Below, piece by piece: positions 1 to 64,000 of a stretch of DNA of 64,000 nucleotides (within the stretch, counting starts at the first letter, position 1; each line of letters opens with the position of its first letter). The notes under the pieces are model-generated. The model saw only the letters and a program-made list of their open reading frames with translations. It made no database searches and was not told the origin of the DNA. The stretch spans positions 1 through 64,000 of the forward strand of contig JAJYHT010000009.1 in NCBI GenBank assembly GCA_021784595.1. Direction: 5' to 3'. The stretch is from Bacillota bacterium. Lineage in GTDB: Bacteria > Bacillota > Sulfobacillia > Sulfobacillales > Sulfobacillaceae. The position numbers and the translations under genes are program-made.

Positions 1-102
1 GATCCCGCGGAGACGCGTGCTCATCTAGCTCGTGCGCTGATGAGCCTATTTAATAAAAAGGAGGACCGGCCGCGCAAGCGGCACGGCAATATCCCGTTAT
101 GA
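1..102 (+). CDS. Acyl-CoA carboxyltransferase beta subunit, C-terminal end (partial)
   Basis: Only the last 33 codons are present; the gene enters from the left edge in frame 1 and stops with TGA at 100-102. The tail ends in K-R-H-G-N-I-P-L, the C-terminus typical of MmdA/PccB-type carboxyltransferase subunits (propionyl-CoA carboxylase or methylmalonyl-CoA decarboxylase). These enzymes move carboxyl between carboxybiotin and acyl-CoA. The next gene starts inside this one (ATGA at 99-102), and a biotin carrier gene follows, which supports the call. The acyl-CoA substrate cannot be judged from this fragment. Confidence 0.85.
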   Translation, partial: DPAETRAHLARALMSLFNKKEDRPRKRHGNIPL

Positions 103-260
103 ATCCAGATAAACAAAATGAAGAAGTGTTGGATCCCGGTGTGGCTGTTGCCATTATGGCGGCGTTAGCAGCGGTTTTAGGAGACACTTTCAATGAGTCG
201 ACAGGACAAATAAGGATTCGGGAAAGTTGGCCTCGCACCACTTTGTGGCGTTGGCTGTAA
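99..260 (+). CDS. Small subunit of a biotin-dependent carboxylase/decarboxylase (OadG/MmdC-like)
   Basis: A 53-residue ORF whose ATG overlaps the stop of the carboxyltransferase gene. It has a short alanine/valine-rich hydrophobic segment (about residues 13-29) followed by a basic stretch I-R-I-R and a tryptophan-rich end. Small proteins of this build often sit between the carboxyltransferase and the biotin carrier genes of acyl-CoA carboxylase or sodium-pumping decarboxylase operons. The position is strong evidence; the sequence alone is too short to assign a function. It may help assemble the complex. Confidence 0.55.
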   Translation: MNPDKQNEEVLDPGVAVAIMAALAAVLGDTFNESTGQIRIRESWPRTTLWRWL

Positions 261-300
261 AAACTAGGCGAGGAAACTGGAGAAGAGGGGACGACAACCA

Positions 301-681
301 ATGGCAGTCCGGAAGTTTCGTATTACCGTGAATGGTGTGGTATATGACGTAGAGGCGGAGGAGATTGAGGGCGTCAAGCCACAACCCGTAGCGCCGGTGA
401 CGGCTTCTGAGAAAACCGTTGCACCATCTGCGCCTCCTACGGTCTCGCGCCATGTTACTGAAAGCGGCGTAGTGGTCGAGGCCCCGCTTCCAGGGGCCGT
501 GTTGGATGTGCGGGCTGCAGCGGGACAAATAGTGGAGGTAGGGCAAATTGTGGTGATTTTAGAGGCCATGAAAATGGAAAACGAAATTACTGCCCCCGTT
601 TCGGGACGCATCAGCGCAATTTATGTGCACAAAGGGGGAGCTGTCAATGCCCAGGATCCCCTCTTCGCCATCGAATCTTAA
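301..681 (+). CDS. Biotin carrier (biotin/lipoyl attachment) protein
   Basis: A 126-residue protein. Its C-terminal half (about 55-126) is a biotinyl domain with the biotinylation motif E-A-M-K-M-E-N; Lys91 is the expected biotin site. The N-terminal third resembles the start of gamma/carrier subunits of methylmalonyl-CoA and oxaloacetate decarboxylases, and a proline/alanine-rich linker (about 27-50) joins the two. It should carry carboxybiotin to the carboxyltransferase encoded upstream. The biotin carboxylase gene is not in the window. The next gene starts inside its last 35 bases. Confidence 0.92.
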   Translation: MAVRKFRITVNGVVYDVEAEEIEGVKPQPVAPVTASEKTVAPSAPPTVSRHVTESGVVVEAPLPGAVLDVRAAAGQIVEVGQIVVILEAMKMENEITAPVSGRISAIYVHKGGAVNAQDPLFAIES

Positions 682-1945
682 AACGGGCAATTTAGTAGTG
701 GTCGCCCCGCACCCAGATGACGAAGCGCTGGGTGCGGGGGGATTAATCAGCCAGTTTGTAGAAAACGGGCATCGGGTGGATGTCATTTTGCTAACCAATG
801 GCGATGGATTTGTGCAAGACGCAGAACGCTACTACCTGACCCTCGAGGTGACGCCAGAGGAATATCTTAACTTGGGATACCGACGTATGCGCGAAACCCT
901 GGATGCCATGGCGGTTCTGGGTGTGGGACCCGAACACGTCCACTTTTTAGGTTTTCCCGATGGGGGATTAGACCAACTGCTGTTCAATCATTGGGTCGGA
1001 GAGCCTTTTCGCAGTGTGACCACCGGAGCGACAAAATCTCCCTATATTGAAACTTTGGGCGAAAACACGCCATATTTGGGCCGTGAACTGTTGAGTTTAT
1101 TGCGGCGCCTGTTCTTAGATATTAAACCGCGGTGGGTTGTGGCGCCTAGCGGATATGACGAACATCCCGATCACTGGGCCACTGGTGCATTTGCTCGTTT
1201 GGCGGGGACCGGTTCCCAATTTGATATGCAGCATCTTAGTTATTTGGTGCATTGGCCAGCATGGCCCTTGCCACTGGCATTTCGTCCTCTGCTTCATCAA
1301 CGGGCGCCTGAGGCACTATACCACCTGAATCCCCGACGATGGCGAGAATTTGTTTTTGATTCTGATACCGTTATGCGCAAGCGAAGGGCGCTAATGGCTT
1401 ATCAAAGTCAGGTGGAATTAATCAAACCGTTCATGCTCGCTTTTGCGAGATTGTCGGAGATGCTGATGGAAGAATCGGTGTCTGACATGCCGTCCTCCGA
1501 CGGGGATGAGGTCAATGGACAGGCCACGGATTTGCAGTGGATTACGCTGGAGAACCCTTCACGGAACGCATGGACCAAGTGGTTTAACCAGGATGCGCCC
1601 ATTCATCGTGTGCGGTGGGGGATTTTAAATGGATATCAGAGAGTGCAAGTCGAATTGCGCAGGTCTATGACTGTGGAAGAGACATTTCACGTTTCACTGC
1701 ACATGCCCCATACTAGCACTATGAGGCATTGGCGGGTTGATGCCGCTGGCGTTGCATCTGGCTTGCGTAGCGAAGTGGTGAAGAGCGCGATGACAGGGCG
1801 GTTGATCACAGTGGCCTGGCCGCTAACCGAATATGACCACAATCAGGTGGCCATGTTGGGGGTTCAGATTTCTAATGATGAATCGTGGCAGGGGCGCATC
1901 CCGATGGAACGGTACCGCATTCCGATAGAAAACACGATTATTTAA
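647..1945 (+). CDS. PIG-L/LmbE-family deacetylase with extra C-terminal region
   Basis: The N-terminal half is a PIG-L (LmbE) domain: the zinc-binding A-P-H-P-D-D-E motif lies near residue 22 and a second H-P-D-H motif near residue 176. This family removes N-acetyl groups from N-acetylglucosamine-type sugars, including MshB and BshB in low-molecular-weight thiol synthesis. I chose ATG 647 because the G-rich Shine-Dalgarno AAAGGGGGAG lies 6 bases before it; an upstream ATG at 623 has no such site. At 432 residues it is far longer than the usual 220-250. Residues from about 285 on form a region I do not recognise. The substrate is unknown. Confidence 0.88.
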   Translation: MPRIPSSPSNLKTGNLVVVAPHPDDEALGAGGLISQFVENGHRVDVILLTNGDGFVQDAERYYLTLEVTPEEYLNLGYRRMRETLDAMAVLGVGPEHVHFLGFPDGGLDQLLFNHWVGEPFRSVTTGATKSPYIETLGENTPYLGRELLSLLRRLFLDIKPRWVVAPSGYDEHPDHWATGAFARLAGTGSQFDMQHLSYLVHWPAWPLPLAFRPLLHQRAPEALYHLNPRRWREFVFDSDTVMRKRRALMAYQSQVELIKPFMLAFARLSEMLMEESVSDMPSSDGDEVNGQATDLQWITLENPSRNAWTKWFNQDAPIHRVRWGILNGYQRVQVELRRSMTVEETFHVSLHMPHTSTMRHWRVDAAGVASGLRSEVVKSAMTGRLITVAWPLTEYDHNQVAMLGVQISNDESWQGRIPMERYRIPIENTII

Positions 1946-1973
1946 CAATTATAGATTTAAGGGGTGTTGTCTG

Positions 1974-2804
1974 ATGAAGGTGTGGATTTCAGTAGACATG
2001 GAAGGCATAAGCGGTATTGTGGAACGATCCCAATTGTTGCCGGGACAGGCCCAATATGAACGGGGCCGCCAGTATTTAATGGCTGAGTTGGATCCCATCA
2101 TCCAGACATTGCAGAGTCAACCAGATGTAGACGAGATCCTTATCAACGATTCCCATGACGGGATGGTTAACTTACTGTGGAACCAGCTGCCTGACGGAGT
2201 GCGACTGATCTCCGGCGGGACCAAGGCGCTCTCGATGAATCAAGGAATGGCAGGCGCAGATATAGGGTTTTTTGTAGGCTATCATGCGATGGCGGGGACT
2301 GCTGCGGCAGTAATGGACCATACCTATTCGGGAGAAATATTTCGCGTTGCCATCAATGGGCGTGACGTGGGTGAGACGGGCATTAACGCGGTAGTGGCCG
2401 GCCACTACGGGGTGCCAGTTTTGATGGTCACCGGTGATGACAAATTGTCGCGTGAAGCGGCGGCACTGTTGGACGGCGTGGTCACAGTGGTCGTAAAGGA
2501 AGGAGTAAGCCGCAATTCGGCAATTTTGTACGGTCCCAAAGAAACTGCCCGACGTCTGGTTCAAGGGGTGGAACAGGCATTAACGTTGTTCAGGGAAAAA
2601 TCGGCACAACCCTATCGGGTGGAGTTGCCCGTTCGGTGGGATATTGGATTGATGACCGCGGACATGGCGGACCGCGCGATGTACTGCCCCGGAATGGAAC
2701 GCATTGACGGACGGACGGTGTCTTATCTAGCTAGTACCGTACTTGAGGGATTTCGTGCCTTTTACACCGTGATGGCACTGGCCAGTGGCCGCCCTTTGTA
2801 TTAA
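1974..2804 (+). CDS. dppA: M55-family D-aminopeptidase (DppA-like)
   Basis: A 276-residue protein that starts with K-V-W-I-S-V-D-M-E-G, the N-terminal metal-binding signature of peptidase family M55 (Asp8 and Glu10 as zinc ligands). It continues with the N-D-S-H-D-G and G-Y-H-A-M motifs of DppA. DppA of Bacillus is a zinc, self-compartmentalising D-aminopeptidase releasing D-Ala from short peptides and is made early in sporulation. The start has AAGGGGTG a few bases upstream. It lies 28 bases after the deacetylase gene and is probably co-transcribed with it. The context suggests turnover of wall-derived amino sugars and D-peptides, which is inference. Confidence 0.92.
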   Translation: MKVWISVDMEGISGIVERSQLLPGQAQYERGRQYLMAELDPIIQTLQSQPDVDEILINDSHDGMVNLLWNQLPDGVRLISGGTKALSMNQGMAGADIGFFVGYHAMAGTAAAVMDHTYSGEIFRVAINGRDVGETGINAVVAGHYGVPVLMVTGDDKLSREAAALLDGVVTVVVKEGVSRNSAILYGPKETARRLVQGVEQALTLFREKSAQPYRVELPVRWDIGLMTADMADRAMYCPGMERIDGRTVSYLASTVLEGFRAFYTVMALASGRPLY

Positions 2805-2906
2805 AGGATAGTCCCGCATGCATCGGAACCGGAAGTGCCTGGTCTAACAACCCCGCATATACATGGTGCTCATCGAGCCAGGTGCCTCCATTATTTAGAA
2901 TTCCAA

Positions 2907-2967
2907 CGAACGGCAGGTACTGTGAGGTAGGAATGACATAAGTACAGCCGTTCGGTGAAACCTCACG
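2907..2967. repeat. Interleaved inverted repeats in intergenic DNA
   Basis: CGAACGGC (2907-2914) is complementary to GCCGTTCG (2947-2954). The pairing extends by three bases (TGT with ACA) across a bulge. A second pair, GTGAGGT (about 2922-2928) with ACCTCAC (about 2961-2967), is interleaved with the first, the arrangement of an H-type pseudoknot. The element lies in the gap 2805-3084, which has no convincing gene. It may be a structured RNA, the edge of a mobile element, or a terminator for the dppA-like operon. No T-run follows it. Confidence 0.4.
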
Positions 2968-3084
2968 CCTGTATATCCCTTGGGATTGATCGTGGCATGA
3001 TTGTGTCTATTGTCTGAACAGCTCGATGTTCGGTCCCAGTAGGGATTCGAGCGGACCAACGACCGACGACGCGGTGAAGACCTC

Positions 3085-3279
3085 TCAGAAAATCGCGTCT
3101 CTAAAGAGAATATTGCTGACGCGATAAGGCCGCCCGGAGTCGTAACGTACGCCATCACCGGCCTCATCGAGGGCTTTTAGAATGACACTTTTCATGTGCT
3201 CGAGTGCCCCTTGGCCAGTTATGCGAATGTATCCGGCTCTCCGGAAAAAGTCTACCTGAACCTGAGATATTGCACCCAT
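3085..3279 (-). CDS. Small hypothetical protein coupled to the kinase gene
   Basis: A 64-residue ORF (66 if the GTG at 3285, directly after the kinase stop, is used). No Shine-Dalgarno is visible at either start, so it would rely on coupling to the upstream kinase gene. The sequence is mixed alpha/beta in character, rich in charged residues, with no membrane segment and no family I recognise. Its position right behind the kinase, in the same direction, is the main support. Confidence 0.35.
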   Translation of the reverse strand: MGAISQVQVDFFRRAGYIRITGQGALEHMKSVILKALDEAGDGVRYDSGRPYRVSNILFRDAIF

Positions 3280-3285
3280 AGTCAC

Positions 3286-3798
3286 TCAGTCCTTCATTTG
3301 CTTGGAATTCGAAATCCAAGACACGATTTCGCAAATGTTCACGTGTTTCGTAGTATCCACCCGTAATGTAGCACCTATTGCAAGAGGTTCTCCCGCCTTG
3401 GCTATCCAATCGGTAAAATCGACGCCGCCGCTGATGTGTCCATCGTGTCGCCCACTACGTTGGCGCTCGGAAAAGCGTTGTGCCGCAATCTCGGGAGGGC
3501 AGTCACAATATACCTCGACAATGGGGGTTTGCAGACGCTTTAGGTCTTTCGGCGCGAATCGTCGATCAAAAACGCTGTCAAGAATCGCGTTGGGCATAGT
3601 CATCGCCAAACGATACATCAACTCAATGCTAACGCTTCCTAATTTTTTCGACCAATCACGATCCTTGACCCCCATTGAATCGAATAACACTTCCTTGAAC
3701 AGGTCTTTCTCTAATACTGGCCAACCCAATTTTTTCGAAATCGATACTGCCAAGGTGGTCTTTCCTGATCCTGGCAAGCCATTAACGATGACGTACAT
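3286..3798 (-). CDS. P-loop kinase, AAA_33 / chloramphenicol-phosphotransferase-like
   Basis: A 170-residue protein with a Walker A motif G-L-P-G-S-G-K-T-T at residues 7-15 immediately after the first beta strand. The sequence Y-C-D-C-P-P-E-I-A-A-Q-R-F in the second half fits the base/lid region of small nucleotide or antibiotic kinases. ATG 3798 is chosen because AAAGGAG lies about 8 bases upstream; it overlaps the stop of the preceding ORF (TAATG). The family phosphorylates small molecules or polynucleotide ends; the substrate here is unknown. It belongs to a small minus-strand group in an otherwise gene-poor stretch. Confidence 0.78.
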   Translation of the reverse strand: MYVIVNGLPGSGKTTLAVSISKKLGWPVLEKDLFKEVLFDSMGVKDRDWSKKLGSVSIELMYRLAMTMPNAILDSVFDRRFAPKDLKRLQTPIVEVYCDCPPEIAAQRFSERQRSGRHDGHISGGVDFTDWIAKAGEPLAIGATLRVDTTKHVNICEIVSWISNSKQMKD

Positions 3799-4082
3799 TA
3801 ATGCCACTCCTTTTGCACGTATTCCAAAATTTCATCAAGGCTTCCCCGCATCCGAACCGTGGGTACGTGTGAAGCAGCGGTGATCGCGCACCCTCGCCGC
3901 TCAAGCGAAAAGGTTTCCGGGCAGAGAAAAATAAACCGCAGGCAACGCGCCAGGTTAGGCCCCGTGACTAAGGCCGAGTCGGCGACATGGATGAGCTGGC
4001 CCAATTGCTCCGGGCCCAGCGCCTCAGCCAGACGGTCACGTCTATTGGTCAAACCAATTCTATTCGCCGTGGCGGGTGCCAA
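3798..4082 (-). CDS. Hypothetical protein upstream of the kinase
   Basis: An ORF of 94 codons from a TTG; an in-frame stop lies a few codons upstream, so it cannot be much longer. Its TAA overlaps the kinase ATG. The last 20 or so residues look like an ordinary helix, but the rest matches nothing I know. It could be a real small gene, or the tail of a decayed larger gene whose front part has been lost. The DNA further upstream (4100-5000) is not obviously coding. Confidence 0.3.
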   Translation of the reverse strand: MAPATANRIGLTNRRDRLAEALGPEQLGQLIHVADSALVTGPNLARCLRFIFLCPETFSLERRGCAITAASHVPTVRMRGSLDEILEYVQKEWH

Positions 4083-5027
4083 ACCCCTTGCAGAATATTA
4101 CGACTATTTAATGTTTCTTTTGCCAAATTTATGTTAGGTGCGGAATACGTGATGGATAATCGTGGTCCGATGGGCTGGACCCGCTGGGCTCTATCCAGTA
4201 GTTACTGGGTCGCGGAGCCCAACCTCTTAAGCGTTGTACACTACTACCAGTGCGTTTGATAGCTGAAGCCCTGAGGCAGTTCCCGTTTTTTTGAAATAGT
4301 CAGAATGTATCCTTATAAAGCGGGCTGCTTGACGTATCCTCTAATTGATCTTGCGTGAGGACACTGGCTCATTCGCCGATAGCCAATAAGCTCGTGCACC
4401 CGGCCGCAATGACGGTCTGCCCGCTGGCCTATCCGTCCGGTTGTCCGAAGATCGCGAATTGGGTCGATCGAGTGGCGGCGATATTTGGTTGGCGGAGTAC
4501 GTCGCAGGGCAGGGTGAAGAACGTGCAGCTGGTGTATTTTGTAGGACGCGAATCTCGATAGCTTGTGCGCAGGCATGAAAACAATCCCAACGGCGGCATA
4601 AATCACCCATACAGGGTGATGCGGTCGTAGCCGCGACTTGCGACAATGATAATTAAATAAAGAAGTGCACATGGACTTGCAGCCAATGCTAAAAGTCTGA
4701 TTTACCACAATGGAAAGGTGCCCCACATTATTCCCTATCGAGCTAGTCAATGGCGGCATTTTTTACCTATGTTGGCACCCGTATATCTCTTAACTGTTAA
4801 GTTGTTAATGATGCGTTACATACCACTTAGGACGGTAAACGTCCTCCGGTTCGCGCTTGGACGTCAGGTTTCATATCGCGCAGGCAGTCTTTAAATCGAC
4901 CCGTAGCCATTGTAGTTCACACTGATACATCTTTTGAAGGAGTGGTCTAAAAATCAGTCTGCAACGCGAAAATCGAGTACCCATATGGTAGCCATCAACA
5001 TCGTCAATTGTCAAAGGCGGGATTATC
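4083..5027. other. Long stretch without a recognisable gene
   Basis: About 945 bases with no ORF that looks like a real protein. The open frames here (for example 4313-4759 on the minus strand and 4355-4561 on the plus strand) lie over one another, lack ribosome sites and have compositions typical of chance frames. I see no tRNA, no clear terminator and no intact mobile element. The stretch may be decayed coding sequence. It also holds the promoter of the licD-like gene, which I cannot place. Confidence 0.5.
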
Positions 5028-5792
5028 GTGCAAGCCAATGAGTTGAGAGAATTGCAAATGAAGGAATTGGAGATGCTATTGGAGGTCGAACGTATCTGCC
5101 AAAAGCATGCCATTACATATTATTTGATTGGGGGATCCGCTTTAGGCGCGGTCAGGCATGGTGGATTTATCCCATGGGATGATGACGTCGACATCGCGCT
5201 GCCGCGATCTGATTATCTGCGGTTTTTGAAGGTCTGCGCACGGGAACTCCAGGGGCCTTACTACCTTCAAACCTACCAGACTCAGCCGCATTTCCCCTTT
5301 TCCTATGCGAAGATTAATCGTCATAACACCACCTTTATCGAGCCCTCTTTGGCGAAACTTAGGATACACCACGGAATTTTTATCGACGTGTTTCCGCTGG
5401 ATGGGGTTCCCCATTTCCCCCTGTTTCGAATGATTCAGGATATTTTCTTTAAAGTTGTTCGGCGTATTCCCATCGGCAAGTCTCAGAGATTAACCTTTTG
5501 GCGATGTTGGTCTATGGACTGGATTATTTCCAGAGTGTCTACCGACCTGGCAGAAAACTGGGCCAACCATATAGGAGGGGCTCGAGAAATTATGGACCGC
5601 AGGATATTCGGTGCGCCTCGACGAATTCAATTTGAAGGGTATGACTTGCCAGTGCCCAATCAATGCGAGCAGTATCTGGCCAATTTGTATGGGGACTTTA
5701 TGGAACTCCCGTCAGTCGATCAACGTCATGGCCATCAGCCGTTGGTAGTAGACGTAAATAAATCCTATCGAGAATATTTAGGCCGCCTCTGA
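5028..5792 (+). CDS. LicD-family phosphotransferase
   Basis: A 254-residue protein with the LicD/fukutin-type signature: G-G-S-A-L-G-A-V-R-H-G-G near residue 32, then W-D-D-D-V-D-I-A-L-P with the metal-binding aspartates, and D-V-F-P-L-D-G near residue 125. LicD proteins are nucleotidyltransferase-fold enzymes that transfer phosphocholine or similar phospho-alcohols from a CDP carrier to surface glycans. The start is GTG 5028, with AAAGGCGG about 8 bases upstream. It converges with the CDP-dideoxysugar genes, suggesting that both decorate a surface polysaccharide. The donor and acceptor are unknown. Confidence 0.85.
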   Translation: MQANELRELQMKELEMLLEVERICQKHAITYYLIGGSALGAVRHGGFIPWDDDVDIALPRSDYLRFLKVCARELQGPYYLQTYQTQPHFPFSYAKINRHNTTFIEPSLAKLRIHHGIFIDVFPLDGVPHFPLFRMIQDIFFKVVRRIPIGKSQRLTFWRCWSMDWIISRVSTDLAENWANHIGGAREIMDRRIFGAPRRIQFEGYDLPVPNQCEQYLANLYGDFMELPSVDQRHGHQPLVVDVNKSYREYLGRL

Positions 5793-5852
5793 ATATGCCG
5801 TGTCGCCAAAACAATTGGCAGATGGGTTCAGCGGGACCCCGATGTCAAGCAT

Positions 5853-6806
5853 TTATGGGGCCTCCGCCTTCTTATAGAAATCACAGGCAGCTTGAATGAC
5901 CCACTCTAAATCGATCTGAGGATACCATCCCACAACCCGGCTGATCTTTTGGTTGTTGCCGATCCAAAAGCGCCCTTCAGAAGGTCGATTTGGTATTGTG
6001 CCCCATGCTAGCAAGGACTCCGCAACATGCAAGTGACGGCAGATGGACTGAACCAGGTGTCTGACCGTTTGTGGACGTCCTGAGGCAACGTTGAAGACTT
6101 CGAAATCATGGGGGATATCCCAGCGCAGAACGTCCACAAACGCGTGTGCTATATCTTGTACCGCCACAAAATCGCGAACTTGATGGCCATCCGTGAGGGT
6201 GAGCGGCTGTCCCTTCACAAGAGTGCGGATAGCGTAAGGCAACAGTCGATGGGGATTGTCCCCTATTCCGACGGCGCCGAATATACGCAGATAATCGAGA
6301 CAGATGCCGTGTTCCTGACACACTGTCTTGACCGTATGGAAGCCCGCGACTTTGGCCGCCGCGTACGGTGTGCAAGGTCTCAAGGGATCCGCTTCGTCGA
6401 AGGAGCGCTCCGACTCGCTAAATCCGTACTCAAATCCTGACCCTGCAACGATTAGTCGAGGAATTCCCAACGCTCTGGCGAGCGTCACGGTTTCGTACTG
6501 GACCTTGACATTGGCAGTCCACAGGTCTGTCGTATTGTGACGTGTGGGATCAATACCATCTCCTATACAGTTGACCAGTGCATGAAAACGCTCGCTGTCA
6601 GCTAACAACTGCCGAATGCGCGGACCAAAAACATCTTGCAACGCGACAGTCGAAAGCCCTTCATACCGCTCAGCCAACCATCCTATACGCCAGTGCCCAT
6701 CCGGTTTATCGCGAACGACACTCGTTACCGTGAAGCCGTGATCCAAGAGACACCTCGTGACCCAACTGCCGATGAACCCGCTCCCCCCGAACATGAGAAT
6801 ATTCAT
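5853..6806 (-). CDS. NAD(P)-dependent sugar-nucleotide epimerase/reductase (SDR)
   Basis: A 317-residue extended SDR protein. It has the Rossmann motif G-G-S-G-F-I-G-S at residues 7-14 and the catalytic P-Y-A-A-A-K (YxxxK) motif in the middle. ATG 6806 starts right at the Rossmann fold and lies 4 bases after the rfbF stop, so the genes are coupled; the upstream in-frame start at 6845 would add a tail not normal for the family. After RfbF, RfbG and RfbH, the missing step is reduction of the CDP-4-keto-3,6-dideoxy sugar. This protein is the obvious candidate (paratose, abequose or tyvelose-type synthase), but its stereochemistry cannot be read from sequence. Confidence 0.85.
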   Translation of the reverse strand: MNILMFGGSGFIGSWVTRCLLDHGFTVTSVVRDKPDGHWRIGWLAERYEGLSTVALQDVFGPRIRQLLADSERFHALVNCIGDGIDPTRHNTTDLWTANVKVQYETVTLARALGIPRLIVAGSGFEYGFSESERSFDEADPLRPCTPYAAAKVAGFHTVKTVCQEHGICLDYLRIFGAVGIGDNPHRLLPYAIRTLVKGQPLTLTDGHQVRDFVAVQDIAHAFVDVLRWDIPHDFEVFNVASGRPQTVRHLVQSICRHLHVAESLLAWGTIPNRPSEGRFWIGNNQKISRVVGWYPQIDLEWVIQAACDFYKKAEAP

Positions 6807-6810
6807 GCCA

Positions 6811-7587
6811 TCAGTTCCAGATTTTCCAAGGTGCTTGCCCGGCATTCCATAGTTGATTGAGTAGCGTCTTATCTCGCAGCGTGTCCATAGGATGCCAAAA
6901 TCCGTCGTGGCGATAGGCGAAAAGCGCCCTTCGTTGTGCTAGGCGACGCAACGGGTCTCCTTCAAACGGCTCCATATCTTGCCGAATGTACTCAAAGACC
7001 GATGGTTCGAGGACAAAAAATCCACCGTTAATCCATCCGCCATCCCCTTGGGGTTTTTCATGAAAACGATGCACGAGGCCTGATGGATCCGGTTCGACCG
7101 CTCCAAAACGTCCTAGCGGCTGGACCACGGTCATGGTAGCCACCGCATTAGCGTGCTGTCTGTGCTCCCGCAATAGGTCTTGCAATCGCACATTAGATAG
7201 ACCGTCCCCGTAAGTCATGAAGAAGGGTTCATCCTCAAGGTATTTTTGGATTCTCGACAGTCTGCCTCCGGTTTGCGTCTCGGCTCCGGTATCTACCAAT
7301 GTAACTTTCCAGGGCTCGGCCGCGCAATGGTGCAATTCTACTTCGTTGGTTTGGAGATTAACCGTAACATCGGAACTATGGAGGAAATAATTCATAAAGT
7401 ACTCTTTAATTTGGTATCCTTTGTACCCTAAACAGAGGATAAACTCATGAAAGCCCTGAGCGGAGTAAAGTTTCATGATGTGCCAAAGAATTGGTTTTCC
7501 GCCAATGTCCACCATAGGTTTGGGTCGAATTACGGTCTCTTCTGACAATCGGGTGCCCAGACCCCCAGCCAGAATAACGACTTTCAT
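6811..7587 (-). CDS. rfbF: Glucose-1-phosphate cytidylyltransferase
   Basis: A 258-residue protein, normal for RfbF. It opens with the nucleotidyltransferase signature G-G-L-G-T-R-L, followed by the R-P-K-P-M-V-D-I-G-G-K-P motif. It makes CDP-glucose from CTP and glucose-1-phosphate, the entry step to CDP-3,6-dideoxyhexoses. ATG 7587 is preferred because it sits at a TAATG overlap with the rfbH stop and begins directly at the conserved start of the fold. It lies between rfbH and the reductase gene in one minus-strand operon. Confidence 0.95.
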   Translation of the reverse strand: MKVVILAGGLGTRLSEETVIRPKPMVDIGGKPILWHIMKLYSAQGFHEFILCLGYKGYQIKEYFMNYFLHSSDVTVNLQTNEVELHHCAAEPWKVTLVDTGAETQTGGRLSRIQKYLEDEPFFMTYGDGLSNVRLQDLLREHRQHANAVATMTVVQPLGRFGAVEPDPSGLVHRFHEKPQGDGGWINGGFFVLEPSVFEYIRQDMEPFEGDPLRRLAQRRALFAYRHDGFWHPMDTLRDKTLLNQLWNAGQAPWKIWN

Positions 7588-8897
7588 TAAAGCTCCACCT
7601 TTCGCTTCAAAATAGTTCGTATGGTGTCTGCAATATAGTGCATGTTGTCTGCTCCCAAGCCCGGATAGACCCCAACCCAAAATGTCTGATGCATCACCGC
7701 ATCTGCTGCTTTTAAAGTCCCAGCCACGCGGAACATGCTTTCGCGATATGCCGGTTGCCGAAGCACATTGCCAGAAAACAAAAGACGGGTGCGAATGCCA
7801 ACCTCCTCAAGACGTGCAATGAAGTCACGGCGGGGTGGAGTACGCCCTTCCCGCAATGTAATCGGAAAACCGAACCAACTTGGATCCGCCTCAGGATGGT
7901 GTTCGGGAAGGAGCAACTGGTCTGCCAAGTCAGCCAACAGGCTATACAGCACCCTGAAGTTTTCGCGACGCTTTTCAATGAATTGGGGTAATCTCGCCAT
8001 TTGAGCGACACCGATGGCGGCCTGGATATCGGTCATTTTCAAGTTGTAACCAATGTGGCGATAGATGTATTTATGATCATAACCAAACGGTAAAGAGCCT
8101 TCGTGCCGCGTAAAGCGGTTACCGCAGGTGTTGTCGCATCCCGTATCGCACCAACAGTCCCGACCCCAGTCGCGAAACGACTCAACAATCGTCTTGAGTC
8201 GCGGGCTATTGGTGTAGACCACGCCGCCTTCTCCGGTCGTCAAATGATGGGCAGGATAAAAGCTTCCCGTAGCAAGGTCGCCGAAGGAGCCGACCATTTT
8301 TCCCCTCCATTGTGCCCCCAACGCATCACATGCATCTTCAATGACCCAGAGGTTATGCAGACGGGCCAGCGTCATTACCTGATCAAGATTAAAAGGATTG
8401 CCAAGGGTATGGGCGGCCATAATGGCTCGCGTACGCGGAGAAATTGCCTCGGCTAGCGCATTTACTGACAAATTGTAATCACCCAGTGTCACATCTACCA
8501 GAACCGGAACTAATTGGTTTTGCAAGATGGGGTTAACCGTCGTGGGGAAAGACGTGGCGGGAACGATGACTTCATCGCCCGGTCGCAGTCGGCGGTCTCC
8601 CATCTGCTCTGAAGTGAGCGCCGAAAGCGCCAACAAATTCGCCGAAGATCCCGAATTGGTCAAAATCGCGTGGCGGACACCGACAAAACGGGCGAGTTGG
8701 CGAGAAAACTGGAGCGAATATTTACCACTAGTCCACCATCCATCGAGCAATGCCTCGATGCCTGATACCAATTCCTCAATGCCATACACTTTACCGGCAA
8801 CTGGGTTGCCCTGGTCCACGGGTACCGGCACCGCTGGAATCGGCACCGCCAAATCATTTTCTAAAAATTCACGTATGCGTTGTGCGCGTGTCATCAT
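7587..8897 (-). CDS. rfbH: CDP-4-keto-6-deoxy-glucose 3-dehydrase (E1), RfbH
   Basis: A 436-residue member of the DegT/aspartate-aminotransferase fold group. Two features identify E1. The usual PLP lysine is replaced by histidine in [12 protein letters not shown]. The cysteines are spaced C-X57-C-X1-C-X7-C, exactly the [2Fe-2S] motif of E1 ([11 protein letters not shown] plus the Cys in E-D-A-C-D-A). The enzyme uses PMP and the cluster to remove the C3 hydroxyl of CDP-4-keto-6-deoxyglucose, together with a reductase (E3, RfbI) that is not in this window. The start overlaps the rfbG stop. Confidence 0.95.
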
Positions 8898-9985
8898 AAT
8901 CCCTCCGCCCAGGCAAGGTGAGCGCGCAAGGCATCTTGAACAAACGTGCCAATTTGATTTATCGTGAAATCCAATAGTTGACCACTGGATTCACCGTCCA
9001 TCCAACGTTCATACCACTCCACCGTCATGCGCACGCTTGTCGCAAAGTCCCAGACCGGAGTCCATCCTAATTCTCGTTGAGCCTTTCGGCTATCTACGAT
9101 TACACTGGGCATCTCGTAAAAATTCCGATCGTCTGACGCCCTGACCGTCATTGGGCGTGTCCAACACTGTTGGATCACGTCCACCACATCTTGCACGGTT
9201 TTTCGTTCGGTCGGCCCGAAGTTCCATGGACCGCAGTAGTCCCCTGGATGTTGAAGCAACCTCTCTGCGACGCGAAGGTAGCCCACCAATGGTTCGAGCA
9301 CGTGCTGCCAAGGGCGCACATGGAGCGGATGACGCAAGAAAATCACGTCGGACCGCCGTAACGAGCGAATGACATCCGGAACCAAACGACTAGTCGCCCA
9401 GTCACCGCCGCCAATAACATTTCCGGCCCGGACCGTGGCTACCCCTATTCCCTCCATAGCGAGCATTCGGCCATAGGCTTGAGAAACCAATTCCTGGCAG
9501 GCTTTGCTGGCGCTGTATGGATCGTCCCCTCCGAGCGGATCACCTTCAGAAAACGCAACCGCATGGTCGAGCGATGGACGATAGCATTTATCGCTAGTGA
9601 CTATGATGACGCCGCTCACGGATTCAGACTCTCGCACGAGTTCAAGTAGATTGACGGTTCCCATGATGTTAGTTTCAAAGGTTCTTACGGGATCTCGAAA
9701 GCCCTCTACAACGATCGGCTGGGCTGCCATATGAATAACCAATTCAGGCTGAAACTTCCGCAGAGCCTGTTTTAATGAATCGCGATCACGGACATCGCCG
9801 AAATCCTGTTCCATGTGTGAGGCCAAATCGAGAAGGGTAAACATACTGGGATCTGTTGGTCGCTGTTCCAGCGAATAGCCATAGACATTCGCGCCCCAGA
9901 GCATTAACAAAACCGAAAGCCACGATCCCTTAAAGCCGGTATGCCCCGTAATCAGCACTCTACGCCCACGATAAAATTGCTGCAA
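8894..9985 (-). CDS. rfbG: CDP-glucose 4,6-dehydratase
   Basis: A 363-residue extended SDR enzyme. It has the Rossmann motif T-G-H-T-G-F-K-G-S near residue 13, typical of RfbG, and the catalytic motif P-Y-S-A-S-K. It converts CDP-glucose to CDP-4-keto-6-deoxyglucose, the substrate of RfbH. The only reasonable start is TTG 9985, six residues before the first beta strand; GGTGA lies just upstream. It is the first gene of the minus-strand sugar operon and overlaps rfbH by four bases (ATGA). No promoter is evident in front of it. Confidence 0.95.
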
Positions 9986-10758
9986 TCGTTGTCACCACTT
10001 TCAAAAAATCATTGTGCTGACCATAGGCGACTGGATTCGGGGCCGACCATGTTTAAAAGCGTCGGCTCGAAGCACCTGAAGGCCCCTGATGTAGCGTCCC
10101 ATGTTGATCAGAGAAAACCTATCGCCCTTAACGGGTGATTAAGGCACCCACGGGGTGAAATACAAACCTGGACTATTGGGCGCAAATCCTTTTCACTGCA
10201 TGAGATAAGAGGGTCGGGTTTAGTTCGCAACGTGCCTGTGGTTTAGACTTCGGTGTACATGCAACTCGACGCTTTACTCGGCGCCAATAGAAGTACTTAG
10301 CCCGCATTTCCCACTGCGATAGATTTTGGGTTTGCCCCGGTGGGTGGGACGTGGCATGACGGATAACCGTGGTGCCCCATGTGTTGGGGACCGGGAGGCA
10401 AGGCATTGTGCGCTAATGCTGTAACTGTATCCTGAGCTGGGTTGGGAGGAGGCGACCAATAGTCCAGTAGCTTCCTTTCCAAAAAGAGCGTCGACCAACA
10501 GGGGGTCTTCGACATATTAGAAGTGGTAGCAACATAAAATACAACTTGTCGTCTACACAATAACAACGCCCAAACCCGTTGGACTACCCAATAATTTTTA
10601 CAAACTCTACCAACCCGTCCACTTTCTTGAACAGTCAACACGGCGTATGACCTAGCACCGACTATAAAAGTGCATATGGGTGGCATGTATTGCTGGTCCT
10701 GGGGGAGACCCGAAATGGGTCTTTCTGATTTGGCCGGATTGACGTAGAACCTATCCAA
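9986..10758. other. Long stretch without a recognisable gene
   Basis: About 770 bases between the sugar operon and the tRNA gene. Open frames exist (for example 9941-10138 on the plus strand and several minus-strand frames) but none has a convincing start, composition or family. A weak hairpin AGACCC-GAAAT-GGGTCT (10706-10722) is followed by TTCT. The promoter of rfbG should lie here on the minus strand. The stretch may hold remnants of older insertions next to the tRNA. Confidence 0.5.
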
Positions 10759-10780
10759 CAAAAAAAGCCCCAACGGGCTT
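10759..10780 (-). terminator. Rho-independent terminator of tRNA-Ala
   Basis: Read on the minus strand, the stem AAGCCC / GGGGCTT with a short GTT loop is followed by seven T residues. It begins about 14 bases after the encoded CCA end of the tRNA, so the tRNA is probably transcribed alone. Confidence 0.85.
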
Positions 10781-10793
10781 GCGATGAAACTAT

Positions 10794-10869
10794 TGGTGGA
10801 GACGAGGGGAGTCGAACCCCTGACCTTCGACTTGCGATGCCGACGCTCTCCCAACTGAGCTACGTCCCC
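10794..10869 (-). tRNA. tRNA-Ala (anticodon CGC)
   Basis: A 76-nt cloverleaf with CCA encoded. Acceptor GGGGACG pairs with CGTCTCC and contains the G3-U70 pair that defines alanine tRNA. The D arm is GCTC-AGTTGGGA-GAGC, the anticodon stem TCGGC/GTCGA with loop ATCGCAA gives anticodon CGC (codon GCG), and the T arm carries GGTTCGACTCC. The discriminator base is A. It has its own consensus promoter and terminator. tRNA genes are frequent integration sites, and the gene-poor accessory block lies on its 3' side. Confidence 0.97.
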
Positions 10870-10882
10870 ACAACGACGTCTT

Positions 10883-10911
10883 ATTATACGGTCCGTGTTG
10901 AATAGTGTCAA
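10883..10911 (-). promoter_or_regulatory. Consensus housekeeping promoter of tRNA-Ala
   Basis: Read on the minus strand: TTGACA (10911-10906), a 17-base spacer, TATAAT (10888-10883), both hexamers exact. The -10 box lies 13 bases before the tRNA 5' end, so the leader is only a few bases long. Confidence 0.92.
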
Positions 10912-10994
10912 CGAATTTGAGCACGATGCCAATTTGTGGTGCTTGCTGTTGATTCAATACGGATAGTGTGATTGAGGTCGCTTATTACCAGTTT

Positions 10995-11021
10995 TTGACA
11001 GTAAAAAACTTTCTTTATAAA
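10995..11021 (+). promoter_or_regulatory. Promoter of the mraZ (dcw) operon
   Basis: TTGACA at 10995-11000 and TATAAA at 11016-11021, with a rather short 15-base spacer. A transcript would start near 11028, just before the MraZ-type repeats and about 80 bases before mraZ. Confidence 0.65.
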
Positions 11022-11054
11022 GCAGGAACATAAAACATTGAAAGCGAATCATCA

Positions 11055-11101
11055 AGTGGAGTAAAGTGGAGAGTAGTGGAGATAAAATGGAGGTGAGTGG
11101 G
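11055..11101 (+). promoter_or_regulatory. MraZ-box-like direct repeats before mraZ
   Basis: Five copies of A(G/A)TGG(A/G) stand at 11055, 11065, 11075, 11086 and 11096, with a period of 10 or 11 bases, one helical turn. MraZ is known to bind series of short G-rich direct repeats spaced one turn apart upstream of its own gene (TGGGN in Escherichia coli, AAAGTG-type in mycoplasmas). The array probably is the autoregulatory operator. The last two copies flank the mraZ ribosome site GGAGGTG, so binding here could only act on DNA, not on start selection. Confidence 0.65.
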
Positions 11102-11105
11102 AAAA

Positions 11106-11537
11106 ATGATGATGGGAGAATACGTTCATGCATTGGACGATAAAGGTCGCATCATCCTTCCTGCTCGCCTGCGTGACGATCTTCAAGACCATTTTGTGAT
11201 GACCAAAGGTCTGGATGGGTGTTTGTTTTTTTACCCGATGGACGAATGGAACAAGATGGAGGAACGGTTAAGAGCCCTGCCGATGACAAATGCTAATGCT
11301 CGAGCCTTCGCTCGTTTGTTTTTGGCTGGCGCTCAAGATGTTGAAGTGGATCGCCAGTTCCGTATTACCGTTCCACCGCGTCTGCGTGAATATGCAGGCG
11401 TGCAAAAAGATGTGGTGTTGGTGGGAGTCAGCAATCGAGTTGAATTGTGGGCGCAGGAGCGGTGGACTGAGTACCAAACATCTGCGCAATCAGGTTACGA
11501 AGATGTTGCCGAAAAAATGGCTGATTTTGGCTTTTGA
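11106..11537 (+). CDS. mraZ: MraZ, transcriptional regulator of the division cluster
   Basis: A 143-residue protein with the two tandem SpoVT-AbrB-like MraZ domains; the first begins M-M-G-E-Y-V-H-A-L-D-D-K-G-R. The start ATG 11106 lies 10 bases after GGAGGTG, and this gives the family's usual N-terminus; a GTG at 11097 would be too close to the ribosome site. MraZ binds repeats upstream of its gene and adjusts expression of the division and wall cluster. It opens the long operon, and the rsmH frame begins within 15 bases of its stop. Confidence 0.96.
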   Translation: MMMGEYVHALDDKGRIILPARLRDDLQDHFVMTKGLDGCLFFYPMDEWNKMEERLRALPMTNANARAFARLFLAGAQDVEVDRQFRITVPPRLREYAGVQKDVVLVGVSNRVELWAQERWTEYQTSAQSGYEDVAEKMADFGF

Positions 11538-11551
11538 TGGGAGGCGTAGCT

Positions 11552-13006
11552 GTGGTGACCTTTACCCACGTTAGCGTAATGCCGGAGGAGGTACTGTCAT
11601 ATTGGGTGACCGATCCCGAAGGTTTATATGTAGATGCTACGTTGGGCGCAGGGGGCCACAGCCATTTGCTGTTATCTCGATATCCAACCATTAGTCTGGT
11701 AGCGATTGATCAAGATCCGGCTGCCTTGTCCGCAGCTCGTGAGCGGTTGGCTCCTTTTGGTCCGCACGTTGCCATACGCCATGGCAATTTTAGGAATCTA
11801 AAAGACTTGCTGACAGTCCAGGAAGTAGGTTCGGTCCACGGCGTGCTGTTTGATTTGGGAGTGTCATCGCCACAATTGGACCGCGAGGATAGAGGTTTCG
11901 GATATCAAAATCCCGATGCGCCATTAGACATGCGGATGGATCCGGATAGTTCGGTAACCGCTTTTCGCTTAGTTAATATGAAACCAAAAGAGGACATAAC
12001 CGACGCCTTGCGAAAATGGGGAGAAGAGCGCTGGGCCTCGCGGATTGCGGAATTTATTGTGCGCGCACGGCAAAAAGAACCGATCCGAACCACGGGGCAG
12101 CTGGTGGAATTAATTAAGGCGGCAATTCCAGCTTCTGCCCGACGCACGGGAGGCCATCCTGCGCGACGTACATTTCAAGCCCTGCGAATTTGGGTTAATG
12201 ACGAACTCGAGGCCCTCAGCGAAGGACTTTTGCAAGCCCTTGAGGCCTTAGCTCCCAAGGGCCACGTCGTAGTCATTTCATTTCATTCACTCGAGGACCG
12301 CATTGTAAAGCACACATTCAAAGAGTGGCAGAGTCGTGAACTGGGTACTGTGTTGACGCGTCGGCCACTTTTGCCGTCAGAAGAGGAAATCGAAAGAAAC
12401 CCGCGGGCACATTCTGCTAAAATGCGTGTTTTTGCCAAAGGTGAGGGTCAGGCAGAGGATGTCAGGACATTTACGGGAACAATGCCGACAGTTTTCATGG
12501 AATATCAACAAATTTCGGGTTATCGGTCAAGGAGGTTGCAACTAGTGATCAATCAACAAGAAAACGAATATGCCATCTATTATGGAGAGGGCAATTTGGC
12601 GCGCACCTGGGAAAAGAAACTGCGTCCCAAGATTGCTCCCAAGCCCCGGCGACGTCTCAATCGCATGGCGAAAACCGTGCTATGGATTTCCGGGGTATGG
12701 ATGGGAGGATTGGCAGCGACCCTTTTAGCAGTGCATGTTTTAGTTATGGGCTATCAGGTTGATGCGCTGCAAAACCAATATACGATGTTGCAACGGCAGA
12801 ATCAAGTTTTGGCAGTTTCGGTTACCGAGATGAGTTCTCCTCGATCCTTGGCCATCGATAGTCAAAAATTTCATCTCGCCCTTAAAGTTCCCGCAGTCAG
12901 TGCCGGAATTCACAGCGCAGTAAGATCTCGGGTTGCTTATCAGCCGTGGTATAACCAGGTGTCTCAGTGGATTTTGGCGGTTCGTGGAGCCCTGACTTCA
13001 AAATGA
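11552..13006 (+). CDS. rsmH: RsmH (16S rRNA m4C1402 methyltransferase), frame continuous with FtsL
   Basis: Residues 1 to about 300 are a complete RsmH/MraW: V-D-A-T-L-G-A-G-G-H-S for SAM binding, D-L-G-V-S-S-P-Q-L-D, S-F-H-S-L-E-D-R-I-V-K, and the end motif N-P-R-A-H-S-A-K-M-R-V. RsmH methylates N4 of C1402 in the ribosomal P site. The frame does not stop there. After about 33 more residues it runs into an FtsL-like domain and stops only at 13006, giving 484 codons instead of about 310. The start GTG 11552 lies 7 bases after GGGAGG (a second GTG follows). See ftsL at 12545 for the internal start. Confidence 0.9.
   Translation: MVTFTHVSVMPEEVLSYWVTDPEGLYVDATLGAGGHSHLLLSRYPTISLVAIDQDPAALSAARERLAPFGPHVAIRHGNFRNLKDLLTVQEVGSVHGVLFDLGVSSPQLDREDRGFGYQNPDAPLDMRMDPDSSVTAFRLVNMKPKEDITDALRKWGEERWASRIAEFIVRARQKEPIRTTGQLVELIKAAIPASARRTGGHPARRTFQALRIWVNDELEALSEGLLQALEALAPKGHVVVISFHSLEDRIVKHTFKEWQSRELGTVLTRRPLLPSEEEIERNPRAHSAKMRVFAKGEGQAEDVRTFTGTMPTVFMEYQQISGYRSRRLQLVINQQENEYAIYYGEGNLARTWEKKLRPKIAPKPRRRLNRMAKTVLWISGVWMGGLAATLLAVHVLVMGYQVDALQNQYTMLQRQNQVLAVSVTEMSSPRSLAIDSQKFHLALKVPAVSAGIHSAVRSRVAYQPWYNQVSQWILAVRGALTSK
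12545..13006 (+). CDS. ftsL: FtsL-like division protein, probable internal start within the rsmH frame
   Basis: GTG 12545 is preceded by a near-perfect Shine-Dalgarno AAGGAGGT (12529-12536) at 8 bases, so a separate 153-residue protein is likely made. It has a basic cytoplasmic tail, one membrane segment (about residues 45-65), then a short coiled coil (Q-N-Q-Y-T-M-L-Q-R-Q-N) and an S-P-R-S-L-A-I-D-S motif like the S-P-E-R-I-E region of FtsL. FtsL belongs to the FtsL/DivIC/FtsQ part of the divisome that activates FtsW and its PBP. The position between rsmH and the PBP gene is the standard place for ftsL. The stop overlaps the next start (ATGA). Confidence 0.8.
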   Translation: MINQQENEYAIYYGEGNLARTWEKKLRPKIAPKPRRRLNRMAKTVLWISGVWMGGLAATLLAVHVLVMGYQVDALQNQYTMLQRQNQVLAVSVTEMSSPRSLAIDSQKFHLALKVPAVSAGIHSAVRSRVAYQPWYNQVSQWILAVRGALTSK

Positions 13007-14739
13007 AGAACCATTCGATACGGGTTTCACGTCACCGTGCTCTGTGGACCCTAATTTACACCGCTCTATTTTCGGTATTGCTAGTGGTCCGATTAGCGAT
13101 GATCCAGGTGGCGGATGCCAATCACCTTCATGCGTACGCATCCAGCATCCATGTGCATCGGATTGCCTTGCCAGCTAGTAGAGGAAAAATTTTGGATCGC
13201 AATGGGCTGGTACTGGCGATGGATGCCCCGACCTATCAGGTAGTGGCGATACCGAAATATCTCACCTCCCAAAAGCAAGTGGCCGCTACCGCAGAGTCCT
13301 TGTCACACTATTTGCCGTTTACCCAAAAAGTGCTGGCCAGTGTTTTAGGGGATAAGTCATGGTATGCCTTGATTGCCCGCTCGGTTACACCGACGGTAGC
13401 TCACCAAATTTCTGCTTTAAACCTCGTGGGAATCTCGGTGATACCCTCTACTGGACGCGAGTATCCTAATGGAACCTTGGCCTCGCAAGTATTGGGCATG
13501 GTGGGGTCGCACGACCAGGGGCTAGCGGGTGTTGAGTATGAGTACAACAAAATTTTGTCCGGGCATTCGGGAGAGTGGGTGGTGCGCACCGACGCCACAG
13601 GCAATCCTTTGCCACAGTGGCAAAAGTCCTATACGGCGCCCGTCCCTGGAAACAACGTCCAATTGACAATTGATGCCAATATTGAAACCGTAGCGCAAAA
13701 ATGGTTGAAGTGGGGGGTCAAGCGCGCCCACGCCTTAAATGGTACCGTGATTGTATTGAATCCTCATACAGGGTCAGTGATTGCCTTGGCCAACTGGCCA
13801 AATTTCAACCCTAACAACTATTACCACGCTACGCCACTAGAGATGACAGACTATGCGGTGGAGGACCCGGTTCCCCCCGGATCAATTTTTAAACCCGTGA
13901 CGGCCACGGCCGGTTTGACACTTGGGCTTTTTACCCCAAACAGCATGTTTGACACCCGAGGCTATAAGATTGTGGATGGAGTGCGCATTGATGACTGGAA
14001 TCCTAACGGGTGGGGATGGATCACGCTAACCCGTGGACTCGAAGTATCGTCAGACCAGGTCTTTATGGATGTGGCACTGAAAGTTGGAGCCCAGAGTTTA
14101 TATCACTTCATAAAGTTGTTCGGATTTAATCACCCGAGTGGAGTGGGCCTGCCTGGGGATTCCCCAGGTGTATGGCTGCCTGAAAGTCAAGTCAACGCCG
14201 TCGATCTTGCGACCATCGGTTTTGGCCAAGGATTTGCAGCCACTCCTATGCAAGTGATAGCTGCGGATGCGGCGGTGGCTAATAACGGGGTCATGATGCA
14301 ACCACACATTTTAAAGGCGGTGATTTCTCCTAACGGTTCTATCGTCCAATCGGTTAAGCCTAAGGTGGAGTCCGTCACCACTTCTGCAGCCGTCGCGCAA
14401 GAACTCCAGCACATGATGACGTTGGAAGCCACCCAAGGGACCGGTGTTCCTGCCCAAGTGCCCGGCTATATCATTGCGGGAAAGACGGGAACCGCCCAAA
14501 AAATCGTTAATGGACGCACCTCCAATAGTTTGTTTGTTTCTTCTTATATGGGAATGGGGCCAATGCCGAATCCACGGTTTATTATGCTGGTGATGATCAA
14601 CCGACCGATTGGGAGCTTATTTTATGGCGACCAAGTGGCGGCGCCCGTATGGAAGCACATAGCGGAGTTCATGTTCCAATATTGGGGCATCAAACCCTAT
14701 GCAGGTCCAGACAATGGATCCAAGCCGCTGGTTCCCTAG
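13003..14739 (+). CDS. ftsI: Class B penicillin-binding protein (FtsI/PbpB type)
   Basis: 578 residues: N-terminal membrane anchor (about 10-30), PBP dimerisation region, then the transpeptidase domain with S294-I-F-K297 and K494-T-G-T. The middle motif is S349-S-D351 rather than the usual S-x-N. There is no PASTA domain. It cross-links septal peptidoglycan in partnership with FtsW. ATG 13003 overlaps the ftsL stop; the Shine-Dalgarno is poor, so translation is likely coupled. The motif positions are identical to those of the next gene, which points to an old tandem duplication, as with pbpB and spoVD in Bacillus. Confidence 0.92.
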   Translation: MKNHSIRVSRHRALWTLIYTALFSVLLVVRLAMIQVADANHLHAYASSIHVHRIALPASRGKILDRNGLVLAMDAPTYQVVAIPKYLTSQKQVAATAESLSHYLPFTQKVLASVLGDKSWYALIARSVTPTVAHQISALNLVGISVIPSTGREYPNGTLASQVLGMVGSHDQGLAGVEYEYNKILSGHSGEWVVRTDATGNPLPQWQKSYTAPVPGNNVQLTIDANIETVAQKWLKWGVKRAHALNGTVIVLNPHTGSVIALANWPNFNPNNYYHATPLEMTDYAVEDPVPPGSIFKPVTATAGLTLGLFTPNSMFDTRGYKIVDGVRIDDWNPNGWGWITLTRGLEVSSDQVFMDVALKVGAQSLYHFIKLFGFNHPSGVGLPGDSPGVWLPESQVNAVDLATIGFGQGFAATPMQVIAADAAVANNGVMMQPHILKAVISPNGSIVQSVKPKVESVTTSAAVAQELQHMMTLEATQGTGVPAQVPGYIIAGKTGTAQKIVNGRTSNSLFVSSYMGMGPMPNPRFIMLVMINRPIGSLFYGDQVAAPVWKHIAEFMFQYWGIKPYAGPDNGSKPLVP

Positions 14740-14812
14740 AGTTCTGTCGGCCTAGCCAATGGCATAAGAATTGTGAGTAACAGCCCGTCCTGCCACAAGG
14801 AGGCTCCTCACA

Positions 14813-16903
14813 ATGAATGATCGACCGACCTTGGTGATGAAACGAAGAAACTTTTTAGTGTTGGCCGCGGTGGGGGTGTTTGACGTCGGGTTGCTGGGGC
14901 GATTGGTCACCGTGCAGGGCATTGATGCCAGCCGGCTGCAGAAATTGGCTGAATCGGCCCATTTCCGTGGAGTGCCGCTGGCCGCTTTTCGGGGAAATAT
15001 TGTCGACCGCCATGGGCATCTGTTAGCGGGAAGCCACCATGCCTATTCGGCTTATGCCATCCCAGTACAAACCAGAAAGCACCGGACTATGGAATCTATC
15101 CTGTTGGCGACCATATTGGACTTGCCGCCAGAACATGTTCTTCGCCGACTTAAGCGGCGCCAAGGCTTTGTGTGGATAAAGCGGCGTCTATCATCTGCGG
15201 AATTGGAGCCGCTAAAGGGGCAGATGGCCGTCCTGCCCGGGGTCTATTTAATAACTGAAACTGCCCGCTATTACCCGGAAGGAACTTTAGCAGGTCCTGT
15301 TCTTGGGTTCACGGGGATTGACAACCAAGGACTTGCAGGTGTGGAAATGATGTACAATCGATATTTGCAGGGAACGCCGGGCAGCATTCAAGAGGAATAT
15401 GACGTAACGGGGCAAACCATCCAATTTGCGCGGCAACGTGTGATCCCCCCGGTCCAAGGGGATACCCTGGAATTAAGCATGGATGAAGAAATCCAATGGA
15501 TGTCGGAACGCGCCTGTGAACAGGCTATGATAAGCACCGGAGCCAAATCGGTCAGCATTACCGTGATGCACCCGCTTACTGGGGGAATTTTAGCAATGGC
15601 GCAAAGGCCGTCCTTTGACCCAAACCGCTTTAGGGAATTCGATCCCAAGACTTATCGGGTGTTGGCGGTTTCCGATGCGATTCCCCCTGGGTCGATTTTC
15701 AAGCCGGTGACGCTGTCCGCTGCGCTTCAAGAAGGGACTACTAGCCCCGGAGCGGGTTTTTACTGTCCAGGATTTAAAATTGTACTTGGACGCAGAGTGA
15801 ACTGCTGGCGGCCCCAGGGTCACGGCGCAGAATCTTTGGCCGCGGTGGTCAAGAATTCCTGCAACGTAGGGTTTATGGAGTTGGGGCTTGGTCTTGGAGT
15901 GACACGATTTTATGAGTACCTTGAAAAATTTGGCTTACTTCATCCGGTGCCGATCGATCTGCCCGGGGAAGCGGGAGGAATTTTCCCCAAACCATCTCGA
16001 GTAACAGCGCTTGACTTGGCCATTATGGCTTTTGGCCAGACACTCACGGTATCTCCGATAGCATTGCTGAATGCCATATCCGCTATTGCCAACGATGGGG
16101 TGCTATTGCGCCCACATGCGGCTCGTCTAGTCAAAAAGCCCGATGGAACAATCCTCAAACGATTTGACCGCATGGTGGTGCGGCAGGTGATTTCATCTCA
16201 TGTGGCTCAGTTGGTGCAACAAATGATGGTTGCGGTAGTATCTTCCGGCACCGGCAAATTAGGGCAGGTGCCGGGCTTTAAGATTGCGGGAAAAACTGGA
16301 ACCGCGCAGAAAGTGATAAATGGTCGGGTCGAAAAAGGGATTTATATAGCGTCATTTGTAGGGTTTGGCCCAGTGCCAAATCCCGAAGTGGCTGTTATGG
16401 TAAACGTTGATGAACCGGTTGGAGCATTCTATGGAGGGCAGGTGGCTGCGCCAATTTTTGGAAGACTTACCCGAGATATCTTTCGCCATTTGGGACTAAA
16501 ACCCACGGAGCCCATCAAGCCACCCAGGAGTGGGGACCTGCAGATGGTTCCCAATTTGGTAAATTTGGATCCGGTTAGTGCTGCGGATGATGCCGAAGCG
16601 TTCGGATTTCCGGTACAATTTGTGGGACAGGGTGAAGTAGTCGTTGAGCAGTCCGTGCAGTATGGAGGGTGGCGACCCGCTGGAACTTTGTTGCATCTTA
16701 CGCTCGGGCGAAGGGCACGAATTTATTTGGAATGGGTCGCGGTGCCCAACTTGGTTGGGATGTCATTGGCCGCAGCGCAGCAACTGGGCTTTGCGCTAGG
16801 CATTAATGTGGAAAGGAAATCAGAGTTCTCTTCGCGGGTGCAAAAGCAGTCGGTGCCGCCAGGCTCCCAAGTGCGGGCTGGCACGACGATCATGGTGATG
16901 TGA
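14813..16903 (+). CDS. spoVD: Class B penicillin-binding protein with two PASTA domains (SpoVD/PbpB type)
   Basis: 696 residues: short N-tail with one membrane segment (about 12-30), dimerisation region, transpeptidase domain with S294-I-F-K297, S349-C-N351 and K494-T-G-T, then two PASTA domains (about 577-637 and 643-696). ATG 14813 has AAGGAGG 9 bases upstream. PASTA-bearing class B PBPs of Firmicutes serve vegetative septation (PBP2B) or the spore cortex (SpoVD); which of the two paralogues does which here is not clear from sequence. The 73-base gap before it shows no terminator. Confidence 0.9.
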   Translation: MNDRPTLVMKRRNFLVLAAVGVFDVGLLGRLVTVQGIDASRLQKLAESAHFRGVPLAAFRGNIVDRHGHLLAGSHHAYSAYAIPVQTRKHRTMESILLATILDLPPEHVLRRLKRRQGFVWIKRRLSSAELEPLKGQMAVLPGVYLITETARYYPEGTLAGPVLGFTGIDNQGLAGVEMMYNRYLQGTPGSIQEEYDVTGQTIQFARQRVIPPVQGDTLELSMDEEIQWMSERACEQAMISTGAKSVSITVMHPLTGGILAMAQRPSFDPNRFREFDPKTYRVLAVSDAIPPGSIFKPVTLSAALQEGTTSPGAGFYCPGFKIVLGRRVNCWRPQGHGAESLAAVVKNSCNVGFMELGLGLGVTRFYEYLEKFGLLHPVPIDLPGEAGGIFPKPSRVTALDLAIMAFGQTLTVSPIALLNAISAIANDGVLLRPHAARLVKKPDGTILKRFDRMVVRQVISSHVAQLVQQMMVAVVSSGTGKLGQVPGFKIAGKTGTAQKVINGRVEKGIYIASFVGFGPVPNPEVAVMVNVDEPVGAFYGGQVAAPIFGRLTRDIFRHLGLKPTEPIKPPRSGDLQMVPNLVNLDPVSAADDAEAFGFPVQFVGQGEVVVEQSVQYGGWRPAGTLLHLTLGRRARIYLEWVAVPNLVGMSLAAAQQLGFALGINVERKSEFSSRVQKQSVPPGSQVRAGTTIMVM

Positions 16904-16984
16904 AAACCGTAATGCGTTAAGTAAGGATGCATGCCAGCGTAAATTAGGCAGGTCATAAGGGGAGTAGGGTGGGAGGATAGCAGT

Positions 16985-18466
16985 ATGCAATTGGGAGAAA
17001 TGGCTAGGGCATTGGAGCATGTCATACCGGTTGGGCGACAGGACGTGGAGGTTACTGGTATAGCGTATAATTCTCGCACTGTGGAGCATGGCAACATTTT
17101 TTGCGCCATTCCGGGCTTTCGTACCGATGGCCATCTTTATTGTCAGGAAGCCGCATCACGGGGTGCGGTGGCGTTTTTGGTAGAACATGCCGAGTCCATT
17201 CCCGAGGGGCGATCGGGACTGGTGGTCCCGCATGCAAGGGTTGCGATGGCACAACTGGCTGACGTATATTTTGGCAGTCCTTCACGGCGTTTATGGCTCG
17301 TGGGAGTAACCGGGACCAATGGAAAAACCACAACGACTCATCTCATCCGTGCTTTGCTGGAAACCAATGATGTTTCTTGCGGGCTAACTGGAACTTTGCA
17401 TACGCTCATGGGTATGGAAAGTTTTAAGGTATCGCGGACAACCCCGGAGGCCCCAGATCTGCAAAGCATCTTGCGCCACATGGTTGACCGCGGGATGAAG
17501 GCGGCCGTCATGGAAGTGTCCTCACATGCGTTGGTGCTGTCGCGAGTTGATACTGTGGCCTACGATGTGGCCGTGTTTACTAATTTGACGCAAGACCATC
17601 TGGATTTTCATCCAGACTTGGAATCCTATTTTCAGGCTAAGGCGTTGCTATTTCGGCGTTTAGGGGATACCCCAAAGCCAGGTCCCAAAGCCGCCGTGCT
17701 TAATGGCGACGATCCTTACGCCGAAAGATTGCGCTCTATCAGCCGAGTGCCGGTAATTACCTATGGACTCTCCGAAGGAGTGGATGTTAAAGCGAGCATG
17801 GTGCAAATTGGGAGCCGAGGTGTCCAATTTTTTGCTGAGTTTCCCGATGGTCAGAGCCAAGCCATAGAGTTTAGCATGACGGGCCGATTTAATGTATCCA
17901 ATGCGTTAGCAGCGTTGAGCGTGGGATACATATGGGGTTTGGAGCCCCGCCAAATGGCGCAGGCTTTGGCTCGGTATTCTGGTGTGCCGGGGCGATTTGA
18001 ACGGATCGATGAAGGTCAGCCTTTTACTGTCATAGTCGACTATGCGCATACGCCGGATGGTTTGCAAAACGTGCTGCAGACCGCCCGCGAGTTTGCAATG
18101 GGGCAAATCGGAGTGGTCTTTGGGGCTGGTGGTGATCGAGACCGGGGCAAACGCGCCATGATGGGAGAAGTGGCAGGTCGGTTGGCGGACTGGGTGATGT
18201 TGACCGCGGATAATCCACGCTCTGAGGACCCCATGGATATTATTGGGCAAATTGCCCATGGAGTTCAAGCAGCCAAGGGGCGTTATGATGTTGAATTGGA
18301 CCGGGAACGCGCCATTCGTCAAGCCCTCCACAGGGGCCAGCCGGGCGATGTGATTCTTATTGTCGGTAAAGGTCACGAGACGTATCAGATTTATCGCGAT
18401 GCAACCATCCATTTTGATGATCGGGAAGTCGCCCGCCAAGTGCTAAAGGAGTTGCGCAAAGTATGA
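16985..18466 (+). CDS. murE: UDP-MurNAc-tripeptide synthetase, meso-diaminopimelate type
   Basis: A 493-residue Mur ligase. ATP is bound through G110-T-N-G-K-T115; the C-terminal domain has D409-N-P-R412, the signature of ligases that add meso-diaminopimelate rather than lysine. It therefore predicts a DAP-type wall. The start ATG has GGGAGGAT 7-8 bases upstream. It adds the third amino acid to UDP-MurNAc-L-Ala-D-Glu. Its stop overlaps the murF start. Confidence 0.97.
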   Translation: MQLGEMARALEHVIPVGRQDVEVTGIAYNSRTVEHGNIFCAIPGFRTDGHLYCQEAASRGAVAFLVEHAESIPEGRSGLVVPHARVAMAQLADVYFGSPSRRLWLVGVTGTNGKTTTTHLIRALLETNDVSCGLTGTLHTLMGMESFKVSRTTPEAPDLQSILRHMVDRGMKAAVMEVSSHALVLSRVDTVAYDVAVFTNLTQDHLDFHPDLESYFQAKALLFRRLGDTPKPGPKAAVLNGDDPYAERLRSISRVPVITYGLSEGVDVKASMVQIGSRGVQFFAEFPDGQSQAIEFSMTGRFNVSNALAALSVGYIWGLEPRQMAQALARYSGVPGRFERIDEGQPFTVIVDYAHTPDGLQNVLQTAREFAMGQIGVVFGAGGDRDRGKRAMMGEVAGRLADWVMLTADNPRSEDPMDIIGQIAHGVQAAKGRYDVELDRERAIRQALHRGQPGDVILIVGKGHETYQIYRDATIHFDDREVARQVLKELRKV

Positions 18467-19815
18467 TGACGGTAAGCTTTGGCGAGGCCATCCGTTGGTC
18501 CGGCGCCGTTTCACAAAAAGTTGACCCATCGCGGTTGGTTTCCAATGTCACCATTGACAGCCGGGAAACTGGTCCTGACAGCCTGTTTGTAGCTCTTCCC
18601 GGCACTAAAAATCACGGGCACGAATTTGTCCGGCAAGTGTGGCATAAGGGTGCTGTCGCGATGGTAGAACAGACTTTTGGCGAGACACAGGGACCGCTCT
18701 TAATCACTAAATCTCCGTTAGAGGCAATGGACGAGATGATGCGCCACTGCATCGGGGAGAGACAAATCCAAATTGTTGGGGTAACCGGCAGTGTTGGCAA
18801 AACCAGTCTTAAAGAATTGACCGCTGCGGTATTGCGCACGACATACGGAACCGGGCAATCACGCGGAAATTACAACACTGCCATAGGTCTTCCGCTATCT
18901 TTTTTTTCCGAATCCAATGGCATGACTCACTTTGTGGCGGAAATGGGCATGCGCCAAACTGGCGAGATTTATCACTTGACGCAAATGGCACCCCCAGCTG
19001 TGGCGGTTATTACCAACATTGGCCCCAGCCACCTGGAACAGTTAGGGTCCATGGAAAAGATTCAGCAGGCTAAGGGAGAAATTTTACAAGGACTAGTAAG
19101 CGGCGGAACAGCAGTGTTAAACTACGACGATCCCAGAGTGCGCGAATTGGGTGAACAAACGCCGCATCACGTCATGTGGTATGGTACCCATGCGTCGGTT
19201 GATTTGCGCGTATTGACCGCACGCGTTGAGGGAACCAGGACCTTGATCGACTTGCTGCACCGCGACAGTCGCTGGCACGTCAACTTGCCATGGATTGGCG
19301 CTCATCATGGTCATAACGTGGCAGCGGCGCTTCTCGTAGGGATGGCTCAAGGAGTGCCTCTTTCGCGAGGAATTGAGGGTATCGAAAACGTAGGCCAAGA
19401 CCGCTCGCGCATCAAAACTTTACATCTGGGGACGGTGACCTTGCTGGAAGATGTTTACAATGCGTCGCCGGTTTCGATGAAAGCTGGCCTAGACGTCTTA
19501 AGTTCCTTTGCAGGACGCAAAATCGCCGTGTTGGGCGACATGCTGGAATTGGGCCCAGCCGAAGTTTCCGGTCATTTTGAGGTGGGGGTGTACGCCCAAG
19601 GTCGGGCCGATATGGTCTTAGCCGTAGGTCCCCGAAGCCGCGCGGTTGCCGAGGGGGCAGGCAATGCAGCGCATCATGTGGATACTCTGGAAGAAGCTTT
19701 GGGTTTTTTGCAGCAAAAATTGAGTCCGGGTGATGTGGTGCTGATGAAGGCGTCTCGAGGAATGCACTTTGAGGACTTGATCGCAAAGCTTCGGGACTGG
19801 GGGGGAGCCCAATGA
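18463..19815 (+). CDS. murF: UDP-MurNAc-tripeptide:D-Ala-D-Ala ligase
   Basis: A 450-residue Mur ligase with the P-loop G-V-T-G-S-V-G-K-T (Lys112), the N-Y-N-T-A-I-G-L-P motif and the D-V-Y-N-A-S-P motif typical of MurF. It adds D-Ala-D-Ala, completing the stem pentapeptide in the cytoplasm. ATG 18463 lies in the murE stop (ATGA) with AAGGAG 11 bases upstream; a second ATG follows directly. Its stop overlaps mraY in the same way. Confidence 0.97.
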   Translation: MMTVSFGEAIRWSGAVSQKVDPSRLVSNVTIDSRETGPDSLFVALPGTKNHGHEFVRQVWHKGAVAMVEQTFGETQGPLLITKSPLEAMDEMMRHCIGERQIQIVGVTGSVGKTSLKELTAAVLRTTYGTGQSRGNYNTAIGLPLSFFSESNGMTHFVAEMGMRQTGEIYHLTQMAPPAVAVITNIGPSHLEQLGSMEKIQQAKGEILQGLVSGGTAVLNYDDPRVRELGEQTPHHVMWYGTHASVDLRVLTARVEGTRTLIDLLHRDSRWHVNLPWIGAHHGHNVAAALLVGMAQGVPLSRGIEGIENVGQDRSRIKTLHLGTVTLLEDVYNASPVSMKAGLDVLSSFAGRKIAVLGDMLELGPAEVSGHFEVGVYAQGRADMVLAVGPRSRAVAEGAGNAAHHVDTLEEALGFLQQKLSPGDVVLMKASRGMHFEDLIAKLRDWGGAQ

Positions 19816-20753
19816 CCATTTGGGGGACTGGGTTGGTCGCGTTTGCCGTGGCCTGGGGAGCAGGGCCGATCCTGATTCGGATATTGCACCGGCTAAAGTT
19901 TGGGCAAATGGTGCGTGACGTAGGACCCCAAAGCCACCTGAAAAAGCAGGGAACTCCGACCATGGGCGGCATTTTGTTTTTGTTGCCGCTTCCCATTGTG
20001 GTGGCCTTGTTTGACGCCCAGAGCCTACGAGCATGGGCCCTGGTGTTTTTGATTTGGGGCTTTGGACTGGTGGGATTTGCCGACGACTTTCTCAAAGTGG
20101 CCCTAAAGAGGCCTTTAGGCTTGCGCGCTCGCGAAAAACTACTTTTGCAGATCATCTTGGCGGTGGTCTTTACGTGGGTGGTGGGCCATTTTCTCCATGT
20201 CGACCGGCGATACGTGCTGCCCTTTGGGTGGGGAACCATGGATATTGGCTGGTGGTATGGCCCCTTGTCCGTACTGGCCATTTTGGGCAGCGGAAACGCG
20301 GTGAACATTACCGATGGGCTTGACGGACTGGCGGCAGGGGCGACCGCCATTGCGATGATGTTTTTCGTCTTTTGGGGGCTTGCCTTTCATGACCATACTG
20401 TGGTTTTGGTAGCCTTGGCTATGGCGGCGGGGTTGGTGGGGTTCTTGCGTTACAATCTTCATCCGGCGCGCGTTATCATGGGTGATACCGGGTCATTGGC
20501 CTTAGGCGCGGCTTTGGCGGGGCTGGCCATTGTCAGCCAAACCACGCTGCTGTTGCCTTTGGTGGGGATTTTGTTTGTGGTGGAAACCTTATCCGTCATT
20601 ATTCAAGTGGTGAGTTTTCGGTTGACCGGGAGACGGGTGTTCCGCATGAGCCCCATACACCATCATTTTGAGTTGGGAGGATGGCCGGAAGAACGCGTGG
20701 TGTCCGTGTTTTGGGTATTTTCCATTTTAGGGGTTTTATTGGCCTGGTGGTAG
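19812..20753 (+). CDS. mraY: Phospho-MurNAc-pentapeptide transferase
   Basis: 313 residues with about ten membrane segments. The family motifs are present: K-Q-G-T-P-T-M-G-G near the N-terminus, the F-A-D-D-F-L-K aspartate pair, N-I-T-D-G-L-D-G-L-A, and the M-S-P-I-H-H-H-F-E loop near the end. It links phospho-MurNAc-pentapeptide to undecaprenyl phosphate, giving lipid I. It overlaps murF by four bases and is followed after 17 bases by ftsW. The murD gene usually found here is absent. Confidence 0.97.
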   Translation: MTIWGTGLVAFAVAWGAGPILIRILHRLKFGQMVRDVGPQSHLKKQGTPTMGGILFLLPLPIVVALFDAQSLRAWALVFLIWGFGLVGFADDFLKVALKRPLGLRAREKLLLQIILAVVFTWVVGHFLHVDRRYVLPFGWGTMDIGWWYGPLSVLAILGSGNAVNITDGLDGLAAGATAIAMMFFVFWGLAFHDHTVVLVALAMAAGLVGFLRYNLHPARVIMGDTGSLALGAALAGLAIVSQTTLLLPLVGILFVVETLSVIIQVVSFRLTGRRVFRMSPIHHHFELGGWPEERVVSVFWVFSILGVLLAWW

Positions 20754-20770
20754 CGGCGGGGGGTGGGGAA

Positions 20771-21868
20771 ATGTCACAACCAAAGCAACGCATTGATTAC
20801 ATTTTGGTGGGGGCCGTTTTGTCCCTGTTAGCCATCGGAACCGTCATTGTCTTTTCGGCCAGTGCTGCTACCGCGTATCATCAATTTGGCTCGCCGTACT
20901 ATTATCTGGAACATCAACTGGTGTGGGCGGCCTTAGGCATTCTGGTGCTGGTGGCGGCATCGCGCATAGACTATTGGCGGTATAAAAAGTTGATTTTGCC
21001 ACTGTACGCGATGTCCATCGGGTTGTTAATCTTAGTGCTGATTCCCCATATCGGCATTCAGATCAATGGCGCTCGGCGGTGGCTTGGGGTGGGCCCTTTG
21101 CAAATCCAGCCGTCCGAACTGGCCAAGCTGTCCATGGTATTTATGTTTGCCCATTTGTTCAGCCTCCACCAAGACCAGCTGCATGATTTGTGGCGGGGAG
21201 TGGTGCCGCATATTTTATTGGCCAGCCTTATTTTTGTCCTGGTGTTGGCAGAACCTGACTTGGGCACCACTATTGCGATTGCGGGAACATTTTTTGTCAT
21301 GCTGTTTGTGTCCGGAGTCCGAAAGCGCCACTTGTTGGGACTCAGCGCATTGGCCCTGCCTGTGTTGGCGTGGGCTATGCTGGGTGAACAATATCGGCGC
21401 CAGCGCCTACTGGCCTTTATCGATCCGTGGAAGCACCCATTGGGAGTGGGATTTCACACCATCCAAGCTTTGCTGGCACTAGGATCCGGAGGCGTTTTGG
21501 GGGTGGGTTTGGGATATTCGCGCCAAGCCTTAGGATTTTTACCGGAGTCGTTTACGGATTTTATTTTTGCCATTTTAGGTGAGGAATTAGGGTTGCTAGG
21601 CACGGTTACGGTGGTGGTGCTGTTTTTAGTGGTCGCCTGGCGTGGTTTTCGGGTTGCCATGCGGGCACCGGATTTATTCTCCAGCTTATTGGCGACGGGA
21701 ATTACCACGATGATTGCCATTCAGGCCGCGATCAACATTGGCGTGGTCACCGCAACGCTCCCAGTTACCGGGATCACGCTGCCGTTTATCAGCTATGGTG
21801 GCTCGTCGTTGGTGTTGAGTTTGGCGGGGGTAGGTATTCTGCTCAATATTAGCAGGCACGCAATATGA
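20771..21868 (+). CDS. ftsW: FtsW/SpoVE SEDS-family peptidoglycan polymerase
   Basis: A 365-residue polytopic SEDS protein with ten or so membrane segments. It shows the conserved N-G-A-R-R-W motif, the Q-P-S-E-L-A-K motif, and the C-terminal G-I-T-L-P-F-I-S-Y-G-G-S-S. SEDS proteins polymerise lipid II into glycan strands together with a class B PBP, here one of the two encoded upstream. ATG 20771 has a G-rich site (GGGGGGTGGGGA) just before it. An upstream frame extension into mraY lacks a plausible start. Confidence 0.95.
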   Translation: MSQPKQRIDYILVGAVLSLLAIGTVIVFSASAATAYHQFGSPYYYLEHQLVWAALGILVLVAASRIDYWRYKKLILPLYAMSIGLLILVLIPHIGIQINGARRWLGVGPLQIQPSELAKLSMVFMFAHLFSLHQDQLHDLWRGVVPHILLASLIFVLVLAEPDLGTTIAIAGTFFVMLFVSGVRKRHLLGLSALALPVLAWAMLGEQYRRQRLLAFIDPWKHPLGVGFHTIQALLALGSGGVLGVGLGYSRQALGFLPESFTDFIFAILGEELGLLGTVTVVVLFLVVAWRGFRVAMRAPDLFSSLLATGITTMIAIQAAINIGVVTATLPVTGITLPFISYGGSSLVLSLAGVGILLNISRHAI

Positions 21869-21924
21869 GAAATTGCATACCCTAGGAGTGTTCCCCAAAA
21901 ATTGATGACGGCCATGAGGGAGCG

Positions 21925-23037
21925 ATGCGGTTGAAGATGGTGGTGACCGGCGGCGGATCCGGTGGGCACATTTACCCGGCACTAGCGATAATCGACAGCG
22001 TGAACCGCCGTGTTTCAGACCTTGACGTTCTCTATATTGGCACCGAACACGGATTGGAAAGAGAGCTGGTGTCGCGCCGGGGTATTCCCTTTGCTGCGAT
22101 TCATGCCAGAGGGTTCCTGGTAAGAGGACTGGGCGCCAAAATTTGGGGAGTGGCCGCAGCATTTAGGGGTTTGTGGGAGGCTTTTGTAATCTTGCGCAGA
22201 TATCGGCCCGCAGTGGTAGTGGGTACAGGCGGTTACGTTTCGGGGCCGGTGGGTTTGGCTGCGGTTATCCTGCACATTCCTTTAGTGATACAGGAGCAAA
22301 ATGTGTGGCCAGGGCTGACCAATCGAAAACTTGCATCCAAAGCGTCTCGGGTATTGGTGCCTTTTGATGAGGCTCAAAAGAACTTTCCTGATGGGACCGT
22401 GCTGGCGGTAGTCCCCAATCCCGTGGTCATAGGGGTGCGCGATTCCAAGGAACAAGTGCGCCAAGAGCTAGGGGTTGCGCCCGGGACCGTGGTCGTGCTG
22501 GCCACAGGCGGAAGCCAAGGAGCCAAGGCACTCAACCAGTTTTTATTGTCATGGTTGCCGATTTTGATGGAGCACCCAAATTGGGGAATATTTTGGATGA
22601 CTGGGAAACGCTATCACCAAGAGATTCAAGCGGTGTTGGACGGCATGGCCGTCGACTCCAAGCGGGTATGGGTGGTCGAATATTTTTACGACATACAAAA
22701 ATATCTTAAAGCTGCCGACGTGTTCTTTGGACGGTCTGGTGCAATGAGTCTGGCCGATTGCGCGGCATTTGGACTGCCCGCTATTTTAGTGCCATCTCCC
22801 AATGTCTCTGAGGATCACCAAACCAAAAATGCACAGCTGATCGTCAAGCGAGAGGCGGGATATATGGTGTCGGAGGCTAGTCTTGCTCGGCAAGGGCCCG
22901 AACTTTTAGAAAAGTTGTTGACTGACGCGCCATTGCGAGCCCGCATGAGTCAAAATGCGCTGGCAATGCATGACCCCGATGCGGAACGAAAAATGGTGGA
23001 CGCGATATTGGCATCAGCGCGAGGACGGGGAGAGTGA
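21925..23037 (+). CDS. murG: UDP-GlcNAc:undecaprenyl-PP-MurNAc-pentapeptide GlcNAc transferase
   Basis: A 370-residue GT28 glycosyltransferase with G-G-G-S-G-G-H-I-Y-P-A at the N-terminus and G-G-S-Q-G-A-K-A-L-N at the start of the second Rossmann half. It adds GlcNAc to lipid I to make lipid II at the inner face of the membrane. ATG 21925 follows GAGGGAG. Its stop overlaps the murB start. Confidence 0.97.
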   Translation: MRLKMVVTGGGSGGHIYPALAIIDSVNRRVSDLDVLYIGTEHGLERELVSRRGIPFAAIHARGFLVRGLGAKIWGVAAAFRGLWEAFVILRRYRPAVVVGTGGYVSGPVGLAAVILHIPLVIQEQNVWPGLTNRKLASKASRVLVPFDEAQKNFPDGTVLAVVPNPVVIGVRDSKEQVRQELGVAPGTVVVLATGGSQGAKALNQFLLSWLPILMEHPNWGIFWMTGKRYHQEIQAVLDGMAVDSKRVWVVEYFYDIQKYLKAADVFFGRSGAMSLADCAAFGLPAILVPSPNVSEDHQTKNAQLIVKREAGYMVSEASLARQGPELLEKLLTDAPLRARMSQNALAMHDPDAERKMVDAILASARGRGE

Positions 23038-24026
23038 CTGAATTGGAAGCTTCACGAATCGTTGAAGAGCTGCGAAATTTGGATATTGGCACGGTTCGTG
23101 AAGACGAACCGTTGCGTCGGCACACGTCTTTTAAAATTGGGGGACCAGCCCGGGTCTTTGTTGAGCCGGACTCGCAATCCGGGGTGGTTGCCGTGCTGCA
23201 ATGGGTGCGGGATCATGAGGTTCCCTATTTTATTATCGGTCAGGGCACCAACGTATTAATTTCAGACCAAGGGCTAAATGCTGTGGTGATTTCCACCTCT
23301 CGCGGACTAAAGTCGATTGCAGTGGATCCGCCATGTTTGCGTGCCGGTTCTGGAGTTTTGCTTACTAAGTTGTCCAATACCGCGGCCAAGGCCGGATTAT
23401 CGGGCCTAGAATTCGCCATTTCCATTCCCGGAACGTTAGGCGGCGCGTTAGTCATGAATGCGGGGGCGCATGGCTCCTCGATGGTTGCTGTCGTAAAACG
23501 CGTGACGGTGTGGGACCCCGTACATGGGGTGCGCGAGATAGCGGCTAAAGAAGCGGAATTTGAATATCGGCAAAGTCGCTTTCAAAAGACACCCTGGATT
23601 GCGTTGGATGCCACGCTAGAACTAGAGCCGCGCGATTTTGCAGCGATACGCGAGCTGATGACGCATCATATGGAGTACCGTTTGCGCAGCCAACCCGTGG
23701 GGGAAGCCAATGCCGGCAGTATGTTCAAAAATCCTTTGCCGCATTATGCCGGGCAATTGATAGAGCGGATTGGGGCCAAGGGATGGCATGAGAATGATGC
23801 AGAAGTCTCGATGCTGCACGCAAACTTCATTATTAACCGGGGATCAGCGCGGGCGATAGATGTGTTGCGGCTGATGCGCCGCATCCGGTGTGCGGTTTTT
23901 GGAGACGCCGGCGTTATTTTACGACCGGAAGTACGTTGGATTGGTCCGGGAGAGGGAGGAACCAATACATCATGGGACAATTTGTGGTACGAGGAGGGCG
24001 CCGGCTTGAAGGCACCCTGCGAGTAA
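23034..24026 (+). CDS. murB: UDP-N-acetylenolpyruvoylglucosamine reductase
   Basis: A 330-residue FAD enzyme: H-T-S-F-K-I-G-G-P-A near the N-terminus, G-Q-G-T-N-V-L-I flavin-binding segment, and the N-A-G-S-M-F-K-N-P motif with the catalytic serine. It reduces the enolpyruvyl ether to UDP-MurNAc with NADPH. It starts with GTG in the murG stop. The protein continues about 30 residues beyond the usual MurB end and overlaps the murA start by 55 bases in another frame. Confidence 0.95.
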   Translation: MTELEASRIVEELRNLDIGTVREDEPLRRHTSFKIGGPARVFVEPDSQSGVVAVLQWVRDHEVPYFIIGQGTNVLISDQGLNAVVISTSRGLKSIAVDPPCLRAGSGVLLTKLSNTAAKAGLSGLEFAISIPGTLGGALVMNAGAHGSSMVAVVKRVTVWDPVHGVREIAAKEAEFEYRQSRFQKTPWIALDATLELEPRDFAAIRELMTHHMEYRLRSQPVGEANAGSMFKNPLPHYAGQLIERIGAKGWHENDAEVSMLHANFIINRGSARAIDVLRLMRRIRCAVFGDAGVILRPEVRWIGPGEGGTNTSWDNLWYEEGAGLKAPCE

Positions 24027-25228
24027 AAGGGGCAAAAAATGCGGCACTTCCGATTATGGCGGCAGCCATTATGGCGAATGATATAGTGGTGCTGAACGAA
24101 GTGCCCCGATTACGGGATATTGACGTCATGATCCAAGTCTTACAAGCGCTAGGTGCTAAAGTGTGGTGGGAAAGCGCCCAACTTATGATTGATCCAACGT
24201 CTATTGATCAATATGTGGTTCCTGCCGAATTAATGCAACAAATGCGGGCGTCTCTTTTTGTGTCCGGACCGTTGTTGGCACGGTTGGGGCAAGCTATGGT
24301 GTTTCAACCTGGCGGCTGCAATATCGGGGATCGTCCGATTGACCTACATGTCGATGGACTGACTAAGCTGGGGGCTTCGAGCTGCACTCAGCAAGGGCAA
24401 CTCATCCTGCAGGCCAATGGCTTGACTGGGACCGATGTCCATCTTTCCTATCCGTCCGTGGGAGCAACTGAAAATATTATGATGGCAGCGGCCCTGGCTA
24501 ATGGGGAAACGCGGATTCGAAATGCCGCCATGGAACCGGAGATAGTGGACTTGGCGCAATTTCTGGAGATGATGGGAGCCACCATCCGCGGCGCTGGTAC
24601 GTCAGAGGTGCGGATTTACGGCCAACCGCGTCTATCGGGCACAGAATACACCATTATTCCGGATCGTATTGAAGCCGGCAGCTTTGCTCTGGCGGTTGCC
24701 GCCGCTAGTGGGCATCTGCGGATAGAAAACTGCCTGGTCGACCACCTGCCCGGACTCTGGGGAAGGTTGCGTGAGGTAGGGGTAAAGGTCCATGAAGTGG
24801 ATGCCGAAACCATAGAAATTATTGCTCCAGAGCAATATCGGCGCATGTCGGTTTCTCTTAACACGAATCCGTATCCAGGATTTGCCACCGATCTGCAGCC
24901 GCAATTTATGGCATTCTTGTTAAAAGTTCCGGGGGTCCATCTGATTTCGGAGCGGGTCTTTGAAAATCGGCTGGGGCATGCTCGAGAACTACGCCGGATG
25001 GGGGCCCAAATCGCGGCGGATCAGCGGGTGGCGTTGATATACGGAGGACACAGCTTGTACGGAGCCAAAGTGTCGGCCATGGATTTGCGTGCAGGAGCTG
25101 GATTATTGATTGCGGGTCTGCAAGCCAACGATCAAACTGTCATTGAAGGACGGGAGATTATCGAGCGCGGCTATGAGAATTTTGCTGGTCGGTTGTCTGC
25201 CATCGGCGCCGATGTAACGCTGGCCTAG
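23972..25228 (+). CDS. murA: UDP-GlcNAc 1-carboxyvinyltransferase
   Basis: 418 residues of the EPSP-synthase fold. The N-terminus has K-G-A-K-N-A-A-L-P, and the loop P-G-G-C-N-I-G-D-R-P-I-D has catalytic Cys116, so the enzyme should be of the fosfomycin-sensitive Cys type. It transfers enolpyruvate from PEP to UDP-GlcNAc, the first committed wall step. ATG 23972 is preceded by GGGAGGA at 11 bases and begins at the conserved N-terminus. It occupies the place after murB where Bacillus has divIB (ftsQ). Confidence 0.96.
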   Translation: MGQFVVRGGRRLEGTLRVKGAKNAALPIMAAAIMANDIVVLNEVPRLRDIDVMIQVLQALGAKVWWESAQLMIDPTSIDQYVVPAELMQQMRASLFVSGPLLARLGQAMVFQPGGCNIGDRPIDLHVDGLTKLGASSCTQQGQLILQANGLTGTDVHLSYPSVGATENIMMAAALANGETRIRNAAMEPEIVDLAQFLEMMGATIRGAGTSEVRIYGQPRLSGTEYTIIPDRIEAGSFALAVAAASGHLRIENCLVDHLPGLWGRLREVGVKVHEVDAETIEIIAPEQYRRMSVSLNTNPYPGFATDLQPQFMAFLLKVPGVHLISERVFENRLGHARELRRMGAQIAADQRVALIYGGHSLYGAKVSAMDLRAGAGLLIAGLQANDQTVIEGREIIERGYENFAGRLSAIGADVTLA

Positions 25229-25270
25229 GCTATACTAAAGAATATTTGAACAACATGGGACCGGTGGGAA

Positions 25271-25966
25271 ATGGACGCATCTCGGCGATGGAACCTGGTG
25301 CTGGCGGCGATTGCGATGGTGTTGGGGATATTAGTCAGCCAGCAAATGCGTCTGGTTGCCGTGCTGAACAATACCACGCGGGTACAGCAGGGGAAGATTT
25401 TAACGTATTTAGTGACGAGAACGATTGAGGAAAATCAGGCTTTAAATCGCCAAGTGGCAGACTTGTCATCCCAGCTTAGCGGTTTGGCCCCTCCTCCGCT
25501 TAGTCCCCTCAAAAGGCATTTGGCGCAGGCAGAGCGTATGGCGGGATTAACCCCGGTGAGCGGGCCAGGAGTGGTGGTCAAGATTCATGATGCGACGGGC
25601 GCATCATTTCCTGGAGAGCCTGCCATCTATGAATTGGTCCATGACCAATATGTGCTGCATATTGTCGGGGTGCTGTCGGCGGCTGGCGCTACGGCCATTT
25701 CGATTGACGGCCAACGGTATGTGTCGACGACATCGATTTTTTGTGCAGGACCGACCATTCGCATTAACGGCATCAATTACGGCTCTCCCTATGTTATCGA
25801 AGCGGTCGGTCCCCCTCTAGCAATGCTGGCGGCATTGAACAAGGATCCCGACGTTCAGGGATGGTCTCAATTGGTATCGATTCAATATGGCATGCGACCG
25901 CAATTGAAAGTTCTGGGATATCAACTGCCAGTACATTTTTCTCAAGCCGAACCTGCTAAGATATAG
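25271..25966 (+). CDS. DUF881-family membrane-anchored protein (YlxW/YlxX type)
   Basis: 231 residues: an N-terminal membrane segment (about 8-27), a coiled-coil stretch (about 45-75), then the DUF881 domain with S-G-P-G-V-V-V-K-I-H-D and the A-I-S-I-D-G-Q-R motif. DUF881 genes stand between murB/divIB and sbp/ftsA in many Firmicutes. Their function is not established; they are thought to act at the cell surface or divisome. The start ATG has GGTGGG a few bases upstream. Confidence 0.9.
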   Translation: MDASRRWNLVLAAIAMVLGILVSQQMRLVAVLNNTTRVQQGKILTYLVTRTIEENQALNRQVADLSSQLSGLAPPPLSPLKRHLAQAERMAGLTPVSGPGVVVKIHDATGASFPGEPAIYELVHDQYVLHIVGVLSAAGATAISIDGQRYVSTTSIFCAGPTIRINGINYGSPYVIEAVGPPLAMLAALNKDPDVQGWSQLVSIQYGMRPQLKVLGYQLPVHFSQAEPAKI

Positions 25967-25996
25967 GGAAATACCTCAGGGGGGCTCAACCCAAAG

Positions 25997-26365
25997 ATGT
26001 GGATCGTTTTAGTAGGCTTGCTAGCAGGACTGTTGATTGGACTTGCCTTTCCCATTATTTTGCCATTGGCCTTTGCGCAATATTTATCGATAGCGCTGTT
26101 GGCGGCGTTAGATACGGCATTTGGGGGAGCTCGGGCTGGCCTTGAGGGGCGTTTTGTACCGGTGACTTTTGTGTCGGGTTTGATTACCAATGCGATTTTA
26201 GCGGCCTTATTCACTTATGCAGGCAACAAGTTGGGGGTTCCACTATTCTATGCTGCGCTGTTTGCGTTTGGCTACCGGATTTTTCAAAACCTGGGCAGTA
26301 TTCGCCACCTTCTCGTGGACCGCTGGATAAAATCTCGTTCAAAATTGCATCAAACTTCTCTATGA
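25997..26365 (+). CDS. sbp: Small basic protein Sbp (DUF1290)
   Basis: 122 residues with four predicted membrane segments and a basic C-terminus, matching the Sbp/DUF1290 family. Internal markers are A-L-L-A-A-L-D-T-A-F-G-G-A-R-A and F-V-S-G-L-I-T-N. It lies between the DUF881 gene and ftsA exactly as in Bacillus subtilis. Its role is unknown. A G-rich stretch (CAGGGGGG) sits upstream of the ATG. Confidence 0.9.
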   Translation: MWIVLVGLLAGLLIGLAFPIILPLAFAQYLSIALLAALDTAFGGARAGLEGRFVPVTFVSGLITNAILAALFTYAGNKLGVPLFYAALFAFGYRIFQNLGSIRHLLVDRWIKSRSKLHQTSL

Positions 26366-26438
26366 GGCAGGAATATGACCTAGGTAGAGAGAAAAGGAGA
26401 AAGAGGGATGGTGTCGAATTTATCCTCGGAGGTGTGTT

Positions 26439-27635
26439 GTGCCTAAACGCCCACTGATTTTAGCCATAGATGTTGGCACCACTAAAGTGTCGGCTTTAGT
26501 TGCAGAAGTGCGTCCAGATGGAGAACTGGCAGTCTTGGGCATTTCGGCGACGCCCGTGGTGGGAATGCGACGGGGATTAGTGTTCGAGGTAGAACGGGTG
26601 GCGTTAGCCATCCGGGATGCAGTAAACCGCTCTAACAGCATGGCGGGCAGTGATTTAACCCAGGCCGCGGTGGCGGTAAACGGCGATCACTTGACGATTG
26701 TGCCGGGACAAGCCCGAATCGGACTAAAGACAGGAACGATTCGCGAGGAAGATTTGCGGGGAGTCTTGTCCAAAGCAGCTCAAGTTCCTCTCGATGGCGA
26801 CCGGGAACCCATTCAAACCTTGCGACGGGGTATCGGCGTGGATGGATTTCGAGGGGTGGTGGATCCGGTGGGGATGGTCGCTCACCAGTTGGATGCCGAT
26901 GTGTTTGTCGTGTCGGGAGCATCGACCGTGGTGCGCAACTTGCGCCGGGTGGTCAGCATGGCGGGATTGACCCCAACTATCTTGGTGCCGGCTCCGCGGG
27001 CTTCGGCCGAGGCCGTGTTATCCGACGATGAAAAGCAATTAGGGGTGGTACATCTAGACATTGGGGGAGGGACGACCGGCATTACCGTGTATCGCGCTGG
27101 CCATCTCCAATATCTGGGTGTTGTGCCGCTGGGTGGGGAATCGATAACATCGGATTTGAGCGTCGGATTAGGCGTAGTGACAACTCAAGCAGAGCGATTG
27201 AAATTAGAATATGCCGCAGTAGGCGCCGATCGCGAAGGCACGTTAGAAGTGCGGGCGGTCAGTGGCCAATCTGTTAAACTAATCCCGGTTAAAGAATTGG
27301 AAGATATTGTGGAAGCCCGTGTGGATGAATGGACTCACTTTGTAGAGAGCCATTTGCAGCGCATCGAATGGTCTAAGGGACCCGCAGCTGGGGTGGTGAT
27401 AACCGGCGGAGGGGCCATGTTAAAGGGCTTAGCCTCGCATTTGGAATCTCGCTGGGGTTGGCCAGTGCGGCTTGGGGCACCTTTTGGACTGGGGGGCCTT
27501 TCAGATTTGTCAAAAAGCCCAGGATATGCCACTGTGGTAGGTGTAGCAAAAAATGCAATGGCAGAAGGCGTCAGACCGGCACCGGATACGGTGTGGGACC
27601 GCCTCATAAAATTTTGGATGCATTTGTGGACGTAA
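26439..27635 (+). CDS. ftsA: Cell division protein FtsA
   Basis: 398 residues of the actin-like ATPase fold: I-D-V-G-T-T-K-V phosphate-1 motif at the N-terminus, L-D-I-G-G-G-T-T-G phosphate-2 motif, and I-T-G-G-G-A-M-L-K-G adenosine motif. The C-terminal residues (W-D-R-L-I-K-F-W-M-H-L-W) form an amphipathic helix, the membrane anchor. FtsA ties FtsZ filaments to the membrane. Start GTG 26439 follows GGAGGTG closely. ftsZ begins 35 bases after it. Confidence 0.96.
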   Translation: MPKRPLILAIDVGTTKVSALVAEVRPDGELAVLGISATPVVGMRRGLVFEVERVALAIRDAVNRSNSMAGSDLTQAAVAVNGDHLTIVPGQARIGLKTGTIREEDLRGVLSKAAQVPLDGDREPIQTLRRGIGVDGFRGVVDPVGMVAHQLDADVFVVSGASTVVRNLRRVVSMAGLTPTILVPAPRASAEAVLSDDEKQLGVVHLDIGGGTTGITVYRAGHLQYLGVVPLGGESITSDLSVGLGVVTTQAERLKLEYAAVGADREGTLEVRAVSGQSVKLIPVKELEDIVEARVDEWTHFVESHLQRIEWSKGPAAGVVITGGGAMLKGLASHLESRWGWPVRLGAPFGLGGLSDLSKSPGYATVVGVAKNAMAEGVRPAPDTVWDRLIKFWMHLWT

Positions 27636-27670
27636 ACGCCAAGGCCTGTAGGCCCTAGGGAGGTTCTAGG

Positions 27671-28732
27671 ATGTTGGAATTTGATCAATCGGCTGAGAAC
27701 TTTGCGGTCATTAAAGTGGTGGGAGTAGGGGGAGGCGGGACTAATGCGGTTAACCGCATGATACATGCGGGGTTAAAAGGTGTGGAGTTTATCGCCATCA
27801 ACACCGATGCTCAAGCCCTAGCATTGTCCATGGCGCCTACAAGACTGCAAGTAGGGACCAAGCTTACCAAGGGCCTTGGTGCTGGCGCCAATCCAGATAT
27901 TGGTCAAAAAGCAGCCGAAGAAAGCCGGGAAATGATTGCTGATGCGCTAAAGGGCGCTGATATGGTCTTTATTACCGCGGGTATGGGAGGTGGCACCGGC
28001 ACTGGTGCGGCGCCTGTAGTGGCGGAGGTGGCCAAGGAGGTAGGGGCTTTGGCAGTAGGAGTTGTGACCAAGCCGTTCACCTTTGAGGGAAGGCGTCGGC
28101 AGAGTTTCGCTGAAAAAGGCGCGGCGAATTTAAAGGCTAAAGTCGATACCTTGATTACGATCCCCAATGACCGGCTGCTGCAAGTGGTGGAAAAACGCAC
28201 GGCGATAGTGGAAGCTTTTCGGATAGCCGACGACGTGCTTCGCCAAGGCGTCCAGGGTATTTCTGACTTGATTGCGGTACCCGGACTCATCAATTTGGAT
28301 TTTGCGGATGTTAAGACCATTATGTCTGAAATGGGCTCGGCATTAATGGGAGTGGGAGTTAGCCAAGGTGAAGCTCGGGCTGCTACGGCTGCTAAGGCCG
28401 CCATCTCCAGCCCTCTGCTGGAGACCAGCATCGACGGCGCGCGCGGTGTGTTGTTGAATATTACCGGCGGTAGTGACCTGTCTTTGTTTGAAGTGAATGA
28501 AGCGGCTGAAATTGTCATCCAGGCAGCGGATCCAGAAGCTAACATCATTTTTGGCGCAGTTATCGACGAGTCATTGAAGGACGAGGTGCGTGTCACGGTG
28601 ATCGCCACCGGATTCTCGGGAGAACGCAACATGCGGCGCCCTGAGGTCGATTCGGGACGAGAAGAAGTCGAAATTAAGCCGTTTGCCAACGACGATTTGG
28701 ACATTCCCGCCTTCTTGCGTCGCCGCACCTAA
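27671..28732 (+). CDS. ftsZ: Cell division protein FtsZ
   Basis: 353 residues of a bacterial tubulin. The GTP-binding loop is G104[11 protein letters not shown], N-terminal G-G-G-G-T-N-A-V, and the C-terminal conserved peptide [11 protein letters not shown] that binds FtsA, SepF and other partners. It forms the Z ring. The linker before that peptide is very short (roughly 25 residues). It ends the dcw operon; a terminator follows at 28767. Confidence 0.98.
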
Positions 28733-28766
28733 AGGCGCTAGAGAAAAGCTTTCGCTCTATATACCC

Positions 28767-28791
28767 ATCCGCCCTTACCGGGCGGATTTTT
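28767..28791 (+). terminator. Rho-independent terminator after ftsZ
   Basis: Perfect 8-bp stem ATCCGCCC / GGGCGGAT with loop TTACC, followed by TTTTTG. It closes the wall-synthesis and division operon. Confidence 0.92.
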
Positions 28792-28823
28792 GTCGTCAAT
28801 TTGATGGACTGACCTTGCTTTGT

Positions 28824-28856
28824 ATGACACGATTTTTTCGAGATATTGCCTAGAAT
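28824..28856 (+). promoter_or_regulatory. Possible spoIIG-type promoter
   Basis: A -10 like TAGAAT (28851-28856) lies 21 bases after a -35 like ATGACA (28824-28829), far wider than the usual 17. The Bacillus spoIIG promoter is known for such wide spacing (22 bases) and for activation by Spo0A. A sequence close to an inverted 0A box (TTCGAGA, 28837-28843) stands between the two. The match is suggestive only. Confidence 0.35.
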
Positions 28857-28925
28857 AGGGGCCGACAGACATACCAGGCATAAGCGAGCGCATAAGGTGT
28901 CTAATGTAGACAAGGGGGTCTGGTC

Positions 28926-29816
28926 ATGGTCGATGGGATAAGCACCCTCCTCCTCAGCCTAGAGATGGATGGCGTCCTTTTGTGGCTCACCTCCCGTCTG
29001 TTGGGTTTGAGGACCCGTCACTTTCGGTTGCTGACAGGAGCCTTGATTGGAATTCTTCCTACGCTATGGGTATTGCTGAGGCAAAATCTTTATGCGCTTC
29101 CCTGGGGAATTGTTGCGATATGGCCCATAGTCATGCTGAGTGTGGCGTTGGCCCCGCTGCCGCGGCGCTTATGGCTCGCGAGTTATGCCATTTTGTTAGG
29201 AGGAACGGTGGTGGCGGCAGGTCTGGCTCTGGCAATGCTGACGTGGGCAGATCGGGTTGCCCCTAACCTTCCGTCTTGGCCTTGGATGTTCTTGTTGCTG
29301 CCGGGCATTGTGACAGGGTTGACAATTTGGGGGCCAAAATGGGGAAGGCGACATGCCAATGCGGTAGGCACCCTTGGCGATGTGCGGCTGTTATTAGATG
29401 GGAAAGCCATGGTGGTGCGCGCACTATGGGATTCGGGGAATCAGTTGCAAGATCCCGTATTGCGGCGGCCGGTCATAGTTATAGAAACCAAAGTCGCCAT
29501 TGAGTGGCTGCCGGTTGAAGTGTTGCATTGGGTCGTGGAGGTAACCCAAGGACACCTCGCAACACCTCCCGCGGCATGGCAAGGTAAATTGGGAATTATT
29601 TCGTTTCATTCTTTAGGCGGCAATGGTCGACTGCCAGTACTGGCCATCGATTATGCCGAAGGGCTGAAAGACGGGGTAGCCTATCGTCTAATGCCAGTCG
29701 TCGCTGGGTTCAGCGCAGCCCCGGTGGCACAAGACCATTCATACCAAGCGTTGTGTAATCCGTCATGCATTGCGCCATTGCGTGGGAATTCTGGAAGGGA
29801 GGGAGTGGGAGCATGA
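28926..29816 (+). CDS. spoIIGA: SpoIIGA, pro-sigma-E processing peptidase
   Basis: 296 residues: about five N-terminal membrane segments (1-140), then a soluble domain with D169-S-G-N, the aspartic-protease signature of SpoIIGA (retropepsin-like, active as a dimer). It sits in the sporulation septum and cleaves the pro-sequence of SigE when the forespore signal SpoIIR arrives. Both partners are encoded here: sigE overlaps its stop and spoIIR is 2.9 kb downstream. Confidence 0.94.
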
Positions 29817-30556
29817 TTCAGCAAATGCGTCGGGCATCTCTATCCGTGTGGATAGTACGCGTGGGCGGCCTCATTCGCAACTGGTTGGGTTTAGACCCTA
29901 AGGTTTCCGACATTCATTATGTGGGATCGAGTGAAGCACTGCCGCCGCCATTGAGTTTGGATGAGGAGGCTCACTTATTGATGTCACTCAGTCAGGGCGA
30001 CATCGGTGTTCGTTCGGTCTTGATTGAGCGCAATCTTCGACTGGTGGTCTACATAGCGAGAAAGTTTGAGAACACCGGGGTTGGAATTGAGGATTTGGTG
30101 TCCATCGGCACTATTGGTCTTATCAAGGCAGTCAACACGTTTAATGTGGAAAAACGCATCAAACTTGCTACCTATGCCTCCAAATGCATCGAGAACGAAA
30201 TTTTAATGTACTTGCGGCGCAACTCTCGTCTGAGGTCCGAAGTATCTTTTGACGAGCCGCTTAATGTGGATTGGGATGGCAATGAATTGCTGTTGTCGGA
30301 TGTTTTGGGGACTGAGAATGATATTATTTATAAACGGTTGGAGGAAGAGGTAGACCGCTCATTGTTGCGACGGGCTTTGGATAAATTGAATAGCCGTGAG
30401 CGACGCATCATGGAATTGCGGTTTGGATTGCATGATGGAAATGAGCGCACCCAAAAGGAAGTGGCTGATTCGCTGGGCATTTCCCAATCCTACATCTCAC
30501 GGCTGGAAAAGCGCATAATCAAAAGACTTCAAAAAGAGTTTCGCCGCATGGAATAA
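29813..30556 (+). CDS. sigE: Sporulation sigma factor SigE (pro-form)
   Basis: 247 residues, close to SigE of Bacillus through regions 2-4: [29 protein letters not shown] and [12 protein letters not shown]. The first 35 or so residues are a basic amphipathic pro-sequence ending before [11 protein letters not shown], where SpoIIGA should cut. It is somewhat longer than the 27 residues in Bacillus. ATG 29813 lies in the spoIIGA stop with AAGGGAGGGAG upstream. SigE directs mother-cell transcription. Confidence 0.97.
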
Positions 30557-30579
30557 ACCTTTATGCTGCGGGATATCGC

Positions 30580-30605
30580 GAAGGCTCGTAATGGTGCGAG
30601 CCTTC
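30580..30605. terminator. Hairpin between convergent sigE and the GNAT gene
   Basis: Perfect 9-bp stem GAAGGCTCG / CGAGCCTTC with an 8-base loop, located between two gene ends that face each other. No T-run follows on either strand, so efficiency is uncertain. Confidence 0.5.
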
Positions 30606-30628
30606 TGAAGGCATGATGAGGAGTTGTT

Positions 30629-31588
30629 TTAACGATCAGGTGGGTCTAGTAGGCATTCCATCAATTCGGTATCTCTCCACTGGCAATCCAATTTTGCTTG
30701 TTGGTGAAGAATTCCCACAGACTGAAAGCCATTTGTTTGATAGAGACGTCGTGCCGCACGGTTCTCAGGAAAGAGTGTGAGAACAAGTTTGTGGAAATTA
30801 TTTTGGCGAGCCCAATCTAAGCCAGCCTGCAAGAGCCGGGTTCCTACACGCTGACCGCGAGCTGCTCGGTCCACATAGATGGAGATGTCGGCCACAAACC
30901 GATACACTGCACGAGCGCTGTAGGGGTTGAGAGACAACCATCCTACAACCTTGGCATCGGTTTCCGCGACTAAGACAGCGAAGCGCGGGTCGCGGTCTGA
31001 AATCCAATGTGCTCGTTCCTGTGCGCTATAAAGGCTGGTTTCGAATGTGGCGACCCGATCCTCAATGCCTTGATTGTAAATCGCGGCAATGGCAGTGGCA
31101 TCGCTTATGCGCGCCGGTCGGACACGCACTGGGCGAATGGTCAACGACAGATGCATCAAGGTGGCCGATAGGTCGCAGGCACCCTGCATCTCGTCGCTTG
31201 ATTGGATTAGCGGAGGCGCTTGATCGCGTGTGATCGCAACAAATCCCCAAGAGGCAAAAAATGCTTGAGCGGTCGTCGTGAGCAAGTAGACATCCTGGGT
31301 GCCTTCGGACTGCAGGTCGTGCAACACAGTCCATACCAAGCCACTGCCGTAATAACGTCCGCGGTGAGATGCAGCCACAACCAATGATCGCAATAACGCG
31401 CTGGATTGATAACGTTCAATGCCAATCACCGCGATGGGCCGACGTGCTCTATCAGTTTTGACCCACCATTTCCGCTGAACATCCGGTGACGGCACCGGAA
31501 GGTTGGCCGCCTTCCATAGTTGTTCGATGTTAGGCATCGCTGGCCAGGGTGCTGTCACCCTGGTCAAATCAGGAGTCCTCGGCCCCAT
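30629..31588 (-). CDS. Double GNAT acetyltransferase (ArsN2-like + ArsN1/PAT-like fusion)
   Basis: 319 residues with two GNAT domains. The first (about 15-135) has A-L-L-R-S-L-V-V-A-A-S-H-R-G and V-Y-L-L-T-T-T-A-Q-A-F-F, hallmarks of the ArsN2 group. The second (about 150-319) starts I-R-P-V-R-V-R-P-A-R-I-S-D-A and has A-I-Y-N-Q-G-I-E-D-R-V-A-T-F-E-T, the signature of phosphinothricin/arsinothricin N-acetyltransferases (ArsN1/PAT). ATG 31588 has GGGAGG 8 bases upstream. The second domain probably acetylates amino-acid-like toxins; the ArsN2 role is not firmly known. It lies divergently between sigE and sigG. Confidence 0.85.
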   Translation of the reverse strand: MGPRTPDLTRVTAPWPAMPNIEQLWKAANLPVPSPDVQRKWWVKTDRARRPIAVIGIERYQSSALLRSLVVAASHRGRYYGSGLVWTVLHDLQSEGTQDVYLLTTTAQAFFASWGFVAITRDQAPPLIQSSDEMQGACDLSATLMHLSLTIRPVRVRPARISDATAIAAIYNQGIEDRVATFETSLYSAQERAHWISDRDPRFAVLVAETDAKVVGWLSLNPYSARAVYRFVADISIYVDRAARGQRVGTRLLQAGLDWARQNNFHKLVLTLFPENRAARRLYQTNGFQSVGILHQQAKLDCQWRDTELMECLLDPPDR

Positions 31589-31760
31589 CCTTTTTGCCTC
31601 CCTGAGATTAATGGTGTGATGATGCAATGATGATATCATGCCATAGCTAATCTGTTCGCTGCGTTTCCTACAGGTACCTCTGAGCTTGCTTTAAGGGGGC
31701 GGGTCTCTTTGCCCTAAAAAGGCATAGCGGTGCCATTTTGTGCCAAATGAATGGCGTGCG

Positions 31761-31790
31761 GTATAGGGGCGTGGCGATTTGGTGATACTG
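31761..31790 (+). promoter_or_regulatory. Sigma-F-type promoter of sigG
   Basis: GTATA (31761-31765), exactly 15 bases, then GGTGATACTG (31781-31790). This matches the Bacillus sigma-F consensus GYATA-N15-GGNNANANTR at every defined position. It lies 46 bases before the sigG start. In Bacillus sigG is transcribed by sigma-F in the forespore, so both sequence and context agree. spoIIR, also sigma-F dependent in Bacillus, follows in the same direction without an evident promoter of its own. Confidence 0.8.
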
Positions 31791-31835
31791 CAGTTGTGAG
31801 TCGGTCGACGGCTCCGGGGAGGGACACAACATCAA

Positions 31836-32609
31836 ATGCCGCTCAACAAGGTAGAAATCCCTGGCGTCAACACCGCCAAACTGCCGGTCCTGACCAATGT
31901 CAAAATGCGGGAATTGTTCGCCGCCATGCAAGCAGGAGATGTGGGAGCACGTGATCAACTGATTAATGGCAACTTGCGGTTGGTGTTAAGCGTGATCCAA
32001 AGATTTCAAAATCGCGGCGAACACAGTGATGACTTGTTTCAAGTCGGGTGCATCGGACTTATGAAAGCCATTGACAATTTTGATCTGGGTCAAAACGTCA
32101 AGTTTTCCACCTATGCGGTCCCGATGATTATTGGAGAGATCCGCCGCTACTTGCGAGACAACAATCCGATACGGGTTAGCCGCTCATTGCGCGATATCGC
32201 ATATAAGGCGCTCCAAGTGCGTGACGGGTTGGTGCATCGATTCTCCAAAGAGCCTACCATCAGTGAAATCGCGCAGGAGTTGTCGGTGCCCAGAGAAGAT
32301 GTCCTCTATGCATTAGACGCTATTCAAGAGCCGATGTCGCTATTTGAACCGATTTATCACGATGGCGGGGACCCCATTTATGTCATGGACCAAATTAGTG
32401 ATGAGAAAAATCATGACCGCAATTGGCTGGAGGGCATCGCGATTCGTGAAGCCATGCAGAGGCTCAATGACCGTGAACGTTTGATTCTTACTATGCGGTT
32501 TTTTGATGGCAAGACCCAAATGGAAGTCGCCGATGAGATTGGCATTAGTCAAGCGCAAGTGTCCCGGTTGGAAAAAGGTGCCTTGACCCATATGCGCAAA
32601 TTCATGTAA
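31836..32609 (+). CDS. sigG: Late forespore sigma factor SigG
   Basis: 257 residues nearly identical in its core to Bacillus SigG: N-K-V-E-I-P-G-V-N-T at the N-terminus, N-G-N-L-R-L-V-L-S-V-I-Q-R-F, S-L-R-D-I-A-Y-K-A-L-Q-V-R, S-L-F-E-P-I-Y-H-D-G-G-D-P-I-Y-V-M and I-S-Q-A-Q-V-S-R-L-E-K. ATG 31836 gives the usual family N-terminus; GGGGAGGG lies somewhat far (about 14 bases) upstream. SigG drives SASP and germination genes in the forespore. Confidence 0.97.
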   Translation: MPLNKVEIPGVNTAKLPVLTNVKMRELFAAMQAGDVGARDQLINGNLRLVLSVIQRFQNRGEHSDDLFQVGCIGLMKAIDNFDLGQNVKFSTYAVPMIIGEIRRYLRDNNPIRVSRSLRDIAYKALQVRDGLVHRFSKEPTISEIAQELSVPREDVLYALDAIQEPMSLFEPIYHDGGDPIYVMDQISDEKNHDRNWLEGIAIREAMQRLNDRERLILTMRFFDGKTQMEVADEIGISQAQVSRLEKGALTHMRKFM

Positions 32610-32672
32610 TTCGGCTTGGAAGTGAACTGGGGAAATGGTTTTGGGATGGGTTAAAGGGAGTTAGGGAACGTT

Positions 32673-33329
32673 ATGTGGTTTAAACAAGTCATCGTCACCC
32701 TGTTATCGATGGGTTTTTTATGGAGTATGGCACCGGTGGCCGCACCGCCATCAATCCAGGTGGCAAAAACGTCCATCACCACACCTAAAGTGATTCGGTT
32801 TCGGGTGATAGCCAATTCGGACAATCCCGTGGATCAGGCGGTAAAGTTGGATGTTCGCGATGCCGTGTTGCGAATACTCGAACCGCGGTTGGACCATGTC
32901 GCCACCTACGGCCAAGCTCAAAAGATATTGCAAACGATAAAATCTAAAATTGACCGCACAGCAGACCAGGTTTTGGCTTACCAAGGAGTGCCTTATCGGG
33001 CGCGGGTCAGTCTGGGGATGACTGTTTTTCCTACTAAAGCGTATGGGAGTTGGGTTTTGCCAGCAGGTCATTATATGGCGCTCTTGATTACACTAGGGCG
33101 TGGAGACGGACACAACTGGTGGTGTGTATTGTTCCCGTCTCTATGTTTTATCGACATGGGCAACGCCTTGGCGGTACCCTATTCGACGACTGTCACGCCG
33201 CGGACCTCGTCACCCCCCCCAAGTGTTCCCTGGTCGCCTTCCCCGAGTGCGGTGTCCCCCCTGTCCGGTCGCATAAGAGTCTCCTGGGCGATTCCGCGCC
33301 CTATCCGGGATTTCCTAAATTGGCTCTGA
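32673..33329 (+). CDS. spoIIR: Stage II sporulation protein R
   Basis: 218 residues: a signal/anchor segment (about 5-24), then the SpoIIR domain with I-R-F-R-V-I-A-N-S-D, F-P-T-K-A-Y-G and H-N-W-W-C-V-L-F-P-S-L-C-F. The protein is secreted from the forespore into the intermembrane space and triggers SpoIIGA. The last 45 or so residues are rich in proline and serine, ending in a basic/aromatic tail. It follows sigG by 63 bases, an economical arrangement because both genes are sigma-F controlled in Bacillus. Confidence 0.95.
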   Translation: MWFKQVIVTLLSMGFLWSMAPVAAPPSIQVAKTSITTPKVIRFRVIANSDNPVDQAVKLDVRDAVLRILEPRLDHVATYGQAQKILQTIKSKIDRTADQVLAYQGVPYRARVSLGMTVFPTKAYGSWVLPAGHYMALLITLGRGDGHNWWCVLFPSLCFIDMGNALAVPYSTTVTPRTSSPPPSVPWSPSPSAVSPLSGRIRVSWAIPRPIRDFLNWL

Positions 33330-33394
33330 GGAAGACTTGTCTCCCATTCTAGCGAGTCCCGGCCCCACATAAGGTGAGTTTGGGGGGATTTCTC

Positions 33395-33646
33395 ATGGTG
33401 AAAACCTCCGAACTTCGGACAAAGGACGTTGTAAATGTCACTGACGGACGACGGCTGGGATTTATTGGCGATTTAGAACTTGACTTAGAGCAAGGCCGGA
33501 TCAAAGCGATGGTAATCCTAGGAACTGGAAGGTTTTTGGGGTTGTTGGGCCGCGAGCGCGATACGGTGATCGAATGGAGCCATATCCGTAAAATAGGGCA
33601 CGACGTGATTTTGGTTGAATTGGCGAGTGAAGAGGTTTTGGGATAA
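33395..33646 (+). CDS. ylmC: YlmC/YmxH-family PRC-barrel protein
   Basis: An 83-residue protein with the PRC-barrel fold pattern V-V-N-V-T-D-G-R-R-L-G-F-I-G-D and I-E-W-S-H-I-R-K-I-G-x-D-V-I-L-V, typical of the sporulation-associated YlmC/YmxH family. The function is not established. The start is ATG 33395 after TGGGGGGA. It keeps the Bacillus order sigG-ylmC-ylmD-ylmE. Its stop lies in the stem of a terminator. Confidence 0.92.
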   Translation: MVKTSELRTKDVVNVTDGRRLGFIGDLELDLEQGRIKAMVILGTGRFLGLLGRERDTVIEWSHIRKIGHDVILVELASEEVLG

Positions 33647-33676
33647 AGCGCCCCCAAAGGGTGCTTTATCCCTTTC
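33641..33676 (+). terminator. Terminator overlapping the ylmC stop
   Basis: GGATAAAGC / GCTTTATCC pair perfectly and are extended inward by CCC / GGG around a CCAAA loop. CTTTCT follows. The TAA of ylmC is part of the left arm, so a ribosome finishing ylmC would cover the hairpin. Confidence 0.75.
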
Positions 33677-33748
33677 TGACGCCAAGATAATTGTCTCGAC
33701 TTTCATCCGTAGCGCACGGCATAATGAAGTCAGGATAGGAGGGAGACC

Positions 33749-34540
33749 ATGCAATGGAGGCGCCAGGATAATAACTGGCAGTGGAATGTTTCGCCTGGGG
33801 TGACGGCTTGGTTCACTACACGCTTGGGTGGAGTCAGCGCACCACCATATGATACCCGTAATCTGTCGTTTATGGTCCGCGATGCGACGGGTTCGGTCCG
33901 AGAGAATCGGCGCCGCTCGGTGCCCGAGGTGCACCGCCTAGTGATGGCGGAGCAGGTTCATCAGGAACAGTTGGCGTGGGTCGGCGCAGCCAACGCAGGC
34001 CAAGGAGCTTTTCAGGCATCTACGAGTGTCCCGGGTGTGGATGGGTTGTTGACCACTGACAACGACGTGGTGTTGGGGATGGGCTTTGCTGACTGTGTTC
34101 CCATATTTTTATCGGATGTGGTGGGTTCTATGGTGGGGATTCTCCATGCGGGCTGGCGAGGGACCACACTCGGCATTCAAATCAAAGCGATTGAAGCTCT
34201 GGCGTTGAAAGGTTGGGATCTTGGCCGGCTGCGCGTTGGCATCGGGCCCTCGATTGGACCGTGTTGCTATGAAGTTGATGACGTTGTGGCACGCAAAGTG
34301 CGAGATGTTTTATGCCACGAGGAGACACTGGCGCCTGGCCGGGATGCGAATCATTTTTATTTGGATTTGTGGACGACTAACCGCTTACTGTTGGAACGGG
34401 CTGGAATTGAACGCGATAACATAGACATCCTAGGGCGATGCACGGCATGCCATCCAGAAGAGTTTTTTTCGCATCGGAGAGACAAAGGTCGCACTGGACG
34501 TATGGGGGGATTCATTTGTCGGACATCGAACGAAATTTAA
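33749..34540 (+). CDS. ylmD: YfiH/YlmD-family multicopper-like purine nucleoside-acting protein
   Basis: 263 residues with the family motifs M-A-E-Q-V-H, G-F-A-D-C-V-P-I-F-L, L-H-A-G-W-R-G-T and G-P-S-I-G-P-C-C-Y-E-V; the His/Cys residues bind zinc or copper. Members act on purine nucleosides (adenosine deaminase and phosphorylase activity) or oxidise phenols in vitro. It stands before ylmE/yggS as in Bacillus. Its 3' end overlaps yggS by 25 bases. Confidence 0.93.
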   Translation: MQWRRQDNNWQWNVSPGVTAWFTTRLGGVSAPPYDTRNLSFMVRDATGSVRENRRRSVPEVHRLVMAEQVHQEQLAWVGAANAGQGAFQASTSVPGVDGLLTTDNDVVLGMGFADCVPIFLSDVVGSMVGILHAGWRGTTLGIQIKAIEALALKGWDLGRLRVGIGPSIGPCCYEVDDVVARKVRDVLCHEETLAPGRDANHFYLDLWTTNRLLLERAGIERDNIDILGRCTACHPEEFFSHRRDKGRTGRMGGFICRTSNEI

Positions 34541-35208
34541 GCGATATCCGTGAGCATATTGCTCGAACCAATGCCGAGCAGACGGTTCGACTAATGGCCG
34601 TCACCAAGAATAGAACTCGTGAGGAAGCGCTTTTAGCCATCGCGCTCGGGGTCGATTGCATTGGAGAGAACCGTGTTCAGGAAAGTCGGGACAAATGGAC
34701 AGAAAAACCTTCGGTGCCCCTTCACTTAATTGGACATCTACAAACTAACAAGGTAAAATATGCCATAGATCATTTCGATGCCATCGATTCCATAGACAGT
34801 GAGAAAATTGCCGACCAGTTGGAAATGCGCCTATCCCAAACTCAGGGTCTTGCATCCGCAATGATCCAGATAAATGGGGGTCGGGAAGACAGCAAGTCGG
34901 GGTTTGCGCCAGACCTTGACGTGGTGCGCAGATTTTTGGAACGTGGAAAAAGCTGGCCTCATTTAGAATTTATTGGTATTATGGCTTTATTTCCACGCGC
35001 AATCGACAATTCTGCAACAGAAAAGCAAAGAATTCGTAAATTGATGAAGGAAACTGGCGAATTATGGCGAATGTGTAAGTTAGAAGGGTACCCTTGGGCT
35101 CCTTTGACAGTTCTCTCAATGGGGATGAGCGAGGATTACGAGTGGGCAATCGAAGCCGGTAGTACCTTGATTAGGTTAGGAACCAGAATTTTTGGGCCTC
35201 GGGCCTAG
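34516..35208 (+). CDS. ylmE: PLP homeostasis protein YggS/YlmE
   Basis: 230 residues of the alanine-racemase-like PLP-binding barrel family: A-V-T-K-N-R with the PLP lysine, G-E-N-R-V-Q-E, H-L-I-G-H-L-Q-T-N-K and S-M-G-M-S-E-D-Y-E-W-A-I-E. It carries PLP and balances B6 and amino acid pools. TTG 34516 is the likely start: it gives the normal N-terminus (S-D-I-E-R-N-L) and has GGGGGGA at 5 bases. An ATG at 34438 would add 26 unrelated residues. Confidence 0.94.
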   Translation: MSDIERNLSDIREHIARTNAEQTVRLMAVTKNRTREEALLAIALGVDCIGENRVQESRDKWTEKPSVPLHLIGHLQTNKVKYAIDHFDAIDSIDSEKIADQLEMRLSQTQGLASAMIQINGGREDSKSGFAPDLDVVRRFLERGKSWPHLEFIGIMALFPRAIDNSATEKQRIRKLMKETGELWRMCKLEGYPWAPLTVLSMGMSEDYEWAIEAGSTLIRLGTRIFGPRA

Positions 35209-35235
35209 CAGTCATAGTATAGAGGAGGTAAGAAT

Positions 35236-35673
35236 TTGAAATCTAATATAGTAGGGAAGTTCTTGAACTTTGTGGGCTTGGAAGAGGTTGAAGGAGAGTC
35301 CTACGATGTTGAGGAAACGGCGGCAGCTTCCGACTGGGAAGAGGAAGTGCCTAAAAAACGCCGCGGTGGGGTGGTTAGCTTGCCATCGTCGCGCGGAATG
35401 CGGGTAGTGGTCATGCATCCACGAACATTGGAGGATGGACAGGCTATCGCCGACCAGGTCAAAGGCCGCCGTCCTGTGATTGTCAACTTGGATCTGGCGG
35501 AAGAAAAGGCAGGACAAAGATTGCTGAATTTCCTTTCCGGTGTCGCCTATGCATTAGACGGAGGGCTCCGCAAGGTGGGGGAAAATATCTTTCTGGTGAC
35601 ACCTAGCAACATTGAAGTGGCTAGTGAGGATCAAGAAGAGACCCCGGGATGGATGCGTGGTCTGTCTAAGTGA
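35236..35673 (+). CDS. sepF: Cell division protein SepF
   Basis: 145 residues: N-terminal amphipathic helix (about 1-13) for membrane binding, an acidic linker, then the SepF domain with M-H-P-R-T-L-E-D-G-Q-A-I and F-L-S-G-V-A-Y-A-L-D-G. SepF forms rings that tether and bundle FtsZ. The start is TTG 35236, 6 bases after GGAGGT; it yields the expected helix. The stop overlaps yggT. Confidence 0.95.
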   Translation: MKSNIVGKFLNFVGLEEVEGESYDVEETAAASDWEEEVPKKRRGGVVSLPSSRGMRVVVMHPRTLEDGQAIADQVKGRRPVIVNLDLAEEKAGQRLLNFLSGVAYALDGGLRKVGENIFLVTPSNIEVASEDQEETPGWMRGLSK

Positions 35674-35960
35674 CAGTAATTCTTTATCACTTGATCCAAA
35701 CGGTTGATATTTTGAAGGATTTCTTTTTCGTAATCCTCATGGTGCGTATTGTGGCGTCGTATGTGCCGCCACGGGCGGATGGGGTATGGTCGCGTATCGC
35801 GAGCATTTCCTATCGATTTACAGAACCTGTACTGTCTCCCATCCGTCGGAGGATTCCGCTGGTCGGAATGATGGATTTGTCTCCTCTGATTGCCTTTTTT
35901 TTAGTGGATATTGCTGGCTTTATTTTGGTTCGATTGTTAGTGGGACTAGCTAGGTTGTAA
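35670..35960 (+). CDS. ylmG: YggT/YlmG-family membrane protein
   Basis: 96 residues with two membrane segments flanking a conserved loop: V-A-S-Y-V-P-P-R and F-T-E-P-V-L-S-P-I-R-R-R-I-P, then the end of the second helix D-L-S-P-L-I-A-F-F. Members are linked genetically to cell division and nucleoid or thylakoid organisation. GTG 35670 lies in the sepF stop. The RNA-binding gene ylmH that follows in Bacillus is absent; divIVA is next. Confidence 0.93.
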   Translation: MTVILYHLIQTVDILKDFFFVILMVRIVASYVPPRADGVWSRIASISYRFTEPVLSPIRRRIPLVGMMDLSPLIAFFLVDIAGFILVRLLVGLARL

Positions 35961-35978
35961 CGGGAGCGGAGGATTTTT

Positions 35979-36443
35979 ATGCCATTGACACCCCTTGATA
36001 TTGTAAACAAAGAGTTTAAGCACGGATTTCGTGGGTATAGTGAAGATGAAGTCAACGAGTTTTTGGATGAGATAGTCCGAGACTACGAGACATTGATTCG
36101 CGAAAATGATGAACTGAAAGAAAACACGTCAGGTATGACGGAACGTTTGGAGCAATATCGAAAACTGGAATCGACGTTGCAAAACACTTTGGTGGTGGCG
36201 CAGCAAACAGCGGAAGAAGTTAAGCTGGCAGCACGCAAGGAAGCAGAATTAATCGTGCGTGAGGCAGAGGCGAAGGCCCAGCAAATCATCAACCAAGCCG
36301 AAGAAAAAGGTCGCCACGCGGTGATGGAACTAGAGCGATTGCGTAAGGAAACGGACAAATACCGAGCGCAAGTCAAAAGCTTGCTGGAATCCCAACTGTC
36401 GATTTTGAACGACGGCTATAACTTTTCATTAAAGAACGAGTAA
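35979..36443 (+). CDS. divIVA: Septum/pole protein DivIVA
   Basis: 154 residues. The N-terminal lipid-binding domain reads L-T-P-L-D-I-V-N-K-E-F and F-R-G-Y-S-E-D-E-V-N-E-F-L-D; the rest is coiled coil (about 30-140). DivIVA binds curved membrane at septa and poles, positioning division and, in spore formers, the origin region. ATG 35979 has GCGGAGGA upstream. It is followed by the ileS T-box leader. Confidence 0.96.
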   Translation: MPLTPLDIVNKEFKHGFRGYSEDEVNEFLDEIVRDYETLIRENDELKENTSGMTERLEQYRKLESTLQNTLVVAQQTAEEVKLAARKEAELIVREAEAKAQQIINQAEEKGRHAVMELERLRKETDKYRAQVKSLLESQLSILNDGYNFSLKNE

Positions 36444-36459
36444 GCGTGTGTGTTACAAT

Positions 36460-36725
36460 GAGTCAACAACCAATGATAGGCAACGCGATGATCGGGACCA
36501 ACGTAAGGTTTAAGGGGCTAAAGAGAGCAGGCGGTTGGTGCGAAGCCTGTGCCTCTCCTTTCAGAGATCGCCCGTGAGTGCTGTCATGAAGTCCAGCGGG
36601 ATTAGTGACGGCCGAGCAGCGCACGTTAATGCGCCATGAGTGCCGCGTTTAGTCGCGGAACAAGGGTGGTACCGCGGTGCATGCGTCCCTTGCCATTTGG
36701 CAAGGGCTTATTTTTATTTTCGGAG
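36460..36725 (+). promoter_or_regulatory. T-box leader of ileS
   Basis: The T-box sequence AAGGGTGGTACCGCG is at 36662-36676; its TGGT pairs with the ACCA end of tRNA-Ile. Upstream, AGAGAGCAGGCGGTTGGTGC followed by GAAGCC fits the distal part of stem I. The specifier codon is ATC (36567-36569), isoleucine, in the right place before GCCCGTGAGTG. The terminator stem CCCTTGCCA / TGGCAAGGG (36687-36706) is followed by CTTATTTTTATTTT. Uncharged tRNA-Ile should favour the antiterminator and so ileS expression. The 5' limit is approximate. Confidence 0.93.
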
Positions 36726-36733
36726 GGATTGCG

Positions 36734-39472
36734 ATGGATTATCGACAGACATTGAATTTACCCAAGACTTCATTTCCCATGAAAGCCAATTTGCCTCAAA
36801 AAGAGCCTCAGTGGTTGAGTCAGTGGGAGTCTCAAGAACTTTATGCCACCCAGCGCAAACTGCGGCATGGGCTCCCTAAATTCATCCTTCACGACGGCCC
36901 TCCTTATGCGAATGGTGACATTCATTCCGGGACCGCGTTGAACAAAGTGCTAAAGGATATGATCAATCGGTTTTGGAATTTGGAAGGCTATGACGTGGTG
37001 TATGTGCCTGGCTGGGACACTCACGGATTGCCGATTGAAATGCGGGCATTAAAAAAGTTGGGTCTGTCCCAGCATCAAATCGATCCATTGACGTTGCGAC
37101 AAGAATGCGCTGCGGTGGCCAACCACTATATTGGGGTGATGACGGAAGAATTCCGCCGGCTGGGGGTGATGGGTGATTGGGGGCATCCCTATGTGACCAT
37201 GAGTCCATCCTACGAGGGTGCTGAATTAGGTGTGTTTGCCGATATGGTCGAGCGAGGGCTGATTTATCGCGACCTCAAGAGTGTCTATTGGTGTCCGCAT
37301 TGCGAAACAGCCCTGGCAGAAGGAGAAATTGAGTATAACGATCACGAATCGGATTCGATTTACGTGGCATTTGCGGTCACCGATCCCGAACTGCACGGAT
37401 TGCCCCAAGGCACCCGCGCCGTCATTTGGACCACAACACCGTGGACGATTCCAGCCAATGTGGCTATTGCCGTGCACCCCGACTTGCCCTATGTGGTGGT
37501 GGATACCGCAGCGGGACCGTTGCTCCTGGGCCAGCAGTTGGCGGAATCGGTCGTGGGCACTTTGGGCTTGACGGCTGAGCGGATAGCGGGTCCCTTTAAA
37601 GGAGCTCAACTCGAGGGGATTGTTACCAAACATCCCTACTTGGGTCACGATGTGCCAATCATTTTGGGAGAGCACGTAACACAAGACACCGGCACCGGTT
37701 TGGTGCACACCGCGCCTGGGCATGGCGTCGAGGATTTTGAGGTGGGTCGGCGATATCAGTTGCCGGTGGTGCAACCCTTGAATGATCAGGGACGTTTTTA
37801 TGCAGGTACTCCTGTGGTCGAAGGGCTTTTTTATCAAGACGCCAATCCCATCGTCAATGCCAAATTGTCGGAGGTCGGGGCATTGTTGAAGGCTGATAAG
37901 TTTCATCACCAAAATGCCTTTTGCTGGCGTTGTAAAAATCCAGTTGTTTTTCGCGCCACATCACAGTGGTTCATGTCCATCGATCAGATAAGAGAGGAAT
38001 TGGTGGCCGCCACTTTCCCCGTTCATTGGGAACCGGAGTGGGGTGGGGAGCGCATGCGGCGCATGGTATTGGATCGGCAGGATTGGTGTTTGTCGCGTCA
38101 ACGCGTATGGGGATTGCCCATTCCCGCCTTTTATTGCCAAGATTGCGGCCATGCCATTCTGGATGCGGGATTGATTCGGCGCGTTGCACAAATCATCGCC
38201 CGAGAGGGAGCGGACAGCTGGTGGCGAAACGCAGCGGAATACTTCTTACCGCAGGGCTATGCGTGTCCACAGTGTCATAGTCATGCGGTGAGGCAAGAAA
38301 TGGATATCTTTGACGTATGGCTAGATTCAGGGTCAAGCCAAGCCGCGGTGCTGGCCGACCACCCGGGGTTGGAATGGCCCGCCGATGTGGTGTTGGAAGG
38401 GAATGACCAATATCGTGGATGGTTTAACAGTCTGCTGACCACCGGAGTATCCACTCGAGGCCGCGCTCCCTATAAAATGGTTTTGACCCACGGCATGGTG
38501 TTGGATAAGGCGGGGCAAGAAATGCACAAGTCGCTAGGCAACACCATTGACCCGATGGATATTGTCGGACGGTTTGGCGCCGATATTTTGAGGCTTTGGG
38601 TGGCTACCAGCGACTACCGAACTGACGTGCGGATTTCCGATGAAATCATGACCCAACTTGCAGAAACCTACCGAAAGATCCGCAACACCTTTCGATTTTT
38701 GCTGGGAAATTTGGCCGACTTTGACGGCCAGTCTCCGACCCTCGTCAGGGATCCTCTCAATCGGTGGGCGGTGGCGACAGTCAACCGGTGGATGCAAGAC
38801 GCACGCTCCTCATATCGGCAGTATGTGTTTCATCCCATCGTGCATGATTTGGTGCGTCTGATGACAATCGATTTATCCAGCTTTTACCTTGACGTCATCA
38901 AAGACCGACTCTATACCCTGGCTCCAGGCGATCCATTGCGCCGAGAAACCCAGGGTGTGCTGGAATACGTCTTACGTGTCTTGGTGCGCGGCATTTCACC
39001 AGTATTGGTGTTTACCGCCGACGAGGTATATCGCGAAACCAGAGAATACCGGATTGGACCTCAGTCCGTGCATCTGACCGAGTGGCCAAAGATGTGGGAT
39101 ATCGGATGGACGGACCAGGAGAGAGTCCAAATGGAACGCCTGTTATCTTATCGGACGGTGATGTTACGCTCCTTAGAAGCCTTGCGCGCAGACAAGACGA
39201 TTGGAAATTCGTTGGAGGGAGTGGTCGAGCTCACCGTGCCCGATGGGGATCAGGTGACGGAAACCCAACGCCTGCTGTTGGTGGAGATGGTATTGGCAGC
39301 CGACGTAAAGATTCAGTTGGGGGCAGACAGCGAAGCGCACGCTCAGGCGTTTGCCACATCCTGGCACCGGTGTGAAAGATGTTGGCGATACACGCCAGAG
39401 GTGGGCGAAAATCAAGACCATCCAGATTTGTGCGCCCGTTGTGTCACGGTGCTTGACACGTTAGGGGTATAA
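36734..39472 (+). CDS. ileS: Isoleucyl-tRNA synthetase
   Basis: 912 residues of a class Ia synthetase: A-N-G-D-I-H-S-G-T-A-L-N-K (HIGH region), the editing domain in the middle (T-T-P-W-T-I-P-A-N near 225), E-M-H-K-S-L-G-N (KMSKS region) and a C-terminal zinc finger C-E-R-C...C-A-R-C. The HIGH motif reads H-S-G-T, with Thr in place of the second His. ATG 36734 follows CGGAGGGA; it stands right behind the T-box terminator. lspA starts 4 bases after its stop. Confidence 0.96.
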   Translation: MDYRQTLNLPKTSFPMKANLPQKEPQWLSQWESQELYATQRKLRHGLPKFILHDGPPYANGDIHSGTALNKVLKDMINRFWNLEGYDVVYVPGWDTHGLPIEMRALKKLGLSQHQIDPLTLRQECAAVANHYIGVMTEEFRRLGVMGDWGHPYVTMSPSYEGAELGVFADMVERGLIYRDLKSVYWCPHCETALAEGEIEYNDHESDSIYVAFAVTDPELHGLPQGTRAVIWTTTPWTIPANVAIAVHPDLPYVVVDTAAGPLLLGQQLAESVVGTLGLTAERIAGPFKGAQLEGIVTKHPYLGHDVPIILGEHVTQDTGTGLVHTAPGHGVEDFEVGRRYQLPVVQPLNDQGRFYAGTPVVEGLFYQDANPIVNAKLSEVGALLKADKFHHQNAFCWRCKNPVVFRATSQWFMSIDQIREELVAATFPVHWEPEWGGERMRRMVLDRQDWCLSRQRVWGLPIPAFYCQDCGHAILDAGLIRRVAQIIAREGADSWWRNAAEYFLPQGYACPQCHSHAVRQEMDIFDVWLDSGSSQAAVLADHPGLEWPADVVLEGNDQYRGWFNSLLTTGVSTRGRAPYKMVLTHGMVLDKAGQEMHKSLGNTIDPMDIVGRFGADILRLWVATSDYRTDVRISDEIMTQLAETYRKIRNTFRFLLGNLADFDGQSPTLVRDPLNRWAVATVNRWMQDARSSYRQYVFHPIVHDLVRLMTIDLSSFYLDVIKDRLYTLAPGDPLRRETQGVLEYVLRVLVRGISPVLVFTADEVYRETREYRIGPQSVHLTEWPKMWDIGWTDQERVQMERLLSYRTVMLRSLEALRADKTIGNSLEGVVELTVPDGDQVTETQRLLLVEMVLAADVKIQLGADSEAHAQAFATSWHRCERCWRYTPEVGENQDHPDLCARCVTVLDTLGV

Positions 39473-39476
39473 CCGA

Positions 39477-39965
39477 ATGCAGCGTCGATGGATTTTTTGG
39501 ATTGCGTTGGCCACGGTAGCCGCAGACCGCGTTTTGAAGATTTGGGTGGCTGCCACCATGGTTCCTGGCCAAAGCATTACGGTTATTCCCGGTGTCTTGT
39601 GGATTACTTACGTGTTGAATAGCGGGGCGGCGTTTTCTTTGCTGCGCCACAGCACAGGCCTATTCATCGCCGTGGCGGTGGTCCTGTTGGCGGGTGTTGC
39701 TTATGTGGCTTGGAAGCATGTGCAATTGCCGCGGCGGACGATCTGGGGGTTAGGCCTTTTAGCAGGTGGTTCGGCGGGCAATCTGTGGGACCGGGTGGTG
39801 ACCGGTCGGGTCATAGATTATCTGCACTTTAGATTTTGGGCTGTTTTTAACCTCGCGGATGCTTCGATTGTTATTGGAATGGGACTGCTGGTCTGGGAGT
39901 ACTGGAATCGACAGGAGGCGAATCAGAATGCCCAAGAGGGTGCTGACGGCACCTCTGACGGCTGA
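39477..39965 (+). CDS. lspA: Lipoprotein signal peptidase
   Basis: 162 residues with four membrane segments and both catalytic motifs of LspA: G-R-V-I-D-Y-L and F-N-L-A-D-A-S, each with an active-site Asp, plus N-S-G-A-A-F-S-L. It cleaves signal peptides from diacylglyceryl-prolipoproteins. It overlaps rluD by 38 bases in another frame. Confidence 0.95.
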   Translation: MQRRWIFWIALATVAADRVLKIWVAATMVPGQSITVIPGVLWITYVLNSGAAFSLLRHSTGLFIAVAVVLLAGVAYVAWKHVQLPRRTIWGLGLLAGGSAGNLWDRVVTGRVIDYLHFRFWAVFNLADASIVIGMGLLVWEYWNRQEANQNAQEGADGTSDG

Positions 39966-40911
39966 GGGACAACGGGTCGACCGATTTGTTGCGGATATGC
40001 TGCCGGAGCGGTCGCGGACGGCTTGGCAGCGCGAGATTGACGCGGGTCACGTGTTGATTTATGGTCGTCCCATCAAAGCTAGGGACTTGGTGCATGCAGG
40101 CGATGAGGTGGAGGTCTCATGGACCGAGCCAGAACCCAGAGCGCTGTGGTCTGCAGGGGAATTAGACCGAAGCCTTATTGTCTATGAAGATGCCTGGATT
40201 TTGGTGGTGAATAAGCCGCGAGGTTTGGTGGTGCACCCAAGCCGTGGGCACCAAGATGATTCCGTGGTACACCGGGTGGCACCTTTGTTGGGAGGCCCGG
40301 ATACCGACTTTCGTCCGGGTGTGGTTCATCGCTTGGACCAGAACACCACGGGCCTATTGGTGTTGGCGCGTGATGAGAATACCCGTGCGCGGCTCTCCAA
40401 AGCGATTGCCGAGCGTTTGGTCCATCGTCGGTATATTGCTGTCGTCACGGGACAGATGACGCCCGCGCTGGGGATGATTGACGCACCCATTGGGCGTCAT
40501 CCGCAAAACCGTCTTAAAATGGCAGTGATTTTGGGCGGACGTTCTGCAGTGACACATTACCGGAGTATTGCGCAATGCCCGGGATATACTTTAATTCAAC
40601 TCTCGTTGGAAACCGGACGGACTCATCAAATTCGGGTGCACTTGGCGGCGGTAGGCCATCCCGTGGTGGGTGATCCGGATTATGGCGGTCAAATGGTGCC
40701 AGGTTTGGGAGGACAGGCGCTCCATGCTGCTCAACTAGCGTTTTTGCACCCTCACACGGGGCAGCCCTTGTGTTTCACAGCATATCCGCCAGATGATTGG
40801 GCCCGCTTGAATTTCGACGGGTGGCAATCGCTAACTCCTTGGGTTTTTGAACCCATCGATGGCTGTAGTCCGATCCTCACCGCTGCGTTGCTGGACCGCA
40901 TTTTCCCCTAG
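39928..40911 (+). CDS. rluD: RluD-family 23S rRNA pseudouridine synthase (YlyB)
   Basis: 327 residues: an S4-like N-terminal domain (about 1-70) and the RluA-type catalytic domain with H-R-L-D-Q-N-T-T-G-L-L-V-L-A (catalytic Asp) and T-G-R-T-H-Q-I-R-V-H. It likely modifies uridines in helix 69 of 23S rRNA. ATG 39928 has AGGAGGCG about 8 bases upstream. The lspA-rluD-pyrR order is the Bacillus one. It converges with the mscS gene two bases later, without a visible terminator. Confidence 0.93.
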   Translation: MPKRVLTAPLTAEGQRVDRFVADMLPERSRTAWQREIDAGHVLIYGRPIKARDLVHAGDEVEVSWTEPEPRALWSAGELDRSLIVYEDAWILVVNKPRGLVVHPSRGHQDDSVVHRVAPLLGGPDTDFRPGVVHRLDQNTTGLLVLARDENTRARLSKAIAERLVHRRYIAVVTGQMTPALGMIDAPIGRHPQNRLKMAVILGGRSAVTHYRSIAQCPGYTLIQLSLETGRTHQIRVHLAAVGHPVVGDPDYGGQMVPGLGGQALHAAQLAFLHPHTGQPLCFTAYPPDDWARLNFDGWQSLTPWVFEPIDGCSPILTAALLDRIFP

Positions 40912-40913
40912 AC

Positions 40914-41822
40914 TTAGGTGGAAGAGGGGCTAGGAATGTTCAATGCCGCCAACTGGGGCACCAATTGGCTGAACACTTGATTACGGACGGCGTCCTCATT
41001 AGGTAACGATCCCCTATAGGCTAGGGTTACGGCTATGGAATACGAAGTGGGAGCCACGTCGATGACAAGCGCCTCGCCCTGATAGCCAAGATTTTTTAAG
41101 ATATCGCGCAACATGTCTATAACGGGCTCGGAAGGCACGGCCAATGGCATGTCAAAACGGAACCGGATGTGGCGTTGTTCGGAACGAGAATGATTTTCAA
41201 TCATGGCTTGAATGATAATCCCGTTGGGCACCATTAGCGGAAGTCCTTGATCGCTTTGGATGGACGTGTACATCAGGTTAATATCGGTAATGACGCCACT
41301 ATATCCGGGTTTTAGGGCGTCATGAGGATAGGATGGCATAAGCATCGGATACTGCCAAGCTACAAAAGTGATATGGTTGCCGACATCAAAGGGGCGAAAG
41401 ATGACTAAACCAATTCCGGCAATGAGGTTGCCAAACATGGTTTGGCCCGCCAGTCCAATGATTACGGTGAAAAATGCTCCGCCGAACACTACGGAGGAGA
41501 GTCCTACTCCAAAGGCAGCCAATACCGAGAGCACCACCACCAGCAGCAAAATCAGACGCACGATGAACCGCAAAGAGGATGTACGGCCGCCGGCATTGGG
41601 GGCCAAGCGAAACAGGTACCGTTCCAGGATGAACGAGATGAGGCCTCCCACTACCAAAATGATGAGAGCTTTACTGAGGTGAAGGTAGTCTGTGTTCAAA
41701 TGGAGCTGTCCTTTGGACAAGTCGAGGCCTATGGCCATGGCGATACCCAGCAAGACTAGCACTAAGACCAAAATCCACGTGCGACGCCACATGCGCTTCA
41801 AGTCGTGTGGGTTTGTTTGCAT
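40914..41822 (-). CDS. MscS-family mechanosensitive channel
   Basis: 302 residues: about three N-terminal membrane segments, then the pore helix and MscS beta domain. Markers are G-G-A-F-F-T-V-I-I-G-L-A-G-Q-T-M-F-G-N-L-I-A-G and F-D-V-G-N-H-I-T. MscS channels release solutes on hypo-osmotic shock. ATG 41822 is 11 bases after AGGAGG; a GTG at 41834 overlaps that site and is unlikely. It is divergent from the 2Fe-2S gene. Confidence 0.88.
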   Translation of the reverse strand: MQTNPHDLKRMWRRTWILVLVLVLLGIAMAIGLDLSKGQLHLNTDYLHLSKALIILVVGGLISFILERYLFRLAPNAGGRTSSLRFIVRLILLLVVVLSVLAAFGVGLSSVVFGGAFFTVIIGLAGQTMFGNLIAGIGLVIFRPFDVGNHITFVAWQYPMLMPSYPHDALKPGYSGVITDINLMYTSIQSDQGLPLMVPNGIIIQAMIENHSRSEQRHIRFRFDMPLAVPSEPVIDMLRDILKNLGYQGEALVIDVAPTSYSIAVTLAYRGSLPNEDAVRNQVFSQLVPQLAALNIPSPSST

Positions 41823-41907
41823 CGCAACTGCCACCTCCTAAACGCAAATAGGGTATCATGGGGAAGAGAAGGCTGTCACCCAGCATTTTTAGTCAGGGGG
41901 GGTGCCG

Positions 41908-42216
41908 ATGAAAGGCTTAGGTCCGTTGCATCTCGCATCACGGCGATTTTTGGTATGCACTGGCGCGGCGTGCCGCGGCCGGGGGGCGCGCGCTATCGCC
42001 AAAGAAGCGCGCCGATTGGCCAAGGGAACCGACACCGCGGTACTCACCACGGCATGTCTTCGGCTCTGCACTCACGCTCCCAATATGGTGTGCTATCCCC
42101 AAGGCGTTTGGTTCAGTTGGGTTACTAAACCGGTGGTGGCTCAAGTGATGGCCAAGGAGGCTTTCTTAGACCCTTCATTAGAGGCTCTGATTGCGTTTCG
42201 CTTGGATCCGAGATAA
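41908..42216 (+). CDS. Thioredoxin-like [2Fe-2S] ferredoxin family protein
   Basis: 102 residues with two cysteine pairs: V-C-T-G-A-A-C-R-G-R-G near the N-terminus and T-A-C-L-R-L-C-T-H-A-P in the middle, followed by V-C-Y-P-Q-G-V-W-F. This is the cluster-binding pattern of thioredoxin-fold 2Fe-2S ferredoxins (NuoE-like), though the spacing of the first pair is C-X4-C as in small stand-alone members. The electron partner is unknown. ATG 41908 follows a run of G residues. Confidence 0.78.
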   Translation: MKGLGPLHLASRRFLVCTGAACRGRGARAIAKEARRLAKGTDTAVLTTACLRLCTHAPNMVCYPQGVWFSWVTKPVVAQVMAKEAFLDPSLEALIAFRLDPR

Positions 42217-42220
42217 TCTC

Positions 42221-42248
42221 TTTACCTTGGTTGACGGGTGGTATATTA
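42221..42248 (+). promoter_or_regulatory. Probable promoter of the pyr operon
   Basis: An extended -10 TGGTATATT (TATATT at 42243-42248) stands 16 bases after TTTACC (42221-42226). The transcript would start just before the PyrR-binding leader. The -35 is a weak match. Confidence 0.45.
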
Positions 42249-42274
42249 TGTCTTGGGGTACACTTCCTTTAACA

Positions 42275-42344
42275 CCAGTCCTGCGAGGCTGGAAAGGGGC
42301 ACCGATGGTTTTGCTCTAGCCTTCGCAGGGGTAGAGCATTTTTT
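42275..42344 (+). promoter_or_regulatory. PyrR-dependent attenuator of the pyr operon
   Basis: The hairpin CCAGTCCTGCGAGGCTGG (42275-42292) holds the PyrR-binding consensus ARUCC-NGNGAGGYU. It is followed by a terminator with stem GCTCTA...TAGAGC (42313-42337) and ATTTTTTA. When UMP is high, PyrR binds the first hairpin and lets the terminator form; otherwise an antiterminator forms. Only one attenuator is seen, at the head of the operon; Bacillus has three. Confidence 0.88.
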
Positions 42345-42359
42345 ATTGGGAGGAATACC

Positions 42360-42905
42360 GTGGCAAAAGCGGAAATTCTTGACCACGACGGCATGCGGCG
42401 AGCGTTAATGCGCATTGCTCACGAAATCGTGGAACGCAATCATGGGGCAAGCGATATTGTATTAGTCGGCATTCGCAGCCGAGGAGTCCCGTTGGCTCAC
42501 CGCATTCAGCAGAACATCGAAGCGATTGAGCATGTTTTGGTTCCTGTGCAGATTTTGGATATTGGATTGTATCGCGACGATTGGTTTCAAAGGCCATTCA
42601 ATCCAGTAGAATCCAGCAAAATTACCACGGCCATCAATAAGCGGGTGGTGGTCTTGGTTGATGACGTGCTGTTTACGGGCCGGACGATTCGGGCTGCCAT
42701 GGACGCGCTGTCCGACTATGGACGTCCGCAGGCCATTCAATTGGCGGTCCTGGTGGACCGAGGCCACCGTGAATTGCCAATTCGAGCCGATTTTGTGGGG
42801 AAAAACCTTCCCACTGCGCGAAGCGAGAAAGTGGCAGTGCGGCTCGAAGAGTCGGATGGGGAAGACCAAGTCGTGCTGATTAAGCCAGAAAATGACGACG
42901 CATAA
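42360..42905 (+). CDS. pyrR: PyrR, pyr operon RNA-binding attenuator / uracil PRTase
   Basis: 181 residues of the type I PRTase fold: [15 protein letters not shown] near the N-terminus and the PRPP loop [18 protein letters not shown] 42360 is preceded by GGGAGGAA at the right distance. It regulates this operon by binding the leader at 42275 and may have uracil phosphoribosyltransferase activity. The uracil permease gene pyrP that follows in Bacillus is missing; pyrB is next. Confidence 0.95.
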
Positions 42906-42937
42906 CAAAATGCTTTGTTAGAGGGAGCCTGAACAGT

Positions 42938-43846
42938 GTGCGGGATTTTATCAAACTAGAGGGCATGGATTCAAGCGACCTGAAGGCTTTGATAAGTTTG
43001 GCAGAAAGCCTCAGTGAAATATTAAGCCGCCCCATTAAAAAAGTGCCAACGCTACGCGGTCGGGCAATCGCCAACGTGTTCTTCGAGGCTAGCACACGGA
43101 CCCGTAACTCCTTTGAACTGGCGGGAAAATACATGAGTGCTGATGTGATAAATTTTCAAGCCAGCGGTTCTAGTGTGGAAAAAGGGGAGACCCTGTGGGA
43201 CACCGCCCGCAACTTGACCGCGATGGGCATCGATGCCGTGGTGATTCGCCACCAAGTGTCCGGTATACCCGGTTTGCTGGCGGATCTTTTAGATGTGCCG
43301 GTTATCAACGCGGGCGACGGGATGCATGAGCATCCGACCCAAGGGCTTCTGGATTTGGTCGCCGCTAAAGCGAGGAAAGGTCGCTTGGAAGGCCTTAAGG
43401 TGGCGATTGTGGGAGACGTTTTGCATAGTCGGGTGGCACGGTCAGACTTGTGGGGATTTCAGACCATGGGAGCCGAGGTGACATTGGTGGGACCGCCAAA
43501 TCTTCTGCCTGCGGAGCTGGGGGTGGCGATGACCAGCAATTTGGAGGAAGGCATCAAGGGATGCGATGTGATTCAGGTACTGCGATTGCAGCACGAACGC
43601 CAAAAGGGCGGTTCGATCCCCTCAGTGCGGGAATATCGCGCGCTGTTCGGAATAACCGGACCGCGCTTGGCCCAGTGGGCGCCAGATGCCTGTGTGATGC
43701 ATCCGGGACCCCAAAATCGCGGGGTGGAAATTGATAGCGATGTATTGGATGGTCCCCAAAGCGCTGTACTAGACCAAGTGCGGTATGGTGTTGCGGTAAG
43801 AATGGCGGTACTGTACCGTCTGTTAGGAGGAACTCATGACATCTAA
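42938..43846 (+). CDS. pyrB: Aspartate carbamoyltransferase catalytic subunit
   Basis: 302 residues with F-E-A-S-T-R-T-R-N-S-F for carbamoyl phosphate binding, S-S-V-E-K-G-E-T, and H-P-T-Q near the centre. It joins carbamoyl phosphate and aspartate. GTG 42938 follows GAGGGAG at a suitable distance. No pyrI-type regulatory gene is present, as usual in Firmicutes with PyrR. It overlaps pyrC by 11 bases. Confidence 0.96.
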   Translation: MRDFIKLEGMDSSDLKALISLAESLSEILSRPIKKVPTLRGRAIANVFFEASTRTRNSFELAGKYMSADVINFQASGSSVEKGETLWDTARNLTAMGIDAVVIRHQVSGIPGLLADLLDVPVINAGDGMHEHPTQGLLDLVAAKARKGRLEGLKVAIVGDVLHSRVARSDLWGFQTMGAEVTLVGPPNLLPAELGVAMTSNLEEGIKGCDVIQVLRLQHERQKGGSIPSVREYRALFGITGPRLAQWAPDACVMHPGPQNRGVEIDSDVLDGPQSAVLDQVRYGVAVRMAVLYRLLGGTHDI

Positions 43847-45146
43847 CGAGACAGTTGGGAATACCCGGTGGCATATTAAGAATGTCAGGATTTTGGACCC
43901 GTTTACGGCTACCGATGCCATGGGGGACGTCTTCATTGTCGATGGACGGTTCGCCGCCGGTCCAGTGCAGGGCATGACAGTAATCGAAGGACAAGGCCTG
44001 TGGGCGGTGCCGCGCATGACCGACATCCACGTCCATTTCCGAGAGCCAGGTCAAGAACATAAAGAGGATTTGCTTTCAGGCAGCCGGGCGGCTGCCGCGG
44101 GAGGTTTTACGGTAGTGGCGGCCATGCCCAATACCAGCCCAGTGATTGACTCTGCGGCATTAGTCGCGTGGGAGCGAAACCGGGCCCGGGAAATCGGATT
44201 GGTGGAGTTGTGGCCGATGGGCGCGGTGACCAAGGGTTCGGCTGGCCAGGAATTGGCGGAATTGGGCCTCATGGAAGAGGCCGGCGCGATGGGGTTTTCT
44301 GATGACGGGAAACCGGTGGCTAATGCCCGGATGATGCGCAGCGCCTTAAGCTACGTCTCCATGCTTGGTCATCCCATCGTGCAGCATGCAGAAGATTTGT
44401 CGTTGTCCGAGGGCACTGTGATGCATGAAGGGGCAATCTCCCATCAGCTCGGTTTGTCCGGCGCACCTGCTGCGGCAGAATCAGTGATGGTCTGGCGGGA
44501 TGTGGAACTCAGCATTTTAACCTCGGGACCCTTGCATGTGGCGCATGTCACTGCTATAGGCTCGCTGGAGGCACTCGAGTATGCCGCTCGCAGAGGAGCG
44601 CCGGTAACGGCTGAGGCTACGCCGCATCATCTGCTCTTAACCGATTCGGCCGTATCGGACTGGAATTCGTCGCCCATCAGTAAAGTCAATCCGCCGCTGC
44701 GGCCGACAACGCATCGGGCGGCACTGAGGCAAGCAGTGGCTTCGGGATTGGTGTCCGTGATTGCCAGCGACCATGCGCCACATCATATGGATGAAAAAGC
44801 CGCTCCCTTTCCACAGGCGCCATATGGCATTAGCGGTTTGGAAACCAGTGTGGGCGCGGTGTTCACGGCCCTCTTGCATAGCGGGTTGATGGATCCGCTG
44901 ACTCTATTGGCTCGGATGACAGTGGGGCCGCACCGGGCGCTCCGTGCCCACTATCCCGGACTGGTGCAGGGGGCGGCCGCTGACTTAACCCTGATTGACC
45001 CACACGCATCATGGATTGTCGATTCGCGCGCCTTTTATTCGCAAGGACACAACACGCCGATGGATGGAATGCAGCTAAAGGGAAGGGCTGTGGGGACTAT
45101 GCTGCGCGGTGTATGGACTATGCGGGAAGGGCAGGTGTTGGCGTGA
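43836..45146 (+). CDS. pyrC: Dihydroorotase
   Basis: 436 residues of the class I dihydroorotase type: D-I-H-V-H-F-R-E-P-G with the metal-binding histidines, G-F-S-D-D-G-K-P, and A-S-D-H-A-P-H-H with the catalytic Asp. It closes carbamoyl-aspartate to dihydroorotate. ATG 43836 lies within the end of pyrB with TAGGAGGA upstream. Its stop overlaps carA (TGATG). Confidence 0.96.
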   Translation: MTSNETVGNTRWHIKNVRILDPFTATDAMGDVFIVDGRFAAGPVQGMTVIEGQGLWAVPRMTDIHVHFREPGQEHKEDLLSGSRAAAAGGFTVVAAMPNTSPVIDSAALVAWERNRAREIGLVELWPMGAVTKGSAGQELAELGLMEEAGAMGFSDDGKPVANARMMRSALSYVSMLGHPIVQHAEDLSLSEGTVMHEGAISHQLGLSGAPAAAESVMVWRDVELSILTSGPLHVAHVTAIGSLEALEYAARRGAPVTAEATPHHLLLTDSAVSDWNSSPISKVNPPLRPTTHRAALRQAVASGLVSVIASDHAPHHMDEKAAPFPQAPYGISGLETSVGAVFTALLHSGLMDPLTLLARMTVGPHRALRAHYPGLVQGAAADLTLIDPHASWIVDSRAFYSQGHNTPMDGMQLKGRAVGTMLRGVWTMREGQVLA

Positions 45147-46231
45147 TGCTGGATGGTTGGCTTACCTTTTCCAACGGGAACCGTTATCACGGGCAATTGA
45201 TTGGGGCTGTAGGCCAGGTTGCGGCGGGGGAAGTTGTGTTCAACACGGCTATGACCGGATATCAGGAGATTTTGACCGACCCGTCCTATTATGGGCAAAT
45301 TGTCGTATTGACCTACCCTCTAATTGGGAACTATGGAACTTTTGCGGAAGCGGCAGAATCTTTGTTCCCGTGGGCATCAGCTTTGGTGATGCATAAGGCC
45401 ACGCGATTGCCCTCGCATTTTGGCGGAGCAGAATCGATAGATGACTATTTGAAACGCTATGGAAAAGTGGGATTGATTGATGTGGACACCCGGAGTTTGA
45501 CCAAGTTTCTTCGCGCAGAAGGAACGCAACGGGCGGTCCTGTCGTCCGCTGGCATGTCGGACCAGGCAATACAGGAAGCTATCCAGTCCGTGGATTTGAC
45601 CGACAGTGTGTTTCGGGTCACGACACCCGTGGCCATCACCATTGACGGCCGCGGGCCGCATATCGTGGTAATAGACTACGGGGCCAAAAATTCAATATTA
45701 GCGGAGCTCCAGCGTCGGGGTGCGCGCATTACCGTGGTTCCGGCAGGGATTGATGAGGACACTCTCGATCAGCTTAAGCCCGATGGAGTCGTTCTCTCCA
45801 ACGGACCAGGCGATCCAGCCAGTATTCCACAGGTGCTGCCCACGGTGCGTCATGCAATAGACCACTATCCGACTTTGGGCATTTGCTTAGGCCACCAGTT
45901 GATAGGGATCGTGGAGGGAGCCTCGACCTATCCTTTGAAGTTTGGGCATCATGGAGCCAACCACCCGTTATGGGACCATCGGTCGCAAAAAGTTTTGATT
46001 ACCTCACAAAATCATGGCTATGCGGTGAATGCGGATTCGTTGGCGGACCGCTACCAAGTGCGGCTAACCAATCTTCATGATCAGACGGTGGAAGGACTGC
46101 AACATCGTACGCGTCCAGTGCTGTCGGTGCAGCATCATCCGGAAGCGGGTCCGGGTCCCTCCGACTCGCTGTACCTGTTTGATGAATTTATGGCCTGGGT
46201 CACGAAGTCAGAGGGGGATGCGGATGCCTAG
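45146..46231 (+). CDS. carA: Carbamoyl-phosphate synthase small subunit
   Basis: 361 residues: N-terminal half with G-E-V-V-F-N-T-A-M-T-G-Y-Q-E, C-terminal class I glutamine amidotransferase with G-I-C-L-G-H-Q (nucleophile Cys) and V-Q-H-H-P-E-A. It releases ammonia from glutamine for CarB. ATG 45146 overlaps the pyrC stop; an in-frame extension up to 45011 lies entirely within pyrC and is not expected. It overlaps carB by 8 bases. Confidence 0.96.
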   Translation: MLDGWLTFSNGNRYHGQLIGAVGQVAAGEVVFNTAMTGYQEILTDPSYYGQIVVLTYPLIGNYGTFAEAAESLFPWASALVMHKATRLPSHFGGAESIDDYLKRYGKVGLIDVDTRSLTKFLRAEGTQRAVLSSAGMSDQAIQEAIQSVDLTDSVFRVTTPVAITIDGRGPHIVVIDYGAKNSILAELQRRGARITVVPAGIDEDTLDQLKPDGVVLSNGPGDPASIPQVLPTVRHAIDHYPTLGICLGHQLIGIVEGASTYPLKFGHHGANHPLWDHRSQKVLITSQNHGYAVNADSLADRYQVRLTNLHDQTVEGLQHRTRPVLSVQHHPEAGPGPSDSLYLFDEFMAWVTKSEGDADA

Positions 46232-49200
46232 ACGGCAAAATATCCAAAAAGTATTAGTCATCGGATCAGGTCCGATTATCATTGGCCAAGCAGCGGAGTT
46301 TGACTATGCTGGAACCCAAGCGTGTCGGGCGTTAAAAGAAGAAGGCATTGAAGTCGTGCTGGTCAATAGCAATCCAGCGACCATCATGACGGATCTTTCA
46401 GTGGCCGATATCGTTTATGTGGAGCCGCTAACGGTTTCGTTTTTAGCTTATATCCTGGGAAAGGAACGTCCAGACGGGATATTGGCCACCTTAGGAGGGC
46501 AAATGGGTCTGAACCTGGCCACCGATCTGTCCAAGGCAGGCATCTTGACCGATTTAGGGGTACAGGTGTTGGGGACTTCGATTGCTACCATCGAGATGGC
46601 CGAAGACCGCGAAGCGTTTCGCCGTTTGATGATCGACCTCGGACATCCCATTCCTAACAGTAAAACGGTCACCACACTGGAAGAGGGACTAGCCTTTGCC
46701 GGTGAGATGCAATATCCCTTGGTTTTGCGCCCTGCCTATACTTTAGGCGGAAGCGGCGGTGGATTTGTTCATAGCGATGCCGATATGATGGAGCGGTTGC
46801 CCCATGCCCTGGCACTCAGCCCAATCGGTCAGGTGCTGGTAGAGGAGTCCATTGCTGGTTATAAGGAAGTGGAGTATGAAGTCATCCGCGATACTGCGGG
46901 CAATGCCATTACGGTGTGCAATATGGAAAATTTTGACCCCGTAGGCGTGCATACCGGAGACTCCATTGTGGTAGCGCCTAGCCAAACCTTGTCTGACAAA
47001 GAATATCAATTACTGCGGACGGCCGCTTTAGACATTGTCCACCACTTAGGGGTAGAGGGCGGATGCAATGTCCAGTTTGCCTTGCATCCCGATGGCCGCT
47101 ACCGGGTGATCGAAGTGAATCCCCGGGTATCCCGCTCCAGTGCCTTAGCGTCAAAGGCCACCGGATATCCAATTGCCCGGGTCGTGTCAAAGATCGCCAT
47201 CGGCTTGACATTGCCTGAAATTGGCAATCCGGTTACGGGAACCACGACTGCCGCGTTTGAACCGGCTTTGGACTATGTGGTGGCAAAAATTCCCCGGTGG
47301 CCGTTTGACAAATTTGCCAGTGCGGACCGTCATCTGGGCACGCAGATGAAGGCTACCGGCGAAGTGATGGCGATTGACCGCACTTTTACCGCGGCCTTGC
47401 AAAAGGCAGTACGGTCGCTGGAAATTAAGCGGTTTGGACTAACCGGCCCATTAGAAGCTCTAGCCTCCGATGAAGTGGTATGGAATAACGTGGTTGAACC
47501 TACCGACGAAAGACTGTTTTATGTTGCTGAGGCGCTCCGACGCGGCATTTCGGTGGATGCTGTGGCTAAAGCCACAAAAATCGACCGATGGTTTCTTGAC
47601 GCCATAGCGGATATTGTGACGGAGGAAAAGTGGTTGTTGTCTCATCCAGATCAATGGAGTGACCGACTGCGTGATTTGAAGAGCAAAGGATTTGCCGATC
47701 GTCGAATAGGAGAATTGACTGGCCAGTCAGAGGACCGGGTCCGGGACGAGCGTATGGCTCAGGGAGTTTTTCCCGCTTATAAAATGGTGGACACTTGCGC
47801 CGGAGAGTTTCCCGCCATCACGCCCTATTACTATGCTAGCTACGATGAAGAGAATGAGGCTGAACCGCTTTCGGGCCCCAAAGTTTTGGTGTTGGGTTCC
47901 GGTCCCATTCGCATTGGACAAGGCATCGAATTCGACGCGGCCAGTGTTTACGCGTTGAATGCGCTGCGCTCCATGGGTTATCAGGCCATTATGATTAACA
48001 ACAATCCAGAAACGGTGTCCACCGATTTTAACGCGTCCGACCGTCTGTACTTTGAACCATTAACTTTGGAAGATGTCCTAAATGTGATTCATGTGGAGAA
48101 ACCCGATGGGGTCATAGTACAATTTGGCGGCCAAACCGCGATTAATTTGGCAAACGATCTAGCCCGTCTGGGGGTCGCTATTTTTGGGACTCAAGTGCAG
48201 GGAATTACAGGAGCTGAAGATCGGGAACAGTTTGAGCGCATTCTTCAAACTTACGATATCGCAAGACCGCCGGGCCGGACGGCGATTACGGATGCCCAAG
48301 CGGTAGCTGCTGGTCAGGAGATTGGATATCCAGTCTTGGTGCGCCCGTCCTATGTACTGGGGGGACGCGCTATGGAAATCATCGATGATGAAGACGGATT
48401 GCGCGATTATTTGGCGCGCAGTCACGAAATGGGACCCGATCAACCCCTCCTGATTGACCGCTACATGAACGGTTTAGAGTTGGAAGTGGACGCGGTGAGC
48501 GATGGCCAGCGGGTCATAATTCCCGCCATTATGGAACATGTGGAACGTGCTGGCATCCATTCCGGCGATTCGATCGCTGCGTTGCCGCCAGTAAAGGCGT
48601 CCAAGGCGGTAATTGAACGGGTGACGGCGATTACCACCCAACTATGCCGTGCGCTGTCGGTTCGAGGTCTCTTAAATGTCCAGTTTGTGGCGGTCCGCGA
48701 TCAAGTGTACGTCATTGAAGCCAACCCTCGGTCAAGCCGCACGGTGCCGTTTATAATCAAGGCTACGGGTGCTCCTATGGTCGACATGGCGATTGAAGCT
48801 GCAGTCACGGGCCATTTGAGCGAGCGTTATACCCAGGGGCTGTGGCCGTATCCTCATCATTATGCGGTCAAAATGCCGGTCTTTTCCTTTGGCAAATTAA
48901 ATATGGTGGACGCTGCCTTGGGACCTGAAATGAAAAGCACCGGCGAGGTTATGGGGATAGACAAAGATTTTGCCAGTGCTTTGTATAAGGCGCTGATTGC
49001 GGGAGGATTTCGGCTGCCCTCGGGAGGGAAAATTCTGGTCACGATTGCAGACCAGGATAAAAGCGAAGCTTTGCCCTACCTGGAAGAGCTTGCGCGCTTG
49101 GGCTATCGTTTATATGCCACAACAGGCACCTTGGCGCTTTTGTCTTCTTTAGGCATACCGGCCACCCCAGTCTACAAATTGGGTGAACGGCGGCCGCATT

Positions 49201-49433
49201 TGGTCGATTTGATCCGCCAAGGCCAGTTTCACTTGGTCATCAACACCATAAGCGTGGGTGGCGATCGTGAGCGGGAAGGGTTCTTAATTCGCCGCGCGGC
49301 GGTCGAACGGGGCGTCCTGTGTTTCACGTCGTTGGATACGGTGGCGGCTGCTATTGAAGGATTGCGTCAACGTTCTCGGCAAGCTTTTGGGGTGCACTCA
49401 CTAAATGAGTGGTTGGCGCCGTCTACTCGTTGA
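46224..49433 (+). CDS. carB: Carbamoyl-phosphate synthase large subunit
   Basis: 1069 residues, the normal length. It has two homologous ATP-grasp halves: G-S-G-P-I-I-I-G-Q-A-A-E-F-D-Y near the N-terminus and G-S-G-P-I-R-I-G-Q-G-I-E-F-D near residue 555. A C-terminal MGS-like allosteric domain follows (Y-A-T-T-G-T-L-A near 970). It makes carbamoyl phosphate from bicarbonate, ammonia and two ATP. ATG 46224 is preceded by GAGGGGGA. Confidence 0.97.
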   Translation: MPRRQNIQKVLVIGSGPIIIGQAAEFDYAGTQACRALKEEGIEVVLVNSNPATIMTDLSVADIVYVEPLTVSFLAYILGKERPDGILATLGGQMGLNLATDLSKAGILTDLGVQVLGTSIATIEMAEDREAFRRLMIDLGHPIPNSKTVTTLEEGLAFAGEMQYPLVLRPAYTLGGSGGGFVHSDADMMERLPHALALSPIGQVLVEESIAGYKEVEYEVIRDTAGNAITVCNMENFDPVGVHTGDSIVVAPSQTLSDKEYQLLRTAALDIVHHLGVEGGCNVQFALHPDGRYRVIEVNPRVSRSSALASKATGYPIARVVSKIAIGLTLPEIGNPVTGTTTAAFEPALDYVVAKIPRWPFDKFASADRHLGTQMKATGEVMAIDRTFTAALQKAVRSLEIKRFGLTGPLEALASDEVVWNNVVEPTDERLFYVAEALRRGISVDAVAKATKIDRWFLDAIADIVTEEKWLLSHPDQWSDRLRDLKSKGFADRRIGELTGQSEDRVRDERMAQGVFPAYKMVDTCAGEFPAITPYYYASYDEENEAEPLSGPKVLVLGSGPIRIGQGIEFDAASVYALNALRSMGYQAIMINNNPETVSTDFNASDRLYFEPLTLEDVLNVIHVEKPDGVIVQFGGQTAINLANDLARLGVAIFGTQVQGITGAEDREQFERILQTYDIARPPGRTAITDAQAVAAGQEIGYPVLVRPSYVLGGRAMEIIDDEDGLRDYLARSHEMGPDQPLLIDRYMNGLELEVDAVSDGQRVIIPAIMEHVERAGIHSGDSIAALPPVKASKAVIERVTAITTQLCRALSVRGLLNVQFVAVRDQVYVIEANPRSSRTVPFIIKATGAPMVDMAIEAAVTGHLSERYTQGLWPYPHHYAVKMPVFSFGKLNMVDAALGPEMKSTGEVMGIDKDFASALYKALIAGGFRLPSGGKILVTIADQDKSEALPYLEELARLGYRLYATTGTLALLSSLGIPATPVYKLGERRPHLVDLIRQGQFHLVINTISVGGDREREGFLIRRAAVERGVLCFTSLDTVAAAIEGLRQRSRQAFGVHSLNEWLAPSTR

Positions 49434-49482
49434 AGGGGGCAAGCGACATTTGGTGAATAAGGAGGTGGGGGGACTGGCCGAG

Positions 49483-50247
49483 ATGGTTAGAGGCCGTGTG
49501 GTTAAACGGCATGAGCCCGCGCCCGGGCACGTCGAGCTGTGGATTCATAGTCCGGTTTTAGCAAAAGCCATCCCGGGGCAATTTGTCCATGTAGCCACCG
49601 GCGGCATGTTGCGACGCCCGATTTCGTTTTCGCGTCTGGATCACAGTGCAGGCACAGCAGCGATTTTGTTTCAGATAGTGGGAGATGGAACCCGCTGGTT
49701 AGCGAGCGTGCAGGAGGGCGTCGAATTGGACTTGATGGGGCCGCTAGGCCGTGGATTTGCCATGCCCGATCCCCGTCATCCATGGTGTTTAGTAGGGGGA
49801 GGAGTAGGCATTCCTCCCTTGTTGGCGGCGGCAACCGCCTGGACCCCGTTTTTAAACGAGCCGCCTACGGTAGTTTTAGGGGCACGCGAGTCCGCGCTGC
49901 TCCTTTTGGAAGAGGAATTTCGCGCTTTAGGCGCCGCCGTCGAGGTAACCACCGATGATGGATCGCAGGGACAGAGAGGCACGGTTGTGGGCCCATTGGC
50001 GCACTGGCTGGCTAAGCATCCTACGGGACAAGTCTATGCCTGCGGCCCTACGCCGATGCTGGGCGCGGTAGCTCGGGCATCTCAAGGACAAAGCAACGTC
50101 TGGCTGGCACTAGAACAACGCATGGGGTGCGGGGTGGGTGCTTGCTTGGCCTGCGTGGTGCTGGCCAATGGGCAAAACGGGCCCGTCTACCGTCGGGTTT
50201 GTACAGATGGACCAGTATTTGCTGCGGAGGAGCTGATCTTCGAATGA
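49483..50247 (+). CDS. pyrK: Dihydroorotate dehydrogenase electron-transfer subunit
   Basis: 254 residues: FAD-binding R-R-P-I-S-F-S, NAD-binding G-G-G-V-G-I-P-P-L-L, and the [2Fe-2S] site C-G-V-G-A-C-L-A-C with a fourth Cys in R-R-V-C-T-D-G-P-V-F. PyrK passes electrons from PyrD to NAD+. The start is uncertain: ATG 49483 has a GGGGGGA site at about 9 bases, but GTG 49453 or GTG 49465 are possible. It overlaps pyrD by four bases. Confidence 0.92.
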   Translation: MVRGRVVKRHEPAPGHVELWIHSPVLAKAIPGQFVHVATGGMLRRPISFSRLDHSAGTAAILFQIVGDGTRWLASVQEGVELDLMGPLGRGFAMPDPRHPWCLVGGGVGIPPLLAAATAWTPFLNEPPTVVLGARESALLLLEEEFRALGAAVEVTTDDGSQGQRGTVVGPLAHWLAKHPTGQVYACGPTPMLGAVARASQGQSNVWLALEQRMGCGVGACLACVVLANGQNGPVYRRVCTDGPVFAAEELIFE

Positions 50248-51197
50248 ACTTAGAGGTGCAATTGCCTCGGGGCTTGCGTTTGCAGAATCCTATTATTGCG
50301 GCCTCGGGAACATTTGGATTCGGGCCCGAGTACGCTTCCTTCGTGGATATCGGAGCATTGGGGGCGGTGAGTGTCAAAGGAGTGTCACCGGAGCCCTGGC
50401 CCGGCAATCCCCCGCCCCGGGTGTGGGAAACTCCGCTGGGACTCTTGAATTCGATTGGACTGCAAAACCATGGGGTGGAAGTATTCTGCCACCAAGATCT
50501 GCCATTCTTGCGGGATACAGGTACTAAGGTGATTGTTAACATCATCGGCCACACGGTGGAGGAATATCAAAGGGTGGCCGAGCGTCTCAACGCAGAAAAA
50601 GGCGTCGATGCGCTGGAAGTGAATATTTCTTGTCCCAATATCAAAGAGGGTGGGATGAGCTTTGGGCAAGAACCGGATCAAGCCTTTGCCGTGGTGCAGG
50701 CAGTCCGCCGCGTGACAGACTTGCCCATGATGGTCAAACTATCCCCCAACGTGACTTACCCGACCGTGATAGCGCAAGCCGTGGAAGCGGCCGGGGCCGA
50801 CATGATTTCAGCGATTAACACCGTGATGGGTCTAGCGATTGATGTTAAGCGGCGCAGGCCAGCCTTAGGAGGCATCACCGGGGGTTTGTCGGGTCCGGCC
50901 GTGAAACCCGTGGCGCTGCGCATTGTATATGAGGTGGCACAAGCGGTGGACATTCCTATTATTGGCATGGGCGGCATCAATTCGGCGTTGGATGTGGTGG
51001 AATTTTTAATGGCCGGGGCACAAGCCGTAATGGTGGGCACGGTCACATTTCAATATCCCAACCGCATGCAGGAAATTATTGAGGCTCTACCAGCCGTCCT
51101 GAGGTCGCTCCAACTGAACTCCCTGTCGGAGACGGTTGGCTTGGCACTGCCGGGCCGTGTGCCCTTGCCGCCAGCAAGCGAGGATGCCTATGAATAA
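50244..51197 (+). CDS. pyrD: Dihydroorotate dehydrogenase, class 1B catalytic subunit
   Basis: 317 residues of an FMN TIM barrel: A-S-G-T-F-G-F-G near the N-terminus, N-I-S-C-P-N with the class 1 catalytic cysteine in the neighbouring sequence, and I-I-G-M-G-G-I near the C-terminus. With PyrK it forms the NAD-dependent class 1B enzyme, so pyrimidine synthesis does not depend on quinone. ATG 50244 lies in the pyrK stop. It overlaps pyrF by 8 bases. Confidence 0.96.
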   Translation: MNLEVQLPRGLRLQNPIIAASGTFGFGPEYASFVDIGALGAVSVKGVSPEPWPGNPPPRVWETPLGLLNSIGLQNHGVEVFCHQDLPFLRDTGTKVIVNIIGHTVEEYQRVAERLNAEKGVDALEVNISCPNIKEGGMSFGQEPDQAFAVVQAVRRVTDLPMMVKLSPNVTYPTVIAQAVEAAGADMISAINTVMGLAIDVKRRRPALGGITGGLSGPAVKPVALRIVYEVAQAVDIPIIGMGGINSALDVVEFLMAGAQAVMVGTVTFQYPNRMQEIIEALPAVLRSLQLNSLSETVGLALPGRVPLPPASEDAYE

Positions 51198-51858
51198 ACC
51201 TAATATTTGGATTGCATTGGATGTGGCTTCGCGAGACGCAGCGGAATCAGTATTGGAGCGATTCAGTCCACACCGTCAATTTAAAGTGGGCCTCGAATTG
51301 TTTACTGCCATCGGACCGCAGGCCATTTTTGAATGGGCCCACGGGGGCCTGGAAATATTTTTAGATTTAAAGCTTCATGACATACCAAATACCGTAAATC
51401 GGACATTGGATCGCATCGCAGAATTGGGGGTAAGTTTAACCACCATTCACACTAGCGGCGGCATGGCAATGATGAAAAATGCTAGTCGCGTTTCTCTGGC
51501 CGTTGTGGGCGTAACGCTTTTGACTAGTCTTGATGAGATGGATACGCGCCGTATGGGATGGGAGGGTTCGAGCCAAGAAATCGTGCGTCGTTTAACGGAC
51601 CTGGCCCATCAGGCCCATCTGGCAGGCGTGGTAGCTTCCGCTGGCGAAGTGGAAACGATCCTGAGACTATGGCCCACGGCTCGCATAGTGGTGCCGGGAT
51701 TGCGCTGGGGCATGAGCGCTGCCAATGACCAGGCGCGGGTTGCTACGCCTGGCGAAGCGTGGCAGGTCGGGGCAACGGATTTGGTTGTGGGCCGAGCACT
51801 TACTGCAAGGACTGACTTTCGCAAGGCATACCAGGAACTGATGGCGTTCTTTTCCTAA
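51190..51858 (+). CDS. pyrF: Orotidine-5'-phosphate decarboxylase
   Basis: 222 residues: I-A-L-D-V-A near the N-terminus, the active-site motif F-L-D-L-K-L-H-D-I-P-N-T-V with its Asp-Lys-Asp residues, and V-V-G-R-A-L near the end. It converts OMP to UMP. ATG 51190 is chosen since GCGAGG lies about 7 bases upstream; ATG 51184 is possible. Confidence 0.96.
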   Translation: MNKPNIWIALDVASRDAAESVLERFSPHRQFKVGLELFTAIGPQAIFEWAHGGLEIFLDLKLHDIPNTVNRTLDRIAELGVSLTTIHTSGGMAMMKNASRVSLAVVGVTLLTSLDEMDTRRMGWEGSSQEIVRRLTDLAHQAHLAGVVASAGEVETILRLWPTARIVVPGLRWGMSAANDQARVATPGEAWQVGATDLVVGRALTARTDFRKAYQELMAFFS

Positions 51859-51916
51859 GTGATTCATATGACGCGCCTTGACAAAAACCATTTTGCAGCC
51901 GGAGGGAATCACTGAC

Positions 51917-52492
51917 ATGGATTTTAATTTGGAAGACTTAGCGCAATACGAGGCCTACTTGCGGGGACACTTTTTACTGACTACGGGTCGTCACAGCGAT
52001 CAATTTCTGTTGATGGCACGATTGACCGAGCGCCCTTGGGCTTTAAAGCCATGGGCAGAGCAATTGGCTCGATTACTCGAACCATATCGCATTCATACGG
52101 TGGTGGGGCCTGCCATAGGCGGTATTATACCCGCGTATGCGGTGGCGTCGCATTGGGCCGACGGTCGGGTACTGTTTGCAGAAAAAGACGAGCATGGCAC
52201 GATGCGCTTTAAACGCGGTTTTCAGTTGCAACCGGGAGAACAGGTTGTTGTCGTAGAAGATGTCGTTACCACCGGGAGCTCGGTCGATAAGGTCATCGCT
52301 CTGGTAGAGCAACAGGGGGCCGTAGTAAAAGCTGTAGGAGCACTGGTGGACCGCGGGCATGATAAGCCGCACTGGAACAGCCGGGGTTATGAAGCGGTCT
52401 TGCGCCTTGCCAAAGGATCGATTCCCACCTGGGATCCTGCGGAGTGCCCGCTGTGTCGGAATCAAGTGCCGCTCACTCGACCCAAAGCCTAG
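51917..52492 (+). CDS. pyrE: Orotate phosphoribosyltransferase
   Basis: 191 residues of type I PRTase fold with T-T-G-R-H-S near the N-terminus and the PRPP loop V-V-V-E-D-V-V-T-T-G-S-S. It makes OMP from orotate and PRPP. ATG 51917 has GGAGGGAA about 9 bases upstream. A C-terminal C-P-L-C pair is characteristic of one OPRT subgroup. It is the last gene of the pyr operon; the 183-base gap after it holds only an inverted repeat GCCGGTTG/CAACCGGC (52564-52599) without T-run. Confidence 0.95.
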   Translation: MDFNLEDLAQYEAYLRGHFLLTTGRHSDQFLLMARLTERPWALKPWAEQLARLLEPYRIHTVVGPAIGGIIPAYAVASHWADGRVLFAEKDEHGTMRFKRGFQLQPGEQVVVVEDVVTTGSSVDKVIALVEQQGAVVKAVGALVDRGHDKPHWNSRGYEAVLRLAKGSIPTWDPAECPLCRNQVPLTRPKA

Positions 52493-52675
52493 TCAACGCC
52501 TTTATGTCGTCGTAGTCATGGGACGTCACGCAATGCGAAAAACGTGCCCGTGCGTGCGACCGAGCCGGTTGCTGCCGACGGGGCAAGGAAACAACCGGCC
52601 ACTTTGGGGAGCATTATCCCGTTTGGTGTTAGGATCGGGCAGTTCAAACTGGTTTGGTCCTCTCTAGTCCCGTGT

Positions 52676-54277
52676 CTATTCCTGCGCCAATTTTTCGCGA
52701 ACTGCCCCCAGCTTTTTGAGCCGATGGACATCAGGGGTAATGTATAGAGTTTTTTCCTGTCGATAGAGAACCTGACCCGGCTCGGCATGCGGCCTTTTGC
52801 GAACAAATTTGCGTCGCGTGTAATCTACCGGAACCATAGACGATTGGGATGCTTGGCTGTAAAACACGGCCAATTCGGCAGCGTCTAGCAGGTCTTCGAG
52901 AGTGGGGTTGGCTTTGCCGCATCCCAAAATGACGTGGGATCCTGGTGACTGTTTGACATGGAACCACATGTCATCGGGGCGGGCATCGCGAAATGTCAGT
53001 TGGGCATTTTCCTCTCGCGAGCGGCCCACCCAGAGCGGATATCCGCTCTGGCTCTTAAACCGGCGATAAGGCTGAGATGTCTCTTGAACATGTTTGGGTG
53101 AGTTTCGATGAGCCGATTGCAGTTCTTGGGCAACCCACTCTGGTGAAACCTGGTCCTGATGGAGGATCTCGATTTGCTGGCCTAGCAATGCCAACTCCCC
53201 CTCGATCTGGGGCATGAGCTGCGACAAAGATTTTTTGCGGGCTTCTTGCTTGCGCGCCTCGCGGTAATGAGACTCAGCGAGCGTGAGTGGAGTTTCACCG
53301 GATGGGAGCGTCAACTTCACGGTCTGTTCCCACTCAACTAGCGACGGCACCTCGATAGTATGGGGCGCAGCGTGGTCTTTGAAGTTATATTGATAGGCCA
53401 GCCAGAGATCTCCAAGCTGCCGCAACTGGGCAGGATCGGCTAGGATTTGAGTACGGTATTCGACGAGCCTTTGTTCAAGATGTTGCGCACGCTCGCTCCA
53501 AAGGCGCATCAGCTGCGCCTTCATTTGTTTGAGTTGTTGGGATTTTTCGCGTGCTCTAAACAGCTCATCGAGCGCCGAGTCGAGGTCGCTGACCGGTTTA
53601 GCCTCATAACCCGGCATTGGATAGACCCATAGTTCGGGTTCAGCGGTCCCTTGCAACGGGGTCAGACGATAAACCTGGTAAGTGCCTTGCTGCCAATCCT
53701 GGCAAAACTTGTCCCAAGACCAAGAACCGTGCGTATAGAGCCGTTTAGCCCATGGCGTCAAATCCTCCTGGTTGTGGGTTTGACAGGGATTGTTGCGCAC
53801 AGGCGGAGGCTGATAAGTGTGTCCTGGCCACACCACTCGGCCGGGGCGCGACGGAGCAATCTTGCGAAATGCGTCCAAGATTCGGTGTTCTTGATCTAAC
53901 AAAATTAAGTTGGTCAGATGTCCTGCTAATTCAACGATTAGGAAGCGGGTTTGTGGTTGATCGAAGTCGTCGCGTTGGATAATCTCCATTTTGATCCACC
54001 GCTCGAAGGGAGGAACTTCAAGAGACATAATTTCGAAAGGGACTAACCGTTGGAGGAATGGATTCATTGTCCTGATAGATTTTTTTGGTAAAAGGCCCGT
54101 TGTCCAATGCATGCGTGCCAGTCCTGGAGCCAAGACTATTAAGAGTTGCTGGGAGTGTTGCTTTCCAACCAACCAAATATGGTCCTTGTCGCTCATCGCC
54201 TGGTCTACATGCATGCCGGGAATTTGAGATTGCCAACGATTTTCTAAAGCGCGTAATAATAACGCGTCAAACGGCAT
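52676..54277 (-). CDS. rqcH: RqcH / Rqc2-type NFACT protein (FbpA family)
   Basis: 533 residues: NFACT-N domain at the start, a coiled-coil middle (about 250-400), and the NFACT-R domain near residue 425 with S-G-Y-P-L-W-V-G-R-S-R-E-E-N and M-W-F-H-V-K-Q-S-P-G-S-H-V-I. RqcH binds stalled 50S subunits with peptidyl-tRNA and adds C-terminal alanine tails. In Bacillus rqcH (yloA) also stands near the pyr operon. It converges with pyrE. The start ATG has AAGAAGG about 9 bases upstream. Confidence 0.93.
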   Translation of the reverse strand: MPFDALLLRALENRWQSQIPGMHVDQAMSDKDHIWLVGKQHSQQLLIVLAPGLARMHWTTGLLPKKSIRTMNPFLQRLVPFEIMSLEVPPFERWIKMEIIQRDDFDQPQTRFLIVELAGHLTNLILLDQEHRILDAFRKIAPSRPGRVVWPGHTYQPPPVRNNPCQTHNQEDLTPWAKRLYTHGSWSWDKFCQDWQQGTYQVYRLTPLQGTAEPELWVYPMPGYEAKPVSDLDSALDELFRAREKSQQLKQMKAQLMRLWSERAQHLEQRLVEYRTQILADPAQLRQLGDLWLAYQYNFKDHAAPHTIEVPSLVEWEQTVKLTLPSGETPLTLAESHYREARKQEARKKSLSQLMPQIEGELALLGQQIEILHQDQVSPEWVAQELQSAHRNSPKHVQETSQPYRRFKSQSGYPLWVGRSREENAQLTFRDARPDDMWFHVKQSPGSHVILGCGKANPTLEDLLDAAELAVFYSQASQSSMVPVDYTRRKFVRKRPHAEPGQVLYRQEKTLYITPDVHRLKKLGAVREKLAQE

Positions 54278-54475
54278 GGGGGAGTGCCTTCTTTCCTATA
54301 TGCATATCAAGTAACATTGTACGATTTACTGGATTTGATTAAAAGGCACTATACCAGGATATAGATTTGCGCCATCGATGGTGGGATAATGGCCTAAGAG
54401 TGGCTTAAGTCCTTGCGCAAGCAGGGAGATACGTCCGCCTGAAGCCATGTTCAAAATTTCTTTGGAGGGATGGCC

Positions 54476-55981
54476 GTGGCACAGGGAAGCGCTCATTCGG
54501 CGAGCGGCTTAAGACATTTGTGGCAAATTATGCCACTGGAACAATTTACAGCGCGGCCAAATTACATTTGGCTGGTGGTAGGGACAGTTTGTATCGGTGC
54601 CTTCATGGCTGCCCTTGATGCCAGCATCGTAAATGTGGCGTTGCCAGTAATGAGCACCTCGTTTCACGCTTCAGCGAGCATTGTGGGATGGGTCCTGATT
54701 TCGTATCTGCTGACCTTGGCAACGTTGTTGACTCTCTTTGGCCGAATGGCTGACATGTTAGGGCGTCGACCCCTTTACACGTTCGGATTTCTTGTCTTTA
54801 TCATCGGTTCGGCCGCGTGTGGGGCTGCAGTGAATCTTCCGATGCTGATTGTTTCCCGCGTGTTTCAAGCTGCTGGAGCGGCAATGCTGCAGGCCAATTC
54901 GGTGGCCATTATCACCGCCACGGTGCCGGCTTCGGTACGTGGCAAAGCCATAGGGTTTCAGGGATCGGCACAAGCCATCGGATTGTCGCTGGGTCCAGCC
55001 ATTGGAGGCGCCTTGATCGGCCTCTTTGGATGGCGGGCTATTTTCTATGTCAACGTACCAGTGGGTTTGATTGGTACCGTTATGGCGGCCATGATATTGC
55101 CCAAGGATAAAGTGAGCGGCGCCAAAGCAACGTTCGACTGGTGGGGCACTATTTTGTTTACCCCGTTTCTAGTCGCGCTGATGCTAGCGCTCACAGAAGG
55201 CAACGTTTGGCATTGGGATTCCCCAGCAATAATCGGGCTGTTTGTCGCTGCCATGGTGTTATTGGTGGCTTTTTTGGTTCGGGAAAAGACGTTCCGTGCT
55301 CCTCTGATAGACTTAAAGCTGTTCAAAATTCCGATTTTCAGCATGGGAAACTTTACGGGATTGCTGTCATACCTTGCCATGTTTGGTGTATTGTTTCTGA
55401 TGCCGTTTTTCTTCGAAAGGGTATCAGGATTCAATTCTGCCATTACCGGATTGATTCTGACGGCTGTTCCCTTAGGAATGACGGTGGTAGCGCCCAAGGC
55501 GGGCGGGCTGGCGGATCGGTATGGATCGCGGTTGCTGACCACGGTGGGAATGGCAGTGACGGCCGTTGCGTCCCTGTTTTTGGCATTCAGCATTAACTTA
55601 CATGCAGAACTGTTCTTCATGGTCATCGAGCTCGTATTGGTCGGCGTGGGATTAGGCATTTTTACCCCACCCAACAACAGTTCAGTGATGGGCAGTCTGC
55701 CTGCCGATCGACTGGGGGTAGGCGGCGGAATTTTGAACATGGCGCGCTCTTTAGGAATGGCGATGGGAACCGCCTTAACGAGCACGCTAATGGCGGCATT
55801 TCTGATTATGTATGGCGGTACCGAACGGGCTGGAGGTCCCAAACTGCCATGGGTGCCTGCCATTCGCTATGCCTTATTTGTGTTAGTGTTTTTATCATTG
55901 GTGGCTGCCGTGCTATCATTGTTCCGTGTTGCGGGCGGGTCGAAAAGCAGCCAACATGAAGCGATGCCTATGGAGTGGTAA
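54476..55981 (+). CDS. MFS drug exporter, DHA2 (14-TMS) family
   Basis: 501 residues with about 14 membrane segments. The first helix has A-A-L-D-A-S-I-V-N-V-A-L-P, the DHA2 signature; the loop between helices 2 and 3 has G-R-M-A-D-M-L-G-R-R-P. Such exporters use proton gradient to expel hydrophobic or cationic compounds. GTG 54476 is chosen, 6 bases after GGAGGG; ATG 54470 abuts that site. The substrate is unknown. The upstream 200 bases contain no clear promoter. Confidence 0.9.
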   Translation: MAQGSAHSASGLRHLWQIMPLEQFTARPNYIWLVVGTVCIGAFMAALDASIVNVALPVMSTSFHASASIVGWVLISYLLTLATLLTLFGRMADMLGRRPLYTFGFLVFIIGSAACGAAVNLPMLIVSRVFQAAGAAMLQANSVAIITATVPASVRGKAIGFQGSAQAIGLSLGPAIGGALIGLFGWRAIFYVNVPVGLIGTVMAAMILPKDKVSGAKATFDWWGTILFTPFLVALMLALTEGNVWHWDSPAIIGLFVAAMVLLVAFLVREKTFRAPLIDLKLFKIPIFSMGNFTGLLSYLAMFGVLFLMPFFFERVSGFNSAITGLILTAVPLGMTVVAPKAGGLADRYGSRLLTTVGMAVTAVASLFLAFSINLHAELFFMVIELVLVGVGLGIFTPPNNSSVMGSLPADRLGVGGGILNMARSLGMAMGTALTSTLMAAFLIMYGGTERAGGPKLPWVPAIRYALFVLVFLSLVAAVLSLFRVAGGSKSSQHEAMPMEW

Positions 55982-55997
55982 GTGCCTCTGTGCTGGG

Positions 55998-56018
55998 GGT
56001 GCAACTTATGGTTGCACC
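55998..56018 (+). terminator. Hairpin after the MFS gene
   Basis: Perfect 8-bp stem GGTGCAAC / GTTGCACC with a 5-base loop, 17 bases after the MFS stop. No T-run follows; it may slow or end transcription before the next gene. Confidence 0.4.
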
Positions 56019-56091
56019 AGGGACCTGGGAGAAGGAAAATATAGGTGCAATGCGAGATTTGCGATACAGGTAACCGGCAGGAGGGACTTCC

Positions 56092-56295
56092 ATGTGGACG
56101 GTTGTGTATATCGCTCCGACGATTGGCATGGCTGATCGATTAAAGCAGTTGTTAGAAGACGAGGGTATGTTGGTTAATTTGCGGCGTGTTGACGTCGACG
56201 ATAGTGGACGGGGCAACATCGAAATCCAAGTGCCCGAAGGGGAAGCGGAGGAGGCCCACGAAATAATTACGGAAAACCTGGGCCGCTTAAGATAA
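56092..56295 (+). CDS. Small conserved protein coupled to pyruvate kinase
   Basis: A 67-residue protein with one alpha/beta unit: W-T-V-V-Y-I-A-P, a helix (M-A-D-R-L-K-Q-L-L-E-D-E-G), then I-E-I-Q-V-P-E-G-E-A-E-E-A-H-E-I-I. It resembles the short DUF2007-like proteins with a ferredoxin-like fold that occur upstream of glycolytic genes in Firmicutes. The function is unknown. Its TAA overlaps the pyk ATG (TAATG), so translation is coupled. GCAGGAGGGA precedes the start. Confidence 0.8.
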   Translation: MWTVVYIAPTIGMADRLKQLLEDEGMLVNLRRVDVDDSGRGNIEIQVPEGEAEEAHEIITENLGRLR

Positions 56296-58025
56296 TGCGT
56301 CGAACCAAAATTGTTGCAACCTTAGGCCCTGCTTGCGATTCGGTCGACATCATGGTGGAGTTGATCCGAGCAGGTGTCGACGTTGCACGTGTAAACTTGT
56401 CTCATGGCGAATGGCCGCTTCATCAACAGCGGATTCGTTTGGCTCGCCAGGCAGCTATGAGGCTCGGCAAAGAGATTGGCATTATGCTTGATACCCAAGG
56501 ACCGGAAGTGCGGTTGGGGCCTCTGCGGACAACGTTGCATTTGGACATAGGGGACATGTTCTATCTGGGACGAGAAGGCAGTGAGTCAGATAAAATTCTT
56601 ACGGTAACCTGGCCCGGCTTATTTGACATGCTTAAAGTGGGACAAACGCTATGGATTGATGATGGGCGTTTGGTGGTTGAGGTGCAGTCGGTGGCCTCGG
56701 ATGTTATCAGCCTGGTGGCGAAAAATCGCGGGGATGTAGATTCTCAAAAGAAGTTGAGTTTGCCGGGCTATGGTTGGCCGCTCGACCCCCTTACCGAAAA
56801 GGATCGTGATGCGCTAGTCCGTGGCATCACTGAAGAGGGTATTGATTTTGTCGCTCTGTCTTTTGTTCGGTCGGCTGATGATATTTTAACAGTGCGGCGG
56901 TTTCTTGAGGACCACCACATCTCCACTTTCCTAATGGCTAAAATCGAAAACCCGCTGGGCATGGATCATTTAGACGAAATCCTGCGGGTGTCCGATGGGG
57001 TGATGGTGGCGAGAGGAGACTTGGGTGTCGAACTGCCTGAAGAAGACGTGCCGGAACTGCAAAAAACTATTATCAGGCAAGCAAATCTCATGGGACGACC
57101 TGTAGTGACCGCGACCCAAATGCTGGAATCGATGGTGGATGAGGAACGCCCAACCCGTGCTGAAGCGACTGATGTTGCAAATGCCATCTGGGATGGCACG
57201 GACGCGGTGATGTTGTCTGCCGAAACAGCGGTAGGCCAACATCCGGTGGGAACGGTGGCGATGATGGCCAAGATTGCCGAACGCGCCGACGCACATCCTG
57301 AATATGCGCATCGGGTTCAATTCCGGACCGACCGCATTGCGGATGCCGTCAGTCGAGCATCAGCGGAAATAGCCGAACAGTTGCATGCGGGCGCCATTTT
57401 GACGGTAACGGAGTCGGGATACACCGCGCGGATGGTTAGCCGTTGCAAGCCGGAAGTGCCGATTATTGCCATTTCCCCTCATCAGACCACGTTGCGTCAA
57501 CTTACGTTGTATTGGGGCGTAGAGGCGTTGGCAATGGGGGCGGCATTGCATACGGATGATATGGTGGACCAAGCGATTGATATCGCTCGAGAGGCTCATA
57601 AAGTGGCAGACGGTGACGTGGTGGTGGTGACTGCCGGGGTGCCGGCTGGAACGCCTGGCACGACCAATCTTGTGCGGGTTGAGACAATTTCCGATCTTAT
57701 TTTGAAAGGTCAAGGATTGGGCACTAACATGTCGCCAGTCACGGGACCGGTGTTGATTGTAAAGGAGAATGCGGTAGCGCCTCAGACTCCCTTTGTGGCT
57801 GTGGTGCAAGGTTATGATCCCCAGTGGGTATCCATATTGGATCATGCCAAGGCAATTGTGGCGAGTGACGCGGGGTGGACATCGGACATTGCTGTTTATG
57901 CGCTGAGCCGCCAGATTCCCGCGGTAGTCGGGGTTCAGGATGTGCAAAAGCAATTGAGCAATGGACAAACGGTTACCGTGGATCCGGTTCGAGGGGTCGT
58001 TTATTTCGGTAAAACCCGCGTCTAA
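56295..58025 (+). CDS. pyk: Pyruvate kinase with C-terminal PEP-utiliser-like extension
   Basis: 576 residues. The catalytic part has M-L-D-T-Q-G-P-E-V-R, M-A-R-G-D-L-G-V-E-L and V-T-A-T-Q-M-L-E-S-M. From about residue 475 there is an extra domain of the PEP-utiliser/swivelling type, as in Bacillus pyruvate kinases. In the motif corresponding to T-S-H-A-A of that domain this protein has T-S-D-I-A, lacking the His. The enzyme makes pyruvate and ATP from PEP and ADP. Confidence 0.95.
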   Translation: MRRTKIVATLGPACDSVDIMVELIRAGVDVARVNLSHGEWPLHQQRIRLARQAAMRLGKEIGIMLDTQGPEVRLGPLRTTLHLDIGDMFYLGREGSESDKILTVTWPGLFDMLKVGQTLWIDDGRLVVEVQSVASDVISLVAKNRGDVDSQKKLSLPGYGWPLDPLTEKDRDALVRGITEEGIDFVALSFVRSADDILTVRRFLEDHHISTFLMAKIENPLGMDHLDEILRVSDGVMVARGDLGVELPEEDVPELQKTIIRQANLMGRPVVTATQMLESMVDEERPTRAEATDVANAIWDGTDAVMLSAETAVGQHPVGTVAMMAKIAERADAHPEYAHRVQFRTDRIADAVSRASAEIAEQLHAGAILTVTESGYTARMVSRCKPEVPIIAISPHQTTLRQLTLYWGVEALAMGAALHTDDMVDQAIDIAREAHKVADGDVVVVTAGVPAGTPGTTNLVRVETISDLILKGQGLGTNMSPVTGPVLIVKENAVAPQTPFVAVVQGYDPQWVSILDHAKAIVASDAGWTSDIAVYALSRQIPAVVGVQDVQKQLSNGQTVTVDPVRGVVYFGKTRV

Positions 58026-58053
58026 ACGCTACTTCGAGAAGGGAATGACCAGA

Positions 58054-58905
58054 ATGCAGGTATACTTGAATGGCCGTTTGATACCCGAAGAACAAGCAGT
58101 AGTGTCGATTGATGATCGGGGTTTTCTTTTTGGCGATGGAGTTTATGAGGTGGTTCATGTTTACGGCCGAAGTCTTTTTGAGTGGGACTTGCATATGGCC
58201 CGACTGCAACGAAGTTTAGCGGCCATAAAACTTCCTACGGCTGACCAGGACGAATTGTTGCGGGTGGCGCGCTTGCTCATCGATGACTTGGCGTCACCCG
58301 ATGGTGAGGCCAGTTTGTATTTGGAAATTACGCGTGGAGCGCATCCGCGAGCTCATGGTTTTCCTCCCCCGGGCACCACTTCTCCCACCATCTTGATGTG
58401 GGTGCGGCCGGTCGCTCCCATCGCTCAAGAAACAGTGCAACAGGGCGTGCCCATGATTACCGTTGCTGACGATCGATGGGCTAAAGTGTGGATTAAGACG
58501 GTCGGACTTTTGCCCAATGTGCTCGCCAAGGAAAAGGCACATGCCGCGGGCGCATTCGATGCGGTTTTTGTTCGGGACGGGGTGGTGACCGAGGCCACCA
58601 GTGCGAATGTATTCATCGTTCAGAATAGGGTCCTACGGACGGCCCCCTCAAGCAACTACATTCTGTCCGGAATTACCCGTCAGGTTGTACTGGAGTTGGC
58701 CGAGGCAAGAAAACTCGCTGTGGACTTGACGCCATTCAGCGTTGAGGAAATGGTGGCTGCTGACGAAGTGTTTTTGACGGGCACTCTTACCGAAGTGTTG
58801 CCGATTAGGTCCATCGACGGACATCAGGTGAAAGAACCTAGTGGGCCGGTGGCACGCCAGTTGCTGAACGACCTGCATGACCGAGCGAGTTGGGGCAAAC
58901 ACTGA
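58054..58905 (+). CDS. dat: Class IV aminotransferase, D-amino acid transaminase type
   Basis: 283 residues: V-Y-L-N-G-R-L-I-P near the start, D-D-R-G-F-L-F-G-D-G-V-Y-E-V, and the PLP-lysine motif W-I-K-T-V-G-L-L-P-N-V-L-A-K as in D-alanine aminotransferase. It likely interconverts D-amino acids and keto acids and can supply D-Glu for the wall. ATG 58054 follows AGAAGGGA by 9 bases. A branched-chain or 4-amino-4-deoxychorismate lyase activity is less likely. Confidence 0.87.
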   Translation: MQVYLNGRLIPEEQAVVSIDDRGFLFGDGVYEVVHVYGRSLFEWDLHMARLQRSLAAIKLPTADQDELLRVARLLIDDLASPDGEASLYLEITRGAHPRAHGFPPPGTTSPTILMWVRPVAPIAQETVQQGVPMITVADDRWAKVWIKTVGLLPNVLAKEKAHAAGAFDAVFVRDGVVTEATSANVFIVQNRVLRTAPSSNYILSGITRQVVLELAEARKLAVDLTPFSVEEMVAADEVFLTGTLTEVLPIRSIDGHQVKEPSGPVARQLLNDLHDRASWGKH

Positions 58906-58945
58906 CCAAAAACCTGGCACTAGGACGATAAGGGGGAAGAATGTA

Positions 58946-59410
58946 TTGCATGTGGTGCTGGTGGAACCTGAAATTCCGCCTAATACTGGAAACATTGCGC
59001 GGACCTGTGCTGCCACCGGAACTTCCCTGCATCTCATCAAACCATTGGGCTTTTCGGTAAGCGATCGTTACTTGCGTCGGGCCGGAGTAGATTATTGGCA
59101 TCTGGTGGATGTACATATACATGAGTCTTGGGATGCGCTGCCCGACAATTTGAGAAGCCCCGAGCATATCCATTTGTTCACGTCCCATGCTCGGCTGTCT
59201 TATACTGATACGGAATATCGCCCGGACGACGTTTTGGTCTTTGGGCGGGAATCGGTGGGCTTGCCCCAGTGGATTCTCAGCCAGTTTTTGGACCGCCAGC
59301 GAAAAATTCCGATGGCGGGGGCAGTACGGTCCTTAAATTTATCCAACGCGGCAGCGATTGTCGTTTATGAGGCTATGCGGCAACAGGGATTTCCTGGACT
59401 GGACGCATAG
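58946..59410 (+). CDS. trmL: tRNA (cytidine/uridine-34 2'-O)-methyltransferase TrmL
   Basis: 154 residues of the SPOUT fold: V-L-V-E-P-E-I-P-P-N-T-G-N-I-A-R-T near the N-terminus, F-G-R-E-S-V-G-L-P in the knot, and V-R-S-L-N-L-S-N-A-A-A-I near the end. It methylates the wobble ribose of tRNA-Leu species. TTG 58946 is chosen because AGGGGGAA lies 7 bases upstream and the protein then has the family's normal start; the frame is open back to 58877 within dat. Confidence 0.93.
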   Translation: MHVVLVEPEIPPNTGNIARTCAATGTSLHLIKPLGFSVSDRYLRRAGVDYWHLVDVHIHESWDALPDNLRSPEHIHLFTSHARLSYTDTEYRPDDVLVFGRESVGLPQWILSQFLDRQRKIPMAGAVRSLNLSNAAAIVVYEAMRQQGFPGLDA

Positions 59411-59463
59411 TTTTTGCTGGATTGTCCATATAATCCATTGACATTGGTGAGGGGAGGCTAAAG

Positions 59464-60441
59464 GTGTCGCTCCTGTTAATCCTGGTCAGTGGAATGGTTT
59501 TAATTGTGCTATCTGCTGATTATTTTACCAACGGCATTGAGTGGCTGGGGTATGTACTAGGGATGGACGAAGGTGCTGTGGGGTCATTATTGGCCGCACT
59601 AGGCACGGCATTGCCGGAAACTTTGGTTCCTATTATGGCGATGGCTTTTGGGGCCAACCAAGTAAACGATGCGATTGGTTTGGGCGCCATCTTGGGCGCC
59701 CCGCTGATGCTTGCTACCTTAGCCTTTATGATTATCGGGATTGGCTTATGGTCAAATGGCCGGGTCCAGCCACGATTGGACCCGGGACCCATTGAACGCG
59801 ACTTGCGATTTTTTTTAGGCGGATTTGGTCTGGCGGTGGCAGCAGGTTTTTTGCCGGAAGTCTGGCACAAACCTATTGCAGCAGCCTTGGTGCTGGCATA
59901 TGTGGTGCATGCGTGGAGGCTATTACACCATAATACAACGAAGGCCGAACCTGCGCCGCCCGCAGAGCGACTACATCTGTCGTTTCGACCTATCCCGCGG
60001 CGCGCCATGGTTTTTCTTCAGGTGGCCATGGCGCTTTTAGGACTGATTTTAGGGGCGCATTTTTTTGTGGTGGCATTGGACCGAGCGTCTTCGTTCTTAA
60101 AAATGTCCGGATTTCTTCTATCGGTAATCATTACGCCAGTAGCCACCGAACTACCTGAAGTGCTTAACAGCGTTTTATGGATACGCAGGGATAAAGACAC
60201 GTTGGCCTTTGGCAATGTGACCGGCGCCATGGCTTTTCAGGCCACGGTGGTTCCCGCACTGGGAATGGCTCTGACATCATGGAGACTCAATGGATGGGAA
60301 TTGGCGGCAGCTCTGCTGGGCTGGTCTTCGGCGGCGTTTGTTTTTTGGCAGAATCGGCGGGCGCGGATTAAACGAGGCCCGTTGATGTTGGCTGGCATAT
60401 TTTATTTAGCCTTCATCGCCTTGGTGATTGCGACCGCATAG
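59464..60441 (+). CDS. Sodium/calcium exchanger family membrane protein
   Basis: 325 residues with about ten membrane segments and the two alpha repeats of the CaCA family: S-L-L-A-A-L-G-T-A-L-P-E-T in the first half and I-I-T-P-V-A-T-E-L-P-E-V-L-N-S in the second, each with the cation-binding Glu. It should exchange Ca2+ (or another divalent ion) against Na+ or H+. GTG 59464 follows GAGGGGAGG. It lies between trmL and the qcr operon with no clear link to either. Confidence 0.87.
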   Translation: MSLLLILVSGMVLIVLSADYFTNGIEWLGYVLGMDEGAVGSLLAALGTALPETLVPIMAMAFGANQVNDAIGLGAILGAPLMLATLAFMIIGIGLWSNGRVQPRLDPGPIERDLRFFLGGFGLAVAAGFLPEVWHKPIAAALVLAYVVHAWRLLHHNTTKAEPAPPAERLHLSFRPIPRRAMVFLQVAMALLGLILGAHFFVVALDRASSFLKMSGFLLSVIITPVATELPEVLNSVLWIRRDKDTLAFGNVTGAMAFQATVVPALGMALTSWRLNGWELAAALLGWSSAAFVFWQNRRARIKRGPLMLAGIFYLAFIALVIATA

Positions 60442-60505
60442 CCAAAAAAAAACCTTCACTTGAGCAAATTTGCGATGGAATCGGTGAAAAGTAAAGTCAT
60501 TTTGG

Positions 60506-60534
60506 TTGACTCCCCAAATGCACTTAACTATAGT
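60506..60534 (+). promoter_or_regulatory. Promoter of qcrABC
   Basis: TTGACT (60506-60511), 17-base spacer, TATAGT (60529-60534): a good housekeeping promoter 69 bases before the qcrA start. Confidence 0.75.
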
Positions 60535-60538
60535 TAAG
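60523..60538. promoter_or_regulatory. 16-bp perfect palindrome over the qcr -10 box (putative operator)
   Basis: CTTAACTATAGTTAAG is a perfect palindrome that contains the whole -10 hexamer. A dimeric regulator bound here would block RNA polymerase. It matches none of the common sites I know (FNR, CRP, Rex, CopY). The regulator is not evident in the window. Confidence 0.55.
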
Positions 60539-60602
60539 AAGAACAATGAAAAGATTTTGAAGCTTTCGTGTGAATTATCAGACAGTTTATGGGGGGATTC
60601 CT

Positions 60603-61190
60603 ATGGCGGGCAAAAGGCCTCAAAAGGCAGGTTGGACGCGCCGCGATTTTTTTAACTGGGTCCTTAACGTTGTGATGGGTATTATTGCGCTTTTGGTTGC
60701 CATTCCAACGGTAGGGGTTGCCATTGCCCCGGCTTTTCAAAATCCCGCTCCAGTTTGGGTAAATTTGGGTGGAGCGGCGAGCCTGCAGCAATCCTCAGTA
60801 CTTGCGGGTACCGGTGGGGTCGGGACGGTCGTCAAGTCGGCCTACTCATATATTGAAATTGACCACTGGGCAAAGCTTCCCGCAGCCGACTACGCATACT
60901 TGCGTTACATTGGCGGATCGTGTCAGTTTTACATTTTATCCCCAATATGTACGCATTTAGGTTGCCACGTTAACTGGATCCAATCCGACAATCAGTTCCA
61001 CTGTCCCTGTCACGGAAGTGTTTACACCATTGACGGGCTAAATGTATCGGGACCGGCACCGCTGCCGCTAGGGGTCTTTCGATGGAAGATGGTGGGTGCC
61101 GATGTTTGGATTGCGCGCGAGTCGACATTTACTCACGCGCATCAACGTCTTGTGGAATCGCCGGCAGAGCCCTGCTTGCGAGAAGCCTAG
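60603..61190 (+). CDS. qcrA: Menaquinol-cytochrome c reductase, Rieske iron-sulfur subunit
   Basis: 195 residues: a short N-terminal tail with R-R-D-F-F, a membrane anchor (about 18-40), then the Rieske domain with C116-T-H118-L-G-C121 and C134-P-C136-H137 binding the [2Fe-2S] cluster and the disulfide. It takes electrons from menaquinol on the outer face of the membrane. ATG 60603 has GGGGGGAT upstream. It starts the qcrABC operon. Confidence 0.95.
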   Translation: MAGKRPQKAGWTRRDFFNWVLNVVMGIIALLVAIPTVGVAIAPAFQNPAPVWVNLGGAASLQQSSVLAGTGGVGTVVKSAYSYIEIDHWAKLPAADYAYLRYIGGSCQFYILSPICTHLGCHVNWIQSDNQFHCPCHGSVYTIDGLNVSGPAPLPLGVFRWKMVGADVWIARESTFTHAHQRLVESPAEPCLREA

Positions 61191-61235
61191 GCTCGGATGG
61201 GAAATTTCATCAAGAGTGTGGAGGCGATTTAACCG

Positions 61236-61907
61236 ATGTATACGCGTCTAGTGAGGTGGATTGATGATCGCCTCATGGTGTCGCCACTGTGGCGCGACAT
61301 GGCTGACCATCCGGTTCCAGCGCATGTCAATCCCAGCGAACGGGTATCAGCGTTTGTCTATTGTTTTGGGGGCGTAACCTTTCTGCTCATTATCGCGCAG
61401 TTTGTGACAGGCATGTTTCTGGCCATGTATTATGTGCCAGACATCATCAACTCCTACAATTCGACAAAGTACCTGATGAACCATGTGATGTTCGGATTGC
61501 AATTGCTCAGCATGCATAACTGGGGGTCGTCGCTGATTATTATCATGGTCACCCTGCATATGCTGAGAATCTATTGGATGGGTGTTTACAAGAAACCGCG
61601 AGAGCTGAACTGGATTGTGGGGGTTACCCTCTTAATCTTGATTCTGGCTTTTGGATTTACCGGATACTTGCTGCCGTGGGATGAGAAAGCTTATTTCGCG
61701 ACTCAGGTAGGAGTCAGCTTTACCAAGTACGTCCCCTTCATCGGACCAGCATTGCTGAAGATCCTATCCGGGGGTAACAAGATTGGAGCGGCAACGCTGA
61801 CTCGGTTTTTTGCAATTCATGTGCTGTTTTTACCCGCTCTATTAATTTCGTTTCTCGGGCTACACTTTTTGATGATTCGCCGCCAGGGCATTACCGGGCC
61901 CTATTAG
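61236..61907 (+). CDS. qcrB: Menaquinol-cytochrome c reductase, cytochrome b6-type subunit
   Basis: 223 residues with four membrane helices, very close to Bacillus QcrB. Heme ligand histidines lie in M-H-N-W-G-S-S and L-H-M-L-R on helix 2 and in F-F-A-I-H-V and G-L-H-F on helix 4. Cys43 in F-V-Y-C-F-G-G corresponds to the cysteine that holds the extra c-type heme in b6-type cytochromes. It houses the quinol-oxidising and -reducing sites. Confidence 0.97.
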   Translation: MYTRLVRWIDDRLMVSPLWRDMADHPVPAHVNPSERVSAFVYCFGGVTFLLIIAQFVTGMFLAMYYVPDIINSYNSTKYLMNHVMFGLQLLSMHNWGSSLIIIMVTLHMLRIYWMGVYKKPRELNWIVGVTLLILILAFGFTGYLLPWDEKAYFATQVGVSFTKYVPFIGPALLKILSGGNKIGAATLTRFFAIHVLFLPALLISFLGLHFLMIRRQGITGPY

Positions 61908-61925
61908 AGGGCAGGGGGGTTATTG

Positions 61926-62648
61926 ATGAACGACCACGGCCACGAACATAAGGCAAAAGAATATCAGCAAAAGGGCGTCGTGCCATTTTGGCCTGAACAC
62001 TTTCTGAAGGAACTGGTAGTAGGCCTGATGGCGGTAACGGTACTGTTTGTTTTCTCCATCTTTGTTCACCCGGTTTTAGGACACATTGCTGATCCGGGCG
62101 ACTGGGCGTATGTACCGGCTCCCGATTGGTATTTTTACTGGGTGGAGAACTTCTTTGATGTTGGTGGGTATTATTGGAGTGTGCTAGGTCTGGTCCAATT
62201 TGACTGGGTCTTGATGTTCTTGTTTCCTGCGTTGGGTATTGCGGCATTGTACTTGGTGCCCTTCATCGACCGCTATCCAGAACGCCGTCTGTTAAAGCGC
62301 CCGTTGATGCTGGGGTTATTGATGTTTGGGGCGCTATTTTTGGGGTACTTCACCGCCAACGGGGTATATGCCCATAGTACCTTGACCGCGCAAGAGCCCT
62401 ACAACATTTTTCAGTCTGGTTGCGCTACCTGTCATTACATTCAGGGATTGGGTGGAGATCAAACCGGTGCGATTCAGACTCCTACCGGCCAGTGGATCTA
62501 TCCGCCGGATTTGTCACACATAGGCAGTATTCTCAGCCCAGCTCAAATCCAAGCTCAATTGGTCAATCCCAAAGGTGGAATGCCGCAATTGAGTCTTCCG
62601 CCTGCGGCTATTAAAGACCTGGTGCCATTTCTATCCAACCTGAAATAA
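61926..62648 (+). CDS. qcrC: Menaquinol-cytochrome c reductase, fused subunit IV / cytochrome c
   Basis: 240 residues: the N-terminal part is a subunit-IV-like domain with about three membrane helices (P-A-P-D-W-Y-F-Y-W-V motif), and the C-terminal part is a cytochrome c domain with C166-A-T-C-H170 and a Met in G-G-M-P as probable axial ligand. This fusion is typical of Bacillus-type bc complexes. ATG 61926 follows GCAGGGGGG. A terminator follows the stop. Confidence 0.95.
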   Translation: MNDHGHEHKAKEYQQKGVVPFWPEHFLKELVVGLMAVTVLFVFSIFVHPVLGHIADPGDWAYVPAPDWYFYWVENFFDVGGYYWSVLGLVQFDWVLMFLFPALGIAALYLVPFIDRYPERRLLKRPLMLGLLMFGALFLGYFTANGVYAHSTLTAQEPYNIFQSGCATCHYIQGLGGDQTGAIQTPTGQWIYPPDLSHIGSILSPAQIQAQLVNPKGGMPQLSLPPAAIKDLVPFLSNLK

Positions 62649-62660
62649 TTAGCGCGTGGG

Positions 62661-62692
62661 AAAAGCAGGGACAGTTAGGTCCCTGCTTTTTG
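62661..62692 (+). terminator. Terminator after qcrC
   Basis: Stem AGCAGGGAC / GTCCCTGCT with loop AGTTAG, preceded by A residues and followed by TTTTTG, so it could work in both directions. Confidence 0.93.
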
Positions 62693-62710
62693 CGTTGATG
62701 AAATTCACGT

Positions 62711-62738
62711 GCATTTGGTCTGCACCAGATCCATAATG
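62711..62738 (+). promoter_or_regulatory. Possible forespore (sigma-G-like) promoter of the SASP gene
   Basis: CATAATG (62732-62738) fits the sigma-G -10 CATNHTA except for the last base, and GCATT (62711-62715) resembles the -35 GHATR. The spacing of 16 is one or two bases short. The position, between the qcr terminator and the SASP start, is right. This is a weak call. Confidence 0.35.
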
Positions 62739-62792
62739 TGGTACCTTTCGGGACACCCTAAAGGAAAACCTGTGAGGAAGGAGTGGGACGCT

Positions 62793-63068
62793 ATGCCGAA
62801 CCAAACACAACCTGGTAAACTAAAGAGGAAACCCGCTAACGGGGCAGGAGCAACCCCCAAACAGGAAACCCTGATGAGCCTGAAAATGGAAGCAACGGAA
62901 GTCCTAGGCTTGACGGAGAAGGTGCGCCAAGTTGGCTGGGGTGGGTTAACGGCTAAAGAAACGGGCAGCATTGGCGGGCTGATGAACCGCATCCAACGCG
63001 AGAAAAACCGGGAGTTGCAGAACGGGAAGATGGGTGATGGAAGTGTATTGGGAACGGTTAACGACTAA
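62793..63068 (+). CDS. Small acid-soluble spore protein, alpha/beta type (divergent)
   Basis: 91 residues: a basic, disordered N-terminal part (about 1-27), then L-K-M-E-A-T-E-V-L-G-L, W-G-G-L-T-A-K-E-T-G-S-I-G-G-L-M, the pattern of alpha/beta SASPs (helix, G-x-L-x-x-x-E-x-G-x-x-G-G). These proteins coat and protect forespore DNA. ATG 62793 has GGAAGGAG 9 bases upstream. It overlaps the next gene by 32 bases in another frame, which is unusual for a SASP gene. Confidence 0.82.
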   Translation: MPNQTQPGKLKRKPANGAGATPKQETLMSLKMEATEVLGLTEKVRQVGWGGLTAKETGSIGGLMNRIQREKNRELQNGKMGDGSVLGTVND

Positions 63069-63774
63069 GACATTTCAAGAACAGGTCTTGAATCAGATTG
63101 ACACTGCTATTTTGCCGTGCGGCAGTGTAGAAGCTCATGGCATGCACTGCCCCTTAGGGACCGACAACATAGCACCGATTGAATTTGCCGCCAGGCTGGA
63201 AAGCTTGTATCCTGATCGTCTGCTGGTGCTGCCCGCAGTGCCCTATGGACACACCTGGGACCTGGCGCAATGGCCGGGCACGATATCAGTATCCAACCGA
63301 GCCTTTAGTCAATATGTGGGAGAAGTGGGAACAAATTTGTCGCGGTGGGGAATTCGCAACATCATTTTGATGAATGGACATGGAGGCAACGTCGGGGCAC
63401 TGCAGGAAGCGATGGAGCCGATGGCTGAAGCTGGAATGAGGGCCGTGCTGGTCAACTGGTGGCTGGATTACAGCCAAGACATCTTGACTATCACCACGGG
63501 TCAGGGCCATGCCGGAGAGGACGAAACTGCGGTAATGTTGGCCATGGCCAAAGATTGGGTGCGGATGGATGATGCCTCTTTCAACCCTTATAAGCCAAAA
63601 TTTCGGGTTAAGGCGCAAGGCATTCAAGATAAATCGCTGCGGCACGCGACCACGGGAGACGGGCGATTGGGAACCAAAGAGAAAGGCGACAAGATCATTG
63701 AAGTGGTGATCAGCCGGCTCAGTACCTTGCTGATGGATTTATGGCAAGACAACTTATTTACGGAAGTACGCTGA
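63037..63774 (+). CDS. Creatininase-family amidohydrolase
   Basis: 245 residues with the metal-binding motifs of the family: P-C-G-S-V-E-A-H-G-M-H-C-P-L-G-T-D, N-G-H-G-G-N-V-G and G-H-A-G-E-D-E-T-A. Members include creatinine amidohydrolase, FAPy deformylase (ArfB) and MftE peptidase. The native substrate here is unknown. ATG 63037 (or GTG 63034) follows GGGAAG. It overlaps the SASP gene and precedes an aminotransferase gene. Confidence 0.85.
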   Translation: MEVYWERLTTKTFQEQVLNQIDTAILPCGSVEAHGMHCPLGTDNIAPIEFAARLESLYPDRLLVLPAVPYGHTWDLAQWPGTISVSNRAFSQYVGEVGTNLSRWGIRNIILMNGHGGNVGALQEAMEPMAEAGMRAVLVNWWLDYSQDILTITTGQGHAGEDETAVMLAMAKDWVRMDDASFNPYKPKFRVKAQGIQDKSLRHATTGDGRLGTKEKGDKIIEVVISRLSTLLMDLWQDNLFTEVR

Positions 63775-63790
63775 TGTGAGCCATGGGCTG

Positions 63791-63810
63791 GAACCCGTCA
63801 AGGCGGGTTC
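63791..63810 (+). other. Hairpin between the creatininase and aminotransferase genes
   Basis: Perfect 7-bp stem GAACCCG / CGGGTTC with loop TCAAGG, 16 bases after the creatininase stop. TTTTTT follows only 20 bases later, so it is not a standard terminator. Confidence 0.45.
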
Positions 63811-63845
63811 GCATCGGCTACAGTATTTTTTCAAGGAGGAAGACG

Positions 63846-64000
63846 ATGCAATCACCGTTGAAATTAGCAGACCGTGTTCGTCAACTCAGTCCATCTCCCA
63901 CGATGGCAGTTGATTCCAAGGCCAAGGCCTTGGTGGCGCAAGGACGTGATGTGGTGAATTTTGGGGCCGGGGAACCTGATTTTGATACACCTGAGCATAT
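63846..64000 (+). CDS. Aspartate aminotransferase family protein, N-terminal part (runs off the window)
   Basis: The first 51 codons of a class I aminotransferase. The sequence L-A-D-R-V-R-Q-L-S-P-S-P-T-M-A-V and V-N-F-G-A-G-E-P-D-F-D-T-P is typical of the AspB/AspC subfamily of Firmicutes. ATG 63846 has AAGGAGGAAG immediately upstream. The catalytic lysine lies outside the window, so substrate range cannot be judged. Confidence 0.88.
   Translation, partial: MQSPLKLADRVRQLSPSPTMAVDSKAKALVAQGRDVVNFGAGEPDFDTPEH

Follow-up and report, generated by a model that had tools for sequence, protein, structure and literature searches.

We analysed positions 1–64,000 of the forward strand of contig JAJYHT010000009.1 (GCA_021784595.1, Sulfobacillaceae); this whole stretch of DNA is called the window hereafter. 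The locus studied is a dcw cluster on the plus strand. Its first gene, mraZ (11097–11537; TIGR00242), is followed by rsmH, an ftsL-like gene and a gene for a pbpB/spoVD-like penicillin-binding protein (PBP; 13003–14739; PF00905, PF03717). A tRNA gene (10797–10869, minus strand; Rfam RF00005, 65.7 bits) is located 5' of mraZ on the opposite strand.

The original prediction held that rsmH and ftsL form a single open frame from 11552 to 13006, and reading the sequence confirmed this. The frame runs without a stop from 11552 to the TGA at 13004–13006 and comprises 493 aa from stop to stop. Possible starts are TTG 11534 (490 aa) and GTG 11552 (484 aa). Within the frame, AAGGAGGT (12529–12536) is spaced 8 nt from GTG 12545–12547, which is in phase with 11552 (993 nt apart); the predicted internal ribosome site 8 nt 5' of an in-frame GTG was therefore found at its place in the position check. 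The TAG at 12543–12545, said to overlap this GTG in another frame, does so in frame +1. The product sizes given for the joint frame and for free FtsL (about 54 and 17 kDa) agree with the masses computed from the sequence (54.4 and 17.3 kDa).

The RsmH part (16S rRNA m4C1402 methyltransferase; 11552–12442) is intact up to the point where the proteins of relatives stop. It matched PF01795 at aa 4–296 with an E-value of 5.5e-106 and 355 bits (cut-off 27), covering nearly the whole profile, and TIGR00006 with 321 bits (cut-off 154). By profile, it is a full-length methyltransferase above the cut-off. The assignment of the FtsL part (12545–13006; 153 aa with its own GTG start) is of a different kind. 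Its match to the NCBIfam profile FtsL_Actino NF053549 was below the cut-off (31.5 bits against 55, E-value of 1.2e-7), and a Pfam profile search of this part gave no match. It is a small bitopic protein with basic residues ahead of a membrane segment (approximately 12695–12751), and it lies between rsmH and the pbpB/spoVD-like PBP gene, where its homologues in relatives, which have their own start, are also found. As the assignment rests on position and family relatives, we call it FtsL-like. At its 3' end, the ftsL stop overlaps the likely pbpB/spoVD start (ATG 13003) in an ATGA at 13003–13006. GTG 12967, the mechanically listed pbpB/spoVD start, is probably not the real one.

The comparison of rsmH-ftsL junctions in relatives, which the original prediction had proposed as a check, was run with the window genome (3.79 Mb) and its family and order. 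Three genus mates had rsmH-ftsL matches: Sulfobacillus benefaciens AMDSBA4 (G004, locus L032) and two metagenome assemblies (G003, locus L031, and G001, locus L033). The fourth genus mate (G002), an incomplete genome, gave no rsmH-ftsL match. The best segments of the genus mates were 68–75% identical to the window. A scan of genome contigs for another genome of this species returned only these genus mates and more distant genomes.

The window aligned to the three genus mates without gaps across the end of RsmH, and the TAG, TAA and TAG of the mates correspond to GAG at 12443–12445. One base change is thus enough to explain the difference. The ancestral position of the rsmH stop is identifiable and altered in the window, and the rest of the frame is collinear, as in a stop-loss run-on. 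Because an out-of-frame TGA (12442–12444) is displaced by one base from the ancestral stop, deletion of one base there would give a similar picture.

Twenty-nine family and order loci were read directly. In these, RsmH ends 4–14 residues past an (R/H)SAK(L/M)R motif, followed by TAG, TAA or TGA, a non-coding spacer and an ftsL that has a start of its own, usually preceded by a Shine-Dalgarno sequence. The rsmH stop lies approximately 100 nt 5' of the ftsL start, and a stretch of 50–167 nt separates it from a conserved motif inside FtsL. This distance was 144, 143 and 145 nt in the genus mates; it does not vary in steps of three, which is what non-coding spacer DNA would show. Ahead of ftsL, AGGAGGTTG is invariant in four of four genus members, whose alignment also shows the Shine-Dalgarno sequence to be conserved. 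The genus-wide invariance of AGGAGGTTG argues for independent initiation of FtsL. Stops keep rsmH and ftsL separate in all relatives examined, and the family search found the joint frame in the window genome only. At one locus of another genus (L070, G013), rsmH and ftsL are in one frame with a single TAA between them. This means that the run-on configuration is easily reached and that a single change would be enough elsewhere, too.

We checked how unusual the open spacer is. The former intergenic stretch (12446–12544) comprises 33 codons without a stop in the rsmH frame, and its translation, the linker of a fusion if there is one, contains TFTGTMPTVFMEYQQISGYR. A stop-free run of this length was found in 33% of dinucleotide shuffles and in 34–40% of all stretches of the same length in the window. 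Statistically, the open spacer is unremarkable. When 96 comparisons were made with two genus mates, a large C-terminal extension was seen in rsmH alone (187 aa; the next largest was 20 aa). The missing rsmH stop, not the open spacer, is the unusual part.

A CGACAAAATTC element is conserved, with a fixed location, in the rsmH-ftsL spacers of the family (L002–L030). Of 30 spacers, 26 contain CGACA (4.0 expected), most often as CGACAAA, which was found in 17 of 30 (0.4 expected). The element lies 37–55 nt past the rsmH stop, and its distance to the ribosome site of ftsL further on is typically about 46 nt. In several genomes, another CGACA follows 39–40 nt downstream. Elsewhere, only two occurrences of CGACAAA were counted in the 1500 nt 5' of 29 rsmH genes, and none in the ~880 nt of the bodies of these genes. 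The window copy of the CGACA(AAATTC) element, CCGACA at 12485–12490, lies within the run-on frame. The reverse complement of the element, TTTTGTCG, resembles the Spo0A box core TGTCGAA, whose own reverse complement is TTCGACA (PMC3485338), and Spo0A is encoded in the window genome. The full TTCGACA, in which the final AA of the core is kept, was present in only 7 of 30 spacers. By its sequence, the element is possibly a Spo0A-type site, and we regard it as a candidate. Through an element at a fixed position 5' of ftsL, this lineage may couple the expression of division genes to a regulator, for example Spo0A. In the window spacer, neither a plus-strand promoter-like site nor an Rfam match to a known RNA family was found. 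Two loci of the g3 genus (L003 and L011; G006 and G015) have a longer RsmH tail (14 aa past the motif) and a shorter spacer; the CGACA element is absent there, and the Shine-Dalgarno sequence is a different one, ACAGGAGGA.

We think it probable, as far as the sequence can tell, that rsmH and ftsL are ordinary adjacent dcw genes that were merged into one frame by the loss of the rsmH stop through a one-base change, and that the merger is tolerated rather than selected. The most direct reading is that a TAG-type stop became GAG by one base. By chance, the spacer of about 100 nt, non-coding in relatives, would then contain no stop and share the phase of ftsL, and ribosomes that translate rsmH would continue across it. 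Their product would be a 54-kDa RsmH-linker-FtsL protein, anchored in the membrane by the FtsL segment and with its RsmH part facing the cytoplasm. Free FtsL of 17 kDa would still be started from the conserved ribosome site and GTG of ftsL, and both the run-on protein and free FtsL would be produced. Tolerance of such a run-on is plausible because deletion of mraW/rsmH causes only minor growth defects in Escherichia coli and Bacillus subtilis (PMC13317604) and because an N-terminal GFP-FtsL localizes at division sites of B. subtilis (PMC2844427). Overall, an accidental run-on or an error in the sequence is the likeliest explanation of the joint frame, rather than a new kind of protein.

A sequence error is the stronger of the alternatives to a real stop loss, although we consider it unlikely. 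The organism would then have a normal rsmH stop at approximately 12443, and the assembly would have a wrong or missing base there. The joint frame is a feature of a single genome, one wrong base suffices, and, as the out-of-frame TGA at 12442–12444 is one base away, a single missing base there would also explain the joint frame. To set against this, the alignment around the site is gap-free, and neither a frameshift nor an internal stop interrupts the coding parts of the 69 conserved intervals compared on the contig. This frame check covered the whole contig of 157 kb (96 comparisons, 69 distinct intervals, against G003 and G004). The apparent internal stops in it were located near the starts of open reading frames, and those inspected lay 5' of the real start codons. 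The absence of frameshifts from the 69 intervals speaks for a good assembly and makes an error less likely. The original prediction had named a sequence error as an alternative, and this stands for a single-base change at the stop codon. It does not stand for its specific form, a one-base indel in the 3' part of rsmH that masks a normal TAGTG stop/start overlap: apart from the TAG at 12543–12545 touching GTG 12545, such an indel is very improbable, since relatives do not use a corresponding TAG to end rsmH (their stop lies far 5' of the ftsL start, and the overlap is absent from every relative read directly), the window is gap-free against the genus mates up to the ancestral stop, and the FAKG read in frame 0 is also present in a genus mate, directly before its stop.

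The anatomy described in the original prediction was correct in that there is a run-on frame with a strong internal start for free FtsL. The purpose assigned to it, a tether of RsmH to the divisome, found no support. A functional fusion, selected to tie rRNA methylation to the divisome while free FtsL is made from the internal start, would be consistent with the open frame, the complete RsmH and the basic residues before the FtsL membrane segment, and the topology would allow a cytoplasmic RsmH. However, the joint frame is confined to the window genome. Neither fusion nor linker is kept in the related genomes examined, where the linker region always corresponds to non-coding spacer; in relatives, this region carries conserved, regulatory-looking DNA. 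Furthermore, an RsmH survey of 249 genomes of the phylum showed no similar fusion among the ~150 matches listed. The open frames among these matches were mostly ~306–372 aa, and the longest (413 aa) was due to an upstream extension, as were five further long frames from the search of the family and class. The long RsmH frames of G057, G026, G054, G042, G051 and G229 were considered as fusions and rejected, as they are upstream extensions with a normal C-terminus. No RsmH-FtsL fusion was found in the literature search, either. We therefore regard a selected fusion as improbable. It is just as doubtful that a genuine RsmH-FtsL fusion was recently fixed and, alongside free FtsL, places the rRNA methyltransferase at the division site.

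As it stands, the run-on matters little: it is found in one genome, and automatic annotation would name it a fusion protein. A real and fixed loss of the stop would provide a natural test of two things: whether a membrane-tethered RsmH works or is dispensable, and whether FtsL tolerates a large cytoplasmic partner.

Compared with the standard dcw order of Bacillota, mraZ-rsmH(mraW)-ftsL-pbpB/spoVD, the gene order, orientation and content of the window are the same, and ftsL has its own ribosome site. The difference is that the rsmH stop codon is missing and that rsmH and ftsL share one frame. With respect to known run-ons by stop-codon loss between operon neighbours, only the gene pair differs (the rsmH-ftsL case was not found in the other genomes and papers searched). 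The one-base change of the stop, the in-phase and stop-free spacer and the retained downstream start are the same.
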